Of a stretch of DNA of 64,000 nt, positions 1 through 64,000 are shown piece after piece (position 1 is the stretch's first letter; each line of letters starts with the position of its first letter). Under the pieces are notes generated by a model, which was given only the letters and a program-made list of their open reading frames with translations, made no database searches and had not been told where the DNA came from. The position numbers and the translations under genes are program-made. This DNA is from Methanolobus sp. (GTDB taxonomy: Archaea; Halobacteriota; Methanosarcinia; Methanosarcinales; Methanosarcinaceae). Where the stretch lies: contig NZ_JAUXNK010000070.1 in the NCBI RefSeq assembly GCF_030682845.1, positions 1 to 64,000 of the forward strand, read 5' to 3'.

Positions 1-20
1 TTATCACTATATAGTGATAA
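1..20. promoter_or_regulatory. Perfect 20-bp palindrome, candidate operator of the AbiEi-like regulator
   Basis: Bases 1-20 read TTATCACTATATAGTGATAA, which equals its own reverse complement. The palindrome lies immediately before the ATG at 26 and contains a TATA-like core. Regulators of the AbiEi family are known to bind inverted repeats and repress their own operon, so an autoregulatory operator is the natural reading, but this is inference. The sequence upstream is outside the window, so a longer repeat cannot be excluded. Confidence 0.6.
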
Positions 21-25
21 CAAGA

Positions 26-1039
26 ATGACACAACAAGGTGGAGAAGAACAGGACGATACCCGTGCGTACATCATGGACCATCTGGGTATTCCTGGGGGT
101 GCAGGATTCATTGGATCAGGAACTTACCTGAACGATTTGCCTTTCAGTCCCGATATGATACTGGAAGAAGGAGACATGCTCTATGTCATCGAAATAAAGT
201 CCAGAGTAACGTTTGACGTGATATCGCGGCTGAATCTCTTCCGTGAGCTATGGCAACGGGAGAAAGGGGGTGGAAAACAAGTTGCACTTGTAGTTGCTGC
301 GAAATACATCCCGAAGATGGAAGAAGAGCTAATGGAAAAACTGGGCATAACCACAATAAAGCTTCCCCGGTCATTTATCTCTGAAAGCAGGGAACAGTAC
401 ACATCTGCCGGACACAGGATAACATCCGAGAAATCCTGGAAAGTAGTATCCCGTCTGCTGAAGGAGAAAAAGACATCAATAAGGCAACTCTCTCTAATGG
501 AAAACGTATCCTACGGCTGGGCGCACAAGACCGTCCGGGCACTCATGCAGCAGAACATCATCAGTTCGGATAATAGTCATGTCAGCATCTCCGATGTCAA
601 CAAGCTCCTGAATGGCATTGCCTGGGAACGTCCGTTCTCCAATCTCATGATCGATAAGATACGAGTCTATTTTAAAGAATCCACAACAGCCGCAAAAGAG
701 GTAACATCAGCCTTTGAAAACCAGAACGACATACCCTTCGGCTTCACATCCTATAATGCCGCATCACTATACACAGGTTATGGGGTGCGTCATGATGCCG
801 TATATCTCTACATGCAGGAAGAACACCTCGGTTACTTCAGGGAACTGTTCGCGTCCGATTCTGATAAGGGAGTCCTGGCATGCATATACCGTATTGACAG
901 GGACGTTTTCCGGGATGTCCGTGAAAAGGAAGGTATCAGGATAGTATCTCCTTCCCAGACACTGCTCGACCTGGCAGGAATGGGCTACTCTGCAATGGAT
1001 ATGACAAAGCAGTTGGTGTCGGTCTATGCCACAATATGA
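26..1039 (+). CDS. AbiEi-like antitoxin/transcriptional regulator with N-terminal PD-(D/E)XK-like segment
   Basis: Predicted regulator of a type IV toxin-antitoxin-like pair. Residues 1-125 contain P-D (D43) followed by E56-I-K58 in the strand YVIEIKSR, the pattern of a PD-(D/E)XK nuclease fold. Residues about 135-200 look like a winged helix (SIRQLSLMENVSYGWAHKTV), and the C-terminal 100 residues (SYNAASLYTGYG to SPSQTLLDLA) resemble the AbiEi C-terminal domain. A GTG at 14 is in frame but lies inside the palindrome, so the ATG at 26 is preferred. The next gene, a nucleotidyltransferase, is the expected partner. The domain assignment is from motif reading only. The nuclease-like segment may be inactive and serve DNA binding. 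Confidence 0.6.
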   Translation: MTQQGGEEQDDTRAYIMDHLGIPGGAGFIGSGTYLNDLPFSPDMILEEGDMLYVIEIKSRVTFDVISRLNLFRELWQREKGGGKQVALVVAAKYIPKMEEELMEKLGITTIKLPRSFISESREQYTSAGHRITSEKSWKVVSRLLKEKKTSIRQLSLMENVSYGWAHKTVRALMQQNIISSDNSHVSISDVNKLLNGIAWERPFSNLMIDKIRVYFKESTTAAKEVTSAFENQNDIPFGFTSYNAASLYTGYGVRHDAVYLYMQEEHLGYFRELFASDSDKGVLACIYRIDRDVFRDVREKEGIRIVSPSQTLLDLAGMGYSAMDMTKQLVSVYATI

Positions 1040-1780
1040 ACCCACACAAAGGATAATTGCTCTTCTCTGGAAGAATTAAATGAGATTATCCGGCATCTCC
1101 ATGAAAAAAATGATGATATCAAAAACCCAAATACCGTGCTCATCGGTGGCTGGGCAGTCGATTCCTATAACCCGTGGTTTGGGTCTATCGATATCGACCT
1201 TATCACAAGCAGCAGGATACGCAAGAGCATAATGTACTATCTGAGAGAAAATAGGGACTTTAAGCCCTACAGACTTCCCGGCATATCCACAAGTGTCCAG
1301 AAAATGACCGACGCTGGACCGGTGATCATCGACTTTGCTACCTGGCAGAAACCCTTTCCCTTTGAAGGAATTGATGACATCTCTCTGGATTTTCGCATCA
1401 TTGAAGGAAAGACTGAAATGAGAACAATCCGTGGCGGTATTGAGATAGCCGTTCCAAACCGGGAAACATTGATCATCCTGAAACTGAAAGCTATATGGGA
1501 CCGGCAGTACAGGATCGAGAATGAACTAAGCGATGACCCTCTGTGGGAAAGTGGAAAACTTGTAAAGGACAGGGCGGATGTCCTTGCACTACTCGATCCC
1601 GGTCACGGTGGCAGAGAACTGGATATATATGTGTTTGGTGAGCTGCTAAAAAAGTATCCTTTCCTTGAACGATCCTTGCGCACCGCATATGAAACAAATG
1701 AAGGACTCGAAAAATATGGCAGATTTTCGCAAAATACTGCCGAAGCTACAATAAAGCAACTATTGTCTTTGGTTCAATGA
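1040..1780 (+). CDS. AbiEii-like nucleotidyltransferase partner, start disrupted or unusual
   Basis: The core reads LIGGWAVDS then SIDIDLI, the GG...DxD signature of nucleotidyltransferase-fold proteins such as AbiEii/MNT toxins. The first canonical in-frame start is the GTG at 1136, directly before LIGGWAV. It would remove the preceding helix, yet that helix (LEELNEIIRHLHEKNDD) is clearly encoded in frame from 1067 onward. An ATG at 1026, overlapping the end of the regulator gene, opens MPQYEPTQRIIALL in another frame and stops at 1077. A -1 shift near 1065-1067 would join the two into one protein. The gene is therefore either frameshifted, read with a shift, or started at GTG. The coordinates given include the open N-terminal stretch. 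Confidence 0.6.
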   Translation, partial: THTKDNCSSLEELNEIIRHLHEKNDDIKNPNTVLIGGWAVDSYNPWFGSIDIDLITSSRIRKSIMYYLRENRDFKPYRLPGISTSVQKMTDAGPVIIDFATWQKPFPFEGIDDISLDFRIIEGKTEMRTIRGGIEIAVPNRETLIILKLKAIWDRQYRIENELSDDPLWESGKLVKDRADVLALLDPGHGGRELDIYVFGELLKKYPFLERSLRTAYETNEGLEKYGRFSQNTAEATIKQLLSLVQ

Positions 1781-1789
1781 AATCGTGAA

Positions 1790-2125
1790 ATTACAGAGTG
1801 CCAGTTGAGCGAGGTTCGCTACTCCGGTAACAGTTCCCTTGTGGAAAAGTACTGGTACGACGGAAACGACAGGCGAGTCAAAAAGCAGAACTCTGCCGGG
1901 GAATTCACCTACTACGTCAACCAGTTCTACGAGATGGAGAACGGCACAGCAACCAGCTACTTCTTCCGCGACGACGGACGCATAGCCAGGCAGACAGCCG
2001 AAGGCATGGAATGGTATCTCTCGGATCACCTGAGCAGCACTACTTTGCTTGTTAATGAAAGCGGGCTTGAAGTCGAAAGCACTGAGCATTACCCATACGG
2101 CCAAGTGCAGTCAGGTGATCTTGAA
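1790..2125 (+). pseudogene. RHS/YD-repeat protein remnant
   Basis: The frame reads YWYDGNDRRVKKQNSAGEF, then YFFRDDGRIARQTAEG, then WYLSDHLSSTTLLVNESG and YPYGQV. These match the YD repeats and the D-H-L-x-S-T region that precedes the core boundary of RHS proteins. Only about 110 residues remain. There is no signal peptide, no upstream repeat array and no variable toxin tip. The reading frame simply runs on antisense into argC, ending at 2830. The fragment begins right after the nucleotidyltransferase stop codon and ends against the 3' end of argC, so it marks a junction of acquired or rearranged DNA. Confidence 0.7.
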
Positions 2126-2164
2126 AATATGTTTTTTGCAGCCATGGCAGCTACAGAACCGGCC

Positions 2165-3106
2165 TCACAGAAGACCGGTCGTTTCATCCATGCCAAGCAT
2201 TATGTTCATGTTCTGTATAGCTGCACCCGAGGCGCCTTTCCAGAGATTGTCCAGGCGGGAGAGCACCTGTATCTGCTCCTCGTTACCGTAAATGTAAAGG
2301 TCCAGATAGTTGGTATCGTTGCTTCCCTGCACATCAAAGGCATTATCCACCAGGTCCTTTGTCTCATCAACCGCATGAATGCGGATGAAGATAGAGTTGC
2401 CATAATACTTCTGATAGAGCTCATGCAGGCCCTGCTTCGTCTGGGGTTTTTCCAGATCCTTCATGGACAGGGGCAATGTGACCGCCAGTCCCCTTGGGTA
2501 ATTGGAAACCACAGGCATGAAGATGGGTTTGACGTTCAGGCCGGAGTGGACCATGATCTCAGGCACATGCTTGTGGTTCAATCCCAACGCATACTGCCTT
2601 GGTGCTTTGTAGGCTCGCTCTTTCGTGGTCTCATAGGTTTCGATCATCTTTTTCCCGCCACCGGTATATCCGGTGATGGAGAACAGCGGGACAGCTGTTT
2701 CCCGGGAAATGATACCTTCCTCCAGAAGTGGATACAGGGCAACGATAGACGCCGTTGCATGGCAGCCGGGGTTGGAAACCCTGCTCGCTCCAGCCACCTT
2801 ATCCCTGTGCGCCGCAGAGAGCTCGGGTAATCCATAAGCCCATGCATCGTTCACACGGTTAGCGGTGGATGCGTCAATGATCTTTGTGTCCGGGTTTGTG
2901 ATCAGACCCACTGCCTCTGAGACCGCTTCGTCCGGCAGGCACAGGAACACCAGGTCTGCCTCATTGAGCAACTTTTTCCTTAGTTCTTTGTCGTGGCGCT
3001 TCTCATAGGGGATCTCCATGATCTCAACTTCCGGATGATCCGCCAGACGCTCGTTCACCAGCAGGCCTGTAGTCCCGTGCTGGCCGTCCACATATATCTT
3101 GTACAT
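2165..3106 (-). CDS. argC: N-acetyl-gamma-glutamyl-phosphate reductase, uncommon (type 2) form
   Basis: Catalyses the NADPH-dependent reduction of N-acetylglutamyl phosphate in arginine synthesis. The N-terminus YVDGQHGTTG is the nucleotide-binding loop, and C115 in SNPGCHATA is the catalytic cysteine. The start at 3106 (MYKIYVDG) is preferred over an upstream in-frame codon at 3154 because it follows a GAGG site and matches the family start. At 313 residues, with DGQHGTTG, DASTANR and YGLPEL, it resembles the shorter form best known from alphaproteobacteria rather than the usual archaeal ArgC. It lies 16 bp after argJ in the same operon. Confidence 0.88.
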   Translation of the reverse strand: MYKIYVDGQHGTTGLLVNERLADHPEVEIMEIPYEKRHDKELRKKLLNEADLVFLCLPDEAVSEAVGLITNPDTKIIDASTANRVNDAWAYGLPELSAAHRDKVAGASRVSNPGCHATASIVALYPLLEEGIISRETAVPLFSITGYTGGGKKMIETYETTKERAYKAPRQYALGLNHKHVPEIMVHSGLNVKPIFMPVVSNYPRGLAVTLPLSMKDLEKPQTKQGLHELYQKYYGNSIFIRIHAVDETKDLVDNAFDVQGSNDTNYLDLYIYGNEEQIQVLSRLDNLWKGASGAAIQNMNIMLGMDETTGLL

Positions 3107-3122
3107 TGTCTTCCTCAACAGA

Positions 3123-4307
3123 TCAGGTCGTATAATCGGCGTTGATCCTGACATAATCGTAGGTCAGGTCACAGCCCCAGGCGGTTGCGCTCTCGTGTCC
3201 CATGCCAAGGTCGGTTATGATGAAAACCTCGTCCTGGGACATGATGGATTTCAGCTGGGCCAGCGTGGCCTCGTCGTTGCGTACAACCTTACCGCTCTTC
3301 ACAAGTTCCACGACCTCGGTGCCGGCTGAGAATGACAGGGAGATCTTCGTCTGGTCCATATTGGCACCGGAATAGCCGGCTGCAACCACGATACGACCCC
3401 AGTTGGGATCCTTTCCGAAGATTGCGGATTTCACCAGCGGGGAGCGAACTATTGATTTTGCAACCAGGCGGGCATCCTCCACTGTGGCTGCACCGGTTAC
3501 TTTTGATTCGATAAGCTTGGTAGCGCCTTCTCCATCGACGGCGATCATCTTGGCAAGTTCGGTAAGCACAAGGTTAAGGCCGGACTGGAAATCTGCGACC
3601 TCGGGACTGATACCTGAGCTTCCCGTAGCTGTGAGCAGCGCCATGTCATTACAACTGGTGTCACCATCCACAACCACCATGTTGAAGCTCTTGTCCACGG
3701 CTGTTGTGAGAGCTGACTGCAGTTCCTTTGACGGGATCTGTGCATCGGTGTAGATAAAGGCAAGCATGGTGCCCATGTTGGGCTCGATCATCCCTGAGCC
3801 CTTGGCAATACCTGCGATACGGATACCGGATTCCATCTCAATGGCTATCTCCTTGGGAACAGTGTCAGTGGTCATGATCGCACGTGCTGCCCTCATGCTG
3901 GCTGCTGCATCCTCGCCCATGGAGTCCAGCGCTTCCTGGAGATGGGCACTGATCCAGTCGGTATCGAGTTTGCGTCCCACGACACCAGTTGAGGACACGC
4001 CTATAAGCTCCTCGTCAACTCCCAGCCGGTGTGCCAGCAGGGAAGCCATGGTCCTTGCATCAGCCATGCCCTGCTCGCCTGTGAAAGCATTGGCGTTGCC
4101 GCTGTTCACGATTACACCTGAGAGCCTGCCGGTCTTTGCCAGGCGCTCCCGTGTAAGCATTAAAGGAGCTGCAATGACCTTGTTCCTTGTAAATGCTCCG
4201 GCAGCGTTTCCTTCTGCCTTTATGACCGCAATTCCCATCTTTCCGGGTTTGATGCCGCCGGCACGTACGCCCTTTACCGCACATATACCGCCTTCAATGA
4301 AGTTCAT
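3123..4307 (-). CDS. argJ: Glutamate N-acetyltransferase (ornithine acetyltransferase)
   Basis: ArgJ transfers the acetyl group between N-acetylornithine and glutamate, and some forms also use acetyl-CoA. The protein cleaves itself at a conserved threonine, here T180 in NMGTML, giving two chains. The family residue before the threonine is usually alanine; here it is glycine. VNSGNANAFTG and the C-terminal DPNWGR motif are intact. The start at 4307 (MNFIEGG) follows an AAGAGGGATC site, so the in-frame codon at 4349 is unlikely. It sits between a CBS-domain gene and argC, all on the minus strand with short gaps, and is probably co-transcribed with them. Confidence 0.93.
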   Translation of the reverse strand: MNFIEGGICAVKGVRAGGIKPGKMGIAVIKAEGNAAGAFTRNKVIAAPLMLTRERLAKTGRLSGVIVNSGNANAFTGEQGMADARTMASLLAHRLGVDEELIGVSSTGVVGRKLDTDWISAHLQEALDSMGEDAAASMRAARAIMTTDTVPKEIAIEMESGIRIAGIAKGSGMIEPNMGTMLAFIYTDAQIPSKELQSALTTAVDKSFNMVVVDGDTSCNDMALLTATGSSGISPEVADFQSGLNLVLTELAKMIAVDGEGATKLIESKVTGAATVEDARLVAKSIVRSPLVKSAIFGKDPNWGRIVVAAGYSGANMDQTKISLSFSAGTEVVELVKSGKVVRNDEATLAQLKSIMSQDEVFIITDLGMGHESATAWGCDLTYDYVRINADYTT

Positions 4308-4317
4308 ATGATCCCTC

Positions 4318-4782
4318 TTATAATTTGCCAAGTCCGCGGATAATATCACCGCGGGTAACGATACCGACCATCAGGCTGCCTTCCATGACCGGAAGCCTGT
4401 TTATCTTATGTTTTGTGATGAGCGCGGAAGCCTTCTCTATGGAATCTTCCGGAGAGACCGTGTGTACTTTCTTGTTCATGATCTCTTCCACTGGCTTTGA
4501 GCCCACGTCGTCGAGCATACGTTTTGTTTCTTCCCAGTTGATCAGTTCCCTGATAGGCACCTCGAATACCTCGAACGGGCTGGGGAGCCAGAGTCCACCA
4601 CGATCCGGGATCTCAAGCAACTTGAGAAGGTCACCTTCGGACACAATGCCAACGACCTTGCCTTCCTCCACAACAGGAAGCCCGCTTATGTTGTTCTGCT
4701 TGAGCAGCCGTGCAACATCCCCGATAGTATCCTCAGGGCTGCATACAACGACATCCGGATTCATCACATCTTTAACTTTCAT
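4318..4782 (-). CDS. Two-CBS-domain protein
   Basis: A 154-residue protein made of a tandem CBS pair: MKVKDVMNPDVVVCSPEDTI to GIVSEGDLLKLL, then VEEIMNKKVHTVSPEDSIEKA to GIVTRGDIIRGL. CBS pairs bind adenosyl ligands (AMP, ATP, S-adenosylmethionine) and regulate partners. There is no attached catalytic or DNA-binding domain. The gene ends 10 bp before the argJ start, so it is the first gene of the arginine operon. A role in sensing energy state for arginine synthesis is plausible but only inferred from position. Confidence 0.85.
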   Translation of the reverse strand: MKVKDVMNPDVVVCSPEDTIGDVARLLKQNNISGLPVVEEGKVVGIVSEGDLLKLLEIPDRGGLWLPSPFEVFEVPIRELINWEETKRMLDDVGSKPVEEIMNKKVHTVSPEDSIEKASALITKHKINRLPVMEGSLMVGIVTRGDIIRGLGKL

Positions 4783-5276
4783 GGATATACCTATTGCTTA
4801 ATTCTATTTCAGCATTGCCAGCCTGTGCTTAAAGAACTGCTGTCATAAGACTCTCGTGGGATAACATCCCGACTCACAATAACCTTTATCTTCCTTTCTG
4901 GAACTTTATTCCTAAGTTCCACAATGCATGCCTTTTTGAATGAATCAGGTTTCAACCTGCAATCTGCATGGAGGTTCGATAAACTTCAGCTCCCGCGCAA
5001 GTATCCCGAAGAGCCGATGATTCCTGCATTTATGAGGATGTCACTGCAAGTTTATTATGAGCTGTTGAGGAAATCATGTTTCGACTACCCATAATAAGGG
5101 AAAAGTAGTATTTTGATTGATCAAAGATTGGAGATTGCTGAAGACCACCTGTGTCAACTGGTGGATTCTGAATAGCTGATACATTGATCAGAGAAGTTGC
5201 AAACAACGCATTCGTCTTTCTGCAACTCCTGATCTTTTGTAGATTTCAGTGTTCAAACCACTTATGTCTGAATTTC
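4783..5276. other. Intergenic spacer with a short ORF and decayed coding scraps
   Basis: A 494-bp stretch without a convincing gene. On the plus strand an ATG at 4924 opens 56 codons ending at 5094 (MHAFLNESGFNLQSAWRFDK to RKSCFDYP), with no recognisable family and no clear ribosome binding site. A second open scrap at 5113-5175 reads LIDQRLEIAEDHLCQLVDSE. Both look like remnants of a lost gene rather than live genes, but no family could be named. The spacer also contains the promoter region of the CBS-argJC operon near 4785-4830. Confidence 0.35.
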
Positions 5277-6011
5277 TTATCCAATGTAGTATGTAACCTG
5301 TACTGACATTGAAACGGTAGACTCGCCAGGCTGAATTGGAGTAGAACCTGCTGCAGAGTCCTTTGCTTCTTCCGGCATTGCGTAGTACATTCTGGGGACG
5401 CCATTCTCACTTATAGATGATGTCTGCACACCAGTTATCTCAACACCAAGGCTTCCTGCAAGCATGTTAGCCTTTGATGCTGCATCAGCAACTGCTGCAT
5501 TGACAAGCTCTTCACGAAGCTCTTTTTGCATATCATTTGAAACTGAGAAGGAAATACCTCCAATCTGGTTAGCTCCGGCTGCTGTGGATCTGTCAATGAT
5601 GTCGCTCAGCTTATCGAGCATTGTGGTTGTGACCTGCACGTTATTGGAAGCTGAATAAGCTACAATTGTCGGCCTACCATCATAGTTGTACACGGGATAC
5701 ACGGAAACATAGGAAGTCTGGATCTCCTTTTCCGGCAACCCGAGGGCCTTGAGCTCTGCGACCACGGCACTCATCAGGGCCGCATTCTCATCAGCAGCTC
5801 CCTTTGCAGTTGAATTCTGGACCAGGACGCCAATGCTCAATGTTGCGGTATCAGGCACAACTTTTTGTTCAGCGTACCCGTTCATGGAAATAGTATTTGC
5901 TATATCTTTTTCAGATGCGTTCTGTGAAACAGCGTACATCGCTGCTGACATCAGCACCAGAACAATTGAAAGTGCAATGATAACATAATAAGATTTACTT
6001 TCTTGTGACAT
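5277..6011 (-). CDS. SIMPL-domain (DUF541) envelope protein
   Basis: A single N-terminal membrane segment or uncleaved signal (YYVIIALSIVLVLMSAAMYAV) is followed by a SIMPL/DUF541 domain: ISMNGYAEQKVVPDTATLSIGV, then repeated A-x-x-x-N/M helices and VSVYPVYNYDGRP. Members of this family are extracytoplasmic, form oligomeric rings and have been linked to envelope stress; the precise function is not known. The start at 6011 (MSQESK) is preferred to the codon two residues upstream. The gene stands alone with AT-rich spacers on both sides. Confidence 0.8.
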   Translation of the reverse strand: MSQESKSYYVIIALSIVLVLMSAAMYAVSQNASEKDIANTISMNGYAEQKVVPDTATLSIGVLVQNSTAKGAADENAALMSAVVAELKALGLPEKEIQTSYVSVYPVYNYDGRPTIVAYSASNNVQVTTTMLDKLSDIIDRSTAAGANQIGGISFSVSNDMQKELREELVNAAVADAASKANMLAGSLGVEITGVQTSSISENGVPRMYYAMPEEAKDSAAGSTPIQPGESTVSMSVQVTYYIG

Positions 6012-6316
6012 TTTCACATTCTCCTTGTCAATGCTTTGTTAATTGACAAATATAGCCAATTATGGCAAATCATAGAAGGACCTGCACATATTAAAGAATT
6101 GTCTAAACTTCAACTACGTTTGCAGTTATGAAAGTAACAAGATACTGAAGGTAAATAATGCACAAATTAAGACTTTGTAGAAATCCTCGATATTCAGGCG
6201 ATAATCAAAATTAACAGTAATTCAAAAAGTACTGTCAGATAATGAATATAATTGGCAATTTTGACTTACAGCTAGTGTTTCCGATAGGTTTTCTACAGAG
6301 CCATGCTTTTAGATAT

Positions 6317-6982
6317 TTAAATTCTAATACCAGGGTAAGCAAAACTGGGGTATTTAAATATTTTTTGAATGTATATTTCATTTGGATTGGCAGTTCCTAG
6401 CCTACATCCAGTTTCATTCGCTACAACAAAATATCCATCTTCTCTAGGAAATACTCCATTAACGTAAGCTTCATTGTTTACTGTGTAAACCTGAAATACA
6501 ACGTTATTTTTACTGTCAATTACTTCAAAGGCTGCTTGATCAAAATTCTTATCCAAAGATCTCGATGTAACCTGCCAGTTATTATCGTTGATAACTGCAA
6601 TGATATCCCCCTCAGCATCTCGTATAATTGTTGAAACCTTGAGATATCCATTGTCGATTCTCACATTTAAAGGAATAGCAAAGTCGTAAGCTGAACTAAA
6701 ATCAACACCATCCGGCGTATTGACCGCTGCATTACTACCTAGATAAATATTAGGGTATACTAACTTTTCAACCTGCAAGAACCCAGAGTCTTTTTCATAT
6801 TTTAAACGCTCAATCTCTTGATAATAACTGTGGATGCTCAGCGATGTAAATACAATTATAAGCAGAATGCTTATTAAAGAGATTTTTTTGTGATAATCGG
6901 GTTTAATAAGCCCAGCAACGTTTCCAAGTATTGCTATAAGGCTTGACAATATAATCAATATTACTACTTGATTTATTTCCAT
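6317..6982 (-). CDS. Membrane-anchored protein of unknown function
   Basis: A 221-residue protein with two N-terminal hydrophobic segments (VILIILSSLIAILGNVAGL and ISLISILLIIVFTSLSI). A soluble domain follows, rich in beta-strand patterns (YDFAIPLNVRIDNGYLKVSTI, IIAVINDNNWQVTSRSL, YFVVANETGCRLG). No family was recognised. If the second segment spans outward, the C-terminal domain is extracellular. The gene is AT-rich relative to its neighbours and has spacers on both sides, so horizontal acquisition is possible. Confidence 0.55.
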   Translation of the reverse strand: MEINQVVILIILSSLIAILGNVAGLIKPDYHKKISLISILLIIVFTSLSIHSYYQEIERLKYEKDSGFLQVEKLVYPNIYLGSNAAVNTPDGVDFSSAYDFAIPLNVRIDNGYLKVSTIIRDAEGDIIAVINDNNWQVTSRSLDKNFDQAAFEVIDSKNNVVFQVYTVNNEAYVNGVFPREDGYFVVANETGCRLGTANPNEIYIQKIFKYPSFAYPGIRI

Positions 6983-7367
6983 GTGATGGATGTTATTTCA
7001 TATGTATATAAGTAAGGTGGTGTTCTTTCAACAGACCTTTTTTAAAATAAGTCGATGTTTTTGAGTTAGTATGTTTGTGTCAGAGCACTCGAATCTCAAC
7101 GGATAATATTATTAGACTAGGAAAAAATCCGAAACTCACAAGTAAAGGAAAGACTTCCAACAGTAGATTAAAAATATCATTTTACTTATATGCAAACTCT
7201 GCTTTTTGATTGCACTGCAACAGTGAAGGAAGTTTTCTTCCTCTTATGCAGCATAATCTGTCTATCAAAAACAAACAGTCATCAATCTTGCAGACATTCT
7301 GTCAGCAATTGCAAAAATAGGATCCGATGGTCGGCTGAACCATCCTTTAATTGTCATTTGACTTAGA
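6983..7367. other. AT-rich intergenic spacer
   Basis: A 385-bp stretch between two minus-strand genes. The plus strand contains a short open scrap ending at about 7358 that reads TVINLADILSAIAKIGSDGR without a credible start, possibly a decayed gene. I see no RNA gene and no strong hairpin. TATA-like stretches near 6985-7010 may serve the upstream membrane-protein gene. Confidence 0.3.
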
Positions 7368-7829
7368 TTACATAAAACCGAAAAACTGCGATACTTTCAT
7401 TACCACATTTGCAACTGTGTATTTGACAGTATTGACAAAACCTACAGGTTCGATCACAATCTCTCCGTTGTCCTTTGCAGCAATGAACTCCTGCAGTGGG
7501 TTCTGCGAATTAATGATGGTTCTTACTGTAGCTTCATTTGCTCCTACAACCATCGTTGCATCGAATTCGGTATTTTCATCAACTTCTTCAAATGTAGTGA
7601 TATACGCGTCTTCAGTGATTGCTTTAATGTATCTCTCTTCTCCGTCATCAGTAACAATTACCAGCTGGATGACCTCGTTCCCCAGGAGGGATTTCAGGTA
7701 AGAAGGTACATATTCGGCGTTCTGGTTATACTCGTTAACCTTATTTTCGAGATCATTGACAATATCAGCGCTTGCCACCGGAATAAAGACCGTTAGCAGC
7801 AACATTAATGTAACTAATATCTTTTTCAT
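7368..7829 (-). CDS. Small secreted protein of unknown function
   Basis: A 153-residue protein with a clear cleavable signal peptide (KKILVTLMLLLTVFIPVASA, then DIVNDLENKV). The mature part has an alpha-beta pattern: a strand pair around LVIVTDDGEERYIKAITEDAYI, FDATMVVGANEATVRTII, and a C-terminal stretch ending KVSQFFGFM. The central part recalls the small SCP2-like fold seen in some methanogen secreted proteins, but this is weak. There are no cysteines and no anchor. Its own promoter probably lies in the spacer above 7830. Confidence 0.6.
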   Translation of the reverse strand: MKKILVTLMLLLTVFIPVASADIVNDLENKVNEYNQNAEYVPSYLKSLLGNEVIQLVIVTDDGEERYIKAITEDAYITTFEEVDENTEFDATMVVGANEATVRTIINSQNPLQEFIAAKDNGEIVIEPVGFVNTVKYTVANVVMKVSQFFGFM

Positions 7830-8209
7830 CCACTTCCTCCGTTTGAATTTCTTATTTCTAACTCCACGGCTCTGTGAAAATTATCAGAAGCAATACCAAC
7901 TGAACAGGACAAAAGAGTATTTCAATGCCTTTCAATGGCATTTCAATAACTGTCTTCTTTTATCCTGATGCAAGTACAGACGTTTTTACAGGCAGATATG
8001 TATCCCTCAGGATACTTCGCATCGTAGATATGTTACCCTTATAGTTATAGTTTTTTGAATAATTTCTAAATATATACATATTCAGATAAAATAGTATAAT
8101 TATATCTTGAACGACATGATTGATTATGAAAGCAGGCATAAATAAGTGTTTTAGTCGACAACTTCAAACACTCTAAACAAATGTAAAAAATGAAGAAAAT
8201 AATCAACCA
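7830..8209. other. AT-rich intergenic spacer
   Basis: A 380-bp stretch between two minus-strand genes. The region 8040-8115 is strongly AT-rich with several TATA-like stretches and may hold promoter elements. I see no convincing ORF, RNA gene or repeat, other than the terminator hairpin of the next gene at 8210-8230. Confidence 0.4.
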
Positions 8210-8230
8210 ACCATCTACCTTGTAGATGGT
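8210..8230 (-). terminator. Hairpin terminator overlapping the DUF2148 stop codon
   Basis: ACCATCTAC at 8210-8218 pairs perfectly with GTAGATGGT at 8222-8230, giving a 9-bp stem with a 3-base loop. On the minus strand the hairpin contains the TAG stop of the DUF2148 gene and is followed by a T-rich run ending in TTTTTT. Confidence 0.65.
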
Positions 8231-8763
8231 CTGTCAAAGAAAATGTTCTTCCCCCTGACGCTCAGCGGCAGTGCCATAGCCACATCTGCATCCATCATCT
8301 CAAAATAACACGCGGCAGCTCCTGCACTGTACATTATCCTGTTATCGATGCACAGGTCCTTTGCCTTTGATGCTGCACAGCCGACTGCGATTCCCAGGTC
8401 GAGGTACTTGATCATGCAATGTGGACCGGAGAACTCCTTCTTCACTTTTTTGGTTTCAAGCATGCCCTTGCATGTCTCAAAGCCGCATGCTCCACAATCA
8501 AGACCTGATGCATCGGAGGATTTGAGGCCGATGAGGACAACAGCGTCAGAATCCCTGACGTTCTTAGCATCACGCAGCAGGAACTTCATTCCCTTGATAG
8601 CGCTCAGCTCTTCCATCTTATTTGCAAGCTCTTCACGTTCCTTGCCATCCAGAAGACAGGTTACAATGTCATCGATACCTTTTCCTTTTGGTGCTGTCCT
8701 TGCAGCTACAAGGATGGTCTTTGCAAGCGACTCAATGATTTCGATTTCGGGATTGAGTTTCAT
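8215..8763 (-). CDS. DUF2148 ferredoxin-like iron-sulfur protein
   Basis: A 182-residue protein with a cysteine cluster LDCGACGFETCKGM and later GPHC, the arrangement of a 4Fe-4S site. Further cysteines follow (VGCAASKAKDLC, AACYFE). This matches DUF2148-type proteins common in methanogens and anaerobes; their substrate is unknown. It lies 77 bp downstream of the G3E GTPase gene on the same strand and may be co-transcribed with it, which would fit a metal-centre-related role. It ends with TAG. Confidence 0.8.
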   Translation of the reverse strand: MKLNPEIEIIESLAKTILVAARTAPKGKGIDDIVTCLLDGKEREELANKMEELSAIKGMKFLLRDAKNVRDSDAVVLIGLKSSDASGLDCGACGFETCKGMLETKKVKKEFSGPHCMIKYLDLGIAVGCAASKAKDLCIDNRIMYSAGAAACYFEMMDADVAMALPLSVRGKNIFFDRPSTR

Positions 8764-8840
8764 GGGAAAAGGAAGGCGACAATCCTATTTATTTAATAGT
8801 TCCCAGGATTTTCCTTGCAGCTTTCCCTATGCATTTTCCT

Positions 8841-9878
8841 TCACAGGTTTATGGGCTTTTGCCCCTGCTGTGCTTTCTTCTCGAAGTTGATGCCTTCATT
8901 CCCCAGGACTTTGCTGATAGAGCTTTCAATTATCTCTGCAAGCTTGTCCCGGGGCACAAGAGTCACAGCAGAAAGTAGCTTCAGGTGCTGTTCGTCATTC
9001 CCGGTCTCATCCAGTATTTCCACAAATGGTTCTCCATGCACCGATGTAAGATTTGCCTTGATGAGTCCTTCCCTGAACTTAAGGGTCATCTTCACATGGC
9101 CAATGAACTCGGGGTTGATCTCCTTCAGCCGTGATTTGATTTCCTCCAGAAGATGCACCAGCATGGAAGTGATCCTGTCTGAATGCAGGTTGTCAGCTTG
9201 CAGGGAGTACTCTCCTGAATAGCTGCCAACCCCTGACATTTCAATGGAGTTCAGGTCGGCCCCTGTATGTTCCGCCTCGCTCTCCCCTGCAAGCAGATCT
9301 ATGAACATGCGGAACTTGTCATCCATTTTCTTTGCAGAAAACTCGATCACCAGTGCATCGGGATTAAGCTGCATGACGGTCCTGATTACCGAAGCCACGG
9401 TTTGCGCATCCACAAGGTCGATCTTGTTAATACATACGATTTCTGATTCCTTTATCTGGTTGGCTATGAATACCGGCACCTGGCTGATCTCCATGTTTAT
9501 CCTGCTGGCATCCACCAGGGAAACTACTGGAGAGAAGGAAAGATCCTCAACATCCATAAGCTCGATGTGCTCCTTTATCTGCATGGGGAAAGCTATGCCA
9601 GTAGGCTCTATTATGACAATATCGGGATTATACTCCTCTACAAGTGTCTGCAGGGTATATTCCATACTGATACGCAGGGTACAGCAAATGCAGCCACTGG
9701 TAAGCTCTTTTGTGACCAGGCCGCTGCCTGATATGGTCTCACCGTCCACACCAACCTCACCGATCTCATTGACAATTATAGCTATCTTGTGGCCTTTCTC
9801 CACAAGGTGCCTGCCAAGACTTCGCAAAGTTGTCGTTTTCCCGCTTCCAAGGAAGCCACCTATGATCATCACTTTCAT
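8841..9878 (-). CDS. CobW/G3E family GTPase, putative metallochaperone
   Basis: A 345-residue P-loop GTPase of the G3E group. The Walker A is GGFLGSGKTT, followed by the CXCC metal-binding motif in SGCICCTLR, then the Walker B-like VIIEPTG and NKIDLVD for guanine recognition. G3E proteins use GTP to insert metals or cofactors into target enzymes. In methylotrophic methanogens, relatives are often thought to assist corrinoid methyltransferase systems. The C-terminal domain (HVKMTLKFREGLIKANL) is of the CobW_C kind but divergent. The DUF2148 gene follows on the same strand. Confidence 0.85.
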   Translation of the reverse strand: MKVMIIGGFLGSGKTTTLRSLGRHLVEKGHKIAIIVNEIGEVGVDGETISGSGLVTKELTSGCICCTLRISMEYTLQTLVEEYNPDIVIIEPTGIAFPMQIKEHIELMDVEDLSFSPVVSLVDASRINMEISQVPVFIANQIKESEIVCINKIDLVDAQTVASVIRTVMQLNPDALVIEFSAKKMDDKFRMFIDLLAGESEAEHTGADLNSIEMSGVGSYSGEYSLQADNLHSDRITSMLVHLLEEIKSRLKEINPEFIGHVKMTLKFREGLIKANLTSVHGEPFVEILDETGNDEQHLKLLSAVTLVPRDKLAEIIESSISKVLGNEGINFEKKAQQGQKPINL

Positions 9879-9954
9879 CTATGTCACCTGTCCAGTACAA
9901 AAAGAGAATTGCGGGAACATGTATATGGATTGTGGTTACATCTGCCTTGCGGTT

Positions 9955-12912
9955 TCACTCCAGAGGCAGCAGCACATGAAAAGTGCTTCCTTTCCCTTCC
10001 TCGCTCTCAACCCATATCTTCCCCTTATGATCCTCTACTATCATCTTGCAGATATACAGGCCAAGCCCTGTCCCGCCGTATCTTCTTTTGATGGAAGAAT
10101 CAACCTGATAGAACCGCCCGAAGAGATTGGGAATCTTATCTGCGGGGATGCCAATACCCGAATCACGGACATATACATGAATCTTATCATTATCTACAAA
10201 GGCACCCACCTCTACCTTTCCTCCCGTGGGAGTGAACTTGATGGCATTGTCAAGCAGGTTTACTATTACATCGACAAGCTTATCCCGGTCTCCCCTGATA
10301 AGAGGCAGGTCTTCCCTCAGATTCTTTTCAAAAGTGATGTCCTTCTTTTCAGCCTGCAGTGCAAGATCCTGTATGGAATTATCGATAATGGAAGTTATTG
10401 GCACCATGGAGAAAGAATATGTGAGCTTGCCTGCCTGCGCCCTGCTGATGTAGAGAAGAGAATCCACCAGCTTACGGAGCCTTTCAGAATTGCGCATAAC
10501 CGTATCCACTGCTTTTTTCTGCTGGTCGTTTACAGAGCCCAGGGTTCCGTCAGATATCAACTGGCTGTATCCCTGGATAGAAGTTAGAGGGGTCTTGAAC
10601 TCGTGGCTCACATTTGACAGGAATTCATCTTTCATCCTGTCGAGGGACTTCAGTTCTTCGTTGGCAGCTGAGAGCTCAACATTGGCCTTGTATAGTTCAC
10701 TGTTGACCTGGGCCAGCTCTCCTGCATATTTGCGCAGGGTCTCATCAATCTTCTTCTGCTCGATGATCTGCCACATGCCCTCCATGAGCAGGGTCAGTTG
10801 CCTGACATCAGCCTGGTCGTAAGGACCCATCTTGTTGCCTACACCCGCGACTCCGACCACTCTTTCGCCGTCAAGTATGGGAACGCTCATATACCGCTTC
10901 ATCTTAATGTGGCCCGAAGGATAGCCCTTTTTATGTGGGTCAGGTGCCAGGTAATCATTTATTATGATAGGACGCTTCTGTCGGACAGCATCTCCCCAGA
11001 GCCCTGTGGACTCGAGCAGGTAATCAAACTTCTTTTCCTCAACATCGCAATCTATCATCACGTTCCTTGACCATGAATAAATAGTAAGGACATTTCCTTC
11101 CTCATTGAGGAACGCCAGATACCCCATCTTGCTCTGGGTGAGTCTTACAGCCTCTTCCTGGACAAAATTAGCTATTTCCTTGAGAGTTTTGTTCGTTATC
11201 CTGCTTAGCTGAAGAAGTGTCTCAAGTCTCGATTCATCCAACCGCAATGCTTCTTCGGCCTTCTTACGTCCGGAAATATCCTCAAAGATGCCGATACCTC
11301 CCAGAAATTTGCCAGCCTCGGAGATATTGGGACTGAAATGACCTTTGATAGATACTGTTATGCCACTTACTGCCGTATGATATTCCCCTTCAAAATGGCC
11401 TGTCTTTCTTGAGAGCACAGCATCGACGGCTTTTCTCATGTTCTCATCTCTTACTGTCGTGACCATGTTAAAGCCGATTATGTCCTCCTTTTTCTCAAGC
11501 CCGATGATCTCAAGGTACTTTTCATTGCAGTGAGTGATGATACCGTTCTCATCGAAATGGAATATCCCAAGAGGCGAGTTCTTAAATATCAGATGGTACT
11601 TCTTTTCGGCCTCAAGGGCAGCATCTTCTGCTTTTTTTCGGTCACTGACATCTATTAGTATGCCCTGGTAATAAGCAGGTCCACCTTTTTCATCCCTTAG
11701 CAGATATGATCTCTCAGTCACCCATCTGGCCTCTCCTGATCTGGTCAGCAGCCTGTATTCTTTTGCAAAATATACCCTTCCTTCAATCTCAAGCTGTGAA
11801 ACATCCTTTCTGACCATATCACGATCATCAGGGTGAATAATGTCCTCAAAAACAAGACGTCCGGAGGTGAAATCTTCAGGCATGTAGCCAAATTGTGTGA
11901 TGTTCTCTGAGATAAACTCTACCGGCCAGCTACTTTCCGCACTCCAGAGAACTGCGACTACAGGACTTTTTTTATAGATGTCTCCCAATTTCTCGATAGA
12001 CCGGACCTTATCCCTGAGCAACTTATGACTGATGTTCTGCTCATAGACCTTACCGATCGTACCCATCATTCCGCCATAGATGCCATCCTCATCTATCAGG
12101 GGAAGCAGGACCCCACTGTGATAAATGAATTGCCCGTCCGGTTTGATGAAAGGGAACACATCATAGCTTTTAGATTGCAGGCTTTCTTTTGCAATCTCAA
12201 AAAGTTCGGCAAAACTCAGTTCTTCTCCATTCACCTGTCGCGGTATGAACTTGACCAGCTTCTTCCCCAGCACTTCATTTTTTGGAAGACCGGATATCGA
12301 TTCCATGCCTTTGTTGAAATACACGATATTGTCTTTCCTGTCAACAGCCCATACACCAGTCCAGATATTTTCAAGCATGCCATCCTGAAAACTTTTTTCC
12401 TTCAGGAATGGCTTGCAGTATGACGAGCTCTGCAGCAGGGTCCACCTGTCTTTACGCAGGATTACAGTGCCATCATGCATTCCTATTATGTCGAGCAGCT
12501 CCTGACCGGTCCTTGCTTCCTTAAGAAAGGCAAAGAGGCCAACAATACGTTTCCCACGCATTATCTCCATGCCTTTGTTCTCAAATTCCACAAAGTTCTT
12601 CCATGCTTCGTCACCGGCTATTGTGAACTTATCACCAATCCTAAGCCCGTCATAACCTTCAAATAGTGCCGCATTGTACATCGATTCCCAGGAAGCGGGA
12701 ACGCTCGGTGAAGCAGACTCCTTTCCAGCAAAATAACATTCATTGCAAGGCGTGATCATCAACTGGCCGCTTTCAAGATATTTCTCAACATCAATACCCC
12801 TTTGCTTGAGAAACTTCTGTCCTTCTTCCATAGATATCTGACCGGAAACAGCCCAAACACAAAGTTCATTGTTCTGCAGACCAGCTTCAAGGAACAATGC
12901 CATTACGCTCAT
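9955..12912 (-). CDS. MEDS-PAS-PAS-PAS-GAF sensor histidine kinase
   Basis: Cytoplasmic multi-domain kinase of 985 residues from the first canonical ATG. MEDS domain about 1-155 (LEAGLQNNELCVWAV), PAS about 180-290, 315-425 and 440-550, GAF about 565-720, a coiled coil, HisKA with H770 in NVSHEFKTP, and an HATPase with DNAIKF, DSGIGIP and GTGLGL. The kinase has no membrane segment. MEDS is the methanogen/methylotroph DcmR sensory domain. A GAF cysteine (IDCDVEE) invites comparison with haem-binding MsmS-type sensors, but that is speculative. The MEDS reading continues in frame upstream of this ATG to 13032 and, through a TAG at 13033-13035, to an ATG at 13044. Confidence 0.88.
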   Translation of the reverse strand: MSVMALFLEAGLQNNELCVWAVSGQISMEEGQKFLKQRGIDVEKYLESGQLMITPCNECYFAGKESASPSVPASWESMYNAALFEGYDGLRIGDKFTIAGDEAWKNFVEFENKGMEIMRGKRIVGLFAFLKEARTGQELLDIIGMHDGTVILRKDRWTLLQSSSYCKPFLKEKSFQDGMLENIWTGVWAVDRKDNIVYFNKGMESISGLPKNEVLGKKLVKFIPRQVNGEELSFAELFEIAKESLQSKSYDVFPFIKPDGQFIYHSGVLLPLIDEDGIYGGMMGTIGKVYEQNISHKLLRDKVRSIEKLGDIYKKSPVVAVLWSAESSWPVEFISENITQFGYMPEDFTSGRLVFEDIIHPDDRDMVRKDVSQLEIEGRVYFAKEYRLLTRSGEARWVTERSYLLRDEKGGPAYYQGILIDVSDRKKAEDAALEAEKKYHLIFKNSPLGIFHFDENGIITHCNEKYLEIIGLEKKEDIIGFNMVTTVRDENMRKAVDAVLSRKTGHFEGEYHTAVSGITVSIKGHFSPNISEAGKFLGGIGIFEDISGRKKAEEALRLDESRLETLLQLSRITNKTLKEIANFVQEEAVRLTQSKMGYLAFLNEEGNVLTIYSWSRNVMIDCDVEEKKFDYLLESTGLWGDAVRQKRPIIINDYLAPDPHKKGYPSGHIKMKRYMSVPILDGERVVGVAGVGNKMGPYDQADVRQLTLLMEGMWQIIEQKKIDETLRKYAGELAQVNSELYKANVELSAANEELKSLDRMKDEFLSNVSHEFKTPLTSIQGYSQLISDGTLGSVNDQQKKAVDTVMRNSERLRKLVDSLLYISRAQAGKLTYSFSMVPITSIIDNSIQDLALQAEKKDITFEKNLREDLPLIRGDRDKLVDVIVNLLDNAIKFTPTGGKVEVGAFVDNDKIHVYVRDSGIGIPADKIPNLFGRFYQVDSSIKRRYGGTGLGLYICKMIVEDHKGKIWVESEEGKGSTFHVLLPLE

Positions 12913-13044
12913 GAACTCCTCCGTAGTATCATACAGAAAAGAGAAGGAACTCCCCTGAGGCAGATCGAGTACAAAATCAATATCTGAACTTATTGCAGCA
13001 ACACCGATGCTATTACCCCGCAGATTATGGTACTATATTAACAT
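12913..13044 (-). other. In-frame MEDS N-terminal extension with amber codon
   Basis: Minus-strand codons upstream of the kinase ATG read SSDIDFVLDLPQGSSFSFLY then DTTEEF, matching the expected first strand and helix of a MEDS domain. No ATG, GTG or TTG occurs in frame down to a TAG at 13035-13033, but beyond it ATG TTA ATA TAG runs from 13044. Thus the full domain would need the TAG to be read (as pyrrolysine in a Methanosarcinaceae host), a non-standard start, or the start has been lost by mutation. If functional, this stretch belongs to the kinase gene. Confidence 0.6.
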
Positions 13045-13167
13045 TATTTGTCTCTTATATGTATTTAAGCATTTTAAATATTAGAATGAGGCACACTTTC
13101 ACCCAGCTTGCATCAATATTATTAACCATCCCAACAATGTAGATTCTCTCAAAAACGGACGGATGAG

Positions 13168-13599
13168 ATGATGGGATCAAAAAAACAAATTTACCTTGCA
13201 GGCCCTCTGTTTTCAAAGGCCGAGAGAGATTTTAATATATACTTAAAGGACAGGCTGGTGGAGAAGGGATTCAAGGTATTCCTGCCTCAGGTAGACGGAG
13301 AGGATAACCTTTCATCCAGAATGCATGAGAGACAGATGTGCATCTTTGAGAACGATATCAAAGGAATAAATGAATCAGACATTATCCTTGCTGTACTTGA
13401 TGGCGGCAGCGATGTGGATTCAGGGACAGCATGGGAGATGGGATACGCTTATGCCAGAGGTAAGAAGGTCCTGGGACTAAAGACTGATTTCAGGACATTC
13501 GGAGAGGAGGGCATCGTCAACCTTATGATGGAAATGTCAGTGGAAGTGCTTGCAAGGGATGTAGAAGAGATCCTGAAAGTGCTTGAGGATTACAGATAA
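13168..13599 (+). CDS. Nucleoside 2-deoxyribosyltransferase-like protein
   Basis: A 143-residue protein of the small nucleoside 2-deoxyribosyltransferase family. IYLAGPLFSKAERDFN forms the nucleotide-binding loop, and SDIILAVLDGGSDVDSGTAWEMGYAYARGKKVLGL carries the Asp and Glu residues typical of the active site. Such enzymes exchange or hydrolyse the N-glycosidic bond of (deoxy)nucleotides and serve in nucleotide salvage or pool cleaning. The start is either of two adjacent ATG codons (13168 or 13171). It is divergent from the MEDS kinase across a short AT-rich spacer. Confidence 0.8.
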   Translation: MMGSKKQIYLAGPLFSKAERDFNIYLKDRLVEKGFKVFLPQVDGEDNLSSRMHERQMCIFENDIKGINESDIILAVLDGGSDVDSGTAWEMGYAYARGKKVLGLKTDFRTFGEEGIVNLMMEMSVEVLARDVEEILKVLEDYR

Positions 13600-13748
13600 C
13601 ATTTTTTGCAATACCTTTCCTTTTAAATGCACTGCTTCCGGCTCTCTATTGTTAGTGACGGACTGCAAATGATGTTCGCTCCTGCCGGCAGGATACATTC
13701 TTAATAGTTGTCAGCATTATACTTTTGAAATAATAAAATAAAGGTAGC

Positions 13749-14657
13749 ATGCTGAAAAGGTTCACCACCCTGTTTCCGTTATGGGCCATAATGCTCTCAG
13801 CTGTTGCACTCTTCTATCCGGAGTTATTCCTTCCCTACCGGAATACCATCCCCATGCTTCTGGGTGTTGTGATGTTTGCGATGGGTATGACCCTTTCAGT
13901 AAAAGATTTCATGCTGGTTCTAAAGAGGCCGAAGGTGATCCTCATCGGAACGGCAATGCAGTATACATTTATGCCCCTGGCAGGTTTTGCTCTTTCCGGA
14001 CTCTTTGGTCTTTCTCCGGAACTTACGGCAGGCTTTGTATTACTTGGATGCTGCCCCGGCGGCACAGCCTCCAATGTGATCTGCTACCTTGCCAAGGGAG
14101 ATGTCGCGCTTTCCATTATGCTGACATCCGTATCGACACTGATAGCCTTTGTAATGACCCCCCTGCTCACATGGCTGTACATCGGCCAGACGATAACTGT
14201 CGATATGTATGGCATGGTCGTCAGCATCCTGCAGATAGTGGTAGTACCGGTTGCCCTGGGAATCGGGCTTAATGCTATGCTGGGATCCCGCACAGAACGC
14301 ATCCGGCCTGCTTTACCTGCACTTTCTGTGATTACGATAGTAGTCATAATAGCTATCATAATGGCATTGAACAAGGATACAGTCATGTCTGCAGGAATAT
14401 TAGTGATGAGTGTGGTAGCGATGCATAACCTCATCGGACTTGCAAGCGGCTATGGATTCTCCCGGATGCTAGGGCTGAGTGAAATAGAATCAAGGACAAT
14501 TGCCTTTGAGGTCGGGATGCAGAACTCGGGCCTGAGCGTTGCCCTTGCGATCAAGCATTTCTCAGCTGTAGCTGCCCTTCCGGGGGCGCTTTTCAGTATA
14601 TGGCATAACATCTCCGGCTCTTTCCTTGCATCATATTGGAACGGAAAGAAGATATGA
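13749..14657 (+). CDS. Bile acid:sodium symporter family (BASS) transporter
   Basis: An integral membrane protein of 302 residues with about nine or ten hydrophobic segments. Family signatures are MFAMGMTLSVKDF, GFVLLGCCPGGTASNVICYLAKGDVALS and FEVGMQNSGLSVALA. The motif around CCPGG and the Q-N-S-G segment form the sodium-binding core of the BASS fold. In microbes, family members carry organic acids such as pantothenate or 2-oxo acids; the substrate cannot be deduced here. It stands alone, convergent with the AMMECR1 gene. Confidence 0.85.
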   Translation: MLKRFTTLFPLWAIMLSAVALFYPELFLPYRNTIPMLLGVVMFAMGMTLSVKDFMLVLKRPKVILIGTAMQYTFMPLAGFALSGLFGLSPELTAGFVLLGCCPGGTASNVICYLAKGDVALSIMLTSVSTLIAFVMTPLLTWLYIGQTITVDMYGMVVSILQIVVVPVALGIGLNAMLGSRTERIRPALPALSVITIVVIIAIIMALNKDTVMSAGILVMSVVAMHNLIGLASGYGFSRMLGLSEIESRTIAFEVGMQNSGLSVALAIKHFSAVAALPGALFSIWHNISGSFLASYWNGKKI

Positions 14658-14684
14658 CAGAATTAGAAAAGAATTGAAGGGATA

Positions 14685-15320
14685 TTATTCCTTTAAGCAG
14701 GCCTTCTCCAGAATGTCTTTTTCCACTACTTCCCCATTAGGCTCTTTTTCCGTGAATATCTGGCCTTCGAAACAGTAAACTTCGGCACCTGTGACCCAGG
14801 CATCGGGAGACAGACCCGCCTTGAGACAGGTGTGACTCAGGAACTCCACCTCATCCATCTCATTCTCCGGTGCTACCTGAGGAAGAAGCAGGCCCTGCCT
14901 GTACCCGCTCTTGATGATCAGACCGTGCCTGCCTATCTTTATTGAGGACGGAAGGTCTTTGGGGGGGACATCCATACGCTCAGGCTGAGTGAGAACCGTA
15001 ACCTCCACAGTGATGTTTGTCATCTCATCTATGCGCACCGGCGGGAACCTGGGATCCCTGAATCCGGCTGAAATGGCAGAATCCGTTATTGCATACTTCA
15101 GGGCCGAATCCGCATAAGGATGACCGATACACCCCCTCAGTTCACCTTTTTTAGTCAGGGTCACGAATACCCCTCTGGGCTCATCAAATATAGCGGGAAG
15201 CTGTATCTCCGATCCGTCGATCATCTCGCCGGTCCGCAAATAAGTCTCTATGGTGTCCCTCGCCAGCCCTACAGCCTTCTTACCTTCTTCTTCCGTAAGC
15301 AATATTACCTTCTCTTCCAT
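14685..15320 (-). CDS. AMMECR1 domain protein
   Basis: A 211-residue protein of the AMMECR1/TIGR00296 family. The characteristic LRGCIGHP is present, followed by [18 protein letters not shown] and GLLLPQVA. The function of archaeal members is not established; the fold suggests a nucleic-acid or radical-SAM-associated role. The start at 15320 (MEEKVIL) follows GGGAGTGG at a good distance; an in-frame ATG at 15335 is the alternative. Confidence 0.88.
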
Positions 15321-15404
15321 TACAACCACTCCCATATAACTCTTTGAGCATTCTCATCCACGATGAAAATTATCGTATTCATCTATACATTTAGAATTAG
15401 TGAC

Positions 15405-16637
15405 TCATGGGTTATGTCTGTAACGTGTAGCGGCTTTTCTTAATGCATCGATGCCCGGCAGGACAGTGCCTGCAAGATAATCTATACATGCGCCGCCACC
15501 CGTACTCAGGTGAGAGAATCGGTCCTCATACCCCAGATTCCTTATCTCGGCTGAAATATGTCCTCCGCCTGCAATTGAATATTCAGAGTGGACTGCTGCT
15601 TTGATGATTTCATGAGTGCCCAGTGCAAACGGATCGATCTCCGAAAGACCGGCAGGGCCATTGAGAACAACGGTCTTTGCGCTCCTTATTTCCTTGGAGT
15701 ATGACACTATGGTCTCCAATCCGATATCATTGATCGGGAAGTTGTCCGATGGGAGCTCATCCACCTGAACCTCTATCCTCTTTCCGTTATCGTTCAGTGC
15801 AACGTCTATCGGGAGCCCGATCTTACCGTCGAACTTTTCAAGAAGCTCTTTTCCACGCTCGATCTGTTCAAGATAGCCCTGGGATTCTATGAAATCCATA
15901 TTTGCCGGACCGATATCGACCCCTGATGCTGCCAGCATGACATTGGCAACCACGCCTGTAAGCAGCACCCTGTCAACACTGCCGTTGCTCAGGACATTAT
16001 CGGTTACATTGAGGGAATCATCGACCTTCGCCCCTCCGAGCACGAAAATGCATGGACATTCCCCTCCCTTGATGCCCCTGTCAAGTGAACTTATCTCTTT
16101 TTCCATTAGCCTGCCGGCCCCGCTGGGAAGGACCTCCGTGAAGCCTGTAATAGATAACTGTGATCGGTGTGATACGGCAAAAGCATCATTAAGGAACAGG
16201 TCAAACAATGGTGCGAGCTTCCTTATCATATGCGTCTGAGAGTGCGCCTTTGCAGAGCGGTCCAGGCTTTCCTCGGAATAGAACCTGACGTTCTCAAGCA
16301 GTATCACATCCCCTTTCTTCATGGAAGATATGCGTGACCGGGCATGTGTGCCAAAGATGTCTTCTACGTATTCCACTTCTTTTCCAAGGTAACGTGACAG
16401 GCGTTCAGCATGTGGTTTCATCGTGGTAAAATCACTTTTCCCGGCCCTGCTCTGGTGTGCAAGCAACACAACCCTGGCATTCTCCAGGTCTTTCAGAGTA
16501 GGTATATGGCTCTTGATCCTCATGTCATCAAGGATATTATCCTCAGGGTCCATGGGCACATTGAGGTCCACCCTCACAAGGACTGTTTTCCCTTCCACGT
16601 CAAAATCATCGATAGTAAGATAATCTCTAGCAGTCAA
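15405..16637 (-). CDS. pgk: Phosphoglycerate kinase
   Basis: Interconverts 1,3-bisphosphoglycerate with 3-phosphoglycerate and ATP; in a methanogen mainly in the gluconeogenic direction. Conserved parts are VLVRVDLNVPMD at the N-terminus, LLAHQSRAGK, NDAFAVSHR (substrate-binding), LGGAKVDDS and the C-terminal GGGHISAE and LSTGGGA nucleotide-binding loops. Length (410) fits archaeal enzymes. It is divergent from an iron-sulfur flavoprotein gene. Fructose-bisphosphate aldolase and fructose bisphosphatase are also in this window. Confidence 0.95.
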   Translation of the reverse strand: MTARDYLTIDDFDVEGKTVLVRVDLNVPMDPEDNILDDMRIKSHIPTLKDLENARVVLLAHQSRAGKSDFTTMKPHAERLSRYLGKEVEYVEDIFGTHARSRISSMKKGDVILLENVRFYSEESLDRSAKAHSQTHMIRKLAPLFDLFLNDAFAVSHRSQLSITGFTEVLPSGAGRLMEKEISSLDRGIKGGECPCIFVLGGAKVDDSLNVTDNVLSNGSVDRVLLTGVVANVMLAASGVDIGPANMDFIESQGYLEQIERGKELLEKFDGKIGLPIDVALNDNGKRIEVQVDELPSDNFPINDIGLETIVSYSKEIRSAKTVVLNGPAGLSEIDPFALGTHEIIKAAVHSEYSIAGGGHISAEIRNLGYEDRFSHLSTGGGACIDYLAGTVLPGIDALRKAATRYRHNP

Positions 16638-16720
16638 ACTTCCATCACCACAATTTAGTCGCCTCTATCTTTTCAGGCAATATAAGTCAATATACAGAGT
16701 CTATATACATTATACCTTTA

Positions 16721-16747
16721 TGTGATATAAATTAGTTAACTATCACA
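16721..16747. promoter_or_regulatory. Inverted repeat in the pgk/flavoprotein divergent region
   Basis: TGTGATA at 16721-16727 is mirrored by TATCACA at 16741-16747, separated by 13 AT-rich bases. It lies centrally in the 222-bp spacer between the two divergent genes, beside TATA-like sequences. A regulator binding site is plausible but not proven. Confidence 0.35.
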
Positions 16748-16859
16748 TTTTGCTGTAAATGAACCAATCCGGTTATATCTTTTTCGTATATGCAGCAGGT
16801 AAATACGACAAATCCAAAAACTAATATCCATTGACCTACAAATCCAGCATGGTGATCAT

Positions 16860-17423
16860 ATGAGGATTCTGGGAATTTCAGGAAGCCCTAAAGCGGGCGG
16901 AAATAACGACAAACTCATCGAAAAAGTATTAGATATTGCCTTAAAGAGAGGGTTTGATACTGAGACTGTGTTCATCTCCTCATCCTTGATAGCTCCTTGC
17001 ACGGCCTGTGGCGCATGTGCAAAAGAAGGTGGAAAATGCCCAATCGATGACAGTATGCAAATAGTTTACGACAAGCTTGTCTCAGCAGACGGGATAATTG
17101 TGTCATCGCCGGTTTACTTTGGGACAATGACAGCCCAGTTGAAAGCACTTTGTGACAGGAGCGTTCTGCTCAGGAGGCAGGGTTTCCAGCTCAGCAATAA
17201 GGTCGGAGCTGCCATGGCTGTCGGCGGCTCAAGGAATGGGGGGCAGGAAAAGACCATTCAATCCATCCACGAGTGGATGCACATCCATGGCATGATAGTT
17301 ATCGGAGATGGAGGGCATTTTGGCGGGATACTGCAAAAGCCTGCTCAGGACGATGAAGAAGGAATGAAGACAGCTGTTGATACTGTCAACAAGTTGTGTG
17401 ATGTCCTTGGAATGATGAAATAG
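16860..17423 (+). CDS. Iron-sulfur flavoprotein / NADPH-dependent FMN reductase family
   Basis: A 187-residue flavodoxin-like protein. ILGISGSPKAGGNN is the FMN phosphate loop. CTACGACAKEGGKC gives the compact C-x2-C-x2-C-x6-C pattern that binds a 4Fe-4S cluster in Isf proteins of Methanosarcina. SSPVYFGTMTAQLKALCDRS is the conserved FMN-binding region. Isf proteins move electrons from ferredoxin to acceptors, including oxygen species. It ends with TAG, is divergent from pgk, and converges on the DRTGG protein gene 51 bp away. Confidence 0.85.
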   Translation: MRILGISGSPKAGGNNDKLIEKVLDIALKRGFDTETVFISSSLIAPCTACGACAKEGGKCPIDDSMQIVYDKLVSADGIIVSSPVYFGTMTAQLKALCDRSVLLRRQGFQLSNKVGAAMAVGGSRNGGQEKTIQSIHEWMHIHGMIVIGDGGHFGGILQKPAQDDEEGMKTAVDTVNKLCDVLGMMK

Positions 17424-17473
17424 CCCTTGAAAATAGTGAATAACGGGAAGGAGAAAAAGACCCCCTTTCCAAC

Positions 17474-18547
17474 TCACATTTTAATGCCTACGATCTCAGC
17501 TATAGCTTCTACATTGACGTTCTTTTCCAGCAGGGCCAGTATCCTGTCAAGCTTGACCTGCTGCTTGACATGAGCATGGCCGATCAGGTGTTCCATTCTT
17601 TCAATTGTACCCATGGTATCACCCCTGACCAGGATGACTGGGATGCCCACACCTTCGGCGCTTGCAAGCACAGCACCGCTTGGCTGCATGTTTCCTGTAA
17701 GTATCAGGCATTTGACCCTTGCTTCAATGGCAGCCATCTGTATATCTGCCCTGTCTCCTCCGGTAATCACAGCGCTGTCAGGTGTCCTGCGGAAATACTT
17801 GATAGCAGAACCGGCTTCCATGGCTCCTACAAGATAACTGTCCACAAGTTCTGCAAGCTTGTCAGAGCCTATAAGGATCTCTGCGTGGAGTCCCTCAACG
17901 ATATCGGAGATGGGGATAGAACGAAGGATCTCATCCTGCGGGATAACGCCAAAAACACGGACGCCTTTCTTTTCCAGGAATGGCACAACAAGCTCTTTTA
18001 CTCTTTCAAGCATACCTTGGGGTACTTCGTTAAGGATGACACCTGCAAGCATCCCTGGGTCCTGAATTATCCGCAGGTCACACAGTATGCGGTCAACCGC
18101 AAAGATGGAATCGAAACGGGTTACAAGAAGCATCTTTGTTCCAAGTTTGGAAGCAACCTCCGGGTCGGAGAGATTATACATCGCACCCCCGCCGATGCCT
18201 CCGGTGCCTTCGATAATTACAATGTCCTTTCCTTTTGAGATCTTTTCATAAGCCTCCAGCAGCTTGCTGTCCAGGTCTTTCTTTATCCCGGTGAGTGCGT
18301 CATTGGTCAGGCTGTCAGTTAGATATATTGGTGTAATGAACTCACTCGGGTCCTGCAGCCCAAGCAGTTGCTTTATACTCTCCGAATCCTCATCTGCAAG
18401 AGACCCATGCACATTTATCAGCAGATTCCCGACCGGTTTCATGTATCCGATAACATAGCCTTTGTTCTGGAAGATCTTACCCAGTCCCATGCATATGGAA
18501 CTTTTGCCCGAATATTCCTCTGAAGAACTTATCAATATCGATGCCAT
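17474..18547 (-). CDS. BioD-like P-loop plus DRTGG domain protein
   Basis: A 357-residue protein. Residues 1-210 form a dethiobiotin-synthetase-like P-loop domain (SSEEYSGKSSICMGLG; YMKPVGN; VIIEGTGGIGGGAMYNL). Residues about 215-325 form a DRTGG domain (AVITGGDRADIQMAAIEA and CLILTGNMQPSGAVL). The same pairing forms the N-terminal half of some long phosphotransacetylases, but the catalytic acetyltransferase domain is absent. It lies 59 bp downstream of the ADP-forming acyl-CoA synthetase gene on the same strand, suggesting a regulatory or accessory role in acyl-CoA metabolism. Confidence 0.8.
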   Translation of the reverse strand: MASILISSSEEYSGKSSICMGLGKIFQNKGYVIGYMKPVGNLLINVHGSLADEDSESIKQLLGLQDPSEFITPIYLTDSLTNDALTGIKKDLDSKLLEAYEKISKGKDIVIIEGTGGIGGGAMYNLSDPEVASKLGTKMLLVTRFDSIFAVDRILCDLRIIQDPGMLAGVILNEVPQGMLERVKELVVPFLEKKGVRVFGVIPQDEILRSIPISDIVEGLHAEILIGSDKLAELVDSYLVGAMEAGSAIKYFRRTPDSAVITGGDRADIQMAAIEARVKCLILTGNMQPSGAVLASAEGVGIPVILVRGDTMGTIERMEHLIGHAHVKQQVKLDRILALLEKNVNVEAIAEIVGIKM

Positions 18548-18606
18548 TATTTTGCTCCCGACCTGTCCTTGTTAATGCTATATCTTGCTACTAGTTACTA
18601 ATATTC

Positions 18607-20715
18607 TCACTTATTCTCACTTGTGTCGATGGTAAACCGTACATCCATTGCAACACAGCCTTTCCCTTCCTGCATCACCATCAGCGGATTGATCTCAAAC
18701 TCCATTATCTCAGGGAAATCCATGCTAAGCTGTGATACTTTGATGAGCGCGTCTATTATCGAATCGATATCTGAAGGTTGTTCGCCCCTGACGCCTGCTA
18801 TAAGCGGATATGTCTTGATGGAGGTTACCATATGCTTTGCATCATCGATGCTTATAGGTGCTACAGCGAACGAGACATCCCTGAGGAATTCCACATACGT
18901 ACCCCCAAGCCCGAACATGAGAAGAGGTCCGAATTGCGGGTCCCGGTTCATTCCGATTATTACTTCCTTTCCCCCGCTGAGCATCTTCTGTATCTGGACA
19001 CCCGATATCTGCGCATTATGCATATAGTGGCGCACATCCGACATCATGGTATTATAAGCGCGCTCCACATCATCCGCATGTTTCAGGTTGAGTCGGATAC
19101 CTCCCACATCAGTCTTGTGAGAGATATCAGGAGATACGATCTTCATAACCACAGGGTAACCTATCTCTTCAGATATCCTCACGGCTTCCGGAAGGTTTTT
19201 CGCGATCCTGGAATCAACCACCGGAATGCCGTAGGCAGAAAGTATATTCATGGACTCAAGGCCAAGAGTCCTTGTTTTTGTTACACAGGCTTCCTTTATT
19301 ACGGCACTTGCGATGCTTTTATCCACATTGACCACGCCGGGGGAAGAGTACTTCCTGTTCCTTATGGAATGATATTCGCATAATGCATACATACTGGCAA
19401 CCGCTCTTTCCGAGGAAGGATAGTTGGGGATGCCGTTCTTGTGCAACACGTCCTCGCCTTCCTGAACACGGGTTCCACCCGCAAGATTACACAGCACGGG
19501 TTTTTCAGAGTTTCTTACGATGCCGACTATCTTTTCCGCAATCTCTCCCACAGCAGTCATTGCCTGCGGAGACACAAGGACGATCACCCCATTGACATTC
19601 TTGTCTGCAAGCACGATCTTAAGCGCATGCGCATAAACATCGGCGCTGGCATCGCCGAGTACGTCCACAGGGTCGTACAGGCCTGCAGCCGGTGGCAGGA
19701 TCTCCCGGAGTTCTGCTATTGTGGCTTCTTCAAAGGAAGTGATTGTCAGCCCTGCGTTGGCGCATGCATCTGCTGTCAATATGCCAAGACCTCCTGCATT
19801 GGTAACGATAGCAATGTTCCTGCCGGATGGCAGGGGATAAGCTGAAAAGGCCCGGGATTTATCAAGCATCTCGGTCAGGGAGTCGGCACGCAGCACCCCG
19901 CTCTGCCTGAAAGCTGCATCATAGGCGGCGTCAGCGCCTGCAAGGGTACCTGTATGGGATGAAACCGCCCTTGAACCTACCGAGGTCCTGCCTGACTTGA
20001 CAACTATCACTGGTTTGACCCGGGTCACCTGTCTTGCCACCCTGATGAACTCAGGTCCTTCCTTCACACCTTCCAGATATGCGGCTATTACAGCCGTGTC
20101 ATCATCCTTATAGAAAAAATCAAGAAAATCGTTCTCATCAAGATCAGCCTTGTTTCCCAGACTCACGAATTTGGAAAAGCCGACACTGTTCTTCTCAGCC
20201 CAGTCAAGGGTCACGGTGCATATAGCTCCGGATTGCGACATCATTGCGATGTTGCCTCTGAGGGCCATGTTCGCAGCAAAGGAGGCATTAAGACCTGAGG
20301 CGGTATCAATTATACCCAGGCAGTTAGGCCCCACCATGTCTATCCCGTACTTCTCGCATAATGCAACGCATTCACGCTCCAGATGCGCACCCTCTATACC
20401 TGCTTCCTTGAAGCCTGCAGATATCACGACAACATTCTTCACACCTGCAAGAGCACATTGCTCGATGGCTTCAGGAACTAGCTTAGCCGGTATCACTATG
20501 ACCGCAAGGTCTACATTTTTCTCTTTGGGGACATCCAGAATGGAAGGATATGCGCGAAGCCCCAGTATTTCCGTATCCTTGGGGTTAATAGGTATGATAT
20601 CGATATTATCACTGGCAGCTATCAGGTTCTCAAGAACTGCCCTTCCCACTTTACCTTCATTCCTCGAAGCCCCTATAACGGCTACAGCATTCGGATTAAA
20701 CATTCTGTCAAGCAT
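18607..20715 (-). CDS. ADP-forming acetate/acyl-CoA synthetase, fused alpha-beta
   Basis: Converts acyl-CoA, ADP and phosphate to acid, ATP and CoA. One 702-residue chain carries both subunits. The N-terminal CoA-binding domain has FNPNAVAVIGASRNEGKVG. The ligase-CoA domain has the phosphorylatable histidine in SHTGTLAGADAAYDAAF. The C-terminal ATP-grasp domain has IGYPVVMKIVSPDISHKTDVGG and FEINPLMV. The start at 20715 (MLDRMFNP) is preferred since AGGGAACA precedes it; an in-frame codon exists at 20742. It is followed by the BioD/DRTGG gene. The natural acyl substrate is unknown. Confidence 0.92.
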   Translation of the reverse strand: MLDRMFNPNAVAVIGASRNEGKVGRAVLENLIAASDNIDIIPINPKDTEILGLRAYPSILDVPKEKNVDLAVIVIPAKLVPEAIEQCALAGVKNVVVISAGFKEAGIEGAHLERECVALCEKYGIDMVGPNCLGIIDTASGLNASFAANMALRGNIAMMSQSGAICTVTLDWAEKNSVGFSKFVSLGNKADLDENDFLDFFYKDDDTAVIAAYLEGVKEGPEFIRVARQVTRVKPVIVVKSGRTSVGSRAVSSHTGTLAGADAAYDAAFRQSGVLRADSLTEMLDKSRAFSAYPLPSGRNIAIVTNAGGLGILTADACANAGLTITSFEEATIAELREILPPAAGLYDPVDVLGDASADVYAHALKIVLADKNVNGVIVLVSPQAMTAVGEIAEKIVGIVRNSEKPVLCNLAGGTRVQEGEDVLHKNGIPNYPSSERAVASMYALCEYHSIRNRKYSSPGVVNVDKSIASAVIKEACVTKTRTLGLESMNILSAYGIPVVDSRIAKNLPEAVRISEEIGYPVVMKIVSPDISHKTDVGGIRLNLKHADDVERAYNTMMSDVRHYMHNAQISGVQIQKMLSGGKEVIIGMNRDPQFGPLLMFGLGGTYVEFLRDVSFAVAPISIDDAKHMVTSIKTYPLIAGVRGEQPSDIDSIIDALIKVSQLSMDFPEIMEFEINPLMVMQEGKGCVAMDVRFTIDTSENK

Positions 20716-20828
20716 ATTGTTCCCTGGACTTTCCCTTCTCACTACTAAGCCTCAATGATACATAAAAATATGGGAAGAGATGATAGAAACCTCAAAATCA
20801 ACACTTGCGACTTAGATACATGATGTGC

Positions 20829-22574
20829 TCACTTTTTAATATGTGTGCCACCATTTTCTCCCTGCTTGCCTTCATTCCCGGGGCGGGCCATGTACTTAAG
20901 ACCAGTCAGACCTACTATCCCGGCAACGAGCAAGCTGACCAATAAAAGCGCTACACTCCTGTAAGTATTGTAGTACGGGATCGCATCCATGCCTCCTGAA
21001 GCAGCTGCAGTGTCCCCTATAGTGCTTACAGCCTGGTCTTTATCAAGCTTATACGGCTCATAGTCCACGCTTACAATGGCAAACACTGAGAAAACAGGGG
21101 TATATGCTGTGTAATACACATAAGTATCATCCTCCCCTGTCTTTTCGGTCACCAGGGGATTCCAGCCGTTTACATGGCCGTACAGAACAATAGACTCATG
21201 ATCGATGTTATTTGAGAGGAGCCAATCCTTTTCAACCTTGAAATTCACCTTTGCATCATTTGTCATATACGGTGAGAACTGCGCATCCCCTACCCACACG
21301 TTAAAGTTCTTATATACAACTCCTGGAGGTGCCTCGCTGATGAGTGTCGATGTGTTCTTTAAGATCTCTACCACAGTCTTGACCTGTCCCCCACTTACTT
21401 CCGGTATGAAGCTTATGGATACGATATTGTTACCCTCAATCCCAAATTCAAAAATCGCCTCCTGTCCCTTAACAAGAGAGGCAAAAGAGTAATCCTTGAG
21501 TTCTATGTTATCGTGTGCTTCCGTTGAATCACGGAAATCCTTAAGGAAATTTGCATCTTCAGTCACTGCGGATGAAACATTTACAGAGACATTTGCTTCA
21601 TTATCTTGAGTGATGGCTGGATTGATTGTCTGGCTAGTGTTTGAACTATCCGTTGAACTGTTGACTGAACTGGAACCGCTGCTGCTGTCATCCTTATTAG
21701 CGCTGTTGCTGATGCTGCCAGTGTCAGTGTTGTCACTATTCCCAGTAGTAATAGTAGTAATGGTATCAGGGATACTAGTAGTAGTTTGAGTACTGGAATC
21801 CCTTGTCGGACTATTGGTTGAACTGGAGGCGGTGTTGGCAGGATTATCCTCAACACTGTCATCACTGTCAGTATTGATATTATCTCTGGAATCCTTCCTA
21901 TCGTCGCTGTCAACCTCACTATCTTTGTCGTTTTTTACGTTGTCCATAGGGTTTTCGTCATCACCCCCAGTTTGAGTATCTTTGTTTTCATTCTGATCAG
22001 TTGAAACAGAAGATGTGCCTTTTGTGTCATCGGAATTAGTATCATCTTTCTTGTCATTATCCCTGACACTCTGTTCAATCTCTTTCTCATTATTGTTCTT
22101 ATCAGAAGAGTAAGTAGATACTGCATCCTCATCTTCAGATGAGGATTCGCTGGCATCGTAAGCATCTTCTTTATCGGGAGGAACATCAGGAATTATCTCG
22201 TCTTCATCCTGATTCCCACGCTGATCCTCAGCTGTATTATCATTCGTATTAGATTTGTCTTCGGTTTCCTCTTCTTGGTCAGAATAAGAGATATAATCTG
22301 GACTTTCAGACGTTTCCATTTCATAACTATCATCAGCTGAGGAATCGTCATCCTGGTCGTTATCAGAATCATCGTCATCAGCTGAGGAATCATCATCCCG
22401 GTCGTTATCAGAATCATCGTAATCGTCTGAGAAATCAGTATCGTCGTTATTGTCAGAATCCGCATTCGTTGATCCTGCAGACATCAAAATGATTAAAATG
22501 CATAGAATAAACAAAAGAACTCTCCCTGACTTCCAGTAACCAGACCGTCCAGTATTCGGTTCACTTAAAACCAT
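20829..22574 (-). CDS. Surface protein: acidic low-complexity ectodomain, PGF-pre-PGF module, membrane anchor
   Basis: A 581-residue exported protein. The signal segment is VLLFILCILIILMSAGSTNA. Residues about 40-330 are Asp/Ser/Asn/Thr-rich low complexity with no folded domain. Residues about 345-500 form the PGF-pre-PGF module (NIELKDYSFASLVKGQEAIF; NVWVGDAQFSP; TPVFSVFAIVS). A C-terminal membrane segment (SVALLLVSLLVAGIVGLTG) is followed by a short polar tail ending THIKK. It lacks the GKRYRR tail of its three upstream paralogues. The ribosome site GGTGGTGGG precedes the ATG. It is the last of four tandem paralogues. Confidence 0.8.
   Translation of the reverse strand: MVLSEPNTGRSGYWKSGRVLLFILCILIILMSAGSTNADSDNNDDTDFSDDYDDSDNDRDDDSSADDDDSDNDQDDDSSADDSYEMETSESPDYISYSDQEEETEDKSNTNDNTAEDQRGNQDEDEIIPDVPPDKEDAYDASESSSEDEDAVSTYSSDKNNNEKEIEQSVRDNDKKDDTNSDDTKGTSSVSTDQNENKDTQTGGDDENPMDNVKNDKDSEVDSDDRKDSRDNINTDSDDSVEDNPANTASSSTNSPTRDSSTQTTTSIPDTITTITTGNSDNTDTGSISNSANKDDSSSGSSSVNSSTDSSNTSQTINPAITQDNEANVSVNVSSAVTEDANFLKDFRDSTEAHDNIELKDYSFASLVKGQEAIFEFGIEGNNIVSISFIPEVSGGQVKTVVEILKNTSTLISEAPPGVVYKNFNVWVGDAQFSPYMTNDAKVNFKVEKDWLLSNNIDHESIVLYGHVNGWNPLVTEKTGEDDTYVYYTAYTPVFSVFAIVSVDYEPYKLDKDQAVSTIGDTAAASGGMDAIPYYNTYRSVALLLVSLLVAGIVGLTGLKYMARPGNEGKQGENGGTHIKK
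22331..22420. repeat. 45-bp tandem duplication in the acidic region
   Basis: A 45-bp unit starting catcagctgaggaatc occurs at 22331-22375 and again at 22376-22420 with about two mismatches. It encodes 15 residues of the Asp/Ser-rich stretch (DDSSADDDDSDND-type). The near identity suggests recent slippage, so length may vary between strains. Confidence 0.8.
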
Positions 22575-22671
22575 AGATAAATCCCACCACCATCAATACA
22601 AACTTAGTTCCCCTCTGCAGCAATAAAAAGAAGAGAAACTTTCTTCAGGAAAGAAACTACTTGTTATAAAA

Positions 22672-22724
22672 AAGATGGTGCTCCAAGAGGTTGTACATAT
22701 CTCTCGGTTTTAAAGCACCATCTT
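22672..22724 (-). terminator. Long hairpin terminator after the 941-residue surface protein gene
   Basis: AAGATGGTGCT (22672-22682) pairs exactly with AGCACCATCTT (22714-22724), and an inner near-pairing of CCAAGAG with CTCTCGG extends the stem. On the minus strand it is followed by TTTTTT. It separates two co-directional paralogues, implying separate transcription units. Confidence 0.7.
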
Positions 22725-22740
22725 CCGAACTGACATATGT

Positions 22741-25566
22741 CTACCGTTTAAAGCGCCTGTATCGCTTTCCATCTGGGTTGCCAAGTTGCGCGATAGTTTT
22801 GCCGAGGGGATCCCTGTACTTGTAGCTCAAGACCCCCATAGCCGTAAGCCCTATGATGGCAAAATATGCAATACCGGAAGACTTTCTATCCTGTGTGGCA
22901 GAATTGAGATCTGTCGAGTCAGTAACATCATCTGGAGACATTGTACCATTTTCATCATCTTCTGATTGCAAAGCACCCTGTCCGCTATTAGTAGAAAGTT
23001 CCTGCAGTGCTTTTTCATCCATACTTGAGACGGAAAAAATGGAAAAAGCCGGGGTTTTGGCGAGATAATATATATAGGTCCCGTCTTCACCGATTTTTGT
23101 GGTAGGCAACTGGCTCCATGCCCCACCGGCGTATCGGAGTAATTTTATCGAAGCCGGGTCTACACTATTGCCTGCTATCCAGTCCTTTTTCACCTGGAAA
23201 GTGATACTTGCATCAGATATGCTGGCTGGCGAGAATTTCTCATCCCCCACCCATATGTTCACATTCCTGTAAACTATTCCCGGAGCAGCCTTGTTGACCA
23301 GAGTAGAGGTGCCCTTAAGTGTCTCTACTACAGTCTTGGTCTGTCCTCCGTTCAGGCGTGTAGTGAGAATGACCTTTGTGATGATACTATTATCCTTGGT
23401 GAAATTGTACACAGTCTCCGTATCCTTCATGACATACTTTATGGAATAATCCTTGAACTCTACGTTTTCGTACTTCTCACCACTGCTCATGGAACTGCCA
23501 CCACCGCCACCACTACTACCCCCAGTGGGGCCTGGGATGGATGGCTCACTGACAGTCACAGCAATCGTCTGGTAATCGTTGAGCTCTCCATCACTCACCT
23601 TGAAGCTGACAGAATAAGTGCCTGTCTGTGAAGCAGAGGGCTTCCACTTGAATATCCTGGAAGAAGTGTTAAAAGTTGCTCCTGGTGGCAGCCCTGATGC
23701 AGAGAATATCAGCGGGTCACCATCCCCATCAGAAGCACTAACCGTGAACTCCAGCGTGCTGCCAACATTGACATCCTTGGGGCCTATAGTGTCAAATTTA
23801 GGTGGCATATTGGTATCATATACAACAATTGTGGCAGTTGTGCTTGAACTGAGTGAGCCGTCTGAAGCAGTGAATTCCACGTAATGGTCACCCGCATCGA
23901 AATAACCAGGAGTCCAGATAAAGGTATTTCCCCTGATGGTGCCAAATGACTTGTTCGTCTTGAATGTGAGGAAGTCGCCATCGGGGTCTGTTGCAGTGAG
24001 AGGGATTTTTAAGGTCTGTGTCTCGTTGGCAAATTTCACAGGAGGCGGTTGTATACTAGGAGGTCTGTTGACATTAGCAACTTCGATCATTGTAGTTTTA
24101 TAGTCTCTGAGACGGGAACTACTATCAGAAACTCCAAATTCGAATGTATATCTACCTGCATCCTCGTAGGAAGGAGTCCACGTAAATCGGCCTGTTGCAC
24201 TGTCAAGTGTTGCACCAGATAGATAATCACCAGAGTAAATCAATGGACTATTACCACTATTACTGGCAATAATCGTGAAAGATAGAGTTTCGCCTTCATT
24301 TACTTTTAGATCTGGTATTGATAACATTTCTGGAGGGGATGCCGGGGTGGAGGATGAATCGCCTACCGCAATTATGAGTCCTTTGGATTCAGAATATAGT
24401 GACCCATCATAAAGATTGAATATAAAATTTGCATTGTAATAAGTCGCCGTAGGAGTCCACCTGAACAGCCCTGTTGCAGTATTGAATTCAGACCCTGCAG
24501 GCAATGCGCTTACGTTATGATAAGTAAGAGCATCACCATCCGGGTCATAAGCTGCGAGTTGTATGGTAATCTCCTCATGTACCTTAACAGATACATCAGG
24601 GATAGAATAGAGTATTGGTGCCCTGTTAGTGTTAGTGACGGTCACTTTTGCGTTTTGAGTTACTTTTTTGTCTCCATCGCTCACAGTGAACTGGATGTTG
24701 TATTCACCTGCATCATCATAGGTAGGTTTCCATGAGAACTTGTTGCCTGATATCGTACCGAATGGCACGCTCTTAGTAAACACCAGCACATCATTATCCG
24801 GGTCAGATGCCGTAAGGGTTATTTCAAGAAGGGTATTCTCACTCACATTAAAGTCTTCAATTGATGTGAATTCGGGTGGGCGATTCACATTGTTTACTGT
24901 GATAGTGACATACTCAGAATCCTGGCTTGCCCCGTCAGAAACAACGAATTCAACCTGATAAATACCCGCCTGGTCGTAGCCTGGTATCCACTGGAAAACA
25001 CCGGATGTGGCGTTAATGGTTGCGCTGCCTGGAAGATTTGGTGAGGAGAAGGCAAGAGTATTATTATCTTTATCAGATGCGGAGAGAGTGAAGGTGAGTA
25101 AACTGTTCTCATTTACAGATCTGGGACCAATGACTGCAAGGATGGGTTCCCTGTTAACGTTGATCACAGTAATTGTAATGTTTGAGTAGACAACAGAAGT
25201 TCCGTCAGTTGCTGAAAAACTTACAGGGTAAGTGCCTGCATCATCATAACCGGGAATCCACGAAAATATCTTTTTGCCGGCGTTCTGCTCGCTCCCATCG
25301 GTAAAAGAAGCTCCATCAGGCAGTCCTATGATCCCGTAAACAATACTGTCACCGTCAGGGTCGGTAGCAGATACCGTAAATGTGAGAAGCTGGCCTTCAT
25401 AGATACTTTTATCCTGAAGCTGGAATGCAGGAGGACTTGCTCCTGCTATATTAGCAGATAATAACAATAATGAAATGATCAGGTAAAAAAGAATGTGATT
25501 CTTCAATCTTTTTTTATCATCAAGCAAGACATTTTGTAGAGAGCCAAGAGCCGGATAACCCACCAT
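22741..25566 (-). CDS. Surface protein: seven cadherin-like/Ig repeats, PGF-pre-PGF module, anchor with basic tail
   Basis: A 941-residue exported protein. After a signal segment (ILFYLIISLLLLSANIAGA) come seven cadherin-like/putative-Ig modules. Each starts with RPP/REP/PPxF and carries SATDPDGD and FxWxPxYDDAGxY signatures. A Gly/Ser linker follows, then the PGF-pre-PGF module (NVEFKDYSIKYVMKDTETVY; NIWVGDEKFSP; TPAFSIFSVS). One membrane helix (IAYFAIIGLTAMGVLSY) and a cytoplasmic tail ending GKRYRRFKR complete the chain. No PGF tripeptide is present. The start may be the ATG at 25566 or the GTG just after it. A role in cell-surface adhesion or the S-layer is inferred. Confidence 0.82.
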   Translation of the reverse strand: MVGYPALGSLQNVLLDDKKRLKNHILFYLIISLLLLSANIAGASPPAFQLQDKSIYEGQLLTFTVSATDPDGDSIVYGIIGLPDGASFTDGSEQNAGKKIFSWIPGYDDAGTYPVSFSATDGTSVVYSNITITVINVNREPILAVIGPRSVNENSLLTFTLSASDKDNNTLAFSSPNLPGSATINATSGVFQWIPGYDQAGIYQVEFVVSDGASQDSEYVTITVNNVNRPPEFTSIEDFNVSENTLLEITLTASDPDNDVLVFTKSVPFGTISGNKFSWKPTYDDAGEYNIQFTVSDGDKKVTQNAKVTVTNTNRAPILYSIPDVSVKVHEEITIQLAAYDPDGDALTYHNVSALPAGSEFNTATGLFRWTPTATYYNANFIFNLYDGSLYSESKGLIIAVGDSSSTPASPPEMLSIPDLKVNEGETLSFTIIASNSGNSPLIYSGDYLSGATLDSATGRFTWTPSYEDAGRYTFEFGVSDSSSRLRDYKTTMIEVANVNRPPSIQPPPVKFANETQTLKIPLTATDPDGDFLTFKTNKSFGTIRGNTFIWTPGYFDAGDHYVEFTASDGSLSSSTTATIVVYDTNMPPKFDTIGPKDVNVGSTLEFTVSASDGDGDPLIFSASGLPPGATFNTSSRIFKWKPSASQTGTYSVSFKVSDGELNDYQTIAVTVSEPSIPGPTGGSSGGGGGSSMSSGEKYENVEFKDYSIKYVMKDTETVYNFTKDNSIITKVILTTRLNGGQTKTVVETLKGTSTLVNKAAPGIVYRNVNIWVGDEKFSPASISDASITFQVKKDWIAGNSVDPASIKLLRYAGGAWSQLPTTKIGEDGTYIYYLAKTPAFSIFSVSSMDEKALQELSTNSGQGALQSEDDENGTMSPDDVTDSTDLNSATQDRKSSGIAYFAIIGLTAMGVLSYKYRDPLGKTIAQLGNPDGKRYRRFKR

Positions 25567-25659
25567 GTATGCTGTATCTCACACTACAGCAAGATAAATA
25601 TTATTACAGATATTCTTTTAATTATAAAAATAATGGAGATAATTCATTAGAAAATATCC

Positions 25660-25683
25660 TGGCAGAACCGTTGTATTCTGCCA
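25660..25683 (-). terminator. Hairpin terminator after the 597-residue surface protein gene
   Basis: TGGCAGAA (25660-25667) pairs with TTCTGCCA (25676-25683), giving an 8-bp perfect stem. On the minus strand it lies about 40 bp after the stop codon and is followed by a T-rich stretch. Confidence 0.55.
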
Positions 25684-25724
25684 GATTTTCACCTAACTGA
25701 TTCGATTTAAAGCCAAAAGTATAT

Positions 25725-27503
25725 CTACCGTTTGATGCGCCTGTAACGTTTACCGTCTGAGTTGCCTATCCTGAAGAGCATCTCGTTTACTTGTTCCTTG
25801 TATCTGTAACCTGCAACACCAATCCCTCCCATACCCACCAGAACAAACAGGATGAAACTGGAAGATTTTCGTTCCTGACTCACTGGGACTGTTCCGGTGG
25901 CACCTTGCTCATCATCAACTGAAAGAGATGTGTTTTCATCCTCATTTGACTGTGACACATTCTGCTCTCCACCTGCCGGAGCAAAGGCACTTTCATCCAC
26001 ACCCGATATCGCAAATACTGAAAATCCGGGAGTGAAAGCGGTGTAATGAACAAAAGTTTCGTCCTCTCCTGCTATACTTGTTGGCAGATAACTCCATGTG
26101 TCCGAGTACCTGAGAAGTTTTATGGAAGCAGGATCTATGGAATTTTCTGCAAGCCAGGTCTTTTCAACCGTGAACTTAACCTTTGCTCCCTGTAGGTTAC
26201 TATTTGAAAACTTATCGTCACCTACCCAGATATTCACGTTCCTATAAACAACCCCATGAGCTGCCTTATTAACCATTGTGGAAGTGCCCTTAAGCATCTC
26301 TATTATAGTTTTGGTCTCCCCCTCATTCCGGCGGGTCACCACGATGACGGAACTGATGCTGTTGTTCTCCATGCTGAAATTGAATACATTATCTACATCT
26401 CGGAGTACATATTTGATAGAAAAGTCCTTGAACTCTATGTTTTCATACTTCTCAGTGCTAGCCTGGAAGCCACCACCACCACCTCCACTGCTACTACTGC
26501 CGCTTCCTGATGAACTACCACCTGAGCTACCAGAGCCACCTGTAGTGTTGGTTGAAGAGTTGCTGGCTGCCGTAACCGTAATTGAAGCTGTCTTAGCATC
26601 ACTGCTCATACCATCTGTCACTGTGAATACAGCCGAATGTGTCCCTAAATTGGATGCTGAAGGAATCCACTTGAAAAGCTGGGTCGAATTGTCAAATGTT
26701 GCTCCTGAAGGCAGTTGCGTTGCTGAGAATATAAGGGTACCATTTCCTCCCGAAGCACTCACGGTGAACTGCAGTGTGTTGTTTACTACAACCGTTTTAG
26801 GACTGATCGATAACATCTCAAGTGTGGCATTGGCCCCTGAATTTTCATTAATGACCGTGATAGCCACACTTCCTGCTGCACTCAGGGAGCCGTCTGAAAC
26901 TGTGAACTCTATTTCATAGGTGCCTTCCTGACCAGCAGCCGGAGTCCACTCAAAGGTGCCTGAATTTGGATCAAGGCTCGCTCCCTGAGGCAGTTCGCCC
27001 CCATTAATATATGAGAGAGTATCTCCATCCGGATCATATGCAGCTAATGTGAAACTTAAATACTTACCAACCTCGACGGTATGGGGAGCCTGAGCCTGTA
27101 TTGTGGGTGCATTGTTGGGCAAGGCAGTAACAATAATAGTGACATCCTCAGTAGCTGTTGAATTTCCATCTGTGGCATAGAATTGCAATTCATAGTCACC
27201 ACTGTCCTCCGGAACCCAGCTAAAATCACCGGTTTCCGAATTAAAAGAGGCATCAGATGGAGAATTGATGACACCGTACTCTATAAGAGAGGGTTCGGGT
27301 CCTGTAGCAGAAACTGTGAACGCTACAGGACTGCCTGCCTGGACCGTCTGATCGGGGACTGTGTTTATTTCTAGGGAGCTGGCACCTGCAACTGCTGAGC
27401 CAAGGAAGAGCAAGCAGAATGCAAGTAGCCATGGAGCATTTTTTCTGAGCCTGTGATAACAGGGGAGTAATGATTTTTGATGACCTGGGATAGTGAAATC
27501 CAT
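25725..27503 (-). CDS. Surface protein: three cadherin-like repeats, PGF-pre-PGF module, anchor with basic tail
   Basis: About 592 residues. The start at 27503 (MDFTIPGHQ) follows GGTGGG at ribosome-site distance; an in-frame ATG at 27518 is less likely. A signal segment (WLLAFCLLFLGSAVAGA) is followed by three repeats (for example SFTLAAYDPDGDTLSY and FEWTPAAGQEGTYEIEF) and a Ser/Gly linker. The PGF-pre-PGF module has NIEFKDFSIKYVLRDVDNVF and TPGFSVFAIS. One helix (FILFVLVGMGGIGVAGY) and the tail ending GKRYRRIKR complete the chain. It is closely related to its neighbours in the C-terminal 300 residues and divergent in the ectodomain. Confidence 0.82.
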   Translation of the reverse strand: MDFTIPGHQKSLLPCYHRLRKNAPWLLAFCLLFLGSAVAGASSLEINTVPDQTVQAGSPVAFTVSATGPEPSLIEYGVINSPSDASFNSETGDFSWVPEDSGDYELQFYATDGNSTATEDVTIIVTALPNNAPTIQAQAPHTVEVGKYLSFTLAAYDPDGDTLSYINGGELPQGASLDPNSGTFEWTPAAGQEGTYEIEFTVSDGSLSAAGSVAITVINENSGANATLEMLSISPKTVVVNNTLQFTVSASGGNGTLIFSATQLPSGATFDNSTQLFKWIPSASNLGTHSAVFTVTDGMSSDAKTASITVTAASNSSTNTTGGSGSSGGSSSGSGSSSSGGGGGGFQASTEKYENIEFKDFSIKYVLRDVDNVFNFSMENNSISSVIVVTRRNEGETKTIIEMLKGTSTMVNKAAHGVVYRNVNIWVGDDKFSNSNLQGAKVKFTVEKTWLAENSIDPASIKLLRYSDTWSYLPTSIAGEDETFVHYTAFTPGFSVFAISGVDESAFAPAGGEQNVSQSNEDENTSLSVDDEQGATGTVPVSQERKSSSFILFVLVGMGGIGVAGYRYKEQVNEMLFRIGNSDGKRYRRIKR

Positions 27504-27663
27504 GGAATAACCCACCATAGACGCTCTATCTCGAGCTGCAGAGTAATAAAGATTAGTATTAATTTTCTTAAGAAAATAAAATCAGAAGGATAAATATCAT
27601 ATTGCTGAAAAGGGAATTACATTAAACGAATCAAGAGAAGAAAATGAAGGAAATTGAAAACAA

Positions 27664-27684
27664 GCAAGGCTTAAAAAGCCCTGC
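27664..27684 (-). terminator. Hairpin terminator after the 930-residue surface protein gene
   Basis: GCAAGGCTT (27664-27672) pairs with AAGCCCTGC (27676-27684) with one mismatch or wobble. It lies about 30 bp after the stop codon on the minus strand, followed by TGTTTTCAATTTC. Confidence 0.5.
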
Positions 27685-27712
27685 CTGGTTCGTATATATG
27701 TTCTGTAAAACT

Positions 27713-30505
27713 TTAGCTTCTTTTGAAGCGTCTGTAGCGTTTCCCATCGGGATTACCCAATTGTGTGCGGACCTGTGATAGCTGGTCCTTATATCTGTAG
27801 CCAAGTACTCCAAGGGCCGAGATGCCTGCAAGGATCAGTAGGAAGGTAAATGAACCGGAAGACTTCGCTTCAGGGGAAACGGCATTGCCTGCTTGCGGAG
27901 TCTGGCTGTCTTCTGTTGACATCTGTGCGCTTTCCCCACTCGGGGATGGTGATCCCTGTTGATTACTGCCTGAAATTACTTGTTGCTCCTCCTTGCCTAT
28001 GCTTGAGATAGCAAAGGCCGAGAAGCCCGGCGTCTGGGTAATATAGTAGACATAGGTTTCATCCTCGCTAACCCTGCTGGTTGGCAATTGAGCCCAGGAA
28101 CCGCTATTATACCTGAGCATACGGATGGATGCCGGATCTATACCATTCCCTGCTATCCAGGCTTTTTCGACCTTGAACATGATTCTCGCATCAGACAAAA
28201 GGTCAGGTGTTGTCTTCCCATCCCCAACCCAGATGTTGACATTCTTGTAAACTGTCCCTGGAGCTGCCTTATTGACCATAGTGGAAGTGCTCTTAAGCAT
28301 CTCTATCACAGTCTTGGTCTGCCCCCCGTTCAGGCGGGCCGTAAAACCAATTCCAACAATGCTGTTACCTTCCTTAGTGAACTCAAACATCGTCTCAGTA
28401 TCCCTTAGAACATACTTAATAGAGTAGTCCTTAAGCTCGATGTTCTCATACTTCTCACCGGTAGATTGTCCTCCACCGCCCCCGCCACCGCCTCCAGTTG
28501 TTGGAGTTGTTGCGGACTGCGCTTCAGAGACTGTAATGTTGTAAATATCTGCTATATTTGAACCGTCGTTGGATGTAGCCTTAACAGTTACTGTTCCTAC
28601 AGCGGTTCCTGTCAGCAATCCTGTTTGAGTAATTGTAGCGGTTCCAGTCCCATTTATAATTGACCATGTTACAGTTTTGTCGATTGCATTTGTTGGAAGT
28701 ACTGCTGCAGTCATTTGCAATGTTTTGCCATTCTCTACAGTAGTCACATAACCTGCTGCTGTCACGTTTATTGAAGATACTGTTACAGGTACGGCATTAA
28801 CAGTAATTGTCTGGGTTGCAGTTTCTCCGCTTTCAGTGTGAGTGATAGTAACGGAAGTGTTAGTTGTTGTAAGAATTATACCATTTGCTGGAGCCACAAC
28901 AATTCCTTTCGAATTGAAGTTCGCAAAAGCAACATCCTCGGTACTTGAATTTGATCTTGTCAGTGTTATTACCAAACCGTTCAGGTCAAGAGCATCGCCT
29001 TCAGTATATGTCACTTTTGAAGGCGCGGTCTTGATAGAAACATTGGTTATTGTTACAGGTACGGCATTCACATTGATTGCCTGGGTTGCAGTTTCTGCAC
29101 TTGCATTATGAGTGATCAGTACTTGCGTAACTTCTGTTCCCAGCTCACTTCCCTGTACCGGGCTGACTTTGATTCCTTTTACTTCAAAATACGCAAACTC
29201 TACATGCTCTATGCTTGAATCAGACTTGGTCAATTCTACTACCAAGCCTGTTAGGTCAAGGGTTTCACCTTCGTTATAGCTTGTTTTGTTTGGAGCGGTA
29301 TAGACTTCGATACCATTTACTATTACTGGTTTCACAGTTACTGTAACTTCTAAGACTCCTTCTGCACCAAAACCATCGTTAGCCTTAGCTTTAACAATCA
29401 CTGTACCTACTTCTGTACCTGTCAATAGTCCACTTTGGGTGATGGTTGCATTTCCGGTTACAGCTTCTACCGACCAGGTCACACTTGCATCAGTCGCATC
29501 AACCGGGGATATTGCTGCACTCATCTGAAGATTCTTACCATTCTTTACTGTATTAGCAGATCCTTCTCCTGTGACAACTATTGAAGCTACATGTATTGTG
29601 GGGTCCTTCAAATCAACAATCACTGTAACTTCCTGTGCTGGCATTGTGAATGTATAGGATAGTCCTTCATACAGAACTTTGGTATCAATTACATTATTAG
29701 TTGCATCTTTAACTTTAATTGAGTTGAACTGCTTGCCGGATCCAATTTCACTGATAGTTATTGTTACGTTGGTCCCTTTTTCTGCTTCAGGTGCAGGATC
29801 AGTCGTTACAATTGCATTGCCTCCTGTAACTTCTGTTTGTATACCATATTTCACGGGAATGTCCAAAAGAGTTACATTTACAGTTACATTTTCTGCTGGC
29901 ATGGTGAAAGTGTAGCTGACTCCGGGAGCTTCTTCCATTGTGGCTACTGGACCACTGTTGCCTGTGACGTTAACAAAAGCAAACTGTTTGCCAGTTTCAA
30001 TGTTATCAATAGTTACTGTAACTATTTCATATTCCTCTGCACTTGGCTTATCAACAGTTACACTTGCTGTGCCGCCTACAACAGGCTCTACTATAACATT
30101 ATACACAGGAACTGGAATATCTTCAAGCGTTACAGTCACTGTCACATTCTCAGCAGGCATTTGGAAGGTATAATTGGCCCCAGCAATCACTTCTGTTGAG
30201 AGTACTGAAACAACGTCACCGGCTACATTGATAGATGAAAATTGCTTACCAACTTCAATATCAGTGATCGTTACAATCACTGTTTCATTTACCGCCGCAT
30301 TTGACTTATCAACAGTGACATTTGCTGTACCATCTATAGCATCAGCTATTGTTATATTATAACTAGTAGATTCTGTTGAGTTCCCACTTGAAGAGCCTCC
30401 CGCAGCGCTCAAAGTAACCGCAAGCACCAAAAGTGCAATGCAGAAGCTAATTTTGACAATACCCTGTATACTACTCATTCTAACGTTTTTTGCGAAGGGA
30501 TGCAT
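27713..30505 (-). CDS. Surface protein: InlB-B-like and bacterial Ig-like repeats, PGF-pre-PGF module, anchor with basic tail
   Basis: A 930-residue exported protein with signal segment ISFCIALLVLAVTLSAAGG. Three repeats of about 85 residues end in MPAENVTVxVxL (last copy MPAQEVTVIVDL). A Big_2-like domain (LQMSAAISPVDATDASVTWS), two Big_3-like domains (NKTSYNEGETLDLTGLVV and SKVTYTEGDALDLNGLVI) and a second Big_2-like domain follow. Then come a poly-Gly linker, the PGF-pre-PGF module, a membrane helix (FTFLLILAGISALGVLGY) and a tail ending GKRYRRFKRS. The ATG at 30505 follows GGGTGG. It shares its C-terminal third with the next two genes but has an unrelated ectodomain. Confidence 0.82.
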   Translation of the reverse strand: MHPFAKNVRMSSIQGIVKISFCIALLVLAVTLSAAGGSSSGNSTESTSYNITIADAIDGTANVTVDKSNAAVNETVIVTITDIEVGKQFSSINVAGDVVSVLSTEVIAGANYTFQMPAENVTVTVTLEDIPVPVYNVIVEPVVGGTASVTVDKPSAEEYEIVTVTIDNIETGKQFAFVNVTGNSGPVATMEEAPGVSYTFTMPAENVTVNVTLLDIPVKYGIQTEVTGGNAIVTTDPAPEAEKGTNVTITISEIGSGKQFNSIKVKDATNNVIDTKVLYEGLSYTFTMPAQEVTVIVDLKDPTIHVASIVVTGEGSANTVKNGKNLQMSAAISPVDATDASVTWSVEAVTGNATITQSGLLTGTEVGTVIVKAKANDGFGAEGVLEVTVTVKPVIVNGIEVYTAPNKTSYNEGETLDLTGLVVELTKSDSSIEHVEFAYFEVKGIKVSPVQGSELGTEVTQVLITHNASAETATQAINVNAVPVTITNVSIKTAPSKVTYTEGDALDLNGLVITLTRSNSSTEDVAFANFNSKGIVVAPANGIILTTTNTSVTITHTESGETATQTITVNAVPVTVSSINVTAAGYVTTVENGKTLQMTAAVLPTNAIDKTVTWSIINGTGTATITQTGLLTGTAVGTVTVKATSNDGSNIADIYNITVSEAQSATTPTTGGGGGGGGGQSTGEKYENIELKDYSIKYVLRDTETMFEFTKEGNSIVGIGFTARLNGGQTKTVIEMLKSTSTMVNKAAPGTVYKNVNIWVGDGKTTPDLLSDARIMFKVEKAWIAGNGIDPASIRMLRYNSGSWAQLPTSRVSEDETYVYYITQTPGFSAFAISSIGKEEQQVISGSNQQGSPSPSGESAQMSTEDSQTPQAGNAVSPEAKSSGSFTFLLILAGISALGVLGYRYKDQLSQVRTQLGNPDGKRYRRFKRS

Positions 30506-30871
30506 TCATACCACCCTTTATGACAATTTTTGCACTTCAGATTGACAACATCTGAAGTAAACTCCACTTATTTTGTTAAACATTACGTGCGGACATCCAG
30601 TGAACTCACTGATGACCCCGCATTTCTCCACTAACTACCAATATACAGTTCTATATTATAAAATTATTCAATATACAACTATTTATAAATCAATATTAAT
30701 TAATAACGTATAATAAATATAGTAAGTTGCCTTGCAAAAACTATATCAAAACTATGCATTCTATGAGGAATAACTCGTCATTAAAATCCGGGCAGAGATG
30801 AACATTATTGGATAGAATAATAAAGGAAACAAAACGAAATATCCACCAATGGTTGCAAAATGAATCGGTGA
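30506..30871. other. Intergenic region with promoter of the surface-protein array
   Basis: A 366-bp stretch. The part 30650-30725 is extremely AT-rich with several TATA-like stretches and probably holds the promoter of the 930-residue surface protein gene, leaving a leader of well over 100 bases. No RNA gene is visible. The right end borders a decayed CBS-domain gene. Confidence 0.4.
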
Positions 30872-31162
30872 TATCCAATTCCCGGCATAGTAACCCTCAA
30901 GGACCTCAGGGACAAGGTCAAACAGGATGATCTGGACAGGAGCATCTGTGAGATATCAACAAAGGAACTGGAGGTTGCATATCCTGATGAAACACTCAAC
31001 GCAGTGCTCAAGCGGCTGGCAGCAAAGGATATCGGCCGGCTTCCAGTGGTATCGAGGAAAGATAAGAGAAAGCTCCTTGGCATAATTACCCGAAGCGATA
31101 TAGTCAAGCTCTATGACAAAAAAGTTCTTTATAAGATGCACCAGAAAACGGAAGAAGAGTAG
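30872..31162 (+). pseudogene. Truncated CBS-domain remnant, ClC-channel type
   Basis: The plus-strand frame reads GIVTLKDLRDKV, EISTKELEVAYPDETLNAVL, AAKDIGRLPVVSRKDKRKLL, GIITRSDIVKLYDKK and ends at TAG 31160. This is the second half of a CBS pair with wording typical of the C-terminus of archaeal chloride-channel-CBS proteins. There is an in-frame stop just before (30869), no start codon at its head and no channel domain upstream, so this is a 3' gene remnant. Confidence 0.7.
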
Positions 31163-31168
31163 TTGATC

Positions 31169-32491
31169 TCAGGCCTCTCCCGGATAGCCAAGGAGCCTGC
31201 CCAAAAAGTATCCGGGAGTGGTGTCATAGATAAGTACCCTGCAGGTAACCCCTGGTTCAAGGTTGCACTGCGGGATCACTACAGGCAAGTATGAGTCTGT
31301 ACGTGCCATAGTACCCTGTTTTTTTGCTTCCTTGGACAGGAAGACATTACCTTCCCAACCTATCAGCTTATTCTTTGTGGCAAACTTGGTGCTCCTGCAT
31401 ATCCTGTGAAGTTCATTGGATCTCCTTGTAAGTATACGTGAGTCAGTATTGTGGAAATCCCAGGCTTTTGTACGGGGGCGTGGAGTGTACCTGGATATGT
31501 TTACCTTATCAGGCCTGAATTCCTCCACCCACTTCACACTTTTCTTGAAATCCTCTTCTGTCTCGCCTGGGAAACCTACTATTATATCAGTGAAAAGCGT
31601 CAGGTCATCAAACCTGCTCCTGAACTGCCTGATGACATGGTTCGCCTCCTCGATACTATGATAACGATTCATGTTCCGCAGCACACCGTCAGAAGCGGAT
31701 TGCACGGGCAGATGCAGCAGCTTATAGACTTTCTCATTATCAAAGGCATCAAGCAGATCATAGAGTATGGGGAGTACTGAGAATGGGTTCATCATCCCGA
31801 CCCTGACCCTGAACTGTCCGGGTATGGCGCATATCATGCGCAGCAACTCCGGGAGAAGGACATCCTTGCCAGTGTCACACCTGTCAGTACCGTACTGACC
31901 GTTGTCCTGGGAAGTGAGCCATATCTCACGGCAGCCTTCAGAAACTGCTCGCCTTATGTCTGCAATTATTTCCTCCGGTCCAAAAGACCTGAGCTTTCCC
32001 CGCGCCACACTAACGATACAGTAAGAGCAGGAGTAGTTGCAGCCCAGGGAGAGCTGGCAGATGTGGATGTTAGGATTATATCGGATTCTTGGTACACTCT
32101 GGAAGCCTTCAGGTTGATGCAAGAAAATCTGCATCCGCCCTTTTGCGCTTCCTTTCCCGGTCTTACCGAGAGAGTCAAGCAACTCACCTACCCTTGAAAC
32201 CGAATTAATTCCGAGGATATGAGCTTGCGGATTTTGCTCCAGTATATCTTCAAGCTGGACCTCGGGCATACACCCGGTCACTATCACCTCTTTACCTGAG
32301 TCAGCTGCTTCCCTGATAATATGAAGGATCTTCTGCTCGGTAGCATACTTTACAGTGCAGGTATTGATAACAAGCACATCTGCATCGCTCAGAGGTACAA
32401 GAGCATGACCTTTGTCCCTGACAATTGCCCTCATGATCTCTGCGGATGCCTGGCTGGCGGAGCAACCGAATGTAGCGACGTGGACCTTCAT
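31169..32491 (-). CDS. tRNA methylthiotransferase (MiaB/CDKAL1-like, radical SAM)
   Basis: Adds a methylthio group to t6A37 or a related tRNA base. The N-terminal UPF0004 domain has cysteines in FGCSASQ, NTCTVK and TGCMPE. The radical SAM motif is CNYSCSYC, and a TRAM domain lies at the C-terminus (GWEGNVFL to LGRLLG). Length (440) fits the archaeal/eukaryotic CDKAL1 (e-MtaB) branch. The usual GCxxNxxxxE motif reads GCSASQASAE, with serine where asparagine is common. It starts 9 bp past the end of glpX and is likely co-transcribed with it. Confidence 0.9.
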   Translation of the reverse strand: MKVHVATFGCSASQASAEIMRAIVRDKGHALVPLSDADVLVINTCTVKYATEQKILHIIREAADSGKEVIVTGCMPEVQLEDILEQNPQAHILGINSVSRVGELLDSLGKTGKGSAKGRMQIFLHQPEGFQSVPRIRYNPNIHICQLSLGCNYSCSYCIVSVARGKLRSFGPEEIIADIRRAVSEGCREIWLTSQDNGQYGTDRCDTGKDVLLPELLRMICAIPGQFRVRVGMMNPFSVLPILYDLLDAFDNEKVYKLLHLPVQSASDGVLRNMNRYHSIEEANHVIRQFRSRFDDLTLFTDIIVGFPGETEEDFKKSVKWVEEFRPDKVNISRYTPRPRTKAWDFHNTDSRILTRRSNELHRICRSTKFATKNKLIGWEGNVFLSKEAKKQGTMARTDSYLPVVIPQCNLEPGVTCRVLIYDTTPGYFLGRLLGYPGEA

Positions 32492-32499
32492 TCAGACTA

Positions 32500-33618
32500 T
32501 TACCGGAAACGCAGCACGTTGGCTTCTTTATCGTGTATGTATATCGTGTCTGTGAACTTGACCACACCGGAACTTCCCATTGTCAGACTGTGAGCCCTGG
32601 AATCACCTTCTCCAAAGAGGCTCACTCCATTCAGGACAGAGCCGGAGGTCACTCCTGTTGCTGCAAAAATGACATCTTTTCCAGGCACAAGCCGCTCGGT
32701 ATCCAGTACATCATTGATGTTCTTTTCAGTGATGCCCATCTTCTCCAGCCGTGGCATTTTCTCGGCTTTCTCCTTTGCTATTGCCTCATCGGATTTGCCG
32801 TTAGCTACGGATGGAAGCACCAGGCGAGCCAGTATCTTACCACCCAGGCACTTTAATGCTGCTGCTGTCAGGACCGCTTCCCCGGAACCACCGGACCCGA
32901 GTACCATATGCACACCGGAGCCTCGTATCGCGGTTGCCACTCCGGGCATCAGGTCGCCGTCACTTACAAGATTCACACGAGCTCCGGCTTCACGTATCTC
33001 TTTTATCTTCTGCTCATGCCTTGTCCTCTCAAGGATGACAACAACCAGTTCATCAATGCTCCTGTCAAGCGCCTTAGCAACAATACGAAGGTTATGCAGC
33101 ACAGGTGCGTCAAGATCGATCCGTTCATCAGGGTGCTCTTTCTCATATTTCACAACCTGCGGCCCCACGACTATTTTATCCATGTAGATGTCCGGACCGT
33201 GGAAAAGTCCGTCTCTTTCTGCCATAGCCATGACAGCTATGGCGCCGGGGATACCGTTGGCTGCAAGGTTGGTACCTTCAAGAGGGTCCACAGCGATGTC
33301 AACCTCAACACCTTCTTTCCATGTACCCACCTTTTCTCCGATGAATAGCATGGGAGCCTCATCCCGTTCTCCCTCACCGATCTTGATGATACCTTTCATG
33401 TCAAGACAGTTCAGCATTCTTCTCATGGCTTCTACTGACACCTGGTCGCAGAAGTCCTTCTCCCCGCGGCCTATCTGGTAAGAAGCTGCAATCGCTGCGG
33501 CCTCTGTCACATGAAGTAATCTGGGCAGCAGGTTGCTTTCAATAGGACCGGCGCCATTGATCATTTCTTCAGCGGTTTTCGGATGAGTTATAATATTTTC
33601 TATACAATCGTCTTTCAT
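32500..33618 (-). CDS. glpX: Class II fructose-1,6-bisphosphatase
   Basis: Hydrolyses fructose 1,6-bisphosphate to fructose 6-phosphate, a gluconeogenic step. Family motifs are strong: IKIGEGERDEAPMLFIGE, VDPLEGTNLAANG and SDGDLMPGVATA. Length (372) is slightly above bacterial GlpX due to an N-terminal extension of about 30 residues (MKDDCIENIITHPKTAEEMI). Methanogens usually rely on the bifunctional archaeal FBP aldolase/phosphatase or other types, so a GlpX is noteworthy. An aldolase of the archaeal class I type lies at 47.9 kb. Confidence 0.9.
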   Translation of the reverse strand: MKDDCIENIITHPKTAEEMINGAGPIESNLLPRLLHVTEAAAIAASYQIGRGEKDFCDQVSVEAMRRMLNCLDMKGIIKIGEGERDEAPMLFIGEKVGTWKEGVEVDIAVDPLEGTNLAANGIPGAIAVMAMAERDGLFHGPDIYMDKIVVGPQVVKYEKEHPDERIDLDAPVLHNLRIVAKALDRSIDELVVVILERTRHEQKIKEIREAGARVNLVSDGDLMPGVATAIRGSGVHMVLGSGGSGEAVLTAAALKCLGGKILARLVLPSVANGKSDEAIAKEKAEKMPRLEKMGITEKNINDVLDTERLVPGKDVIFAATGVTSGSVLNGVSLFGEGDSRAHSLTMGSSGVVKFTDTIYIHDKEANVLRFR

Positions 33619-33717
33619 AGGATCATCTTCATTGTTTGGTAATTGTTATGATTAACAAGTGATTTGAGCAACAGTGTTCTTGATAACTATATTAGTGTTC
33701 CCGGTTTAAAAGTTAAA

Positions 33718-34227
33718 CTACTTTAGTACATCAACAAGAGCAACCCTCTCTATTACCAGATCCGGTATCATTTCCTCTCCAGTTGCTTCTATCTCCTTTT
33801 CGGTTATATCGAACTGTGAGATTATGTTGTCCCGCTTTCGGGAGGAATAGCCTATGATATCCTTTTCGCTAATCACACTCCTCAGAGACTCCATTGACCT
33901 GTTCACTCCTCCGGCATCACCCACTATCACAAAAACAAGATCCATGTCCCCTTCATGCACTCCCATTGAGAATGCCTCCTCTATCTGTCTCTTCCCTGAT
34001 GCATATCTCATTATCTCGATACCGGGATCCTTAGCTGCGTTGTAGTTCTCCTCAATTGCTCGCAAGGCCTTTCGCACAGCAAAACGGACATGCTTTTCCC
34101 CTGCTATTTTTCCAGCATCCATTGCCTGTATTACCGTGCTGTTCGCTGATGCGATAGAAGATATCTGGCCTAAGAATTCAGGCACTTTCCTGATATGAGT
34201 GCTGCCTCCGAGTATCTGGAACGACAT
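33718..34227 (-). CDS. cgi121: KEOPS complex subunit Cgi121
   Basis: Binds Bud32 in the KEOPS complex, which makes threonylcarbamoyladenosine (t6A) at tRNA position 37. Matches are SFQILGGSTHIRKVPEFLGQ, TVIQAMDAGKIAGEKHVRFA, ILRYAS-like EIMRYASGKRQIEEAFSMG and FVIVGDAGG. The start at 34227 (MSFQILGG) is chosen over the codon 69 bp upstream by homology. The t6A product would be the substrate of the methylthiotransferase encoded two genes away. It ends with TAG. Confidence 0.85.
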   Translation of the reverse strand: MSFQILGGSTHIRKVPEFLGQISSIASANSTVIQAMDAGKIAGEKHVRFAVRKALRAIEENYNAAKDPGIEIMRYASGKRQIEEAFSMGVHEGDMDLVFVIVGDAGGVNRSMESLRSVISEKDIIGYSSRKRDNIISQFDITEKEIEATGEEMIPDLVIERVALVDVLK

Positions 34228-34493
34228 AGGCTGAAATTGGATTCCTTTTGAATAAGTGTATCGGTGGAATTTGAAGAAAGGACAGGAAACCTTCAAAACC
34301 CTGCTCGATAAATATTTGCGTGTATTTTATTTAGGTTGGTACTTATTACAAATATAAACCTGCATGTATAGACAAAAAAGATAAGAGAAAGGTTGTCCTT
34401 TCAAAATCAAATACATAAGGTTAATATCTGCAGTTGATAACTAGGAAGGAAGATTCATTAAGGATTTATGTCCGGCGTGAGAAGGTGCGAACA

Positions 34494-37385
34494 ATGGAAC
34501 AGGATTATGATCCGCAGGGAATAGAAGTAAAATGGCAGAGCCGTTGGAATGAGAGCCGGATTTTCGAACCGGAGCCGGATGAGAGGGAGAAGTACTTCAT
34601 AACAATCCCCTACCCTTACCTGAATGGCAACTTACACGCTGGACACACAAGGACATTCACAATAGGGGATGTGCTTGCAAGGCACAGAAGGATGCTGGGA
34701 TACAATGTGCTATACCCCATGGGTTTCCACGTTACGGGAACTCCCATTGTGGGCCTTGCGGAGCTTATCGCAAACCGGGACCCTCAGACCATGGATGTGT
34801 ATTCAAGACTTCATGGAATCCCGGAAGATATCCTGCATACACTTGACACTCCCGAGAAGATCGTGGACTACTTCAAGGTAGAAGCCGAGATAGCGATGCG
34901 GTCCATCGGGTATTCCATCGACTGGCGCAGGAAGTTCACAACCACTGACCCTACATACAAGAAATTCATTGAATGGCAGTTCAACCTGCTCCATGAAAAA
35001 GGGCTTATCGTCAAGGGTGCGCATCCGGTGAAATGGTGCCCCCATGACAAGAACCCTGTTGAAGACCACGACATCCTTCACGGCGAGGAAGCCACCATTG
35101 TGGATTTCACCCTGGTCAAGTTCGAGCACGACGGAATGATACTGCCATGTGCGACGCTGCGGCCTGAAACAATATTCGGTGTCACTAACCTCTGGGTCAA
35201 CCCGGATATAGAGCATGTCAAGCTCAGGGTAAGTAAGGATGGGAAAGAAGAGTTATGGGTCGTTAGTAAGGAAGCTTACAACAAACTTACTTACACAGAC
35301 AGGGATGTCGAACTTATAGGCAATGTGCCCTCTGAATCACTTATAGGTATCAAGGCGAGGAATCCCCTTACAGGGAAAGATGTCATCACGCTGCCGGCAT
35401 CCTTCGTGAAGGGCGGCAATGGAAGCGGTATCGTAATGAGTGTGCCCGCCCATGCACCTTATGACTACCTGGCTCTCAGGGACCTCTACGACAAAGACCT
35501 GACAGTATATGGTATCAAAGAAAATCTAAGGGATATCGGACTCATATCGCTCATCGAGGTAAAGGATTTCGGAGAATATCCTGCAGTTGACGCAGTCACA
35601 CAGCTGGGAGTCACGGATCAGAAGGACCCAAAAGCCGAAGAGGCGACCAAGCTGGTGTACCGCAGGGAGTTCCACGGAGGCGTACTGAAGGAAAATACAG
35701 GCAGGTATGCAGGTATTGCGGTCTCCAAGATCAAGGATGTGCTCACCAGGGACCTTCTTGAACAGGGTATAGGCGAAGTCTTTTATGAGTTCAGTGAGCC
35801 TGTGGTCTGCCGGTGCGGCACTCCCTGTGTTGTCAACATGGTAAAGGGACAGTGGTTCCTCAACTATTCAAGTCCCCAATGGAAGGACAAGGTATACAGA
35901 TGCCTTGAGAAGATGGAGATAATCCCTGAAGAGATCAGGGTCGAATTCAATAATAAAGTAGATTGGCTCAAGGATAAGGCATGTGCCAGGAAGAAAGGGC
36001 TTGGAACAAAACTGCCTTTTGACAAGGAATGGCTCATAGAGTCACTGGGTGATTCGACCATCTATATGTCTTACTATATCACAAACAAGTTCTTTTCCCA
36101 GGGAATCAGCCCCAAGCAGCTCACACCAAAGCTTTTTGATTACGTACTCCTTGGCAAAGGCACTCTTCAGGAGACAGCCATCGATACCGGACTTAATGAG
36201 CAACTTATCGCCCGCATGAAATCAGACCTGGATTACTGGTACCCTGTGGACCTGCGCTCATCCGGAAAGGACCTAGTGCCAAATCACCTGCTTTTCTTCC
36301 TCTTCCACCATGTAGCCATCTTTGAAGAGGACAAATGGCCACGAGCACTTGCTGTGAACGGTTTTGTGTCCCTTGAAGGGCAGAAGATGAGCAAGTCCAA
36401 GGGCCCTATCCTTACCATGACGGAAGCTGTCACCACCTATGGTGCCGATATCACACGCATGTATATCCTTTCCAGCGCGGAACAGACACAGGATGCTGAC
36501 TGGAGGAACGCAGGAGTAGAGAGCGCCAAGAAACAAGTTGAGAGATTCTATAAACTTGCGACGGAGATTATCGTATCCGGTGCAAGATCAGGGTCTGAAG
36601 GAGAACTTAAGCTCATAGATCGCTGGATGCTCAGCAGACTGCAGCAGTTCGTCAGGGAAACCAACAACAACATGACATCGATCAGAACAAGAGGCGCACT
36701 TCAGAGCGCATTCTTCCTGCTGTACAACGATGTCAAGTGGTACCAGAGGCGCGGCGGAAGTGCGGTGCTATACGATGTGCTTGATACATGGGTCCGGCTG
36801 ATGGCACCTTTCACACCCCACATTTGCGAAGAGGTCTGGTCTGCAATGGGACATCAGGAAGGGGATTTCATATCACTTGCACCATATCCGATATTCTGTC
36901 CCAGATTCGTCGATCACGATGCTGAACTTGCCGAGGAACTGGTCTGCAACACCCTGTCGGATATAGAGGAGATCATTAAGGTCACTAAGATCACTCCAAA
37001 GAAAGTGGTGCTCTATGCATCCCCTGAGTGGAAGACAAAAGCATTCAAGCTCGCTATCGACATGCTCCGGGAAGAAGAACTCAACCCTGGTAAGCTTATC
37101 AAGACACTTATGGCAGAACCTGAGAACCGTGCCTACGGGAAGGAGATACCAAAGTACGTGCAAAAACTTGTTCCTGACATAACCAGTATGAAGACTGAAA
37201 GGTTTGAGATGCTGCATGAATTCAACCTTGACGAGAAAAACATACTACAGGAAAACTGCGATTGTCTGGCCCATGAACTGGGATGTCCAATTGAGGTTTA
37301 TTCTGCGGACTCACCTGAGTTTGATCCGGAGAACAAGTCAAAGTTTGCAGCGCCTCTGAGGCCTGCAATATACCTTGAGCAGTAA
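34494..37385 (+). CDS. leuS: Leucyl-tRNA synthetase
   Basis: Charges tRNA-Leu. The protein is 963 residues from the ATG at 34494 (MEQDYDPQGIE); the ORF opens 60 bp earlier at a TTG. The HIGH motif is HAGH (residues 48-51) and the KMSKS motif is KMSKSKG near residue 631. The editing domain lies between (TLRPETIFGVTNLWV). Domain order and the long C-terminal part match archaeal LeuS. A strong terminator follows. Confidence 0.97.
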   Translation: MEQDYDPQGIEVKWQSRWNESRIFEPEPDEREKYFITIPYPYLNGNLHAGHTRTFTIGDVLARHRRMLGYNVLYPMGFHVTGTPIVGLAELIANRDPQTMDVYSRLHGIPEDILHTLDTPEKIVDYFKVEAEIAMRSIGYSIDWRRKFTTTDPTYKKFIEWQFNLLHEKGLIVKGAHPVKWCPHDKNPVEDHDILHGEEATIVDFTLVKFEHDGMILPCATLRPETIFGVTNLWVNPDIEHVKLRVSKDGKEELWVVSKEAYNKLTYTDRDVELIGNVPSESLIGIKARNPLTGKDVITLPASFVKGGNGSGIVMSVPAHAPYDYLALRDLYDKDLTVYGIKENLRDIGLISLIEVKDFGEYPAVDAVTQLGVTDQKDPKAEEATKLVYRREFHGGVLKENTGRYAGIAVSKIKDVLTRDLLEQGIGEVFYEFSEPVVCRCGTPCVVNMVKGQWFLNYSSPQWKDKVYRCLEKMEIIPEEIRVEFNNKVDWLKDKACARKKGLGTKLPFDKEWLIESLGDSTIYMSYYITNKFFSQGISPKQLTPKLFDYVLLGKGTLQETAIDTGLNEQLIARMKSDLDYWYPVDLRSSGKDLVPNHLLFFLFHHVAIFEEDKWPRALAVNGFVSLEGQKMSKSKGPILTMTEAVTTYGADITRMYILSSAEQTQDADWRNAGVESAKKQVERFYKLATEIIVSGARSGSEGELKLIDRWMLSRLQQFVRETNNNMTSIRTRGALQSAFFLLYNDVKWYQRRGGSAVLYDVLDTWVRLMAPFTPHICEEVWSAMGHQEGDFISLAPYPIFCPRFVDHDAELAEELVCNTLSDIEEIIKVTKITPKKVVLYASPEWKTKAFKLAIDMLREEELNPGKLIKTLMAEPENRAYGKEIPKYVQKLVPDITSMKTERFEMLHEFNLDEKNILQENCDCLAHELGCPIEVYSADSPEFDPENKSKFAAPLRPAIYLEQ

Positions 37386-37391
37386 CATCGA

Positions 37392-37426
37392 AGGCACATT
37401 AGAGACTTATGTGCCTCTTCTTTTTT
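37392..37426 (+). terminator. leuS terminator
   Basis: AGGCACAT (37392-37399) pairs perfectly with ATGTGCCT (37409-37416), followed by CTTCTTTTTT. Position directly after the leuS stop codon supports a terminator. Confidence 0.75.
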
Positions 37427-37497
37427 AAAAGGCCTGTTAAAAGGCACTCTAACAGGTGGTAAATAGATATATATTTAAAAAGCAGTTATAATAATTG

Positions 37498-38604
37498 ATG
37501 CATATTATCTATGAAAGAAAAAACGCAGTGCCAGCATTTCAAAAGAAACAGATAATAGGCACCGCCTTTGATATTATCCTGATCATATCACTCCTTTTAC
37601 TCCTAGCAGAGCCGGTCTTTGCAGAGCCACAAATTTCGACAGGCTCCAGCTGGGCGAATCTAATTGAAGAGGCATATCAGGAATCAGGACAACCTATATC
37701 CACAAATGCTTCTACATCAGGACTGTACACATGGGAAAGCCCTATGTGGCTTAAATTGTCTGTAGGAATAGGCGGAAGCCTTCTACTGTTAATGATAATA
37801 CTGAGCTTTGTATTAAGAGATAAGATAGAGAAAAAGACCCTGGAGCTCAATTCAAAGAACAGGCAGCTTGAGATCGAGGTAAGAGAGAGAAAGATTGCGG
37901 AAGATAAGCTGAAGAACTATTCCGCGCAGCTCAAGAATTCCAATGAACTGAAAGATCTGTTTACCGATATCCTCAGGCATGATCTTATCAACCCTGCAAC
38001 TGTGATCAAAGGTTATGTAGAATATCTGATCGAATACGAGAATGATACAAAAAAAATCACTGCACTAAAAGCCATAGAACGTAATAATCTAAAACTCATC
38101 CAGATGATCGAGAACGCTGCAAGTCTTGCAAAACTGGAGAACGTTGAAGAGCTGGAGTTTGAGGAAATGGATCTCAGAGCGATCCTTGAAGAGGTCGTTC
38201 AGGGACTTCAGCCAAAAGCGGACGATAAGGAGATGCATATAAGGTTCGACCCTCAGGGAAATTATCCTGCACAGGTAAACAGGATAGTAGAGGAAGTTTT
38301 TTCCAATCTGATAGCAAACAGCATTAAGTACTCTCCTCCTGCAAGCATGATCGGGATAGACTTGTGTGCCCTGAATGATAAGTACTGGAAGATATCAGTC
38401 GTAGATAACGGTTCCGGCATTTCGGAAGATGATAAAAAGTATATTTTTGACCGCTTCAAGCGTGCGGAAAAAACAAACATAAAAGGGACCGGACTTGGAC
38501 TTGCAATTGCCAAGCGCATAATAGAACTGCATGATGGACAGATAGGAGTGGAAGACAATCCTTCCGGAACAGGATCCGTTTTCTGGGTCACCCTGCACAG
38601 GTAA
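37498..38604 (+). CDS. Membrane-bound sensor histidine kinase
   Basis: About 368 residues. One hydrophobic segment (FDIILIISLLLLLAEPVFA) and a second (LSVGIGGSLLLLMIILSFVL) flank a short extracellular loop of about 45 residues. A coiled-coil linker follows, then HisKA with the phosphorylatable histidine H161 in ILRHDLINPATVIKG and an HATPase domain (NLIANSIKYSPP, DNGSGIS, GTGLGLAIAKRI). The small loop has no known sensory domain. No response regulator is encoded nearby. The ATG at 37498 is preferred to a TTG at 37495. Confidence 0.88.
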   Translation: MHIIYERKNAVPAFQKKQIIGTAFDIILIISLLLLLAEPVFAEPQISTGSSWANLIEEAYQESGQPISTNASTSGLYTWESPMWLKLSVGIGGSLLLLMIILSFVLRDKIEKKTLELNSKNRQLEIEVRERKIAEDKLKNYSAQLKNSNELKDLFTDILRHDLINPATVIKGYVEYLIEYENDTKKITALKAIERNNLKLIQMIENAASLAKLENVEELEFEEMDLRAILEEVVQGLQPKADDKEMHIRFDPQGNYPAQVNRIVEEVFSNLIANSIKYSPPASMIGIDLCALNDKYWKISVVDNGSGISEDDKKYIFDRFKRAEKTNIKGTGLGLAIAKRIIELHDGQIGVEDNPSGTGSVFWVTLHR

Positions 38605-38620
38605 AAATGTTGACAGGAAT

Positions 38621-39427
38621 TCAGTAGATATTCTCTCTGCGGTCCTTGAAAACAGTTATCTCCTCTCTGATCTTTGACGTCTCAGCTGTGTCAATAACAT
38701 GTAACAGTATGCACTCATCCTCTCCTGCTTCATGCATGATCTGCCCTGAAGCATCCACGATCACAGAACCTCCGAAGAAGGAAGTATCCCCGCTTTCACC
38801 TGTGCGGTTGCAGGCAATGTGAGGTATCTGATTCTCTATTGCCCTTGCCATTGCTAGTGTCCTCCATACATGGTGTCGGGGCTTTGGGAACTGTGCGACT
38901 GTGATAAGGATATCTGAGCCGCAGAGGGAAAGCTTTCTTGCGACTTCCGGGAATCTCAGTTCATAACATATCTCAAGCCCGATGATGAGGTCATGGCTCC
39001 TGAGCCTGCAGGGGGATATGTTATCACCTGACAGGAAATATTGCCTTTCTCTCTTGAAAGGATGGGTTTTGCGATATGTGCCCGTAATTTCCCCGGATTC
39101 TATGCAAATACCGAGATTGTAATAACTTCTTCCGGCAGGTGCACTCCTGTCCTGGGGCAGCCCCTTTTCGAGAATGGAGGTAACTATCACACAATCATGC
39201 TTGCGGGAGAGATCCTGGAGCATACTGACTGTCAGGCCGGTGATTGCCTCAGCGGAGGCTTCCATATCATCATAGCAGAAGCCTGTGGAGAATAATTCAG
39301 GCAGGACCAGCAATTGGGCGTCTTTTGATATAGCCTGCTCTGCCATCGAAATTGCCTTGTGCAGGTTTTCATCTTTACTGCAAAGGCTTACATCCATCTG
39401 TATACAGGCAACAGTTATTTGAGTCAT
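38621..39427 (-). CDS. Nitrilase-superfamily carbon-nitrogen hydrolase
   Basis: A 268-residue amidase-type enzyme with the Glu-Lys-Cys triad: E in VLPELFSTGF, K in YRKTHPF and C in GLEICYELRFPE. Closest in feel to omega-amidase/NIT2 or carbamoyl-type hydrolases, but the substrate cannot be told. It lies on the minus strand, 33 bp downstream of a small winged-helix-like gene, and converges on the histidine kinase. Confidence 0.88.
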   Translation of the reverse strand: MTQITVACIQMDVSLCSKDENLHKAISMAEQAISKDAQLLVLPELFSTGFCYDDMEASAEAITGLTVSMLQDLSRKHDCVIVTSILEKGLPQDRSAPAGRSYYNLGICIESGEITGTYRKTHPFKRERQYFLSGDNISPCRLRSHDLIIGLEICYELRFPEVARKLSLCGSDILITVAQFPKPRHHVWRTLAMARAIENQIPHIACNRTGESGDTSFFGGSVIVDASGQIMHEAGEDECILLHVIDTAETSKIREEITVFKDRRENIY

Positions 39428-39460
39428 TTGGCAGTCGTGGGCATTGCTCGTAAAATAGTA

Positions 39461-40078
39461 TTAGCCAAAATCATTGATAGTCGTTTTCTTTGTACGGGGA
39501 GTCAGGCCGCTTATATCCACAGATAATTTCAACATCTTCAGAAGAAGATGATTGGAGTGTTTGAGAAGCTCACTGCTCAACTGGTCACACTCATAGGCAG
39601 GGTCTGAGCCCAGGATAGTAAATTTTGTTATGCTCGCAGCATATTCTTTCAGGTTCTCGTTCCGGGACTCTTTTATAGCACGGCCGGATCGGGAAAGACA
39701 GTCATTTATATTCTTGGAACCAAAGCCAATCTTCTGAAGTTCTTCCCTGAATACAGGCCTGTCAAGTATGTTCGTAATAACATACACTGCGACCGGTAAA
39801 GCGAATTCCGGTTCAAAGGACCTCATTTCTCTGGAAATAAGGGAATAGATATCGGGCAGCGCATTGTCGCCTTTTGTTTCTATTTTCATATAAACTTTAG
39901 AAGGAGGAATATCCACTTCGTTCAACTTCTTCAGGTCGCGGAGAGCACGCAGATAACCGGTCATCACAAGCCGATGCTCATTGATCCCTATTTCCTTTAA
40001 CTCACGTGTGATGGCACTTATGGAAAGCTGTTTACCTTCCAGAATTTCATTTAGATGGGAGTAGAGATTTTCGGGCAT
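39461..40078 (-). CDS. Archaeal protein of unknown function, helix-turn-helix-like N-terminus
   Basis: A 205-residue, mostly helical protein. Residues 1-65 (LNEILEGKQLSISAITRELKEIGINEHRLVMTGYLRALRDLKKL) have the look of a winged helix-turn-helix, followed by IPPSKVYMKIE. The rest is helical (ALPVAVYVITNILDRPVFREELQKIGFG) without a recognised domain. It probably forms an operon with the nitrilase-family gene. Function not assigned. Confidence 0.6.
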   Translation of the reverse strand: MPENLYSHLNEILEGKQLSISAITRELKEIGINEHRLVMTGYLRALRDLKKLNEVDIPPSKVYMKIETKGDNALPDIYSLISREMRSFEPEFALPVAVYVITNILDRPVFREELQKIGFGSKNINDCLSRSGRAIKESRNENLKEYAASITKFTILGSDPAYECDQLSSELLKHSNHLLLKMLKLSVDISGLTPRTKKTTINDFG

Positions 40079-40347
40079 GTTTTTCGCACCATTATTGATA
40101 ACAAATCTGAATATACTTAGCGTTTTAAGTTCTTAATGATTTTGGCAAGAGGCAGCTATAAAAACAATTACTTATATTAAAAGTGAACCTTATTGTAATA
40201 TGGAAAAACACGCTTTAACAGGATAAACTCAGCCATAAAATTATTGCAGCCTGACATAAAGCGTTCACTTAATTTTAGAATAATAGTCATTTGAATTTAT
40301 TACGGCAGCTGATGGCGCTGCACTTATCATCTATTAGGAGGAGGCAA

Positions 40348-41382
40348 ATGCATCTACACACCTTTACCAAAACACCAACCATACCTGTTGAGGTCACTGA
40401 GCGATCTTTAAGTGATCTTACCGATGCTATGCAGTACACAGGATTCCAGGGGCGTAAGCTTGCAGAGTCCGTGAAAGCCTGGGAAAATATGTTCAAGGAA
40501 GACGGAGTTACTATCTTCATGGGGCTGAGTGGGGCAATGGTGCCTGCAGGAATGCGCAACATCATTACCTACCTGATAGAGAACCGGCTGATAGACTGCC
40601 TCGTAAGCACGGGAGCTAACATTTTTCATGACTGTCACGAGGCCCTCGGGCTTAAACATTATGTGGGCTCACATATAGCAGATGACTGCGAACTTCTGGG
40701 ACATGGTATCGACAGGATATATGATGTGTTCGCCTATGAGGAGGAGTTCAGGAATACCGACCACTTTGTAGCTGACTTTGCCAAAAAACATGCTGGTAAG
40801 ACATATTCCTCACGTGAGTTCATACATCTGCTGGGTAAAGAGATATCCGAGAAGGGCAACAAGAACTCGATAATAGTAAGCGCATACAAGCACAACGTCC
40901 CTATTTTCATTCCAGCGCTGTCTGACAGCTCGATCGGTATCGGACTTACAATAGCAAGAAGGAACGGCTATAATATCAATATCGACCAGATCAAGGATGT
41001 CGACGAGATCACGCAGATGGTTGAGGCATCCGAAAAGACAGGTGTCGTATACGTCGGAGGCGGCGTGCCCAAGAATTTCATCCAGCAGACGGAGGTAGTT
41101 GCGTCCATAATGGGGCATGAAGTAGCCGGGCATGAGTACGCGATACAGTATACGACCGATGCACCTCACTGGGGCGGGCTATCGGGTTGTACTTTCGATG
41201 AGGCCGTATCCTGGGGAAAGATCTCCAAGGAAGCAAAAAAGGTCCAGGTATTCGTTGACGCAACTATCGCACTTCCTATCGTGACACATGCACTTAACGA
41301 AAAAACTAAGGGCTACAAGCGTAAAATCCCTTGTTTTGAGTGGAATGGCGATGGTGCAGAACTGCATTTTGAAACTCATTGA
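40348..41382 (+). CDS. dys: Deoxyhypusine synthase
   Basis: Transfers the aminobutyl group of spermidine to a lysine of translation factor aIF5A. The protein is 344 residues from the ATG at 40348, which follows the strong site AGGAGGAGG; an in-frame ATG at 40291 is ignored. The catalytic lysine K291 is in EAVSWGKI. NAD-binding parts are MGLSGAMVPAGM, VSTGANIFHD and VGGGVPKNF. Expected to be essential. Confidence 0.95.
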   Translation: MHLHTFTKTPTIPVEVTERSLSDLTDAMQYTGFQGRKLAESVKAWENMFKEDGVTIFMGLSGAMVPAGMRNIITYLIENRLIDCLVSTGANIFHDCHEALGLKHYVGSHIADDCELLGHGIDRIYDVFAYEEEFRNTDHFVADFAKKHAGKTYSSREFIHLLGKEISEKGNKNSIIVSAYKHNVPIFIPALSDSSIGIGLTIARRNGYNINIDQIKDVDEITQMVEASEKTGVVYVGGGVPKNFIQQTEVVASIMGHEVAGHEYAIQYTTDAPHWGGLSGCTFDEAVSWGKISKEAKKVQVFVDATIALPIVTHALNEKTKGYKRKIPCFEWNGDGAELHFETH

Positions 41383-41515
41383 AAACAAAACACATTTATT
41401 CCTCAAAAGCCAATATAACAGGTACTTAATCAAACAATTATTGAGCAAGGTATAATCCCACATGAACGATGGAGAGGTTCAGTGGCTAGAATAGGTCTGT
41501 ATATGAGGTAACTAA

Positions 41516-42028
41516 ATGAGTAAACGAACAAGAATAATCAACGACCCTTCTGAACTCGTACCTCTGCTTCAGGTTTTTGGATCAAAGAGACATAAAAAGG
41601 TATTTGATGCACTTCTTAACCTATGGATGACAAAGGATGGCCTGGAAGATATGCTGGGAACCGATGTCACGCATAGTATCAATGTCCTCAAGAAAAGCGG
41701 ACTGATAGAAAGCCAATGGCACATGCCGGAGCCGGGAAAAACACCCGAGAAAGAATATCGCACATCTTATTCAAAGGTCCAGACAAACTTCCAGTGTTCC
41801 TTTGAGGATATGAGCGACATCATCATGCTGACTTTTATGCCATATGAAGAAGTGAAGGATTCAATAGAAGAACTTGAAAAATTAGTAGAGCAAGGGAACA
41901 ATTCAATGAGCAGTCTTACACGAGCACTGAACAAGAGCCCGCTGTACATACGTGCAGTAGCCAGACGCTCCGATAATTTGACTGTCATGGGACAAAGACT
42001 GAAGATGACAGATGAGGAAAAGGAATGA
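41516..42028 (+). CDS. ArsR-like winged-helix transcriptional regulator
   Basis: A 170-residue archaeal regulator. Residues 10-65 (ELVPLLQVFGSKRHKKVFDALLNLWMTKDGLEDMLGTDVTHSINVLKKSGLIESQW) form a winged helix. The C-terminal part is helical (EEVKDSIEELEKLVEQGNN). Ligand unknown. Its stop codon overlaps the start of the next gene (ATGA at 42025), so three genes are translationally coupled. Confidence 0.75.
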   Translation: MSKRTRIINDPSELVPLLQVFGSKRHKKVFDALLNLWMTKDGLEDMLGTDVTHSINVLKKSGLIESQWHMPEPGKTPEKEYRTSYSKVQTNFQCSFEDMSDIIMLTFMPYEEVKDSIEELEKLVEQGNNSMSSLTRALNKSPLYIRAVARRSDNLTVMGQRLKMTDEEKE

Positions 42029-42813
42029 TAGAACTCCTTCATAGCAAGAGCGGTATCACCAAATTCCAGATTCTCATAGAAGTAGCCGCTCACCAGCCTA
42101 ATGTAAGGCAGAAGGAAATCGCTGAAAAGATAGGCGTCACACCGCAGGCAGTATCAGAGTATATAAAAGAGCTGGTTGCCGAGGGCCAGATATACTCAGA
42201 AGGAAGAGTACGCTACCGCATCACCAAGCAGGGTGTTGAATGGGTACTTGAGAACGCAAACGACATGAAGCGCTATGCACGCTATGTCATGAGCGACATA
42301 ATCAGCCATGTGTCCACCTGGACCGCCATAGCTGAGGAAGAACTAACCAAAGGTGAAAAGGTTTACCTCAGGATGAGCAAGGGACTTCTATATGTTGGCA
42401 CAAAGGATGTCACAAATGCCTCCGGGACAACCATATCTGATGCAAAGGAAGGAGAAGATGTGGGGGTTACTGACCTGCTGGGGCTTATTGACCTGGAAAA
42501 TGCGGCCATCACTGTCTGCAGGATACCTAGGGTCGAAAGAGGAGGATCAAAGAATGTTGATATTGAACGTCTCAGGTCCCTGGCAAAGTCCAAGTCCTAT
42601 ATTGCAACTGTCGGTGTTGAGTCCCTTGTTGCGCTAAAGAGGATAGGCCTGAAGCCTGACGTGATGTTTGGTGCTAGGGAGTCTGTCGTCGAGGCGGCAT
42701 ATCATGGCCTCTCATCGCTGGTACTTGCCATTGACGAGGAAGTGCCTGCTATCCTGAGCAGGCTTGAGACAGAGAATCTGGAATATGAACTTGTGGACCT
42801 GAGTATCCAATGA
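42025..42813 (+). CDS. Winged-helix regulator with C-terminal archaeal domain
   Basis: A 262-residue protein. Residues 1-75 are a MarR/Crp-like winged helix (VRQKEIAEKIGVTPQAVSEYIKELVAEGQIYSEG). The C-terminal part (about 120-255) contains ITVCRIPRVERGG, FGARESVVEAAYHG and VDLSIQ and resembles a conserved domain seen in methanogen regulators. Possibly senses a small molecule. Overlaps the gene before and after by 4 bp each. Confidence 0.75.
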   Translation: MIELLHSKSGITKFQILIEVAAHQPNVRQKEIAEKIGVTPQAVSEYIKELVAEGQIYSEGRVRYRITKQGVEWVLENANDMKRYARYVMSDIISHVSTWTAIAEEELTKGEKVYLRMSKGLLYVGTKDVTNASGTTISDAKEGEDVGVTDLLGLIDLENAAITVCRIPRVERGGSKNVDIERLRSLAKSKSYIATVGVESLVALKRIGLKPDVMFGARESVVEAAYHGLSSLVLAIDEEVPAILSRLETENLEYELVDLSIQ

Positions 42814-43346
42814 AACTTTTAGTAATATCTGATACACATCTTGAAACTGATACTATTCCGCAGTATCTCGCAGGCATTATCGGGGACTATGACCTCGTTG
42901 TGCATGCAGGGGACTTCAGCTCCATGGCTTTTTACAGGGCCCTTGAATCTACAGGTAAACTCCGGGCAGTCCACGGGAATACCGATGAGAAGGAGCTGCA
43001 GGAGCTTCTTCCTGAAAAGCTCATCTTTGAAGTGGAGGGAGTTAAGATAGGAGTCGTACACGAAGGAGCGCTGTCCATAGTAGATACCACCCCGATGAGG
43101 TACCTGGCACTCGAAATGGGTGTAAATGTGCTGATATTTGGTCATCTGCACAGGCCGATAATAGAAAAAAGGGATGTGCTCTTGATCTGCCCGGGATCAC
43201 CCACAAAACCAAGGATGTCAGATCCCTGTGCAGTTGAACTTATAATAGATAACGGTTCGTTGAACGCGAACATTATAGAGATAAATGGACAATCATGCAG
43301 CTATGTTGATTATTCGAGGAAACTTGAACGGGAAAAAAGTTCCTGA
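42810..43346 (+). CDS. YfcE/MJ0936-family metallophosphodiesterase
   Basis: A 178-residue calcineurin-like phosphodiesterase. The metal-binding motifs are ISDTHLE, VVHAGDFS, VHGNTD, VHEG and FGHLHRP. Family members hydrolyse phosphodiesters; the natural substrate is unknown. It overlaps the winged-helix regulator gene by 4 bp (ATGA), so the three genes from 41516 form one operon. Confidence 0.9.
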   Translation: MKLLVISDTHLETDTIPQYLAGIIGDYDLVVHAGDFSSMAFYRALESTGKLRAVHGNTDEKELQELLPEKLIFEVEGVKIGVVHEGALSIVDTTPMRYLALEMGVNVLIFGHLHRPIIEKRDVLLICPGSPTKPRMSDPCAVELIIDNGSLNANIIEINGQSCSYVDYSRKLEREKSS

Positions 43347-43368
43347 TTCCATTAAAACAGATTGTCAA

Positions 43369-43605
43369 TTACTGGTTCTTCCCATTGACCGTTTCGGTTT
43401 TGAACATAACCCCTGTTCCTTTAAGAGTCATCTGGATCTTATCCCCAAAGCGAAGGATATCATCCAGGTCAACATTATCGCTCCATTCATACACATAGTC
43501 ATAGGCACCCTGGACAGGTTTGAAACCAAGAGACATCAGGCTCCTGTTGACTTCAGAGGGCATGCCACCATCACTACTGTACCAGAGCAAAAGATATGTT
43601 TTCAT
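43369..43605 (-). CDS. Small conserved archaeal protein, unknown
   Basis: About 78 residues from the ATG at 43605 (MKTYLLLWYSSDGGMPSEV); an ORF start at 43659 adds 18 residues. It looks like a small alpha-beta fold: YLLLWYSSDGG, a helix, KPVQGAYDYVYEW, and the closing strand GTGVMFKTETV. It converges on the phosphodiesterase gene 23 bp away. No function is assigned. Confidence 0.6.
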   Translation of the reverse strand: MKTYLLLWYSSDGGMPSEVNRSLMSLGFKPVQGAYDYVYEWSDNVDLDDILRFGDKIQMTLKGTGVMFKTETVNGKNQ

Positions 43606-43755
43606 CAAACTACCTTCAAGATTATGAATGAGATATGTGCTTATGACCCTTTTGGTCATATTTCCAAATCACATTGATTAATAGATAACAAAGAGAAAAG
43701 CATGGTGCAGGTAAAACTGCACCTGTAAAGATTCCTGACAATGCCCGATACAAGC

Positions 43756-44328
43756 CTAATAGGTCTCTTTCAAAGACTGAAGAGCGTGTGAGACCATTGA
43801 GTAGTAATGCCTTACATCAGGGGCATAATACTCTTTTGCTTGTGCCACATCCGGAGATTCAGAGCCTCCTTCAAGCTCTTTAAGCCTTGTGAGGGTCTTT
43901 CGGGCAGTATCCATTACCCAGATATCCCTTGTCTGACCATCCACAATATGCATAGATTCCGGACGCACTGAGGTCAGTACATCTCCTTCACCTGTCGTAT
44001 AGGTGCTTGGCTTGCCGACGATGGCGACAAAAGCAGGGGTTTCACATTCTGCGAGGGCCTGGGCAGCTTCCGGCTGGTACTGTCCTGCATATATCATGAA
44101 GGAGCCAGTGGGGTCTATAACCCTGCCGCGCCAGTATTCCGAATCTGTCCCGATGTCTTCCTTCTCTACAAGAGTACCGACAATGAATATCCTGTTAACC
44201 CTGGCACCTGTAGGTGTCATTAAGTATTGCGGAGCATATTGATCATCCCCGTCCTTGAATGTCAGGGTCGATTCCCTGAATTCCTGAGCAAAGACCCTCC
44301 TTGCAACTTCTCGTGAATAGCCGGCCAT
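43756..44328 (-). CDS. RPA-associated OB-fold protein (COG3390)
   Basis: A 190-residue partner of archaeal RPA. REVARRVFAQEFRES opens the protein, followed by an OB-fold (RIFIVGTLVEKEDIG, RVIDPTGSFMIYAGQYQPEA, FVAIVGKPSTY). Its start codon directly abuts the stop codon of the RPA gene before it, so the two are co-translated. This matches the RPA/COG3390 gene pairs known in Euryarchaeota. A paralogous pair lies at 49.8-52 kb. Confidence 0.88.
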   Translation of the reverse strand: MAGYSREVARRVFAQEFRESTLTFKDGDDQYAPQYLMTPTGARVNRIFIVGTLVEKEDIGTDSEYWRGRVIDPTGSFMIYAGQYQPEAAQALAECETPAFVAIVGKPSTYTTGEGDVLTSVRPESMHIVDGQTRDIWVMDTARKTLTRLKELEGGSESPDVAQAKEYYAPDVRHYYSMVSHALQSLKETY

Positions 44329-45264
44329 TTATACCACCTCTGATGCAGCTATGAGCTCATCCAGTTCCTGCGTGTCTATGGTTGATCTGGGAGCCATGGA
44401 ATCTACCAGCAGGTATCTCTCAACCCTTGAGCCAGTAGCTGTATAATATTTGCCTACAAGCAGCTTCTTCATCTCTTCAAGCACTACGCCCTGATCAAGG
44501 GCATCTGCTGCAAGGGATATTGCACTCTCAAGTGTAAGTCCCGTCATCTCTTCTGCAAGATCCCTCTTTATGATCGCATCCTGTGCAGTGACACCATCAT
44601 CCAGGACAGCCTTGATCCTGAGATCGTAGACCCCGTCCACCTTCCCATGCTCCATGCATGCGCCCTTGGTAAGTGCTCTGTTGCATTGAGGGCAACGCTT
44701 TATCAGACCGGACCCGGACTGGATATCTACCAGAGCGCCGATGAATGTGATTGTTGATGTGCCTACCGTGATGTCCTCGTCTAGTTGCTCTACCGAACTG
44801 CTCTTGTTCATGTTGAGCTGGAACTTTCCATTCCACTCGTTGACAACAACGTTCTTGAAATAGTAAGTCTGGCCTTCGACGACTTCCGGGAATTCAGCAC
44901 TTCCCCATTTTGTGAATTTGATAGTGCCGGTTTCATCACCAATGAGACCAACCTGGGAGATCGACTCATGAGTGTTTTCCCAAAGCTGCACAACCTTGCC
45001 CTTTATATTCACCCACTTTCCGTCAACGTTCAGTTCGGAGATCTTCATAAGAGGCGATTCCGACTGGCCGGCATAAAACTGGTTTTTGGGGATGTTGTGC
45101 TCTTTTAAGAAATAGTTAACAACACTTCTTCTTGCTTCCTCTTTGGGGACCTTGAACTTGCTGACCATTTTGTCAAGCCTGTCTTCAATATCCTCAAGGG
45201 AAATCTCTACTCCAAGTTCCTGGAACTTTCTGTGAATCTCTTGCGAAATCTCTTTCATTTTCAA
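44329..45264 (-). CDS. Single-stranded DNA-binding protein RPA, zinc-finger type
   Basis: A 311-residue replication protein A. An N-terminal helical segment (1-65) is followed by an OB-fold (WVNIKGKVVQLWENTH, GDETGTIKFTKW, YYFKNVVVNEWNGKFQLN) and a second OB-fold carrying a zinc finger (C191-x2-C194, C203-x2-H206). It resembles the shorter RPA2/RPA3 proteins of Methanosarcina. A TATA-like sequence lies 60 bp upstream of the start. It is followed without a gap by its COG3390 partner. Confidence 0.9.
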   Translation of the reverse strand: MKMKEISQEIHRKFQELGVEISLEDIEDRLDKMVSKFKVPKEEARRSVVNYFLKEHNIPKNQFYAGQSESPLMKISELNVDGKWVNIKGKVVQLWENTHESISQVGLIGDETGTIKFTKWGSAEFPEVVEGQTYYFKNVVVNEWNGKFQLNMNKSSSVEQLDEDITVGTSTITFIGALVDIQSGSGLIKRCPQCNRALTKGACMEHGKVDGVYDLRIKAVLDDGVTAQDAIIKRDLAEEMTGLTLESAISLAADALDQGVVLEEMKKLLVGKYYTATGSRVERYLLVDSMAPRSTIDTQELDELIAASEVV

Positions 45265-45323
45265 ACCTCAGGCCTCTTGTTTGTGCGTCATTTTGGAGAG
45301 GCAATTGTAGTGTAGGTGTTAGT

Positions 45324-45335
45324 AGTATATAATCT
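45324..45335 (-). promoter_or_regulatory. TATA-like promoter element of the RPA operon
   Basis: On the minus strand the sequence AGATTATATACT lies about 60 bp upstream of the RPA start codon, in a 138-bp spacer. No other TATA-like sequence is as good here. A 5' leader of about 35 bp is expected. Confidence 0.4.
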
Positions 45336-45402
45336 CGCACCAAGCATGGTGAAAGTATTCGCAATCACCATAAACGTTATGCCAGGACGATATCAATGTA
45401 GT

Positions 45403-47631
45403 TCATTGAGGACCTCGTATGTAAAACTTAAGCTTGTTCAGCTTCTTCAGCAGCATGTTATTGACGCCTTCTGAAGAGAGCGGTTTATGCTTCTTGATGA
45501 TCAGCAGGGGGCCCTTGTATCCCTTGGCCAGCACATAAGGCAGATTACCTATTAAAGAGAACTTGAACCTGCTGCTTGAGTCACCTATTATCAGGAGATC
45601 GTCTTCCATAAGGAACTCAAGTACCGCATTCTCAGCCGAGAAGTGTTCCTTCACATGATAAACAATAGGTGCCATAGAAGTATCCCTGGCAAGCTCCTCA
45701 AGATCACGGTGAGCAGAAACTTTCACATCCTCTGCAACATTGGGCTTTACCACTCTCAGTACATGCAGCGGAGCACCAGTGCTCTTTGACAATCTCCTGG
45801 CAAGATGCAACCCATAGCGAGAGTTCTCCTTCCCGTTATAGGCAACGACTATGCGTCCTATCTTCGCAGGAAGATAACCTTTCAATACAACTGTATTGTT
45901 GTTTGCAACAGAAAGTACCTGGTTTGCAACAGTTCCAAGAGATGGATGGAAGCGGTTCACTTCATGCCATCCAATTATGATGAAATCGACTTTCTCCAGT
46001 TGAGCCTGCTCCATTATGGAATTCGTGATGCTGTGGTCAAAAGCTATTATGTATTCCCTTTCGTGGCCTACAATTATAGGAAATTTTTCAAACCTTTCCC
46101 TCAGGAGGCCATCCATCATGAGCCTGTTCTCATGAAATGCTTCCTGAGCTGCTGTTAAACTGGTCTGCTGAGGGACTTTGATAACGCTAAGACCTATTAT
46201 CTGATCACCAAGATTGTCGGCAAGATAAAGCAGGTCCATTTCATGTTTTGGGTTTGCTATTGGGACAAGTATCTTGATCTTAGAACTGGCCTCCAGTGGT
46301 ACAGGCTGGATGTTGTTTTCCAGGACATCAAAAATGTCATATTTGGGAAAGGCTTTTCCTTTTCCATAGTACTTGTACCACGTTAGCCCTGCAAAGATGA
46401 TAAACAATGCGAAAACCAGGGGCAATAACCCCATAGTAGGCAACAATGCAAGACTGAAAATAATGCCTATTATCTGAGTGCAAGGATAAAAAGGGTCGCT
46501 GAAGGCAGGTTTATACTCTTCGAGCGATCTGTTCCTCAGGATTATTACCGAGGAATTGATCAATACGAACATGAGGATATTAAAAGTACCTCCAAGTCTT
46601 GCCAGTTGTTCCACATTAAACAGCAATAAAAGCAATATCATCAGGATTCCGGTAGCCAGGATCGCATTGTGAGGAGTGTCATACTTTTCGTGTATCGAAA
46701 TAAACCACCGCGGAATCAGATTATCCCTGCTCATGGCGAAAGGGAACCTTGAGGATGACATTATAGCAGCGTTGGCAGTAGAAATAGTAGCAAGGAGACC
46801 AGCGATGACAATCATCACTTTACCAAGATTGCCACCCATCATTTCAGCAACATCTACCAGAGGAGTATAGGTGTTCATTGATTGCTCAAAGGTAAGGGCT
46901 CCGCTTATCACAATCATCACACCAAGATAGATGAGCGTTACTACCGCGACAGAAGAAATTAGTGCCAAAGGAAGGTTCCTTGAAGGGTTTTTCACCTCTT
47001 CAGATACTGACGCAAGCTCACTTATTCCCAGATATGAAATGAATATGAGCCCAGTGGTAGCAAATATCGAAGAATATCCAAATGGTACAAAAGGAGTGAA
47101 ACGAGAAGAATCTATTATGGAATATCCCCTTAATATGAAAGCACCCATTATCAAAATCAAGAATATGACAATAAGGTTCTGGAAAGATGCGCTTCCTTTT
47201 GCTCCCCTGTAGTTAATGACCAGAAATACAAGACCTGCTGATACTGCTGTGACCATTATGGGTATTGGAATTAATACAAAAAGATAATCTGCCAGCCCGA
47301 TCAGCGCAAAAGAACCTTTGAACACCAGTGCAAGCCATGCCCCCAAACCGATGACAGCGCCAAAGGCTGCACCCATCGCCCTGCTGATGAAATAATAACT
47401 GCCTCCTGCCTTGGGCATGCCGGTAGCCAGTTCAGCCATGCTTATGGCAGTTGCCATTGATATGATGCCGCCAAAAAGGAAAGAGAGTATAGCTGCCGGA
47501 CCTGCTGCGGATATTGCTATCCCGGGCAATATGAATATGCCCGCCCCTATCATTGTACCTGTCCCGATGGCAAAGGTCTGAAAAAAACCCAGGCTGCGTC
47601 CAAGTCTTTCTGTGGTTCTGATCGTACCCAT
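45403..47631 (-). CDS. APC-family amino acid permease with tandem USP domains
   Basis: A 742-residue membrane protein. Residues about 15-430 form an APC transporter of about 12 helices (GTGTMIGAGIFILPG, MPKAGGSYYFISRAMG, YLGISELASVSEEVKNPSRNLP). The cytoplasmic part contains two universal-stress-like domains (KIKILVPIANPKHEMDLLYL, KIGRIVVAYNGKENSRYGL). Such fusions are common in archaea and are thought to regulate transport. The substrate is not known. It is preceded by an AT-rich spacer and divergent from the aldolase gene. Confidence 0.9.
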   Translation of the reverse strand: MGTIRTTERLGRSLGFFQTFAIGTGTMIGAGIFILPGIAISAAGPAAILSFLFGGIISMATAISMAELATGMPKAGGSYYFISRAMGAAFGAVIGLGAWLALVFKGSFALIGLADYLFVLIPIPIMVTAVSAGLVFLVINYRGAKGSASFQNLIVIFLILIMGAFILRGYSIIDSSRFTPFVPFGYSSIFATTGLIFISYLGISELASVSEEVKNPSRNLPLALISSVAVVTLIYLGVMIVISGALTFEQSMNTYTPLVDVAEMMGGNLGKVMIVIAGLLATISTANAAIMSSSRFPFAMSRDNLIPRWFISIHEKYDTPHNAILATGILMILLLLLFNVEQLARLGGTFNILMFVLINSSVIILRNRSLEEYKPAFSDPFYPCTQIIGIIFSLALLPTMGLLPLVFALFIIFAGLTWYKYYGKGKAFPKYDIFDVLENNIQPVPLEASSKIKILVPIANPKHEMDLLYLADNLGDQIIGLSVIKVPQQTSLTAAQEAFHENRLMMDGLLRERFEKFPIIVGHEREYIIAFDHSITNSIMEQAQLEKVDFIIIGWHEVNRFHPSLGTVANQVLSVANNNTVVLKGYLPAKIGRIVVAYNGKENSRYGLHLARRLSKSTGAPLHVLRVVKPNVAEDVKVSAHRDLEELARDTSMAPIVYHVKEHFSAENAVLEFLMEDDLLIIGDSSSRFKFSLIGNLPYVLAKGYKGPLLIIKKHKPLSSEGVNNMLLKKLNKLKFYIRGPQ

Positions 47632-47866
47632 TGATATACCTCATGTGGTCAAATTATTACACCAATACTAAGAAAGTAAAGGAGTGGGTTTGGTTTTTCT
47701 GCCGAAAGGACCAGTAACAAATGATAGTTAAGTAATCAAGTAAGTGGTCAAATAAGTATAAAAATGTCACTATTTTCATTTGCCTTCCACATAAATGACT
47801 TCAGGTTCTCACACAATGTTTAAAATAGAAAAACATGATTAATGGTTACTTACGCAAGAAAAAATG

Positions 47867-47874
47867 TATATAAG
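47867..47874 (+). promoter_or_regulatory. TATA box of the aldolase gene
   Basis: TATATAAG at 47867-47874 lies about 30 bp upstream of the ATG at 47902, predicting a transcript start near 47896 and a near-leaderless message. The upstream in-frame codon at 47842 would lie before this promoter, supporting the later start. Confidence 0.5.
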
Positions 47875-47901
47875 CAGAATTATCGAGTATGGGTGATAAG
47901 A

Positions 47902-48825
47902 ATGGTCTCAATCAGGGAAGAAGATATAAAAATACCTTTAGATGTACCGCTGGCTGCGCGTGCAACCTACTTAAAGAACTATATGGAAATAACCAAAGGG
48001 ACAGGAAGGATGATGCTTTTTGCAGGCGACCAGAAAGTGGAGCACCTGAACGATGATTTCTTCGGCAAGGGCATCCCGGAGGATGACAACGACCCTGAAC
48101 ACCTTTTCAGGATAGCAGCCAAAGGGAAGATTGGTGTTTTCGCTACGCAGCTTGGCCTTATTGCGAGATATGGGATGGACTATGCGGACGTACCTTATCT
48201 GGTGAAGGTCAATTCCAAGTCCAACCTTGTGGAAACCGAGCAGATGGACCCTTTCAGCAACCAGTGGTACGATGCCAGGCAGGTAGCTGAGTTCCGCGAC
48301 AACAGCGGGCTCAGGATACTTGGCGTTGGGTACACCATTTACCTTGGAAGCGAGTTTGAGGCCGATATGCTGAACCAGGCAGCTCAGCTCATATACGAAT
48401 CACACAGGTATGGCCTTATCACAGTCCTCTGGATATACCCCCGGGGAGCAGCAGTGGAGGACGAGAAAGACCCGCATCTTATAGCAGGTGCTACAGGAGT
48501 CGGGGCAGCCCTTAACGCTGACTTTGTGAAGGTAAACTACCCCAAGAAGGAAGGACAGAAGTCCGAAGAAGTATTCAAAGAGGCAGTATTGGCTGCCGGA
48601 AGGACAAAAGTGGTTTGTGCAGGTGGCTCCAGTGATGAATGTGAACCATTCCTGAGAAAGCTGCACAAACAGATACACATAAGCGGCGCCCAGGGAAATG
48701 CAACCGGCAGGAATATCCATCAGAGACCGCTGGATGAAGCTGTGAGGATGTGCAATGCCGTCTACGCCATAACGATAGAGGATGCGTCGGTGGAAGAGGC
48801 ACTGCAGATATACAAAGGCAAGTAA
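47902..48825 (+). CDS. Class I fructose-bisphosphate aldolase (DhnA/archaeal type)
   Basis: A 307-residue TIM-barrel aldolase. Motifs are LFAGDQKVEHLNDDF (aldolase entry), LVKVNSKSNL, VLWIYPRGAAV, ADFVKVNYPKK with the Schiff-base lysine in VKVNY, and CAGGSSDE. It makes or splits fructose 1,6-bisphosphate and partners with Pgk and GlpX in gluconeogenesis. The start at 47902 (MVSIREEDIKIP) follows GGTGATAAG; an in-frame ATG lies 60 bp upstream. Confidence 0.9.
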   Translation: MVSIREEDIKIPLDVPLAARATYLKNYMEITKGTGRMMLFAGDQKVEHLNDDFFGKGIPEDDNDPEHLFRIAAKGKIGVFATQLGLIARYGMDYADVPYLVKVNSKSNLVETEQMDPFSNQWYDARQVAEFRDNSGLRILGVGYTIYLGSEFEADMLNQAAQLIYESHRYGLITVLWIYPRGAAVEDEKDPHLIAGATGVGAALNADFVKVNYPKKEGQKSEEVFKEAVLAAGRTKVVCAGGSSDECEPFLRKLHKQIHISGAQGNATGRNIHQRPLDEAVRMCNAVYAITIEDASVEEALQIYKGK

Positions 48826-48847
48826 AAGAGGCTACTTGTAGCCTCTT
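48826..48847 (+). terminator. Aldolase gene terminator
   Basis: AAGAGGCTA (48826-48834) pairs perfectly with TAGCCTCTT (48839-48847) around a CTTG loop, followed by an AT-rich, T-rich stretch. It begins one base after the stop codon. Confidence 0.7.
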
Positions 48848-49064
48848 TATTAATCTCATCATTTTTATTGATGTATTTTTTGGTTCCTGTATCACATGCA
48901 ACTTGAGCGAATGCTGTGTGCTTATGAAAGAGCTAAGGTTTTCCCTGCATACCCAGGATAGAAAAAGTGTCTCCAGCATAATGAATGCCATACTTACAGT
49001 ATGGTAACGAGCACATCAAAAGAAAAAAAGCTTCCGGAAGTAATAAATCCCGGAAATATTTAGA

Positions 49065-49655
49065 TTACTTATCGCATCCACACTCGAAATCAAAACCCAG
49101 CATGAAAGTGCCTGTGCCGTGTATATTCTTAAGGCCCATTCTCTCTTTCATATATTCATCACTCGGAGGAGATGGGGAAGCTAGTGTTGCATTGCACACT
49201 TCAGGGACATCATCCACTTCAGGGCAGGGTTTCGGAGGCATCACTATAATCAGCGGATCTTTTTTACCATCCATCTTTTTAAGAACACCTGTATCAAAGA
49301 GTACAATATTTCCAATAATAAGGTTGGTTTTGCAGTTTTTAAGTTCTTTCAGTTTCTGCTCGTCATCAACATCCTCGCCCACCACACAACCATGATGCAT
49401 AAGGATCACATTTGGTCCCGGGGGCCATTTGAAATTCATATCGGTCGTGAATGCAAATATTACATCATTCTCAAGGACCTGCTTGACACCTTTGTTATCG
49501 CCTATCCCAAGACCCATCAGGGTCATCTGATCGGCCTTCTTTTCCAGTTCCCTGATAATCTCACGGTCCTGATCGGTGAGAACAAGAATATCTCCCACAC
49601 CGCTCATATTCTTAATACAACAGATGACCTGTTCTATAATCTCATCACGCTGCAT
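49065..49655 (-). CDS. Conserved methanogen protein of unknown function
   Basis: A 196-residue soluble protein with an alpha-beta look. GVGDILVLTDQDREIIRELEKKA and LMGLGIGDNKGVKQVLENDVIFAFT suggest a Rossmann-like fold; NVILMHHGCVVGEDVDDEQKLKEL may be a site. The C-terminus carries cysteines (PKPCPEVDDVPEVC, FDFECGCDK) that could bind a metal. It may belong to a DUF2124-like group, but this is uncertain. It stands alone between the aldolase and the second RPA module. Confidence 0.55.
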   Translation of the reverse strand: MQRDEIIEQVICCIKNMSGVGDILVLTDQDREIIRELEKKADQMTLMGLGIGDNKGVKQVLENDVIFAFTTDMNFKWPPGPNVILMHHGCVVGEDVDDEQKLKELKNCKTNLIIGNIVLFDTGVLKKMDGKKDPLIIVMPPKPCPEVDDVPEVCNATLASPSPPSDEYMKERMGLKNIHGTGTFMLGFDFECGCDK

Positions 49656-49804
49656 GATCTACCTCACATTTATACATATAAATAGTTAAATTGTAGTCTT
49701 GTGCTGTCACAATTAATATTTATCTATATTTAAGTATAACGCATATTATAACACCTTGCACTATATCAATACCGACCATCGAACCGGTAAAATAAATAGG
49801 CCTT

Positions 49805-50686
49805 TCAGACAATTGCTCTGAAGAAACCTACTTTAGGCTCGTATATGTGCCCTTCTGAAAGGAGCGAACGTACAGTCTTTTCAACTGATACTGCCGGAAT
49901 GTTCTTTGAACCTGCTTGCCGGAGAAGCTCAGTGTATTCCATACCTTTTCCCCCGTTCATCTCCTGCAGAAGATCCATGATAAATTCCTCAGTATCGAAA
50001 AGGTCGCCTGAAACTGCAGACAGACTGCTCTCTATGGAGAACAGGGCATCCCTGATATGTTTCCTCATACCCTGGATGTAAGACCTGTCAGTTCGATAAA
50101 AGTCCAGAGCCATGCATACCCCTTCTGCAATATGCGACGGTACGTTCTTCAGTGAAAGGTGGTCGAACAGCTCCATTCCGCTAATGCCTGATGATAGGGC
50201 CTCTTCAAAGACATCCAGACGATCAAGTGTCAGTTCCGCGGTATCAACCATCCATCGATTACGAGTGTTCTCATCAGCGTGGTTGATCTCCTCAGGACGC
50301 AATGAGACAAAAACCGAGCCATCTCCCGGTTCATACGAACGGACCTTTCCGATAATGGTCACAAAAGAAGGGACTTCAACTGTCGAAAGGAACACCGATG
50401 TTTCCGGCTGGAAATTTCCCGAATACACGGTAAATGTACCTGTCGGGTCCGACACTCTTGCTCTCCACAGCTCCTTTTCTCCCCCTTTATGACTCCCGAT
50501 ATCTTCTACCTCCGTTATGACTCCGGCTATAAAAAGACGATTCACCTTTGCACCTGCCGTTGTCACAAGGAAATTCGGGGCATGCAGGTCTGCCTGGCTG
50601 GTAACGTCCGAGCTGGAGCTGATCTGGAATCTGGAGTCATTGAACTCCCTGGCAAATACCCTGTGGGCCATCTCTCTTTCAGCCAT
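49805..50686 (-). CDS. RPA-associated OB-fold protein (COG3390), long form
   Basis: About 293 residues. The N-terminal part is paralogous to the 190-residue COG3390 protein at 43.8 kb: REMAHRVFAREFNDS, LFIAGVITEVEDIG, RVSDPTGTFTVYSGNFQPE, FVTIIGKVRSYEP. It adds a C-terminal extension of about 100 residues ending in a winged-helix-like segment (VEKTVRSLLSEGHIYEPKVGFFRAI). The start at 50686 follows GGAAAGGTGA and overlaps the RPA stop codon by 8 bp; a TTG at 50692 is in frame. Confidence 0.85.
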   Translation of the reverse strand: MAEREMAHRVFAREFNDSRFQISSSSDVTSQADLHAPNFLVTTAGAKVNRLFIAGVITEVEDIGSHKGGEKELWRARVSDPTGTFTVYSGNFQPETSVFLSTVEVPSFVTIIGKVRSYEPGDGSVFVSLRPEEINHADENTRNRWMVDTAELTLDRLDVFEEALSSGISGMELFDHLSLKNVPSHIAEGVCMALDFYRTDRSYIQGMRKHIRDALFSIESSLSAVSGDLFDTEEFIMDLLQEMNGGKGMEYTELLRQAGSKNIPAVSVEKTVRSLLSEGHIYEPKVGFFRAIV

Positions 50687-51992
50687 CGTCAATCACCTTT
50701 CCTTCAATTCTTTCAAGCAGAGAGCTTATGCGTTCCTTAAGGTCTGTATTCGGGTACCAGGCAGACTTTGCAACCAGAGTGACACCAAACTCATTCCGTG
50801 AGGAGTTACCCCTGATAACAATATACTTTCCTGTAAGCACGCGTTTCATGTCATCGTAGACAACCTCTTTGGAAATGGATTCCAGGGCCATCTTTTCTGC
50901 TTCATACATGCTCTTTCCGTAAACCACCTCTGACAACTCGCAGTTAAGCATCACATGTAGGGAGCCGGTCCCATCATCAAGGATAAACTTTATGCGCATG
51001 TCAGACACACAATCAACTGAACCGTGAGCCCTGCAGTTTGCTTTCTGGGTCACTCTGTTACACACAGGGCACCGGTCGATCATCCCGGAACCAGGCCTGA
51101 CTGAAATAATATTCCCAGCTACGGTTACATCGAATATACCGCTCTTTTCAAGTACCTTGCCAATAGGAACAGGATCTGATGCCTTGCTTACAGACTCCAG
51201 CGTGAATGGCAGATCCTCAGGCTGTGATATCACGCTTACAGCAGTACTCTCGCTGAAATTAATGGAAGGCAATCCCCTGAATATCCTGACGGTTGCACCT
51301 TCAAACCGAATAAAGCTCCCGATATCCGCACCTTTGAGCGGTGTCCACGAAGTAAAGGGAAGCTTTGCAGTCTCGTCTGCAATGACACCCTCGGTGATTG
51401 TCAATAGTTTGCCCTTCATCGGGACATCCCGGTGGTACATCTCAACTATGACCACAATAGAATTTGCCACCACATCAGCAGGAGCTATATCCTGAAGCTT
51501 CTTAAGATTCTGGTGGGACATCTCTTCTATTCCCTGCACCATGCCATCCGGGAGCTTCTCGATCTGCGAACGCTTGCCAAAGTAAAGCTCGGGTCGGTTA
51601 TTCCACAGTCTTGTGTATGCATTCTTTATCCGGACAGCATCTCCGGCCTTAAGCGACATGTCATCCCAGCACGTAAAAGAGCAGATACCGGTACCATCCC
51701 CAAAAGAGCCGGTAAAAACACTTCTCTGCTCTCCCTGTACAGTGACAGTCCTTTTCTCAATGCTGATGATGCGGCCTGTGATATCAAAACTGTTCATTCC
51801 GCTCACTAAATCCTTTACCTGGACAGATGTCGGGGACCTTGACATAAACCTGTTCAGGATGGTTCTTTTTGCCTCGTCGAGCGGAACCTTGAACTGCAAG
51901 AGCTTTTCCAGTTCAATTCTTATTTCTTCTGCATATCTGTTTCCAAGCGCCCTGCTTATTTCCTCTACATGGGGCGCAATTCTCTCATCCAT
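50679..51992 (-). CDS. Single-stranded DNA-binding protein RPA, longer zinc-finger paralogue
   Basis: A 437-residue RPA. An N-terminal helical segment (1-70) is followed by at least two OB-folds (FDITGRIISIEKRTVTV, DGTGICSFTCWDD, LTITEGVIADETAKLPFTSW) and a third with a zinc finger (CPVCNRVTQKANCRAHG). It is clearly paralogous to the RPA at 44.3 kb but has an additional OB-fold. The start at 51992 (MDERIAPHV) follows GGAGG; the ORF extends 10 codons upstream. It is the first gene of an RPA-COG3390 operon. Confidence 0.88.
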   Translation of the reverse strand: MDERIAPHVEEISRALGNRYAEEIRIELEKLLQFKVPLDEAKRTILNRFMSRSPTSVQVKDLVSGMNSFDITGRIISIEKRTVTVQGEQRSVFTGSFGDGTGICSFTCWDDMSLKAGDAVRIKNAYTRLWNNRPELYFGKRSQIEKLPDGMVQGIEEMSHQNLKKLQDIAPADVVANSIVVIVEMYHRDVPMKGKLLTITEGVIADETAKLPFTSWTPLKGADIGSFIRFEGATVRIFRGLPSINFSESTAVSVISQPEDLPFTLESVSKASDPVPIGKVLEKSGIFDVTVAGNIISVRPGSGMIDRCPVCNRVTQKANCRAHGSVDCVSDMRIKFILDDGTGSLHVMLNCELSEVVYGKSMYEAEKMALESISKEVVYDDMKRVLTGKYIVIRGNSSRNEFGVTLVAKSAWYPNTDLKERISSLLERIEGKVIDDG

Positions 51993-52194
51993 AGATAGCC
52001 TCCGTATATAAGTGAAGGTCATATTAGAAAGTCATTATCAAAATAGGGCCATCAGCAATAAATATAACCCGCTGACAAAACTCTCAATTCTAAAAATGGT
52101 AAAAGAAAGGTATATCAACTATCATACCTCATTTTCCGTGTGGAGTGAATCATTGTTTGTCGGCCCGACATATCTCCACGCAGGAGGAACTTAC

Positions 52195-52629
52195 ATGCCA
52201 AAACTTGCAATCGTATACCTTAGTACCCAGGGAAATACACAGATGATGGCTGAAGCCATCGCAGAAGGAGCCAGGGAACGCCATGTTGAAGTAAAGGTCA
52301 ACAATTTCCATGAGTGGGACCCTGCCGAGATAGCAGATTATGATGCCATAGCTGTCGGATCATCTACATTTTATTATACCATGCTTGACCCTATAGCAAA
52401 GTTCATTGACCGGATAGTCGAGGTTGGTGTTGATGGGAAGATAGGGGCTGCTTTTGGCTCTTACGGCTGGAGTGGAGAGGCGCCGGTAAAGATAGCAGAA
52501 AAACTGCGCAATGCCGGAGTAGAGGTTATTGACCCTGTGCTCAGGATACAGTACACACCCACCGAAAAGGATCTTTTTGAATGCAACCGCCTGGGGAAAG
52601 ACCTTGCAGAGAGAATGAAGAACAGGTAA
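52195..52629 (+). CDS. Flavodoxin-domain protein
   Basis: A 144-residue flavodoxin-like protein. AIVYLSTQGNTQMMAEAIAEG is the FMN phosphate loop; VGSSTFYYTMLDPI and AAFGSYGWSGEAP are the two other FMN loops. This resembles the flavodoxin half of FprA-type F420H2 oxidases, here without the metallo-lactamase domain. The start at 52195 follows CAGGAGGAAC; the ORF is open 61 codons further upstream. It is divergent from the second RPA operon. Confidence 0.85.
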   Translation: MPKLAIVYLSTQGNTQMMAEAIAEGARERHVEVKVNNFHEWDPAEIADYDAIAVGSSTFYYTMLDPIAKFIDRIVEVGVDGKIGAAFGSYGWSGEAPVKIAEKLRNAGVEVIDPVLRIQYTPTEKDLFECNRLGKDLAERMKNR

Positions 52630-52776
52630 TATCTTGCTCTCCTTCCGGAATTTCCGGATAATTTTTATTGTGCATTCTCCCCGGTTAAAATACACCTGCC
52701 TGACACCCTATTGAGTTTACTCTGTACTAAAAACAGCTATAATGCGGCTGCCGGGCTCATTTGAGGATTAAGCATC

Positions 52777-52784
52777 TTTATATA
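52777..52784 (+). promoter_or_regulatory. TATA box upstream of the histone gene
   Basis: TTTATATA at 52777-52784 within CTTTATATACC, about 70 bp before the histone ATG. A second AT-rich stretch (CATATATAG) follows near 52803. A promoter is expected here because the upstream flavodoxin gene ends 150 bp earlier. Confidence 0.45.
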
Positions 52785-52851
52785 CCTTATTTACCAATTA
52801 ACATATATAGAATGCTTTATTAGAAGATGTAAGTTTTATTGAGGCGTATTT

Positions 52852-53064
52852 ATGACAATAATACCATTTGCACCCATTGAAAGAGTAATAAGGAACGCTG
52901 GCGCACAGAGAGTCAGTGAATCAGCAGCAATGGCCCTTACTGAAATGCTTGAGTCTTACGGGTTAGAGGTTGCCAGGGAAGCTATAAAACTGGCAGAGCA
53001 CGCAGGAAGGAAGACAGTCAAGGCTGAAGATATAAAGCTGGCCCGGGAAATGCTGGGCAAATAA
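52852..53064 (+). CDS. Archaeal histone
   Basis: A 70-residue histone fold: FAPIERVIRNAGAQRVSESA, ALTEMLESYGLEVAREAIKLAEHAGRKTVKAEDIKLAREML. It has no tails. Such proteins wrap DNA as dimers and extended polymers. Length and the RKTVKAEDIKLA segment match HMf-like proteins. GAGG precedes the ATG by about 9 bp. Confidence 0.96.
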   Translation: MTIIPFAPIERVIRNAGAQRVSESAAMALTEMLESYGLEVAREAIKLAEHAGRKTVKAEDIKLAREMLGK

Positions 53065-53140
53065 TCCCTGTTTTTGATTTTAAGTACTTTTTAGAGATTC
53101 AGGCCCTATATGCGTACTACAGACTTTTTCACGTACTTGG

Positions 53141-53659
53141 CTAACGTATAAGGAAAAGATCAAAGAGGCTTATACCTGTCAGCGTAACTATGCTGACAAT
53201 TATACCTGCTATCATGACACCTGCCAGTATTGCAGGGAAAGCATGCCTGAATTGTATCCCAAATACAAATGCTGCAGCACACCCTGTCCATGCACCGGTG
53301 ACCGGAAGGGGCACAGCTACAAAAAGGGTGAGTGCCAGAATGCCATACTTCTCAAACCTCTCGGAGTGGTTTTTATGGGTCCGGCCAAAAAGCCATGTGA
53401 AGAATCTGTCAAATATAGAATAACGACGCAGTTGAGTGGAAACGGGTTCAAGGAATAAGAGTAAAGGGATGACCGGAAGCATGTTCCCAAAGACCGCCAG
53501 CACATAAGCACTGGATGGAGGCAGGCCATAGACCCCCAAGGCTATAGGAATGGCGCCCCTAAGCTCGAATATTGGAAGGCAGCTTATTATGATGGTGGAA
53601 AGCCATGGAGGCACACTGCTCAGCAGCTCAAGTAACTGCACTTCCAGCGACATGATCAT
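53141..53659 (-). CDS. Small integral membrane protein, COG2426 family
   Basis: A 172-residue protein with four to five hydrophobic segments (TIIISCLPIFELRGAIPIALGVYGL, AYVLAVFGNMLPVIPLLLFL, GILALTLFVAVPLPVTGAWTG, FPAILAGVMIAGIIVSIVTLTG). The E-L-R-G-A-I-P signature and VPLPVTGAWTG are typical of COG2426, annotated elsewhere as small multidrug export protein without firm proof. Its start overlaps the RfcS stop codon by 4 bp, so the two are co-translated. Confidence 0.8.
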   Translation of the reverse strand: MIMSLEVQLLELLSSVPPWLSTIIISCLPIFELRGAIPIALGVYGLPPSSAYVLAVFGNMLPVIPLLLFLEPVSTQLRRYSIFDRFFTWLFGRTHKNHSERFEKYGILALTLFVAVPLPVTGAWTGCAAAFVFGIQFRHAFPAILAGVMIAGIIVSIVTLTGISLFDLFLIR

Positions 53660-54612
53660 TCCTTTCCGGATAGTGCGAAATGAGCCAGCAGCGATTCCAG
53701 CTGGATGCGCTCGTTTGCACCTTCAGTAAGTCTGAAATCGATTTCTCCAATAACATCTATGAGCTCGACCATCTTTTTCTCAGGAATGTTTATTTCAAAG
53801 ATAGCCCGGTATACCTGACCAATAACATCCTCACCTGAAAGTCCCTGCTCAAGCAGGAAAACATCCAGATGCTTTCTGGCCGCTGTAAAGTTACCTGAGA
53901 GAGCCGTTTCGATAAGCTCACGGACCTGCTCCGGCCGGGCAGTGGCAGTTATCTTGTAAATTGCATCCCTATGGATGGTATCAGCAATGAGCGCAGCCGC
54001 CTGAAGTGAGTTGATGGCTTTTCTCATATCACCCTGGGCAACATACTTGATAGCATCCACGCCGTCCTCGGCTATATCGAGTCCTTCGTTCCGGGCTACA
54101 AAACGCACGCGTCCTGCAACCGCCTCACCGGAGAGAGGGCGGAACCTGTATACGGCACATCTTGACTGTATGGGCTCAATTATCTTAGAGGAGTAATTGC
54201 ATGAAAGGATAAAACGGCAGTTGTTAGTATAGCGCTCCATGGTGCGCCTGAGAGCTGACTGGGCATCGGATGTCAATGCATCGGCTTCATCAAGGAAGAT
54301 TATCTTAAAGTCCGCGCCCCCGATAGGGGTTGTTTTTGCAAAGTTCTTTATCTTTGTCCTGACGACATCTATCCCGCGCTCATCAGAGGCATTCAGTTCT
54401 GTAAAGTTCTCACGCCATGAATCACCAAAAAGTTCACGCGCTATGGACACTGAAGTCGCGGTCTTGCCAACACCAGGAGGTCCGGAGAACAGTAGATGAG
54501 GCAGGTTGCGGGTCTTTATATAAGATTTTAACCTTTCAACCGTTTCAGTCTGGCCGACCACATCATCAAGCTTAAAGGGCCTGTATTTCTCAATCCATAT
54601 CTCTTCTTTGAT
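53656..54612 (-). CDS. rfcS: Replication factor C small subunit (clamp loader)
   Basis: AAA+ ATPase that loads the PCNA clamp. Walker A is GPPGVGKTA, Walker B is IIFLDEADALT, followed by the SRC motif in IEPIQSRCAVYRF. The N-terminal IKEEIWIEKYRPFKLDDVVGQ is plainly encoded, yet the only canonical start in frame is the GTG at 54561, within that motif. A GGAGGG site sits at 54619-54624. The real start would be the TTA at 54618 or the ATC at 54612; both are non-standard. The chain is about 318 residues. Either a non-canonical start is used or the start codon carries a mutation or sequence error. Confidence 0.9.
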   Translation of the reverse strand: MKEEIWIEKYRPFKLDDVVGQTETVERLKSYIKTRNLPHLLFSGPPGVGKTATSVSIARELFGDSWRENFTELNASDERGIDVVRTKIKNFAKTTPIGGADFKIIFLDEADALTSDAQSALRRTMERYTNNCRFILSCNYSSKIIEPIQSRCAVYRFRPLSGEAVAGRVRFVARNEGLDIAEDGVDAIKYVAQGDMRKAINSLQAAALIADTIHRDAIYKITATARPEQVRELIETALSGNFTAARKHLDVFLLEQGLSGEDVIGQVYRAIFEINIPEKKMVELIDVIGEIDFRLTEGANERIQLESLLAHFALSGKE

Positions 54613-54749
54613 TTCTAACCCTCCGGCAGAAAAAGATAGTGTTTGACATGTATAGGTGAACGTTGTTTTTTAACCTTTCGTAAGCGCTTAAATATCTGAA
54701 AAATAGAGCAGGGGTGATGCTGCAACCAGCATTACCCGTTAAAATAGGC

Positions 54750-55082
54750 TTAACCGTAGATAAACCTGTAAGCGTACCTGCCAATGAAAGGTATCTTGAA
54801 CTTCATTCCCCTGTAAGCCATGAATGCGAACAGGACTACAAGGAACATCGCGGGGAAGCCTATGAAATCGGCCAGCACCCAGCCTACGTATGGCACCCAT
54901 GCTATGAAGAATACCAGCAGGGAAAGCGGCAGGAACACGAGGACCGACTGCATGGCATGGAACCTGACGAACCTGTTCTCCTTTTCGATGAGCAGGAGAA
55001 TTATACCTGACACCCACAGCCCTACATAGCTCAATGCTGCGACCTTATTCTCTTCAATACCCAGTTTTGTATCGTATGTCAC
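54750..55082 (-). CDS. Small membrane protein at the end of the Rnf operon
   Basis: About 110 residues with three hydrophobic segments (VAALSYVGLWVSGIILLLI, SVLVFLPLSLLVFFIAWVPYV, FPAMFLVVLFAFMAY), of the DUF4870-like kind. The GTG at 55082 follows GAGGTGATATA at 5 bp past the rnfB stop codon, so the upstream ATG at 55136 is not needed. Methanosarcina acetivorans has a comparable unknown membrane gene after rnfB, so this is likely a genuine accessory subunit or assembly protein. Confidence 0.75.
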   Translation of the reverse strand: MTYDTKLGIEENKVAALSYVGLWVSGIILLLIEKENRFVRFHAMQSVLVFLPLSLLVFFIAWVPYVGWVLADFIGFPAMFLVVLFAFMAYRGMKFKIPFIGRYAYRFIYG

Positions 55083-55086
55083 TATA

Positions 55087-55887
55087 TCACCTCGCCTCAA
55101 TGGTGTTCTGCGGACATTTCTCCACACATATTCCACAAGCTGTACACTTGTCCTGATCTATCACAGCAAGGAAATCAGTTACAGTGATAGCCTGCTCGGG
55201 ACAGTTCTTCTCGCATATCTTGCAGCCTATGCAGCCTACAGTGCAAACTTCCTTCACTGCCTTACCCTTATCATGCGACACACAGCGAACGTGGATCTTT
55301 TCAGACTCCTTCGCAAAAGCCAGGACATCGTTGGGGCATGATGTTATACAAAGCCCGCAGCTTGTACACAGGTACTTGTTCACCTGGGGTAGCCTGTCAT
55401 CTCCGATGTAAAGTGCATCAAAAGGACACGCACGCACACATGTACCGCGACCCATGCATCCATAGCTGCAACCTTTTTCGCCATCAGATAGCATCATGAC
55501 CGCTTTGCAGTCCTCGAATCCTACATACTCAAAACGGTCAACGCAGTTGAGACCTCCATGGCACTTGATGAATGGATATTGTTTCTCACCTTCAGCGACT
55601 TCCTGTCCCATGATTCCGCCTATTTCTTTTGCAACATCAAAGCCACCTACAGGACAGCCGGTGATAGGAGCATTCTCATTGACCACGCGTTCAGCAAAGT
55701 CGCTGCATCCTGCGTAACCGCATGCACCACAGTTGACACCTGGAAGGACACTTATTATCTCCTCAACCAGCGGATTGGTTTCAACCTTGAACTTCTTTGA
55801 TGCAAAGATCAGCATCAGGCCTACTGCAAGACCAAGGCCTCCAAGGATGGCCATCGACTCGATGAGGAAGGTGGTGGTAGTACTCAT
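55087..55887 (-). CDS. rnfB: Rnf complex subunit RnfB
   Basis: Iron-sulfur subunit that takes electrons from ferredoxin. An N-terminal membrane anchor (SMAILGGLGLAVGLMLIFA) is followed by the 4Fe-4S motif NCGACGYAGC...TGCPVGG. Further cysteine clusters include CSYGCMGRGTCVRACP, CTSCGLCITSCP, CIGCKICEKNCP and CTACGICVEKCP. Overlaps the rnfA stop region by 4 bp. It is the most iron-sulfur-rich gene here. Confidence 0.95.
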   Translation of the reverse strand: MSTTTTFLIESMAILGGLGLAVGLMLIFASKKFKVETNPLVEEIISVLPGVNCGACGYAGCSDFAERVVNENAPITGCPVGGFDVAKEIGGIMGQEVAEGEKQYPFIKCHGGLNCVDRFEYVGFEDCKAVMMLSDGEKGCSYGCMGRGTCVRACPFDALYIGDDRLPQVNKYLCTSCGLCITSCPNDVLAFAKESEKIHVRCVSHDKGKAVKEVCTVGCIGCKICEKNCPEQAITVTDFLAVIDQDKCTACGICVEKCPQNTIEAR

Positions 55888-56468
55888 ATTGGTATCACCC
55901 AGAAGTAATTAACAAATGCAAGCGATAGCATTGTAGCTATCAGGAAGGCCAGAGGAAGCCCTTTGATGGAAGAAGGAGTCCTCACAAATGATGAACGTTC
56001 CCTTATTGCAGACATCATCAGCATGACTATTGTAAATCCTATACCTGCAGAAATACCGAATACAACGCTCTGTATGAAATTGTACTCTGACTGGACGTTC
56101 AGCATCACTACACCAAGCACCGCACAATTGGTTGTGATAAGGGGAAGGTATATGCCCAGTGAGCGATACAGGGCAGGGATGTTCTTCCTGACCACGAATT
56201 CCACAAGCTGCACAAGTGCCGCAATGACCACGATGAAACTTATCAGGTCAAGGAATGTCATTGTTGTAGGTACCAGAATGTAAGTATATATCATATATGA
56301 TGCCGTGGCTGCCAATGCCATGACAAAGACGACAGCACCTGCCATTCCTGCTGCACTCTTTACATCTTTGGTAACTCCCACGAAGGAGCACAGGCCAAGG
56401 AACTGTATGATAAGGAAGTTCTTGATGAACACACCTTCCAGAAATATCGCCAATAAAGCTTTTTCCAT
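55884..56468 (-). CDS. rnfA: Rnf complex subunit RnfA
   Basis: Integral membrane subunit of 194 residues with six predicted helices; RnfA and RnfE have inverted topologies and together hold an iron-sulfur site between them. Signatures are FLGLCSFVGVTKDV and LITTNCAVLG (cysteines in the membrane core). The start at 56468 (MEKALLAIF) follows GGTGG; an in-frame codon exists at 56477. It overlaps rnfB by 4 bp. Confidence 0.94.
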   Translation of the reverse strand: MEKALLAIFLEGVFIKNFLIIQFLGLCSFVGVTKDVKSAAGMAGAVVFVMALAATASYMIYTYILVPTTMTFLDLISFIVVIAALVQLVEFVVRKNIPALYRSLGIYLPLITTNCAVLGVVMLNVQSEYNFIQSVVFGISAGIGFTIVMLMMSAIRERSSFVRTPSSIKGLPLAFLIATMLSLAFVNYFWVIPI

Positions 56469-56469
56469 T

Positions 56470-57084
56470 TTAACCACCTTTTGCTCTCTTCTTAGCTCTC
56501 TGATAGTTGACGACTGCCATGATAATCCCTATTGTGAGGAATGCACCCGGAGGCATTATCATAGTGGTCACTGCAGGGTTTATCGGAAGCGACAAGAGTG
56601 TGTAACCAAATGCAACTATCTGCCCGGTTCCAAGAATCTCACGTATCCCGCCTATGAGCACCAGCACAAGAAGGAAACCTGCAGCAATACCCAACGCATC
56701 CACGAAGGAAAAGAACACATTATTCTTGCTTGCATAAGCCTCTGCACGCCCGATTATAATGCAGTTGACTACTATAAGGGGAATGAATATCCCAAGAGCT
56801 GCATGCATGGATGGCACATAGGCTTCCATTACCATCCTTATGATAGACACGAAAGTTGCTATGATTATGATGAATATGGGAAGCCTGACAGCTGAAGGTA
56901 TCTGTTTTCTCAGCGTTGAAATGAATACGTTGGAGCATACCAGCACAAAAGCCGTGGCTACCGACATACCTATTGCGTTTTCCACAGATGTCGTGACTGC
57001 CAGTGCAGGACAGAGACCCAGCACAAGTCCAAGTATTGGGTTGTCCCTTGTAATCCCTCTAATAAATTCACTAAATGCGTCCAT
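56470..57084 (-). CDS. rnfE: Rnf complex subunit RnfE
   Basis: A 204-residue integral membrane subunit related to RnfA. GLVLGLCPALAVTTSVENAIGM and IPLIVVNCIIIGRAEAYASKN contain the cysteines that bind the intramembrane iron-sulfur site. The basic C-terminus is QRAKKRAKGG. It starts 10 bp past the rnfG stop codon. Confidence 0.94.
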   Translation of the reverse strand: MDAFSEFIRGITRDNPILGLVLGLCPALAVTTSVENAIGMSVATAFVLVCSNVFISTLRKQIPSAVRLPIFIIIIATFVSIIRMVMEAYVPSMHAALGIFIPLIVVNCIIIGRAEAYASKNNVFFSFVDALGIAAGFLLVLVLIGGIREILGTGQIVAFGYTLLSLPINPAVTTMIMPPGAFLTIGIIMAVVNYQRAKKRAKGG

Positions 57085-57094
57085 TATTTATCAC

Positions 57095-57661
57095 CTAAGC
57101 CTCTGCAGTCTTTATCTGGTTGATCTTCGTGTTCAATGCAGTCACCACGGCCTGTGCAGAAACGGTAGCTCCGGTAATAGAATCAATTGAGCCGCCGCCG
57201 CTCCTGAGTGCAAGTTGTTGCACAGGAGCACCATCGAACTGATTCTGGAAAGCAGGTGTTGTTATCCTTGCACCAAGACCAGGGGTTTCCTCGTGTCTTA
57301 GAACATCCATTCCCAATACAGTGGAGAATGATGCATCAACGGCCCCTGCTACCATGATAGGCCCACCGTAACCTGTCTGCTGCTGGAAGAAAGCATAACC
57401 TATAATGTTGCCTGACCCGTCCAGAGCGCGGTAATAAAGGATCTCTCTCTCTCCATCAACATTTGCCGGCCCTTCGACAGGATCGAAGTTCTCTGCCCCG
57501 GGAACAAGCTCTCCAAGTATGGCTTCCTGAGCAGCCATTATATTCCTTTCTAACTGTGCCTGTGTAGGTATATAGGTAATTGCGAGCAACAAAGCTGCAA
57601 TCACAGATATAAGGACGAGTTTCCCAATGACAACTACAGTGTCCTTATTAGATTCACTCAT
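57095..57661 (-). CDS. rnfG: Rnf complex subunit RnfG, covalently flavinylated
   Basis: A 188-residue subunit with one N-terminal helix (LVLISVIAALLLAITYI) and an extracellular FMN-binding domain. The flavinylation motif is DSITGATVS with acceptor T166. In Methanosarcina, RnfG is known to carry covalent FMN and to interact with the multihaem cytochrome. The needed transferase ApbE is encoded at 62.1 kb. It overlaps rnfD by 8 bp. Confidence 0.94.
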   Translation of the reverse strand: MSESNKDTVVVIGKLVLISVIAALLLAITYIPTQAQLERNIMAAQEAILGELVPGAENFDPVEGPANVDGEREILYYRALDGSGNIIGYAFFQQQTGYGGPIMVAGAVDASFSTVLGMDVLRHEETPGLGARITTPAFQNQFDGAPVQQLALRSGGGSIDSITGATVSAQAVVTALNTKINQIKTAEA

Positions 57662-58670
57662 CTGATATCACCTCAAATTTCAAAGACGACGGAATTCTTT
57701 TCATAATTCGCCTGTAAGAGCTCTCAAGCAGAGATTCATGACCGAACATTGCAGGGAGCGTCTTTGTTTCAATGTATGCTGCTATGGCGTTCGCAAGGAA
57801 TATACCGTAGAGTGTGCCATCAACATAATTCCCAAAGTATCCATAGATAGACACCAGCAGACCGCAGGCGAAACCATAGATAAGGCGACCGTTCTTGGTA
57901 ACAGGGGAAGTTGGAGTGTCAGTAGCAAGGAAAAGGATACCAAAGAAAACAATGCCCACCATCACATACGATAGTTCGTCTGTCACCTCAAGGAAAATGA
58001 ACATTGTCGCAAGATACATCAGAGGGTTTAACACACCTTCCTGTATAAGGCTCATCACTGCAGAGAAGAAAGCTACTGTCTGGTTGAAGAAGAAAACAGT
58101 CAGTGCAAATACAAGAGGCACTCTCCACTCAATATATTTTTTGTATATCAGATACACGCCGCCAAGCAGCAGAATGGGAGACACATCCACAAGCAGACCG
58201 GCACCATTCTCAAGTACGAGATCCGATAGTTGCCCCAGGTTCGGTATCGACATAGGAGTCATGAAACCCCCCCAGGCACTTCTGACAAATACCCATGAGA
58301 CCAGCACCGGGTTGAACACGTATGAGCCAATACCCCCAAAGGCATGTTTACCGATAGTTATGGCAAAGAAAGCTCCAAAGATCGGTATCCATATAGGGGC
58401 TTCGGGCGGGGTCAGCAGTGCGAACATAAGTCCGATAAGTGCAGCATGACCATCCATGATAGTCACTTTCTTCTTGAAGATTCTCTGTATACCGTATTCT
58501 GTTGCAACCGCAGCAAGCACGGCTACAAGTATGATCTCAAGGGCCGGTATACCGAAGAAATATACAGATGCAAGGCTTACAGGAATAAGAGCCAGTATCT
58601 TGGCTCTATTTATAGATCTGAAACTGAATTTTGATTTTATATGTGGTGGAGCTGAAATCGTGTAATCCAT
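57654..58670 (-). CDS. rnfD: Rnf complex subunit RnfD
   Basis: A 338-residue integral membrane subunit with about nine or ten helices (HAALIGLMFALLTPP, GSYVFNPVLVSWVFV). Bacterial RnfD has an S-G-A-T flavinylation site; the equivalent loop here (GAGLLVDVSP) has none, and only a Thr-rich loop TDTPTSPVT occurs later. The start at 58670 (MDYTISAPP) follows GGAGGTGA; an in-frame codon exists at 58694. It begins 1 bp past the rnfC stop codon. Confidence 0.94.
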   Translation of the reverse strand: MDYTISAPPHIKSKFSFRSINRAKILALIPVSLASVYFFGIPALEIILVAVLAAVATEYGIQRIFKKKVTIMDGHAALIGLMFALLTPPEAPIWIPIFGAFFAITIGKHAFGGIGSYVFNPVLVSWVFVRSAWGGFMTPMSIPNLGQLSDLVLENGAGLLVDVSPILLLGGVYLIYKKYIEWRVPLVFALTVFFFNQTVAFFSAVMSLIQEGVLNPLMYLATMFIFLEVTDELSYVMVGIVFFGILFLATDTPTSPVTKNGRLIYGFACGLLVSIYGYFGNYVDGTLYGIFLANAIAAYIETKTLPAMFGHESLLESSYRRIMKRIPSSLKFEVISDE

Positions 58671-58671
58671 G

Positions 58672-60018
58672 TTATTCACCTCCGCAGCATCCAAGCTTCA
58701 GGTTCGGAGATTCTTTTGGTGTATCATCCTCGTAGGCTTGCTCTATTGCATTTTTTGCATACCTGATCAGCTGCAGTATGTGTATCTTAGAAGGACAGGC
58801 AAATGAACATCTTCCGCACTCGATACAGAACTGGATATGCATCTTGCGGCATTCATCAAAACGACCCTGCTCTGCAAGCACATGGAGCCTGGTAGGAAGA
58901 AGGGAAACGGGGCAAGCATCCACACATCGTGCACAATGGGTACAATCCAGAGATTCGTCACGAAGGACCTGTTCTTTTGTGAGGAGGGTGATCCTGGTAG
59001 TTCCCTTGGTAACAGGAACCTCATCAGTATATTGTGCTATTCCGGTGATAACTCCGTTCGCAATTATCTTGCCAATCTCCCCGTTGAAAGTGCACTCACG
59101 GACAATATCCTTGAAAGGCGTGCCTATTCTTACAAGCATTAATTCAGGGCAGTTCACAGCGCCTTCCATGCTTATGACTGTTTCATAATACGGCTTGCCT
59201 TCATGGACAGCATCATAAAGAGCCTTTGCAGACTTGACACCGCATACAGCAACACCCACATCCGTAGGGTTGCAACCAAGAGCCACTTTACGGCCTGTCA
59301 CGTTGTAAGTGAAGAAATTAAGGATATTCCTGCCAAGTACCCGCTCCTGGGATGCTACGACGACGTTTGAGCCCTGGTCTTTGAAGTAATGACCAAGACG
59401 ACGTGTGCCCAGAAGTGGCGCTACCCGCAGGGCTTTGCCATCTACCTTCACACCTTCGAAAGCTTCAATGGAATCCTCATCATCCTTCCTGACGATGATA
59501 GCACCCTTTACAGCTCCTGAAGCCTTCATCAGAAGTTTCAGTGCATCCATCATCTGGGAAGCATATTCCTTGGGAGTCGCATACTTGCCGCCAATCCACT
59601 CGGAAGCTGTGGCATTTATAAGCACAAGGTCGATCTTCTTCCCTTCAGGTTTAAGCACTGTGTGTGTAGGAGCACCGTAATGTTCCACAATGCCTGCATC
59701 CTGCATTATGGTTATCAGTTCTTTCTGGGAAGGATGCTTTTTGGGTACGAAAGCTACCGTCTCCTCTGATTCGGTCGTCTTTATTACTACACTCAGGACC
59801 TTGTTCCCATTTGGGTTGGGGGCTTCTTCAATACCCGTTACTTCTCCGCATACACTGGAGTGTACATCAGAGGAATAGTAGGAGACAGATTCCCCTATCT
59901 TCTGACCTATAAGCACCTGATCGCCTTTCTTTACAAGAGGCTTGCATGCAACACCATTGTGCTGCTTTAATGGGATGACCACTTTTTCCGGGATAGTCTT
60001 CAATCTTTTACTTTCCAC
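58672..60018 (-). CDS. rnfC: Rnf complex subunit RnfC
   Basis: A peripheral subunit of 448 residues. The barrel-sandwich N-terminus (VVIPLKQHNGVACKPLVKKGDQV) is followed by the Complex1_51K-like and SLBB parts, and a ferredoxin-like end with CTHCARCVDACP and CIECGRCSFACP. The GTG at 60018 (MESKRLKT), preceded by AGGAGATGATG and just past the mmcA stop codon, is favoured over a TTG at 60045. Confidence 0.93.
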   Translation of the reverse strand: MESKRLKTIPEKVVIPLKQHNGVACKPLVKKGDQVLIGQKIGESVSYYSSDVHSSVCGEVTGIEEAPNPNGNKVLSVVIKTTESEETVAFVPKKHPSQKELITIMQDAGIVEHYGAPTHTVLKPEGKKIDLVLINATASEWIGGKYATPKEYASQMMDALKLLMKASGAVKGAIIVRKDDEDSIEAFEGVKVDGKALRVAPLLGTRRLGHYFKDQGSNVVVASQERVLGRNILNFFTYNVTGRKVALGCNPTDVGVAVCGVKSAKALYDAVHEGKPYYETVISMEGAVNCPELMLVRIGTPFKDIVRECTFNGEIGKIIANGVITGIAQYTDEVPVTKGTTRITLLTKEQVLRDESLDCTHCARCVDACPVSLLPTRLHVLAEQGRFDECRKMHIQFCIECGRCSFACPSKIHILQLIRYAKNAIEQAYEDDTPKESPNLKLGCCGGE

Positions 60019-60022
60019 ACCA

Positions 60023-61525
60023 TCATCTCCTGAACAAATTACCAAAAGCCGGCTCTCTTTCTATTTCAGCTGGCTTCTGTCCCGGGATGGTCACACTGAT
60101 GTCCGATCCTGTGAAATCGTTATCTGCACCGGCTGGATCTGTTTCGAATCCAAGGGCCGCCCAGTCGATAGCAGTTACTGTGACACCGTGACAGTCAGAA
60201 CATCCAAGGGGTTCTGCGAGTCCCCTTGTAGAACTTGCTACATTATGGCTTACCGGGAAGTACATCTCAACGCGCCTGAGGACTGCGTTTGGATAATCTT
60301 CCTCACCATTGCCATCTGCATCGAATGAACGCATCTCTTCGACCGTGACAGTACCGTCGTTGTTAACATCAGCTCTCTGTACATGTACAGGTTGGATAGG
60401 ATTACCAATAGATGAGCTGTTATTGGGGTCTGCAGCTACTGCAGGGTCCGTCCCTTCATCCCACCATACTCCTGTTATTACATTGAAAGGTCTCAATATA
60501 GCATTACCGGAGTCTCTGCTGCCTGCCATCGGAAGCATATCGTAGTAAGTGCCGCTATACCAGGCAAGGGTCGGGGCGAACTGTGAATCATGTGTCACCA
60601 CTTCACTCACACCATTAGCCCAGCTGAACTCGCTGAGCGGATATTCGCCGGATATCTCGCCACCAGGAAGTGCAGGTATGTGGCAGGATTCACAGTTGAC
60701 TGTTGCAAGGTGTCCGTCAACCATTGCTCCATGGGATATGCCAGCGTGGCAGCCAACTGAATCACAGCTCTTTACCTCTCCTTCGAATGCCGCGTGCATT
60801 TCCTCGGGGGCATTAAGCAGGTCTTTGCGACCGATCTGGTGGTCCTCGGTAGCATGGCAATAATAACAGTTGACATCCGCATGAACATCATACTGAGAAT
60901 GTTCCGGAGAATTCCAGGTAACAGCTGTGGTAGAAACTTCGCTCACATGGCAGTTGGCGCACAATTCCTGTCGGGGGGCACCATTCACATGATCATGTAT
61001 TTCTGTTACAATGGGAAGTGGCGTAAGTACATCGAGCATATAACTCAATACATACAGGGGGCTTTGCTGCGCATGTGACCTTGCCTCATCAAGGGCAGCA
61101 TCTGTAGCTGTTTCAAAGTCACCTGCACTTATTGCCCCAGCACGTGCATGGAAATCGTAAAGGCCGTTCTGTTCATGGCACACCATGCAGTCGATATCAA
61201 GGCCATATTCTGCCATATATCCGCCGCCGGGGTGTACCTGACCATATGTGGTTGCCAGAGCCTCACCTTCAATGCTGTCAGCAGCGACGCCATATTCCAT
61301 TATGGTGGTCCATTGAGCCAGATTCTGCTGCACATGGTATGACTCGGAAACTTCATCGTACATGCCAATATGGCAGCCTTCACAGGAGCTATCCGACCAT
61401 TCCTGCTGCGTCATATAATGGACAGCCATTACATCATTGCCGCTATAGCCGACATACGCATACACTCCGGCTGAGGCAAACATAAAAACAAGGATTGCAA
61501 TTAAAACTGTGTTCAGTTTAGACAT
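60023..61525 (-). CDS. mmcA: Multihaem cytochrome c of the Rnf complex (MmcA type)
   Basis: A 500-residue exported cytochrome. A signal segment (LNTVLIAILVFMFASAGVYAYVG) is followed by seven haem motifs: CEGCH, CMVCH, CANCH, CYYCH, CDSVGCH (CXXXCH), CESCH and CSDCH. In Methanosarcina, MmcA is encoded with Rnf and passes electrons between RnfG and methanophenazine or external acceptors. An EF-hand-like stretch (DVNNDGTVTVEEM; DADGNGEED) suggests calcium binding. The start at 61525 follows GAGGTTATTT. Confidence 0.93.
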   Translation of the reverse strand: MSKLNTVLIAILVFMFASAGVYAYVGYSGNDVMAVHYMTQQEWSDSSCEGCHIGMYDEVSESYHVQQNLAQWTTIMEYGVAADSIEGEALATTYGQVHPGGGYMAEYGLDIDCMVCHEQNGLYDFHARAGAISAGDFETATDAALDEARSHAQQSPLYVLSYMLDVLTPLPIVTEIHDHVNGAPRQELCANCHVSEVSTTAVTWNSPEHSQYDVHADVNCYYCHATEDHQIGRKDLLNAPEEMHAAFEGEVKSCDSVGCHAGISHGAMVDGHLATVNCESCHIPALPGGEISGEYPLSEFSWANGVSEVVTHDSQFAPTLAWYSGTYYDMLPMAGSRDSGNAILRPFNVITGVWWDEGTDPAVAADPNNSSSIGNPIQPVHVQRADVNNDGTVTVEEMRSFDADGNGEEDYPNAVLRRVEMYFPVSHNVASSTRGLAEPLGCSDCHGVTVTAIDWAALGFETDPAGADNDFTGSDISVTIPGQKPAEIEREPAFGNLFRR

Positions 61526-61533
61526 AAATAACC

Positions 61534-61947
61534 TCACTGCTCTTTCTTTTCGGCAACTTCCTCGAGTTGTTTGAGAACAATAATGACCGTATTACGCAAA
61601 TTCTGTTCGCTGGTTATTTTCATTTCGTCTGACACATATTTACTGATCTCAAAAGATTTACGGACAACTCGTACATTGAAGTCAAATACTTTATCCAGCA
61701 GTCCTTTCTCCGGAGTGAAACCTAAAAAATCCACATCCATATGATTACCAAGGACATTGGCTCTAAGCTCGACTTTATCAAGGAACGAATCCGGCTTGAC
61801 ATATATGATAGTGTGTTTCGAAGAAGCGAAATGCTTCTCAATACCTCTCCAACCGTATTCTTCCATTAACTGATGAAGGGCAACAATGAGGTATCTGTCC
61901 TTACTGGAACTGCCACCTGTGCCTGTTTTAACTTCGGGGCTCTTCAT
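61534..61947 (-). CDS. Unknown protein at the head of the Rnf operon
   Basis: A 137-residue soluble protein of alpha-beta character: KDRYLIVALHQLMEEYGWRGIEKHF, TIIYVKPDSFLDKVELRANV, MDVDFLGFTPEKG, and a C-terminal helix ending EVAEKKEQ. There is no signal peptide, membrane segment or cysteine. It ends 8 bp before the mmcA start, so it is the first gene of the operon. A regulator, assembly or haem-delivery role can only be guessed. Confidence 0.65.
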   Translation of the reverse strand: MKSPEVKTGTGGSSSKDRYLIVALHQLMEEYGWRGIEKHFASSKHTIIYVKPDSFLDKVELRANVLGNHMDVDFLGFTPEKGLLDKVFDFNVRVVRKSFEISKYVSDEMKITSEQNLRNTVIIVLKQLEEVAEKKEQ

Positions 61948-61996
61948 TGCGATTACTTCCTGCAGATAAACCGTATAACAAATATCGATATGCCAA

Positions 61997-62012
61997 AAAC
62001 TCGATTGAGTTT
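61997..62012. promoter_or_regulatory. Inverted repeat in the divergent Rnf/apbE control region
   Basis: AAACTC (61997-62002) is mirrored by GAGTTT (62007-62012) around GATT. It lies in the middle of the 110-bp spacer between the Rnf operon start (61947) and apbE (62058), about 20 bp from a TATA stretch serving apbE. This suits an operator governing both units. Confidence 0.45.
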
Positions 62013-62026
62013 ACTGTACCGTTGTG

Positions 62027-62036
62027 CATATATATT
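62027..62036 (+). promoter_or_regulatory. TATA element of apbE
   Basis: CATATATATT at 62027-62036 lies about 25 bp upstream of the apbE ATG at 62058, so transcription would begin within a few bases of the start codon. Confidence 0.45.
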
Positions 62037-62057
62037 AATTATATCTTTTCATACGGT

Positions 62058-63080
62058 ATGAAGTATAAAACAGTTGCTATTGTCATGATAGTGGCCATCA
62101 TATCAATATTAATTATGAATAATGCACCTTTTGCAGGGACAGGCATCCAGGAGGAATCCCTGAACACCTACACAAGTACCAGAATCATAATGGATACTAC
62201 CGTGACTGTCACGGTACTTGGCCCGAATGAGATAAAAGCTCATGAATCCATCGATAAGGCCTTTGAACGTATAGAGTACGTAGATGGCCTGATGAACATC
62301 CACGACAACAACAGTGAATTGAGCCTGCTGAACCGACAGGGATATATCACAGATACAAATCCTGACCTGATATATGTAGTTGATAGGTCCAGGCACTATT
62401 CAGAGACCAGCCAGGGAGCTTTTGATGTTTCCATACTCCCACTACTCGCCCTCTGGAAAAGTAAATTCAGCCCGGGAGGTACATACACCGCGCCTTCGGG
62501 AGACGAGATTAACGAGACGCTCAGGCTTGTAAACTATTCAGCCATCCGGGTAGATAACAACAACATCACCCTTGAAGAAAACATGATGCTTACCCTTGGA
62601 GGAATAGCTAAGGGATATGCTGTGGACCTGGCAGTAGAATCACTTATTGAGGACAAAGTTGAATCCGGGTTTGTTAATGCCGGAGGCGACGGCAGGTATC
62701 TGGGGACCAAGGAAGGAGGAATCCCCTGGAAAGTAGGACTGCAGAATCCCGAAAAGAGCGACGATGTTGTTGTTGTCATGGATCTGGAGGATATGGCAGT
62801 TGCAACCAGTGGAAACTATGAGCGTTATTTCAACGAAACAGCAAGGGTCTCGCATATATCGGACCCACGCACAGGATATCCTTCACAGGGCCTGATCAGT
62901 GCAACCGTAATAGCAGGCACCGCAATGGATGCCGATGCCTTTGCAACAGCATTGTTTGTAATGGGTGAGAAGGATGGCATGGAAATGATCGAGGGACTGG
63001 AAGGAGTGGAATGCCTTATAATTACAGAAGACAGAAGGATAATCCTCTCCAGCGGATTCTCACAATACGAGAGTGAGTGA
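62058..63080 (+). CDS. apbE: FAD:protein FMN transferase
   Basis: Attaches FMN covalently to threonine in flavinylated Rnf subunits (here RnfG T166). A 340-residue extracytoplasmic protein with an N-terminal anchor (TVAIVMIVAIISILIMNNA), then MDTTVTVTVLG, LGGIAKGYAVDLAVESL, NAGGDGRYLG, HISDPRTGYPS and the metal-binding TAMDADAFATALFVMG. The start at 62058 (MKYKTVAIVM) is preferred; the frame is open 37 codons upstream. It is divergent from the Rnf operon. Confidence 0.93.
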   Translation: MKYKTVAIVMIVAIISILIMNNAPFAGTGIQEESLNTYTSTRIIMDTTVTVTVLGPNEIKAHESIDKAFERIEYVDGLMNIHDNNSELSLLNRQGYITDTNPDLIYVVDRSRHYSETSQGAFDVSILPLLALWKSKFSPGGTYTAPSGDEINETLRLVNYSAIRVDNNNITLEENMMLTLGGIAKGYAVDLAVESLIEDKVESGFVNAGGDGRYLGTKEGGIPWKVGLQNPEKSDDVVVVMDLEDMAVATSGNYERYFNETARVSHISDPRTGYPSQGLISATVIAGTAMDADAFATALFVMGEKDGMEMIEGLEGVECLIITEDRRIILSSGFSQYESE

Positions 63081-63100
63081 TAGCATCAGGCACGAGTCGG

Positions 63101-63643
63101 CTACTTTAGCCGTACCTCGTGCAATGTTTCATAGACAGGACCTTCAGGGGTGAGTGTGCTTTTCTTGAGCCGGATCGCATCCACCTGCATTGTACCAAGT
63201 TCAAGATCCTTCAACTCTTCAAGCAGATGAAGAAAGTCCTCTTTTTTCTTTTTAGGAAGATATTTTACTCTTGCCAGTGTCACATGTGCATTAAAACCAT
63301 GCGTGTCAGCTGTAAAGTCGAAAGGTGACAACGATGTTTCGATCTGTTTGTGCAATTCCTCAAAATTCCCTTCACAGCCAAGCCAGATAACCTTTGCGAA
63401 CTTCGGTTTGGGGAATACCCCCAGACCGTGAAGAGATACTTCGAAAGGAGCATATGTAATCTCATCAAGGGCTTTTGATATATCATTTATCTTGTCTTCT
63501 GACACTTCACCCAGAAACTTCATGGTTATATGAACCAGAGCAGGATCTACAAACTTGAACTTGAACCCGTCAAATCTGGACTGGACATGAGCAAGTTTTG
63601 AGTGCATCTCCTCGGGAAGATCCACCGCAACAAAAGTTCTCAC
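63101..63643 (-). CDS. thpR: RNA 2',3'-cyclic phosphodiesterase
   Basis: A 2H-superfamily enzyme of about 180 residues that opens 2',3'-cyclic phosphates; formerly called 2'-5' RNA ligase. The two catalytic motifs are HITMKFLG and HVTLARV. RTFVAVDLPEEM is the family N-terminus. The GTG at 63643 (with GGTGATG upstream) gives this start; an ATG at 63652 is equally possible. Confidence 0.9.
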   Translation of the reverse strand: MRTFVAVDLPEEMHSKLAHVQSRFDGFKFKFVDPALVHITMKFLGEVSEDKINDISKALDEITYAPFEVSLHGLGVFPKPKFAKVIWLGCEGNFEELHKQIETSLSPFDFTADTHGFNAHVTLARVKYLPKKKKEDFLHLLEELKDLELGTMQVDAIRLKKSTLTPEGPVYETLHEVRLK

Positions 63644-63767
63644 CAAGACCATCACCAATTATCATTTGATGCGCAGATTTAAAATGTTGACGCTGGCAGA
63701 CAAGTTTTTATTTATAATGAGAGATATTATATATTACTGATTCAAACCAGTATCACAGAGGGGAAAA

Positions 63768-64000
63768 ATGGACAATATCAGGTCAGTTGTAAAAGCAGCG
63801 ATTAGTCTTGCAGAAGAGTTGGGATCCACTGCGATAATTATTTCCGGTGGTGTCGACCTGAATGATATCAAAACAAACGTACCCGTTTTCTTTACATCCC
63901 GCCGCACAAGGAGTATAATCGACCATCTTGTTGCATCAACTAAAGGCAGGGATGAGAAGATCAAAGAAATAGCAGACAGGATAGCACAACAGGCTACAGG
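63768..64000 (+). CDS. Start of a probable DacZ-type diadenylate cyclase gene (partial)
   Basis: The last 77 codons visible read SVVKAAISLAEELGSTAIII, SGGVDLNDIKTNVPVFFTSR and ASTKGRDEKIKEIADRIAQQ. This resembles the pyruvate-kinase C-terminal-like domain that precedes the DAC domain in archaeal DacZ proteins. The catalytic part (DGA...RHRAA) would lie beyond 64000, so the assignment is tentative. A GAGGGG site precedes the ATG at 63768. The gene is cut by the window edge. Confidence 0.5.
   Translation, partial: MDNIRSVVKAAISLAEELGSTAIIISGGVDLNDIKTNVPVFFTSRRTRSIIDHLVASTKGRDEKIKEIADRIAQQAT

Follow-up and report, generated by a model that had tools for sequence, protein, structure and literature searches.

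A strictly conserved, predicted cytoplasmic tail on tandemly encoded PGF-pre-PGF surface proteins of Methanolobus is a candidate docking motif

The window analyzed here, a stretch of 64,000 nt from Methanolobus sp. (contig NZ_JAUXNK010000070.1), carries three tandem genes on the minus strand whose products share one layout: a signal peptide, Ig/cadherin-like repeats, a PGF-pre-PGF domain (TIGR04213), one membrane helix and a basic C-terminal segment. By sequence, the nearest named relative is Methanolobus sp. Soudan_28, with 92% identity. The segment beyond the helix comprises 25-31 residues and ends in N-x-D-G-K-R-Y-R-R-x-K-K/R, the Methanolobus tail peptide being GNPDGKRYRRIKK. According to domain scans, tail gene 1 (27713-30505; 930 aa) encodes a signal peptide, Big_2/Big_3 Ig-like repeats, a PGF-pre-PGF domain (28004-28456; 175.9 bits), a transmembrane helix (27794-27856; placed by AF2 modeling and hydropathy) and the tail GNPDGKRYRRFKRS (27716-27757; read directly from the C-terminus and marked by its conservation). 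Tail gene 2 (25725-27518; 597 aa) combines He_PIG/Big_9 repeats with a PGF-pre-PGF domain (26001-26453), a helix (approximately 25809-25859) and the tail GNSDGKRYRRIKR (25728-25766), and tail gene 3 (22741-25566; 941 aa) combines He_PIG/cadherin-like/PKD repeats with the domain (23026-23478), a helix (approximately 22825-22875) and the tail GNPDGKRYRRFKR (22744-22782). For genes 2 and 3, the domains were located by TIGR04213 matches, the helices by alignment to gene 1 and hydropathy, and the tails by direct reading of the C-termini. In the scan of the three whole proteins, the scores against TIGR04213 were 156-170 bits, compared with a curated cut-off of 28 bits. In Pfam and NCBIfam scans their ectodomains contain solely Ig/cadherin/PKD-type repeats and the PGF-pre-PGF domain, with no match to an S-layer family, DUF1608 included. 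The array is closed by a fourth PGF-pre-PGF gene (20829-22574, minus strand) with an Asp/Ser-rich ectodomain, a transmembrane helix and a diverged, non-conserved end, GNEGKQGENGGTHIKK, that lacks the motif. The initial annotation had quoted the three C-termini exactly. Its range of 22741-27780 accommodates tail genes 3 and 2 and cuts short tail gene 1, which reaches 30505, and its assignment of the tail to three array proteins is correct, with the addition that the fourth gene of the same array is without it.

Two gene fragments were also seen in the window. At about 30807-31162 (plus strand) lies what is left of a ClC-type channel gene, which in other Methanolobus stands beside the array; about 25 N-terminal codons are joined directly to the CBS region, the channel core of more than 1 kb being absent. 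A fragment at 1805-2165 (plus strand) was judged by eye to resemble the end of an RHS-repeat protein.

PGF-CTERM substrates of archaeosortase A (TIGR04126/TIGR04125) are, like the tail proteins, surface proteins with a C-terminal helix and a basic cluster. In the tail proteins, however, the conserved element follows the helix, and a PGF motif immediately before the helix, already reported missing from the window proteins (0/3), is equally absent from all 47 tail proteins found in the genus (0/47). The genome encodes archaeosortase A (TIGR04125, 273.4 bits; C79:43006-43791) and five PGF-CTERM matches above the cut-off; thus, two modes of anchoring coexist. It had been supposed that proteins with a PGF-pre-PGF domain usually end in PGF-CTERM, and this is not borne out by the genome itself, where eight of the nine such proteins lack it. 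By reading of their C-termini, one (C59) has a PGF-type signal and four have short basic ends; the other four are the three tail proteins and the protein with the diverged tail. The proteins with short basic ends (L004, L005, L006, and L009) show no PGF motif. Since other members of the family end without this motif, the presence of a PGF-pre-PGF domain says little about whether a protein is processed by archaeosortase. A published table likewise lists far more PGF-pre-PGF domains than PGF-CTERM signals in several genomes (PMC5244752). The lack of PGF-CTERM is therefore not the special trait it was taken for: a retained membrane helix is ordinary, and it is the strict tail that stands out, as PGF-pre-PGF members elsewhere, while sharing the domain common to all three tail proteins, have either a few basic residues past the helix or PGF-CTERM. 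In the related genus Methanosarcina, S-layer proteins are proposed to be held permanently by a C-terminal helix that stays in place (PMC3361143), although these contain DUF1608 domains, whereas the tail proteins have Ig/cadherin-like repeats and an invariant, predicted cytoplasmic tail. Among the 47 members, the PGF-pre-PGF domain ends 34-45 residues before the helix, and the net charge is +5 to +9 on the cytoplasmic side against a median of -3 on the pre-TM side. The signal peptide together with the positive-inside rule would place the tail inside the cell.

The core of the tail, N-x-D-G-K-R-Y-R-R, ends 2-5 residues before the stop in the 47 proteins. Its N, D, G, K, Y, and last two R residues are invariant (47/47) and its first R is replaced once, by S (46/47), while position x varies. 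Mean pairwise identity is 96% in the core, compared with 56% in the PGF-pre-PGF domain, 40% in the juxtamembrane segment, 32% in the helix and 25% in the linker, and the near-invariant columns of the domain never form runs of more than two. The ratio pN/pS follows the same pattern, at 0.028 for the core, 0.37 for the domain, 0.44 for the juxtamembrane segment and 0.63 for the helix. The contrast drawn in the initial annotation between near-identical tails and divergent ectodomains thus holds, and it extends to the domain and the membrane helix. Mere shared ancestry, in which tandem duplicates of one clade would be too young to have diverged, agrees with the paralogy of these genes. However, core pS is 0.82 overall and 0.73, near saturation, between paralogues of one genome, whose mean identity is 96% in the core compared with 58% in the domain, 32% in the TM and 30% in the linker, and we regard this explanation as extremely improbable. 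Near-saturated synonymous sites in the core likewise speak against a DNA-level element or recent gene conversion, both of which were rejected. Synonymous codons differ at most core positions, even among the three copies of the window genome, and since they vary so freely, selection acts on the peptide. As a separate observation, the second Arg codon of KRYRR is AGR in 45 of the 47 genes and the third is CGN in 46, the first being mixed; this split perhaps reflects ancestry or a codon-level constraint.

A basic tail might also be kept for its charge, binding anionic archaeal lipids or nucleic acid and setting the topology of the protein. The net charge noted above and the positive-inside topology would suit such an electrostatic contact, but charge alone would allow K and R to be exchanged for each other and leaves the invariance of N, D, G, and Y unexplained. 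Moreover, the residues just after the core (alignment columns 68-70) vary, with a pN/pS of 0.35, whereas the core does not. We therefore consider a purely electrostatic role unlikely.

The distribution of the tail was examined with a profile of the three helix-plus-tail segments, searched across the family. Tail proteins numbered 47, all at one syntenic locus, and occurred in 23 of 27 Methanolobus genomes. The same profile found the tail in none of the family's 13 other genera, save for one weak match (G020; E = 0.006) that contains an internal stop codon and was judged noise. A DNA pattern for DGKRYRR, searched across the family and order, gave a picture in agreement with the profile and, within Methanolobus, fell at the C-termini encoded by the array locus. 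Off-locus matches to this pattern were rejected as carriers, since all those translated (from the order) lay out of frame, within spurious short ORFs or in the middle of an enzyme, and the motif is accordingly no chance occurrence. A juxtamembrane-plus-tail profile, run against 393 genomes of the phylum, had no match outside Methanolobus (1 of 136 genera); its matches were confined to the array locus, and the tail was accordingly rejected as a general signal on other proteins. None of the PGF-pre-PGF proteins inspected from other genera had an array-type tail, no viral carriers were found, and the string GKRYRR did not occur in the literature searched. The four Methanolobus genomes without a detected tail differ in kind. 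One is 70% complete and its CoA-ligase locus was not found (G048), and in two (G049 and G054) the contig stops within or beside the terminal gene of the array, so that tail genes cannot be seen. The sole true absence is G051, whose locus is readable and whose two genes have no tail. Absence from orthologues had been named as a way to refute the proposal, and the tail proved to be present in 23 of the 24 genomes with a readable locus. Both genes of the G051 locus (L196, 7537-13107, minus strand) stop right after the helix, with the ends YWAVRPEP and YWAVRLE. As the locus is kept there without the tail, the tail is dispensable in that species.

The array occupies a conserved site, flanked on one side by genes for a MiaB-like enzyme and a ClC-type channel and on the opposite side by one for an ADP-forming CoA ligase. 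The number of tail genes per species ranges from 1 to 3, and they are usually succeeded by a terminal PGF-pre-PGF gene whose end differs. In other species this terminal gene encodes up to about 1940 aa and has a longer cytoplasmic end, YRSRNESVVLSRYY... (L102, L114, and L119). In a tree of the domain, all array-locus proteins form one clade (SH-aLRT 97); the tail occurs in this paralogous clade alone and at this locus alone. Within the tail clade the two G051 genes group as sisters, and their tailless ends are therefore most simply explained by a single loss and a subsequent duplication. A CoA-ligase tree places G051 among tail-bearing species and has the tail on both sides of its deepest split; the tail therefore dates back at least to the genus crown.

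Known CTERM signals have their motif ahead of the helix and are shared by many unrelated proteins, which bears on the possibility that the tail is a signal for sorting, biogenesis or processing, recognized by a system of membrane insertion, localization or proteolysis. The tripartite layout of motif, helix and basic cluster does resemble that of C-terminal sorting signals, the motif holds a fixed place at the very C-terminus, and the genome runs an archaeosortase A system. The Methanolobus motif nevertheless lies on the other side of the helix, ahead of which none of the 47 proteins has a PGF, PEF, or VPxxP motif, and no such enzyme gene accompanies the locus. The restriction of the tail to a single clade and a single locus is also hard to square with a general sorting signal. 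We regard a signal of this type as a serious possibility, albeit a rather unlikely one.

The tails could instead bind each other, such that paralogues would cluster on the cytoplasmic side or form hetero-oligomers. Most loci have two or three genes bearing the same tail, and its mixture of Asp, Arg/Lys, and Tyr residues could self-associate. Some species (G041, G042, and G064), however, have just one tail gene although their locus is complete, and the tail therefore needs no second paralogue. Homo-oligomers would still be allowed, yet contact between tails appears very unlikely as the explanation.

Modeling of the C-terminal 253 residues of gene 1 with AF2 gave a confident beta-rich domain, a disordered linker and a helix at residues 207-227, beyond which a weaker, low-confidence juxtamembrane helix (229-239) is followed by a tail predicted to be without secondary structure, as would be the case for a linear motif. 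The PGF-pre-PGF domain alone was modeled at a mean pLDDT of 93.5. Sequence profiles revealed no convincing homology of this domain to PDB or Pfam families, and its best matches among solved structures were the GAIN domains of CD97 and BAI3 and the ZU5 region of ankyrin-B. The top five matches had E-values of 0.002-0.024 and probabilities of 0.97-1.00, with TM-scores of only 0.42-0.52. In addition, a conserved F-S (residues 148-149) stands directly before the last strand of the domain, and the motif PGFS is found in 61 of 93 PGF-pre-PGF domains. PIDD and CARD8 are cut at HF/S and SF/S (PMC3210808), and GAIN/ZU5-type domains have been described on bacterial surface proteins (PMC3482391). The possible likeness to the GAIN/ZU5 domains of adhesion GPCRs, ankyrin, PIDD, and CARD8/NLRP1 consists of these structure matches and the F-S before the last strand. 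Unlike those domains, the PGF-pre-PGF domain is without a conserved catalytic His or CxH: no His stands at the site of the PGFS motif in any regex-matched domain (11 of the 93 being unmatched), and none is among the conserved columns. From the models, it is possible that PGF-pre-PGF domains are archaeal relatives of the ZU5/GAIN superfamily, which we offer as a lead and not as an assignment.

Strong selection on the core peptide, while the rest of the protein diverges, makes a conserved internal interaction the most economical inference, and to this extent the internal binding partner proposed in the initial annotation is partly supported. The reading that we favor, at about even odds (probability roughly 0.5), is that the tail is a cytoplasmic docking motif for a common intracellular partner on retained, single-pass, adhesin-like proteins. 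The proteins would be anchored at their C-terminus by a helix that is kept and not cut by archaeosortase A, and the cytoplasmic segment would consist of a short basic helix followed by the invariant C-terminal peptide. Through this peptide, one to three paralogous ectodomains would share one partner, most likely a protein, that may serve in anchoring, clustering or localization. Confinement to one clade and one locus suits a dedicated motif of this kind. Counting against docking, the G051 genes and the fourth array gene lack the motif, and the topology is a predicted one. No partner gene is apparent among the flanking genes of the locus, which encode the ClC-type channel, the MiaB-like enzyme and the ADP-forming CoA ligase. 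To our knowledge, no intracellular partner has been described for the C-terminal tail of any archaeal surface protein, nor did one emerge from the literature searched. In animals, integrin alpha and syndecan-type tails present a short invariant cytoplasmic motif beneath divergent adhesive ectodomains, to which the tail proteins offer an analogy, with no sequence relation claimed. By extension, the array might encode putative receptors comparable to animal adhesion receptors, with adhesive Ig/cadherin-like repeats, a membrane-proximal GAIN/ZU5-like domain, a helix and a fixed cytoplasmic motif that would couple contact on the outside to a specific inside partner. This idea, along with the outside-in signaling or cytoskeleton-like coupling that it includes, is decidedly doubtful.

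Judging from its sequence conservation, the tail is probably recognized by something inside the cell. With a pN/pS of 0.03 at the end of surface proteins that otherwise evolve fast, these nine residues offer a practical bait for such a partner, and a binder, if there is one, would connect the surface of the archaeal cell with its interior. Should the tail prove instead to be a targeting signal, it would be one of a new type, in that its motif would lie beyond the helix, on the cytoplasmic side.
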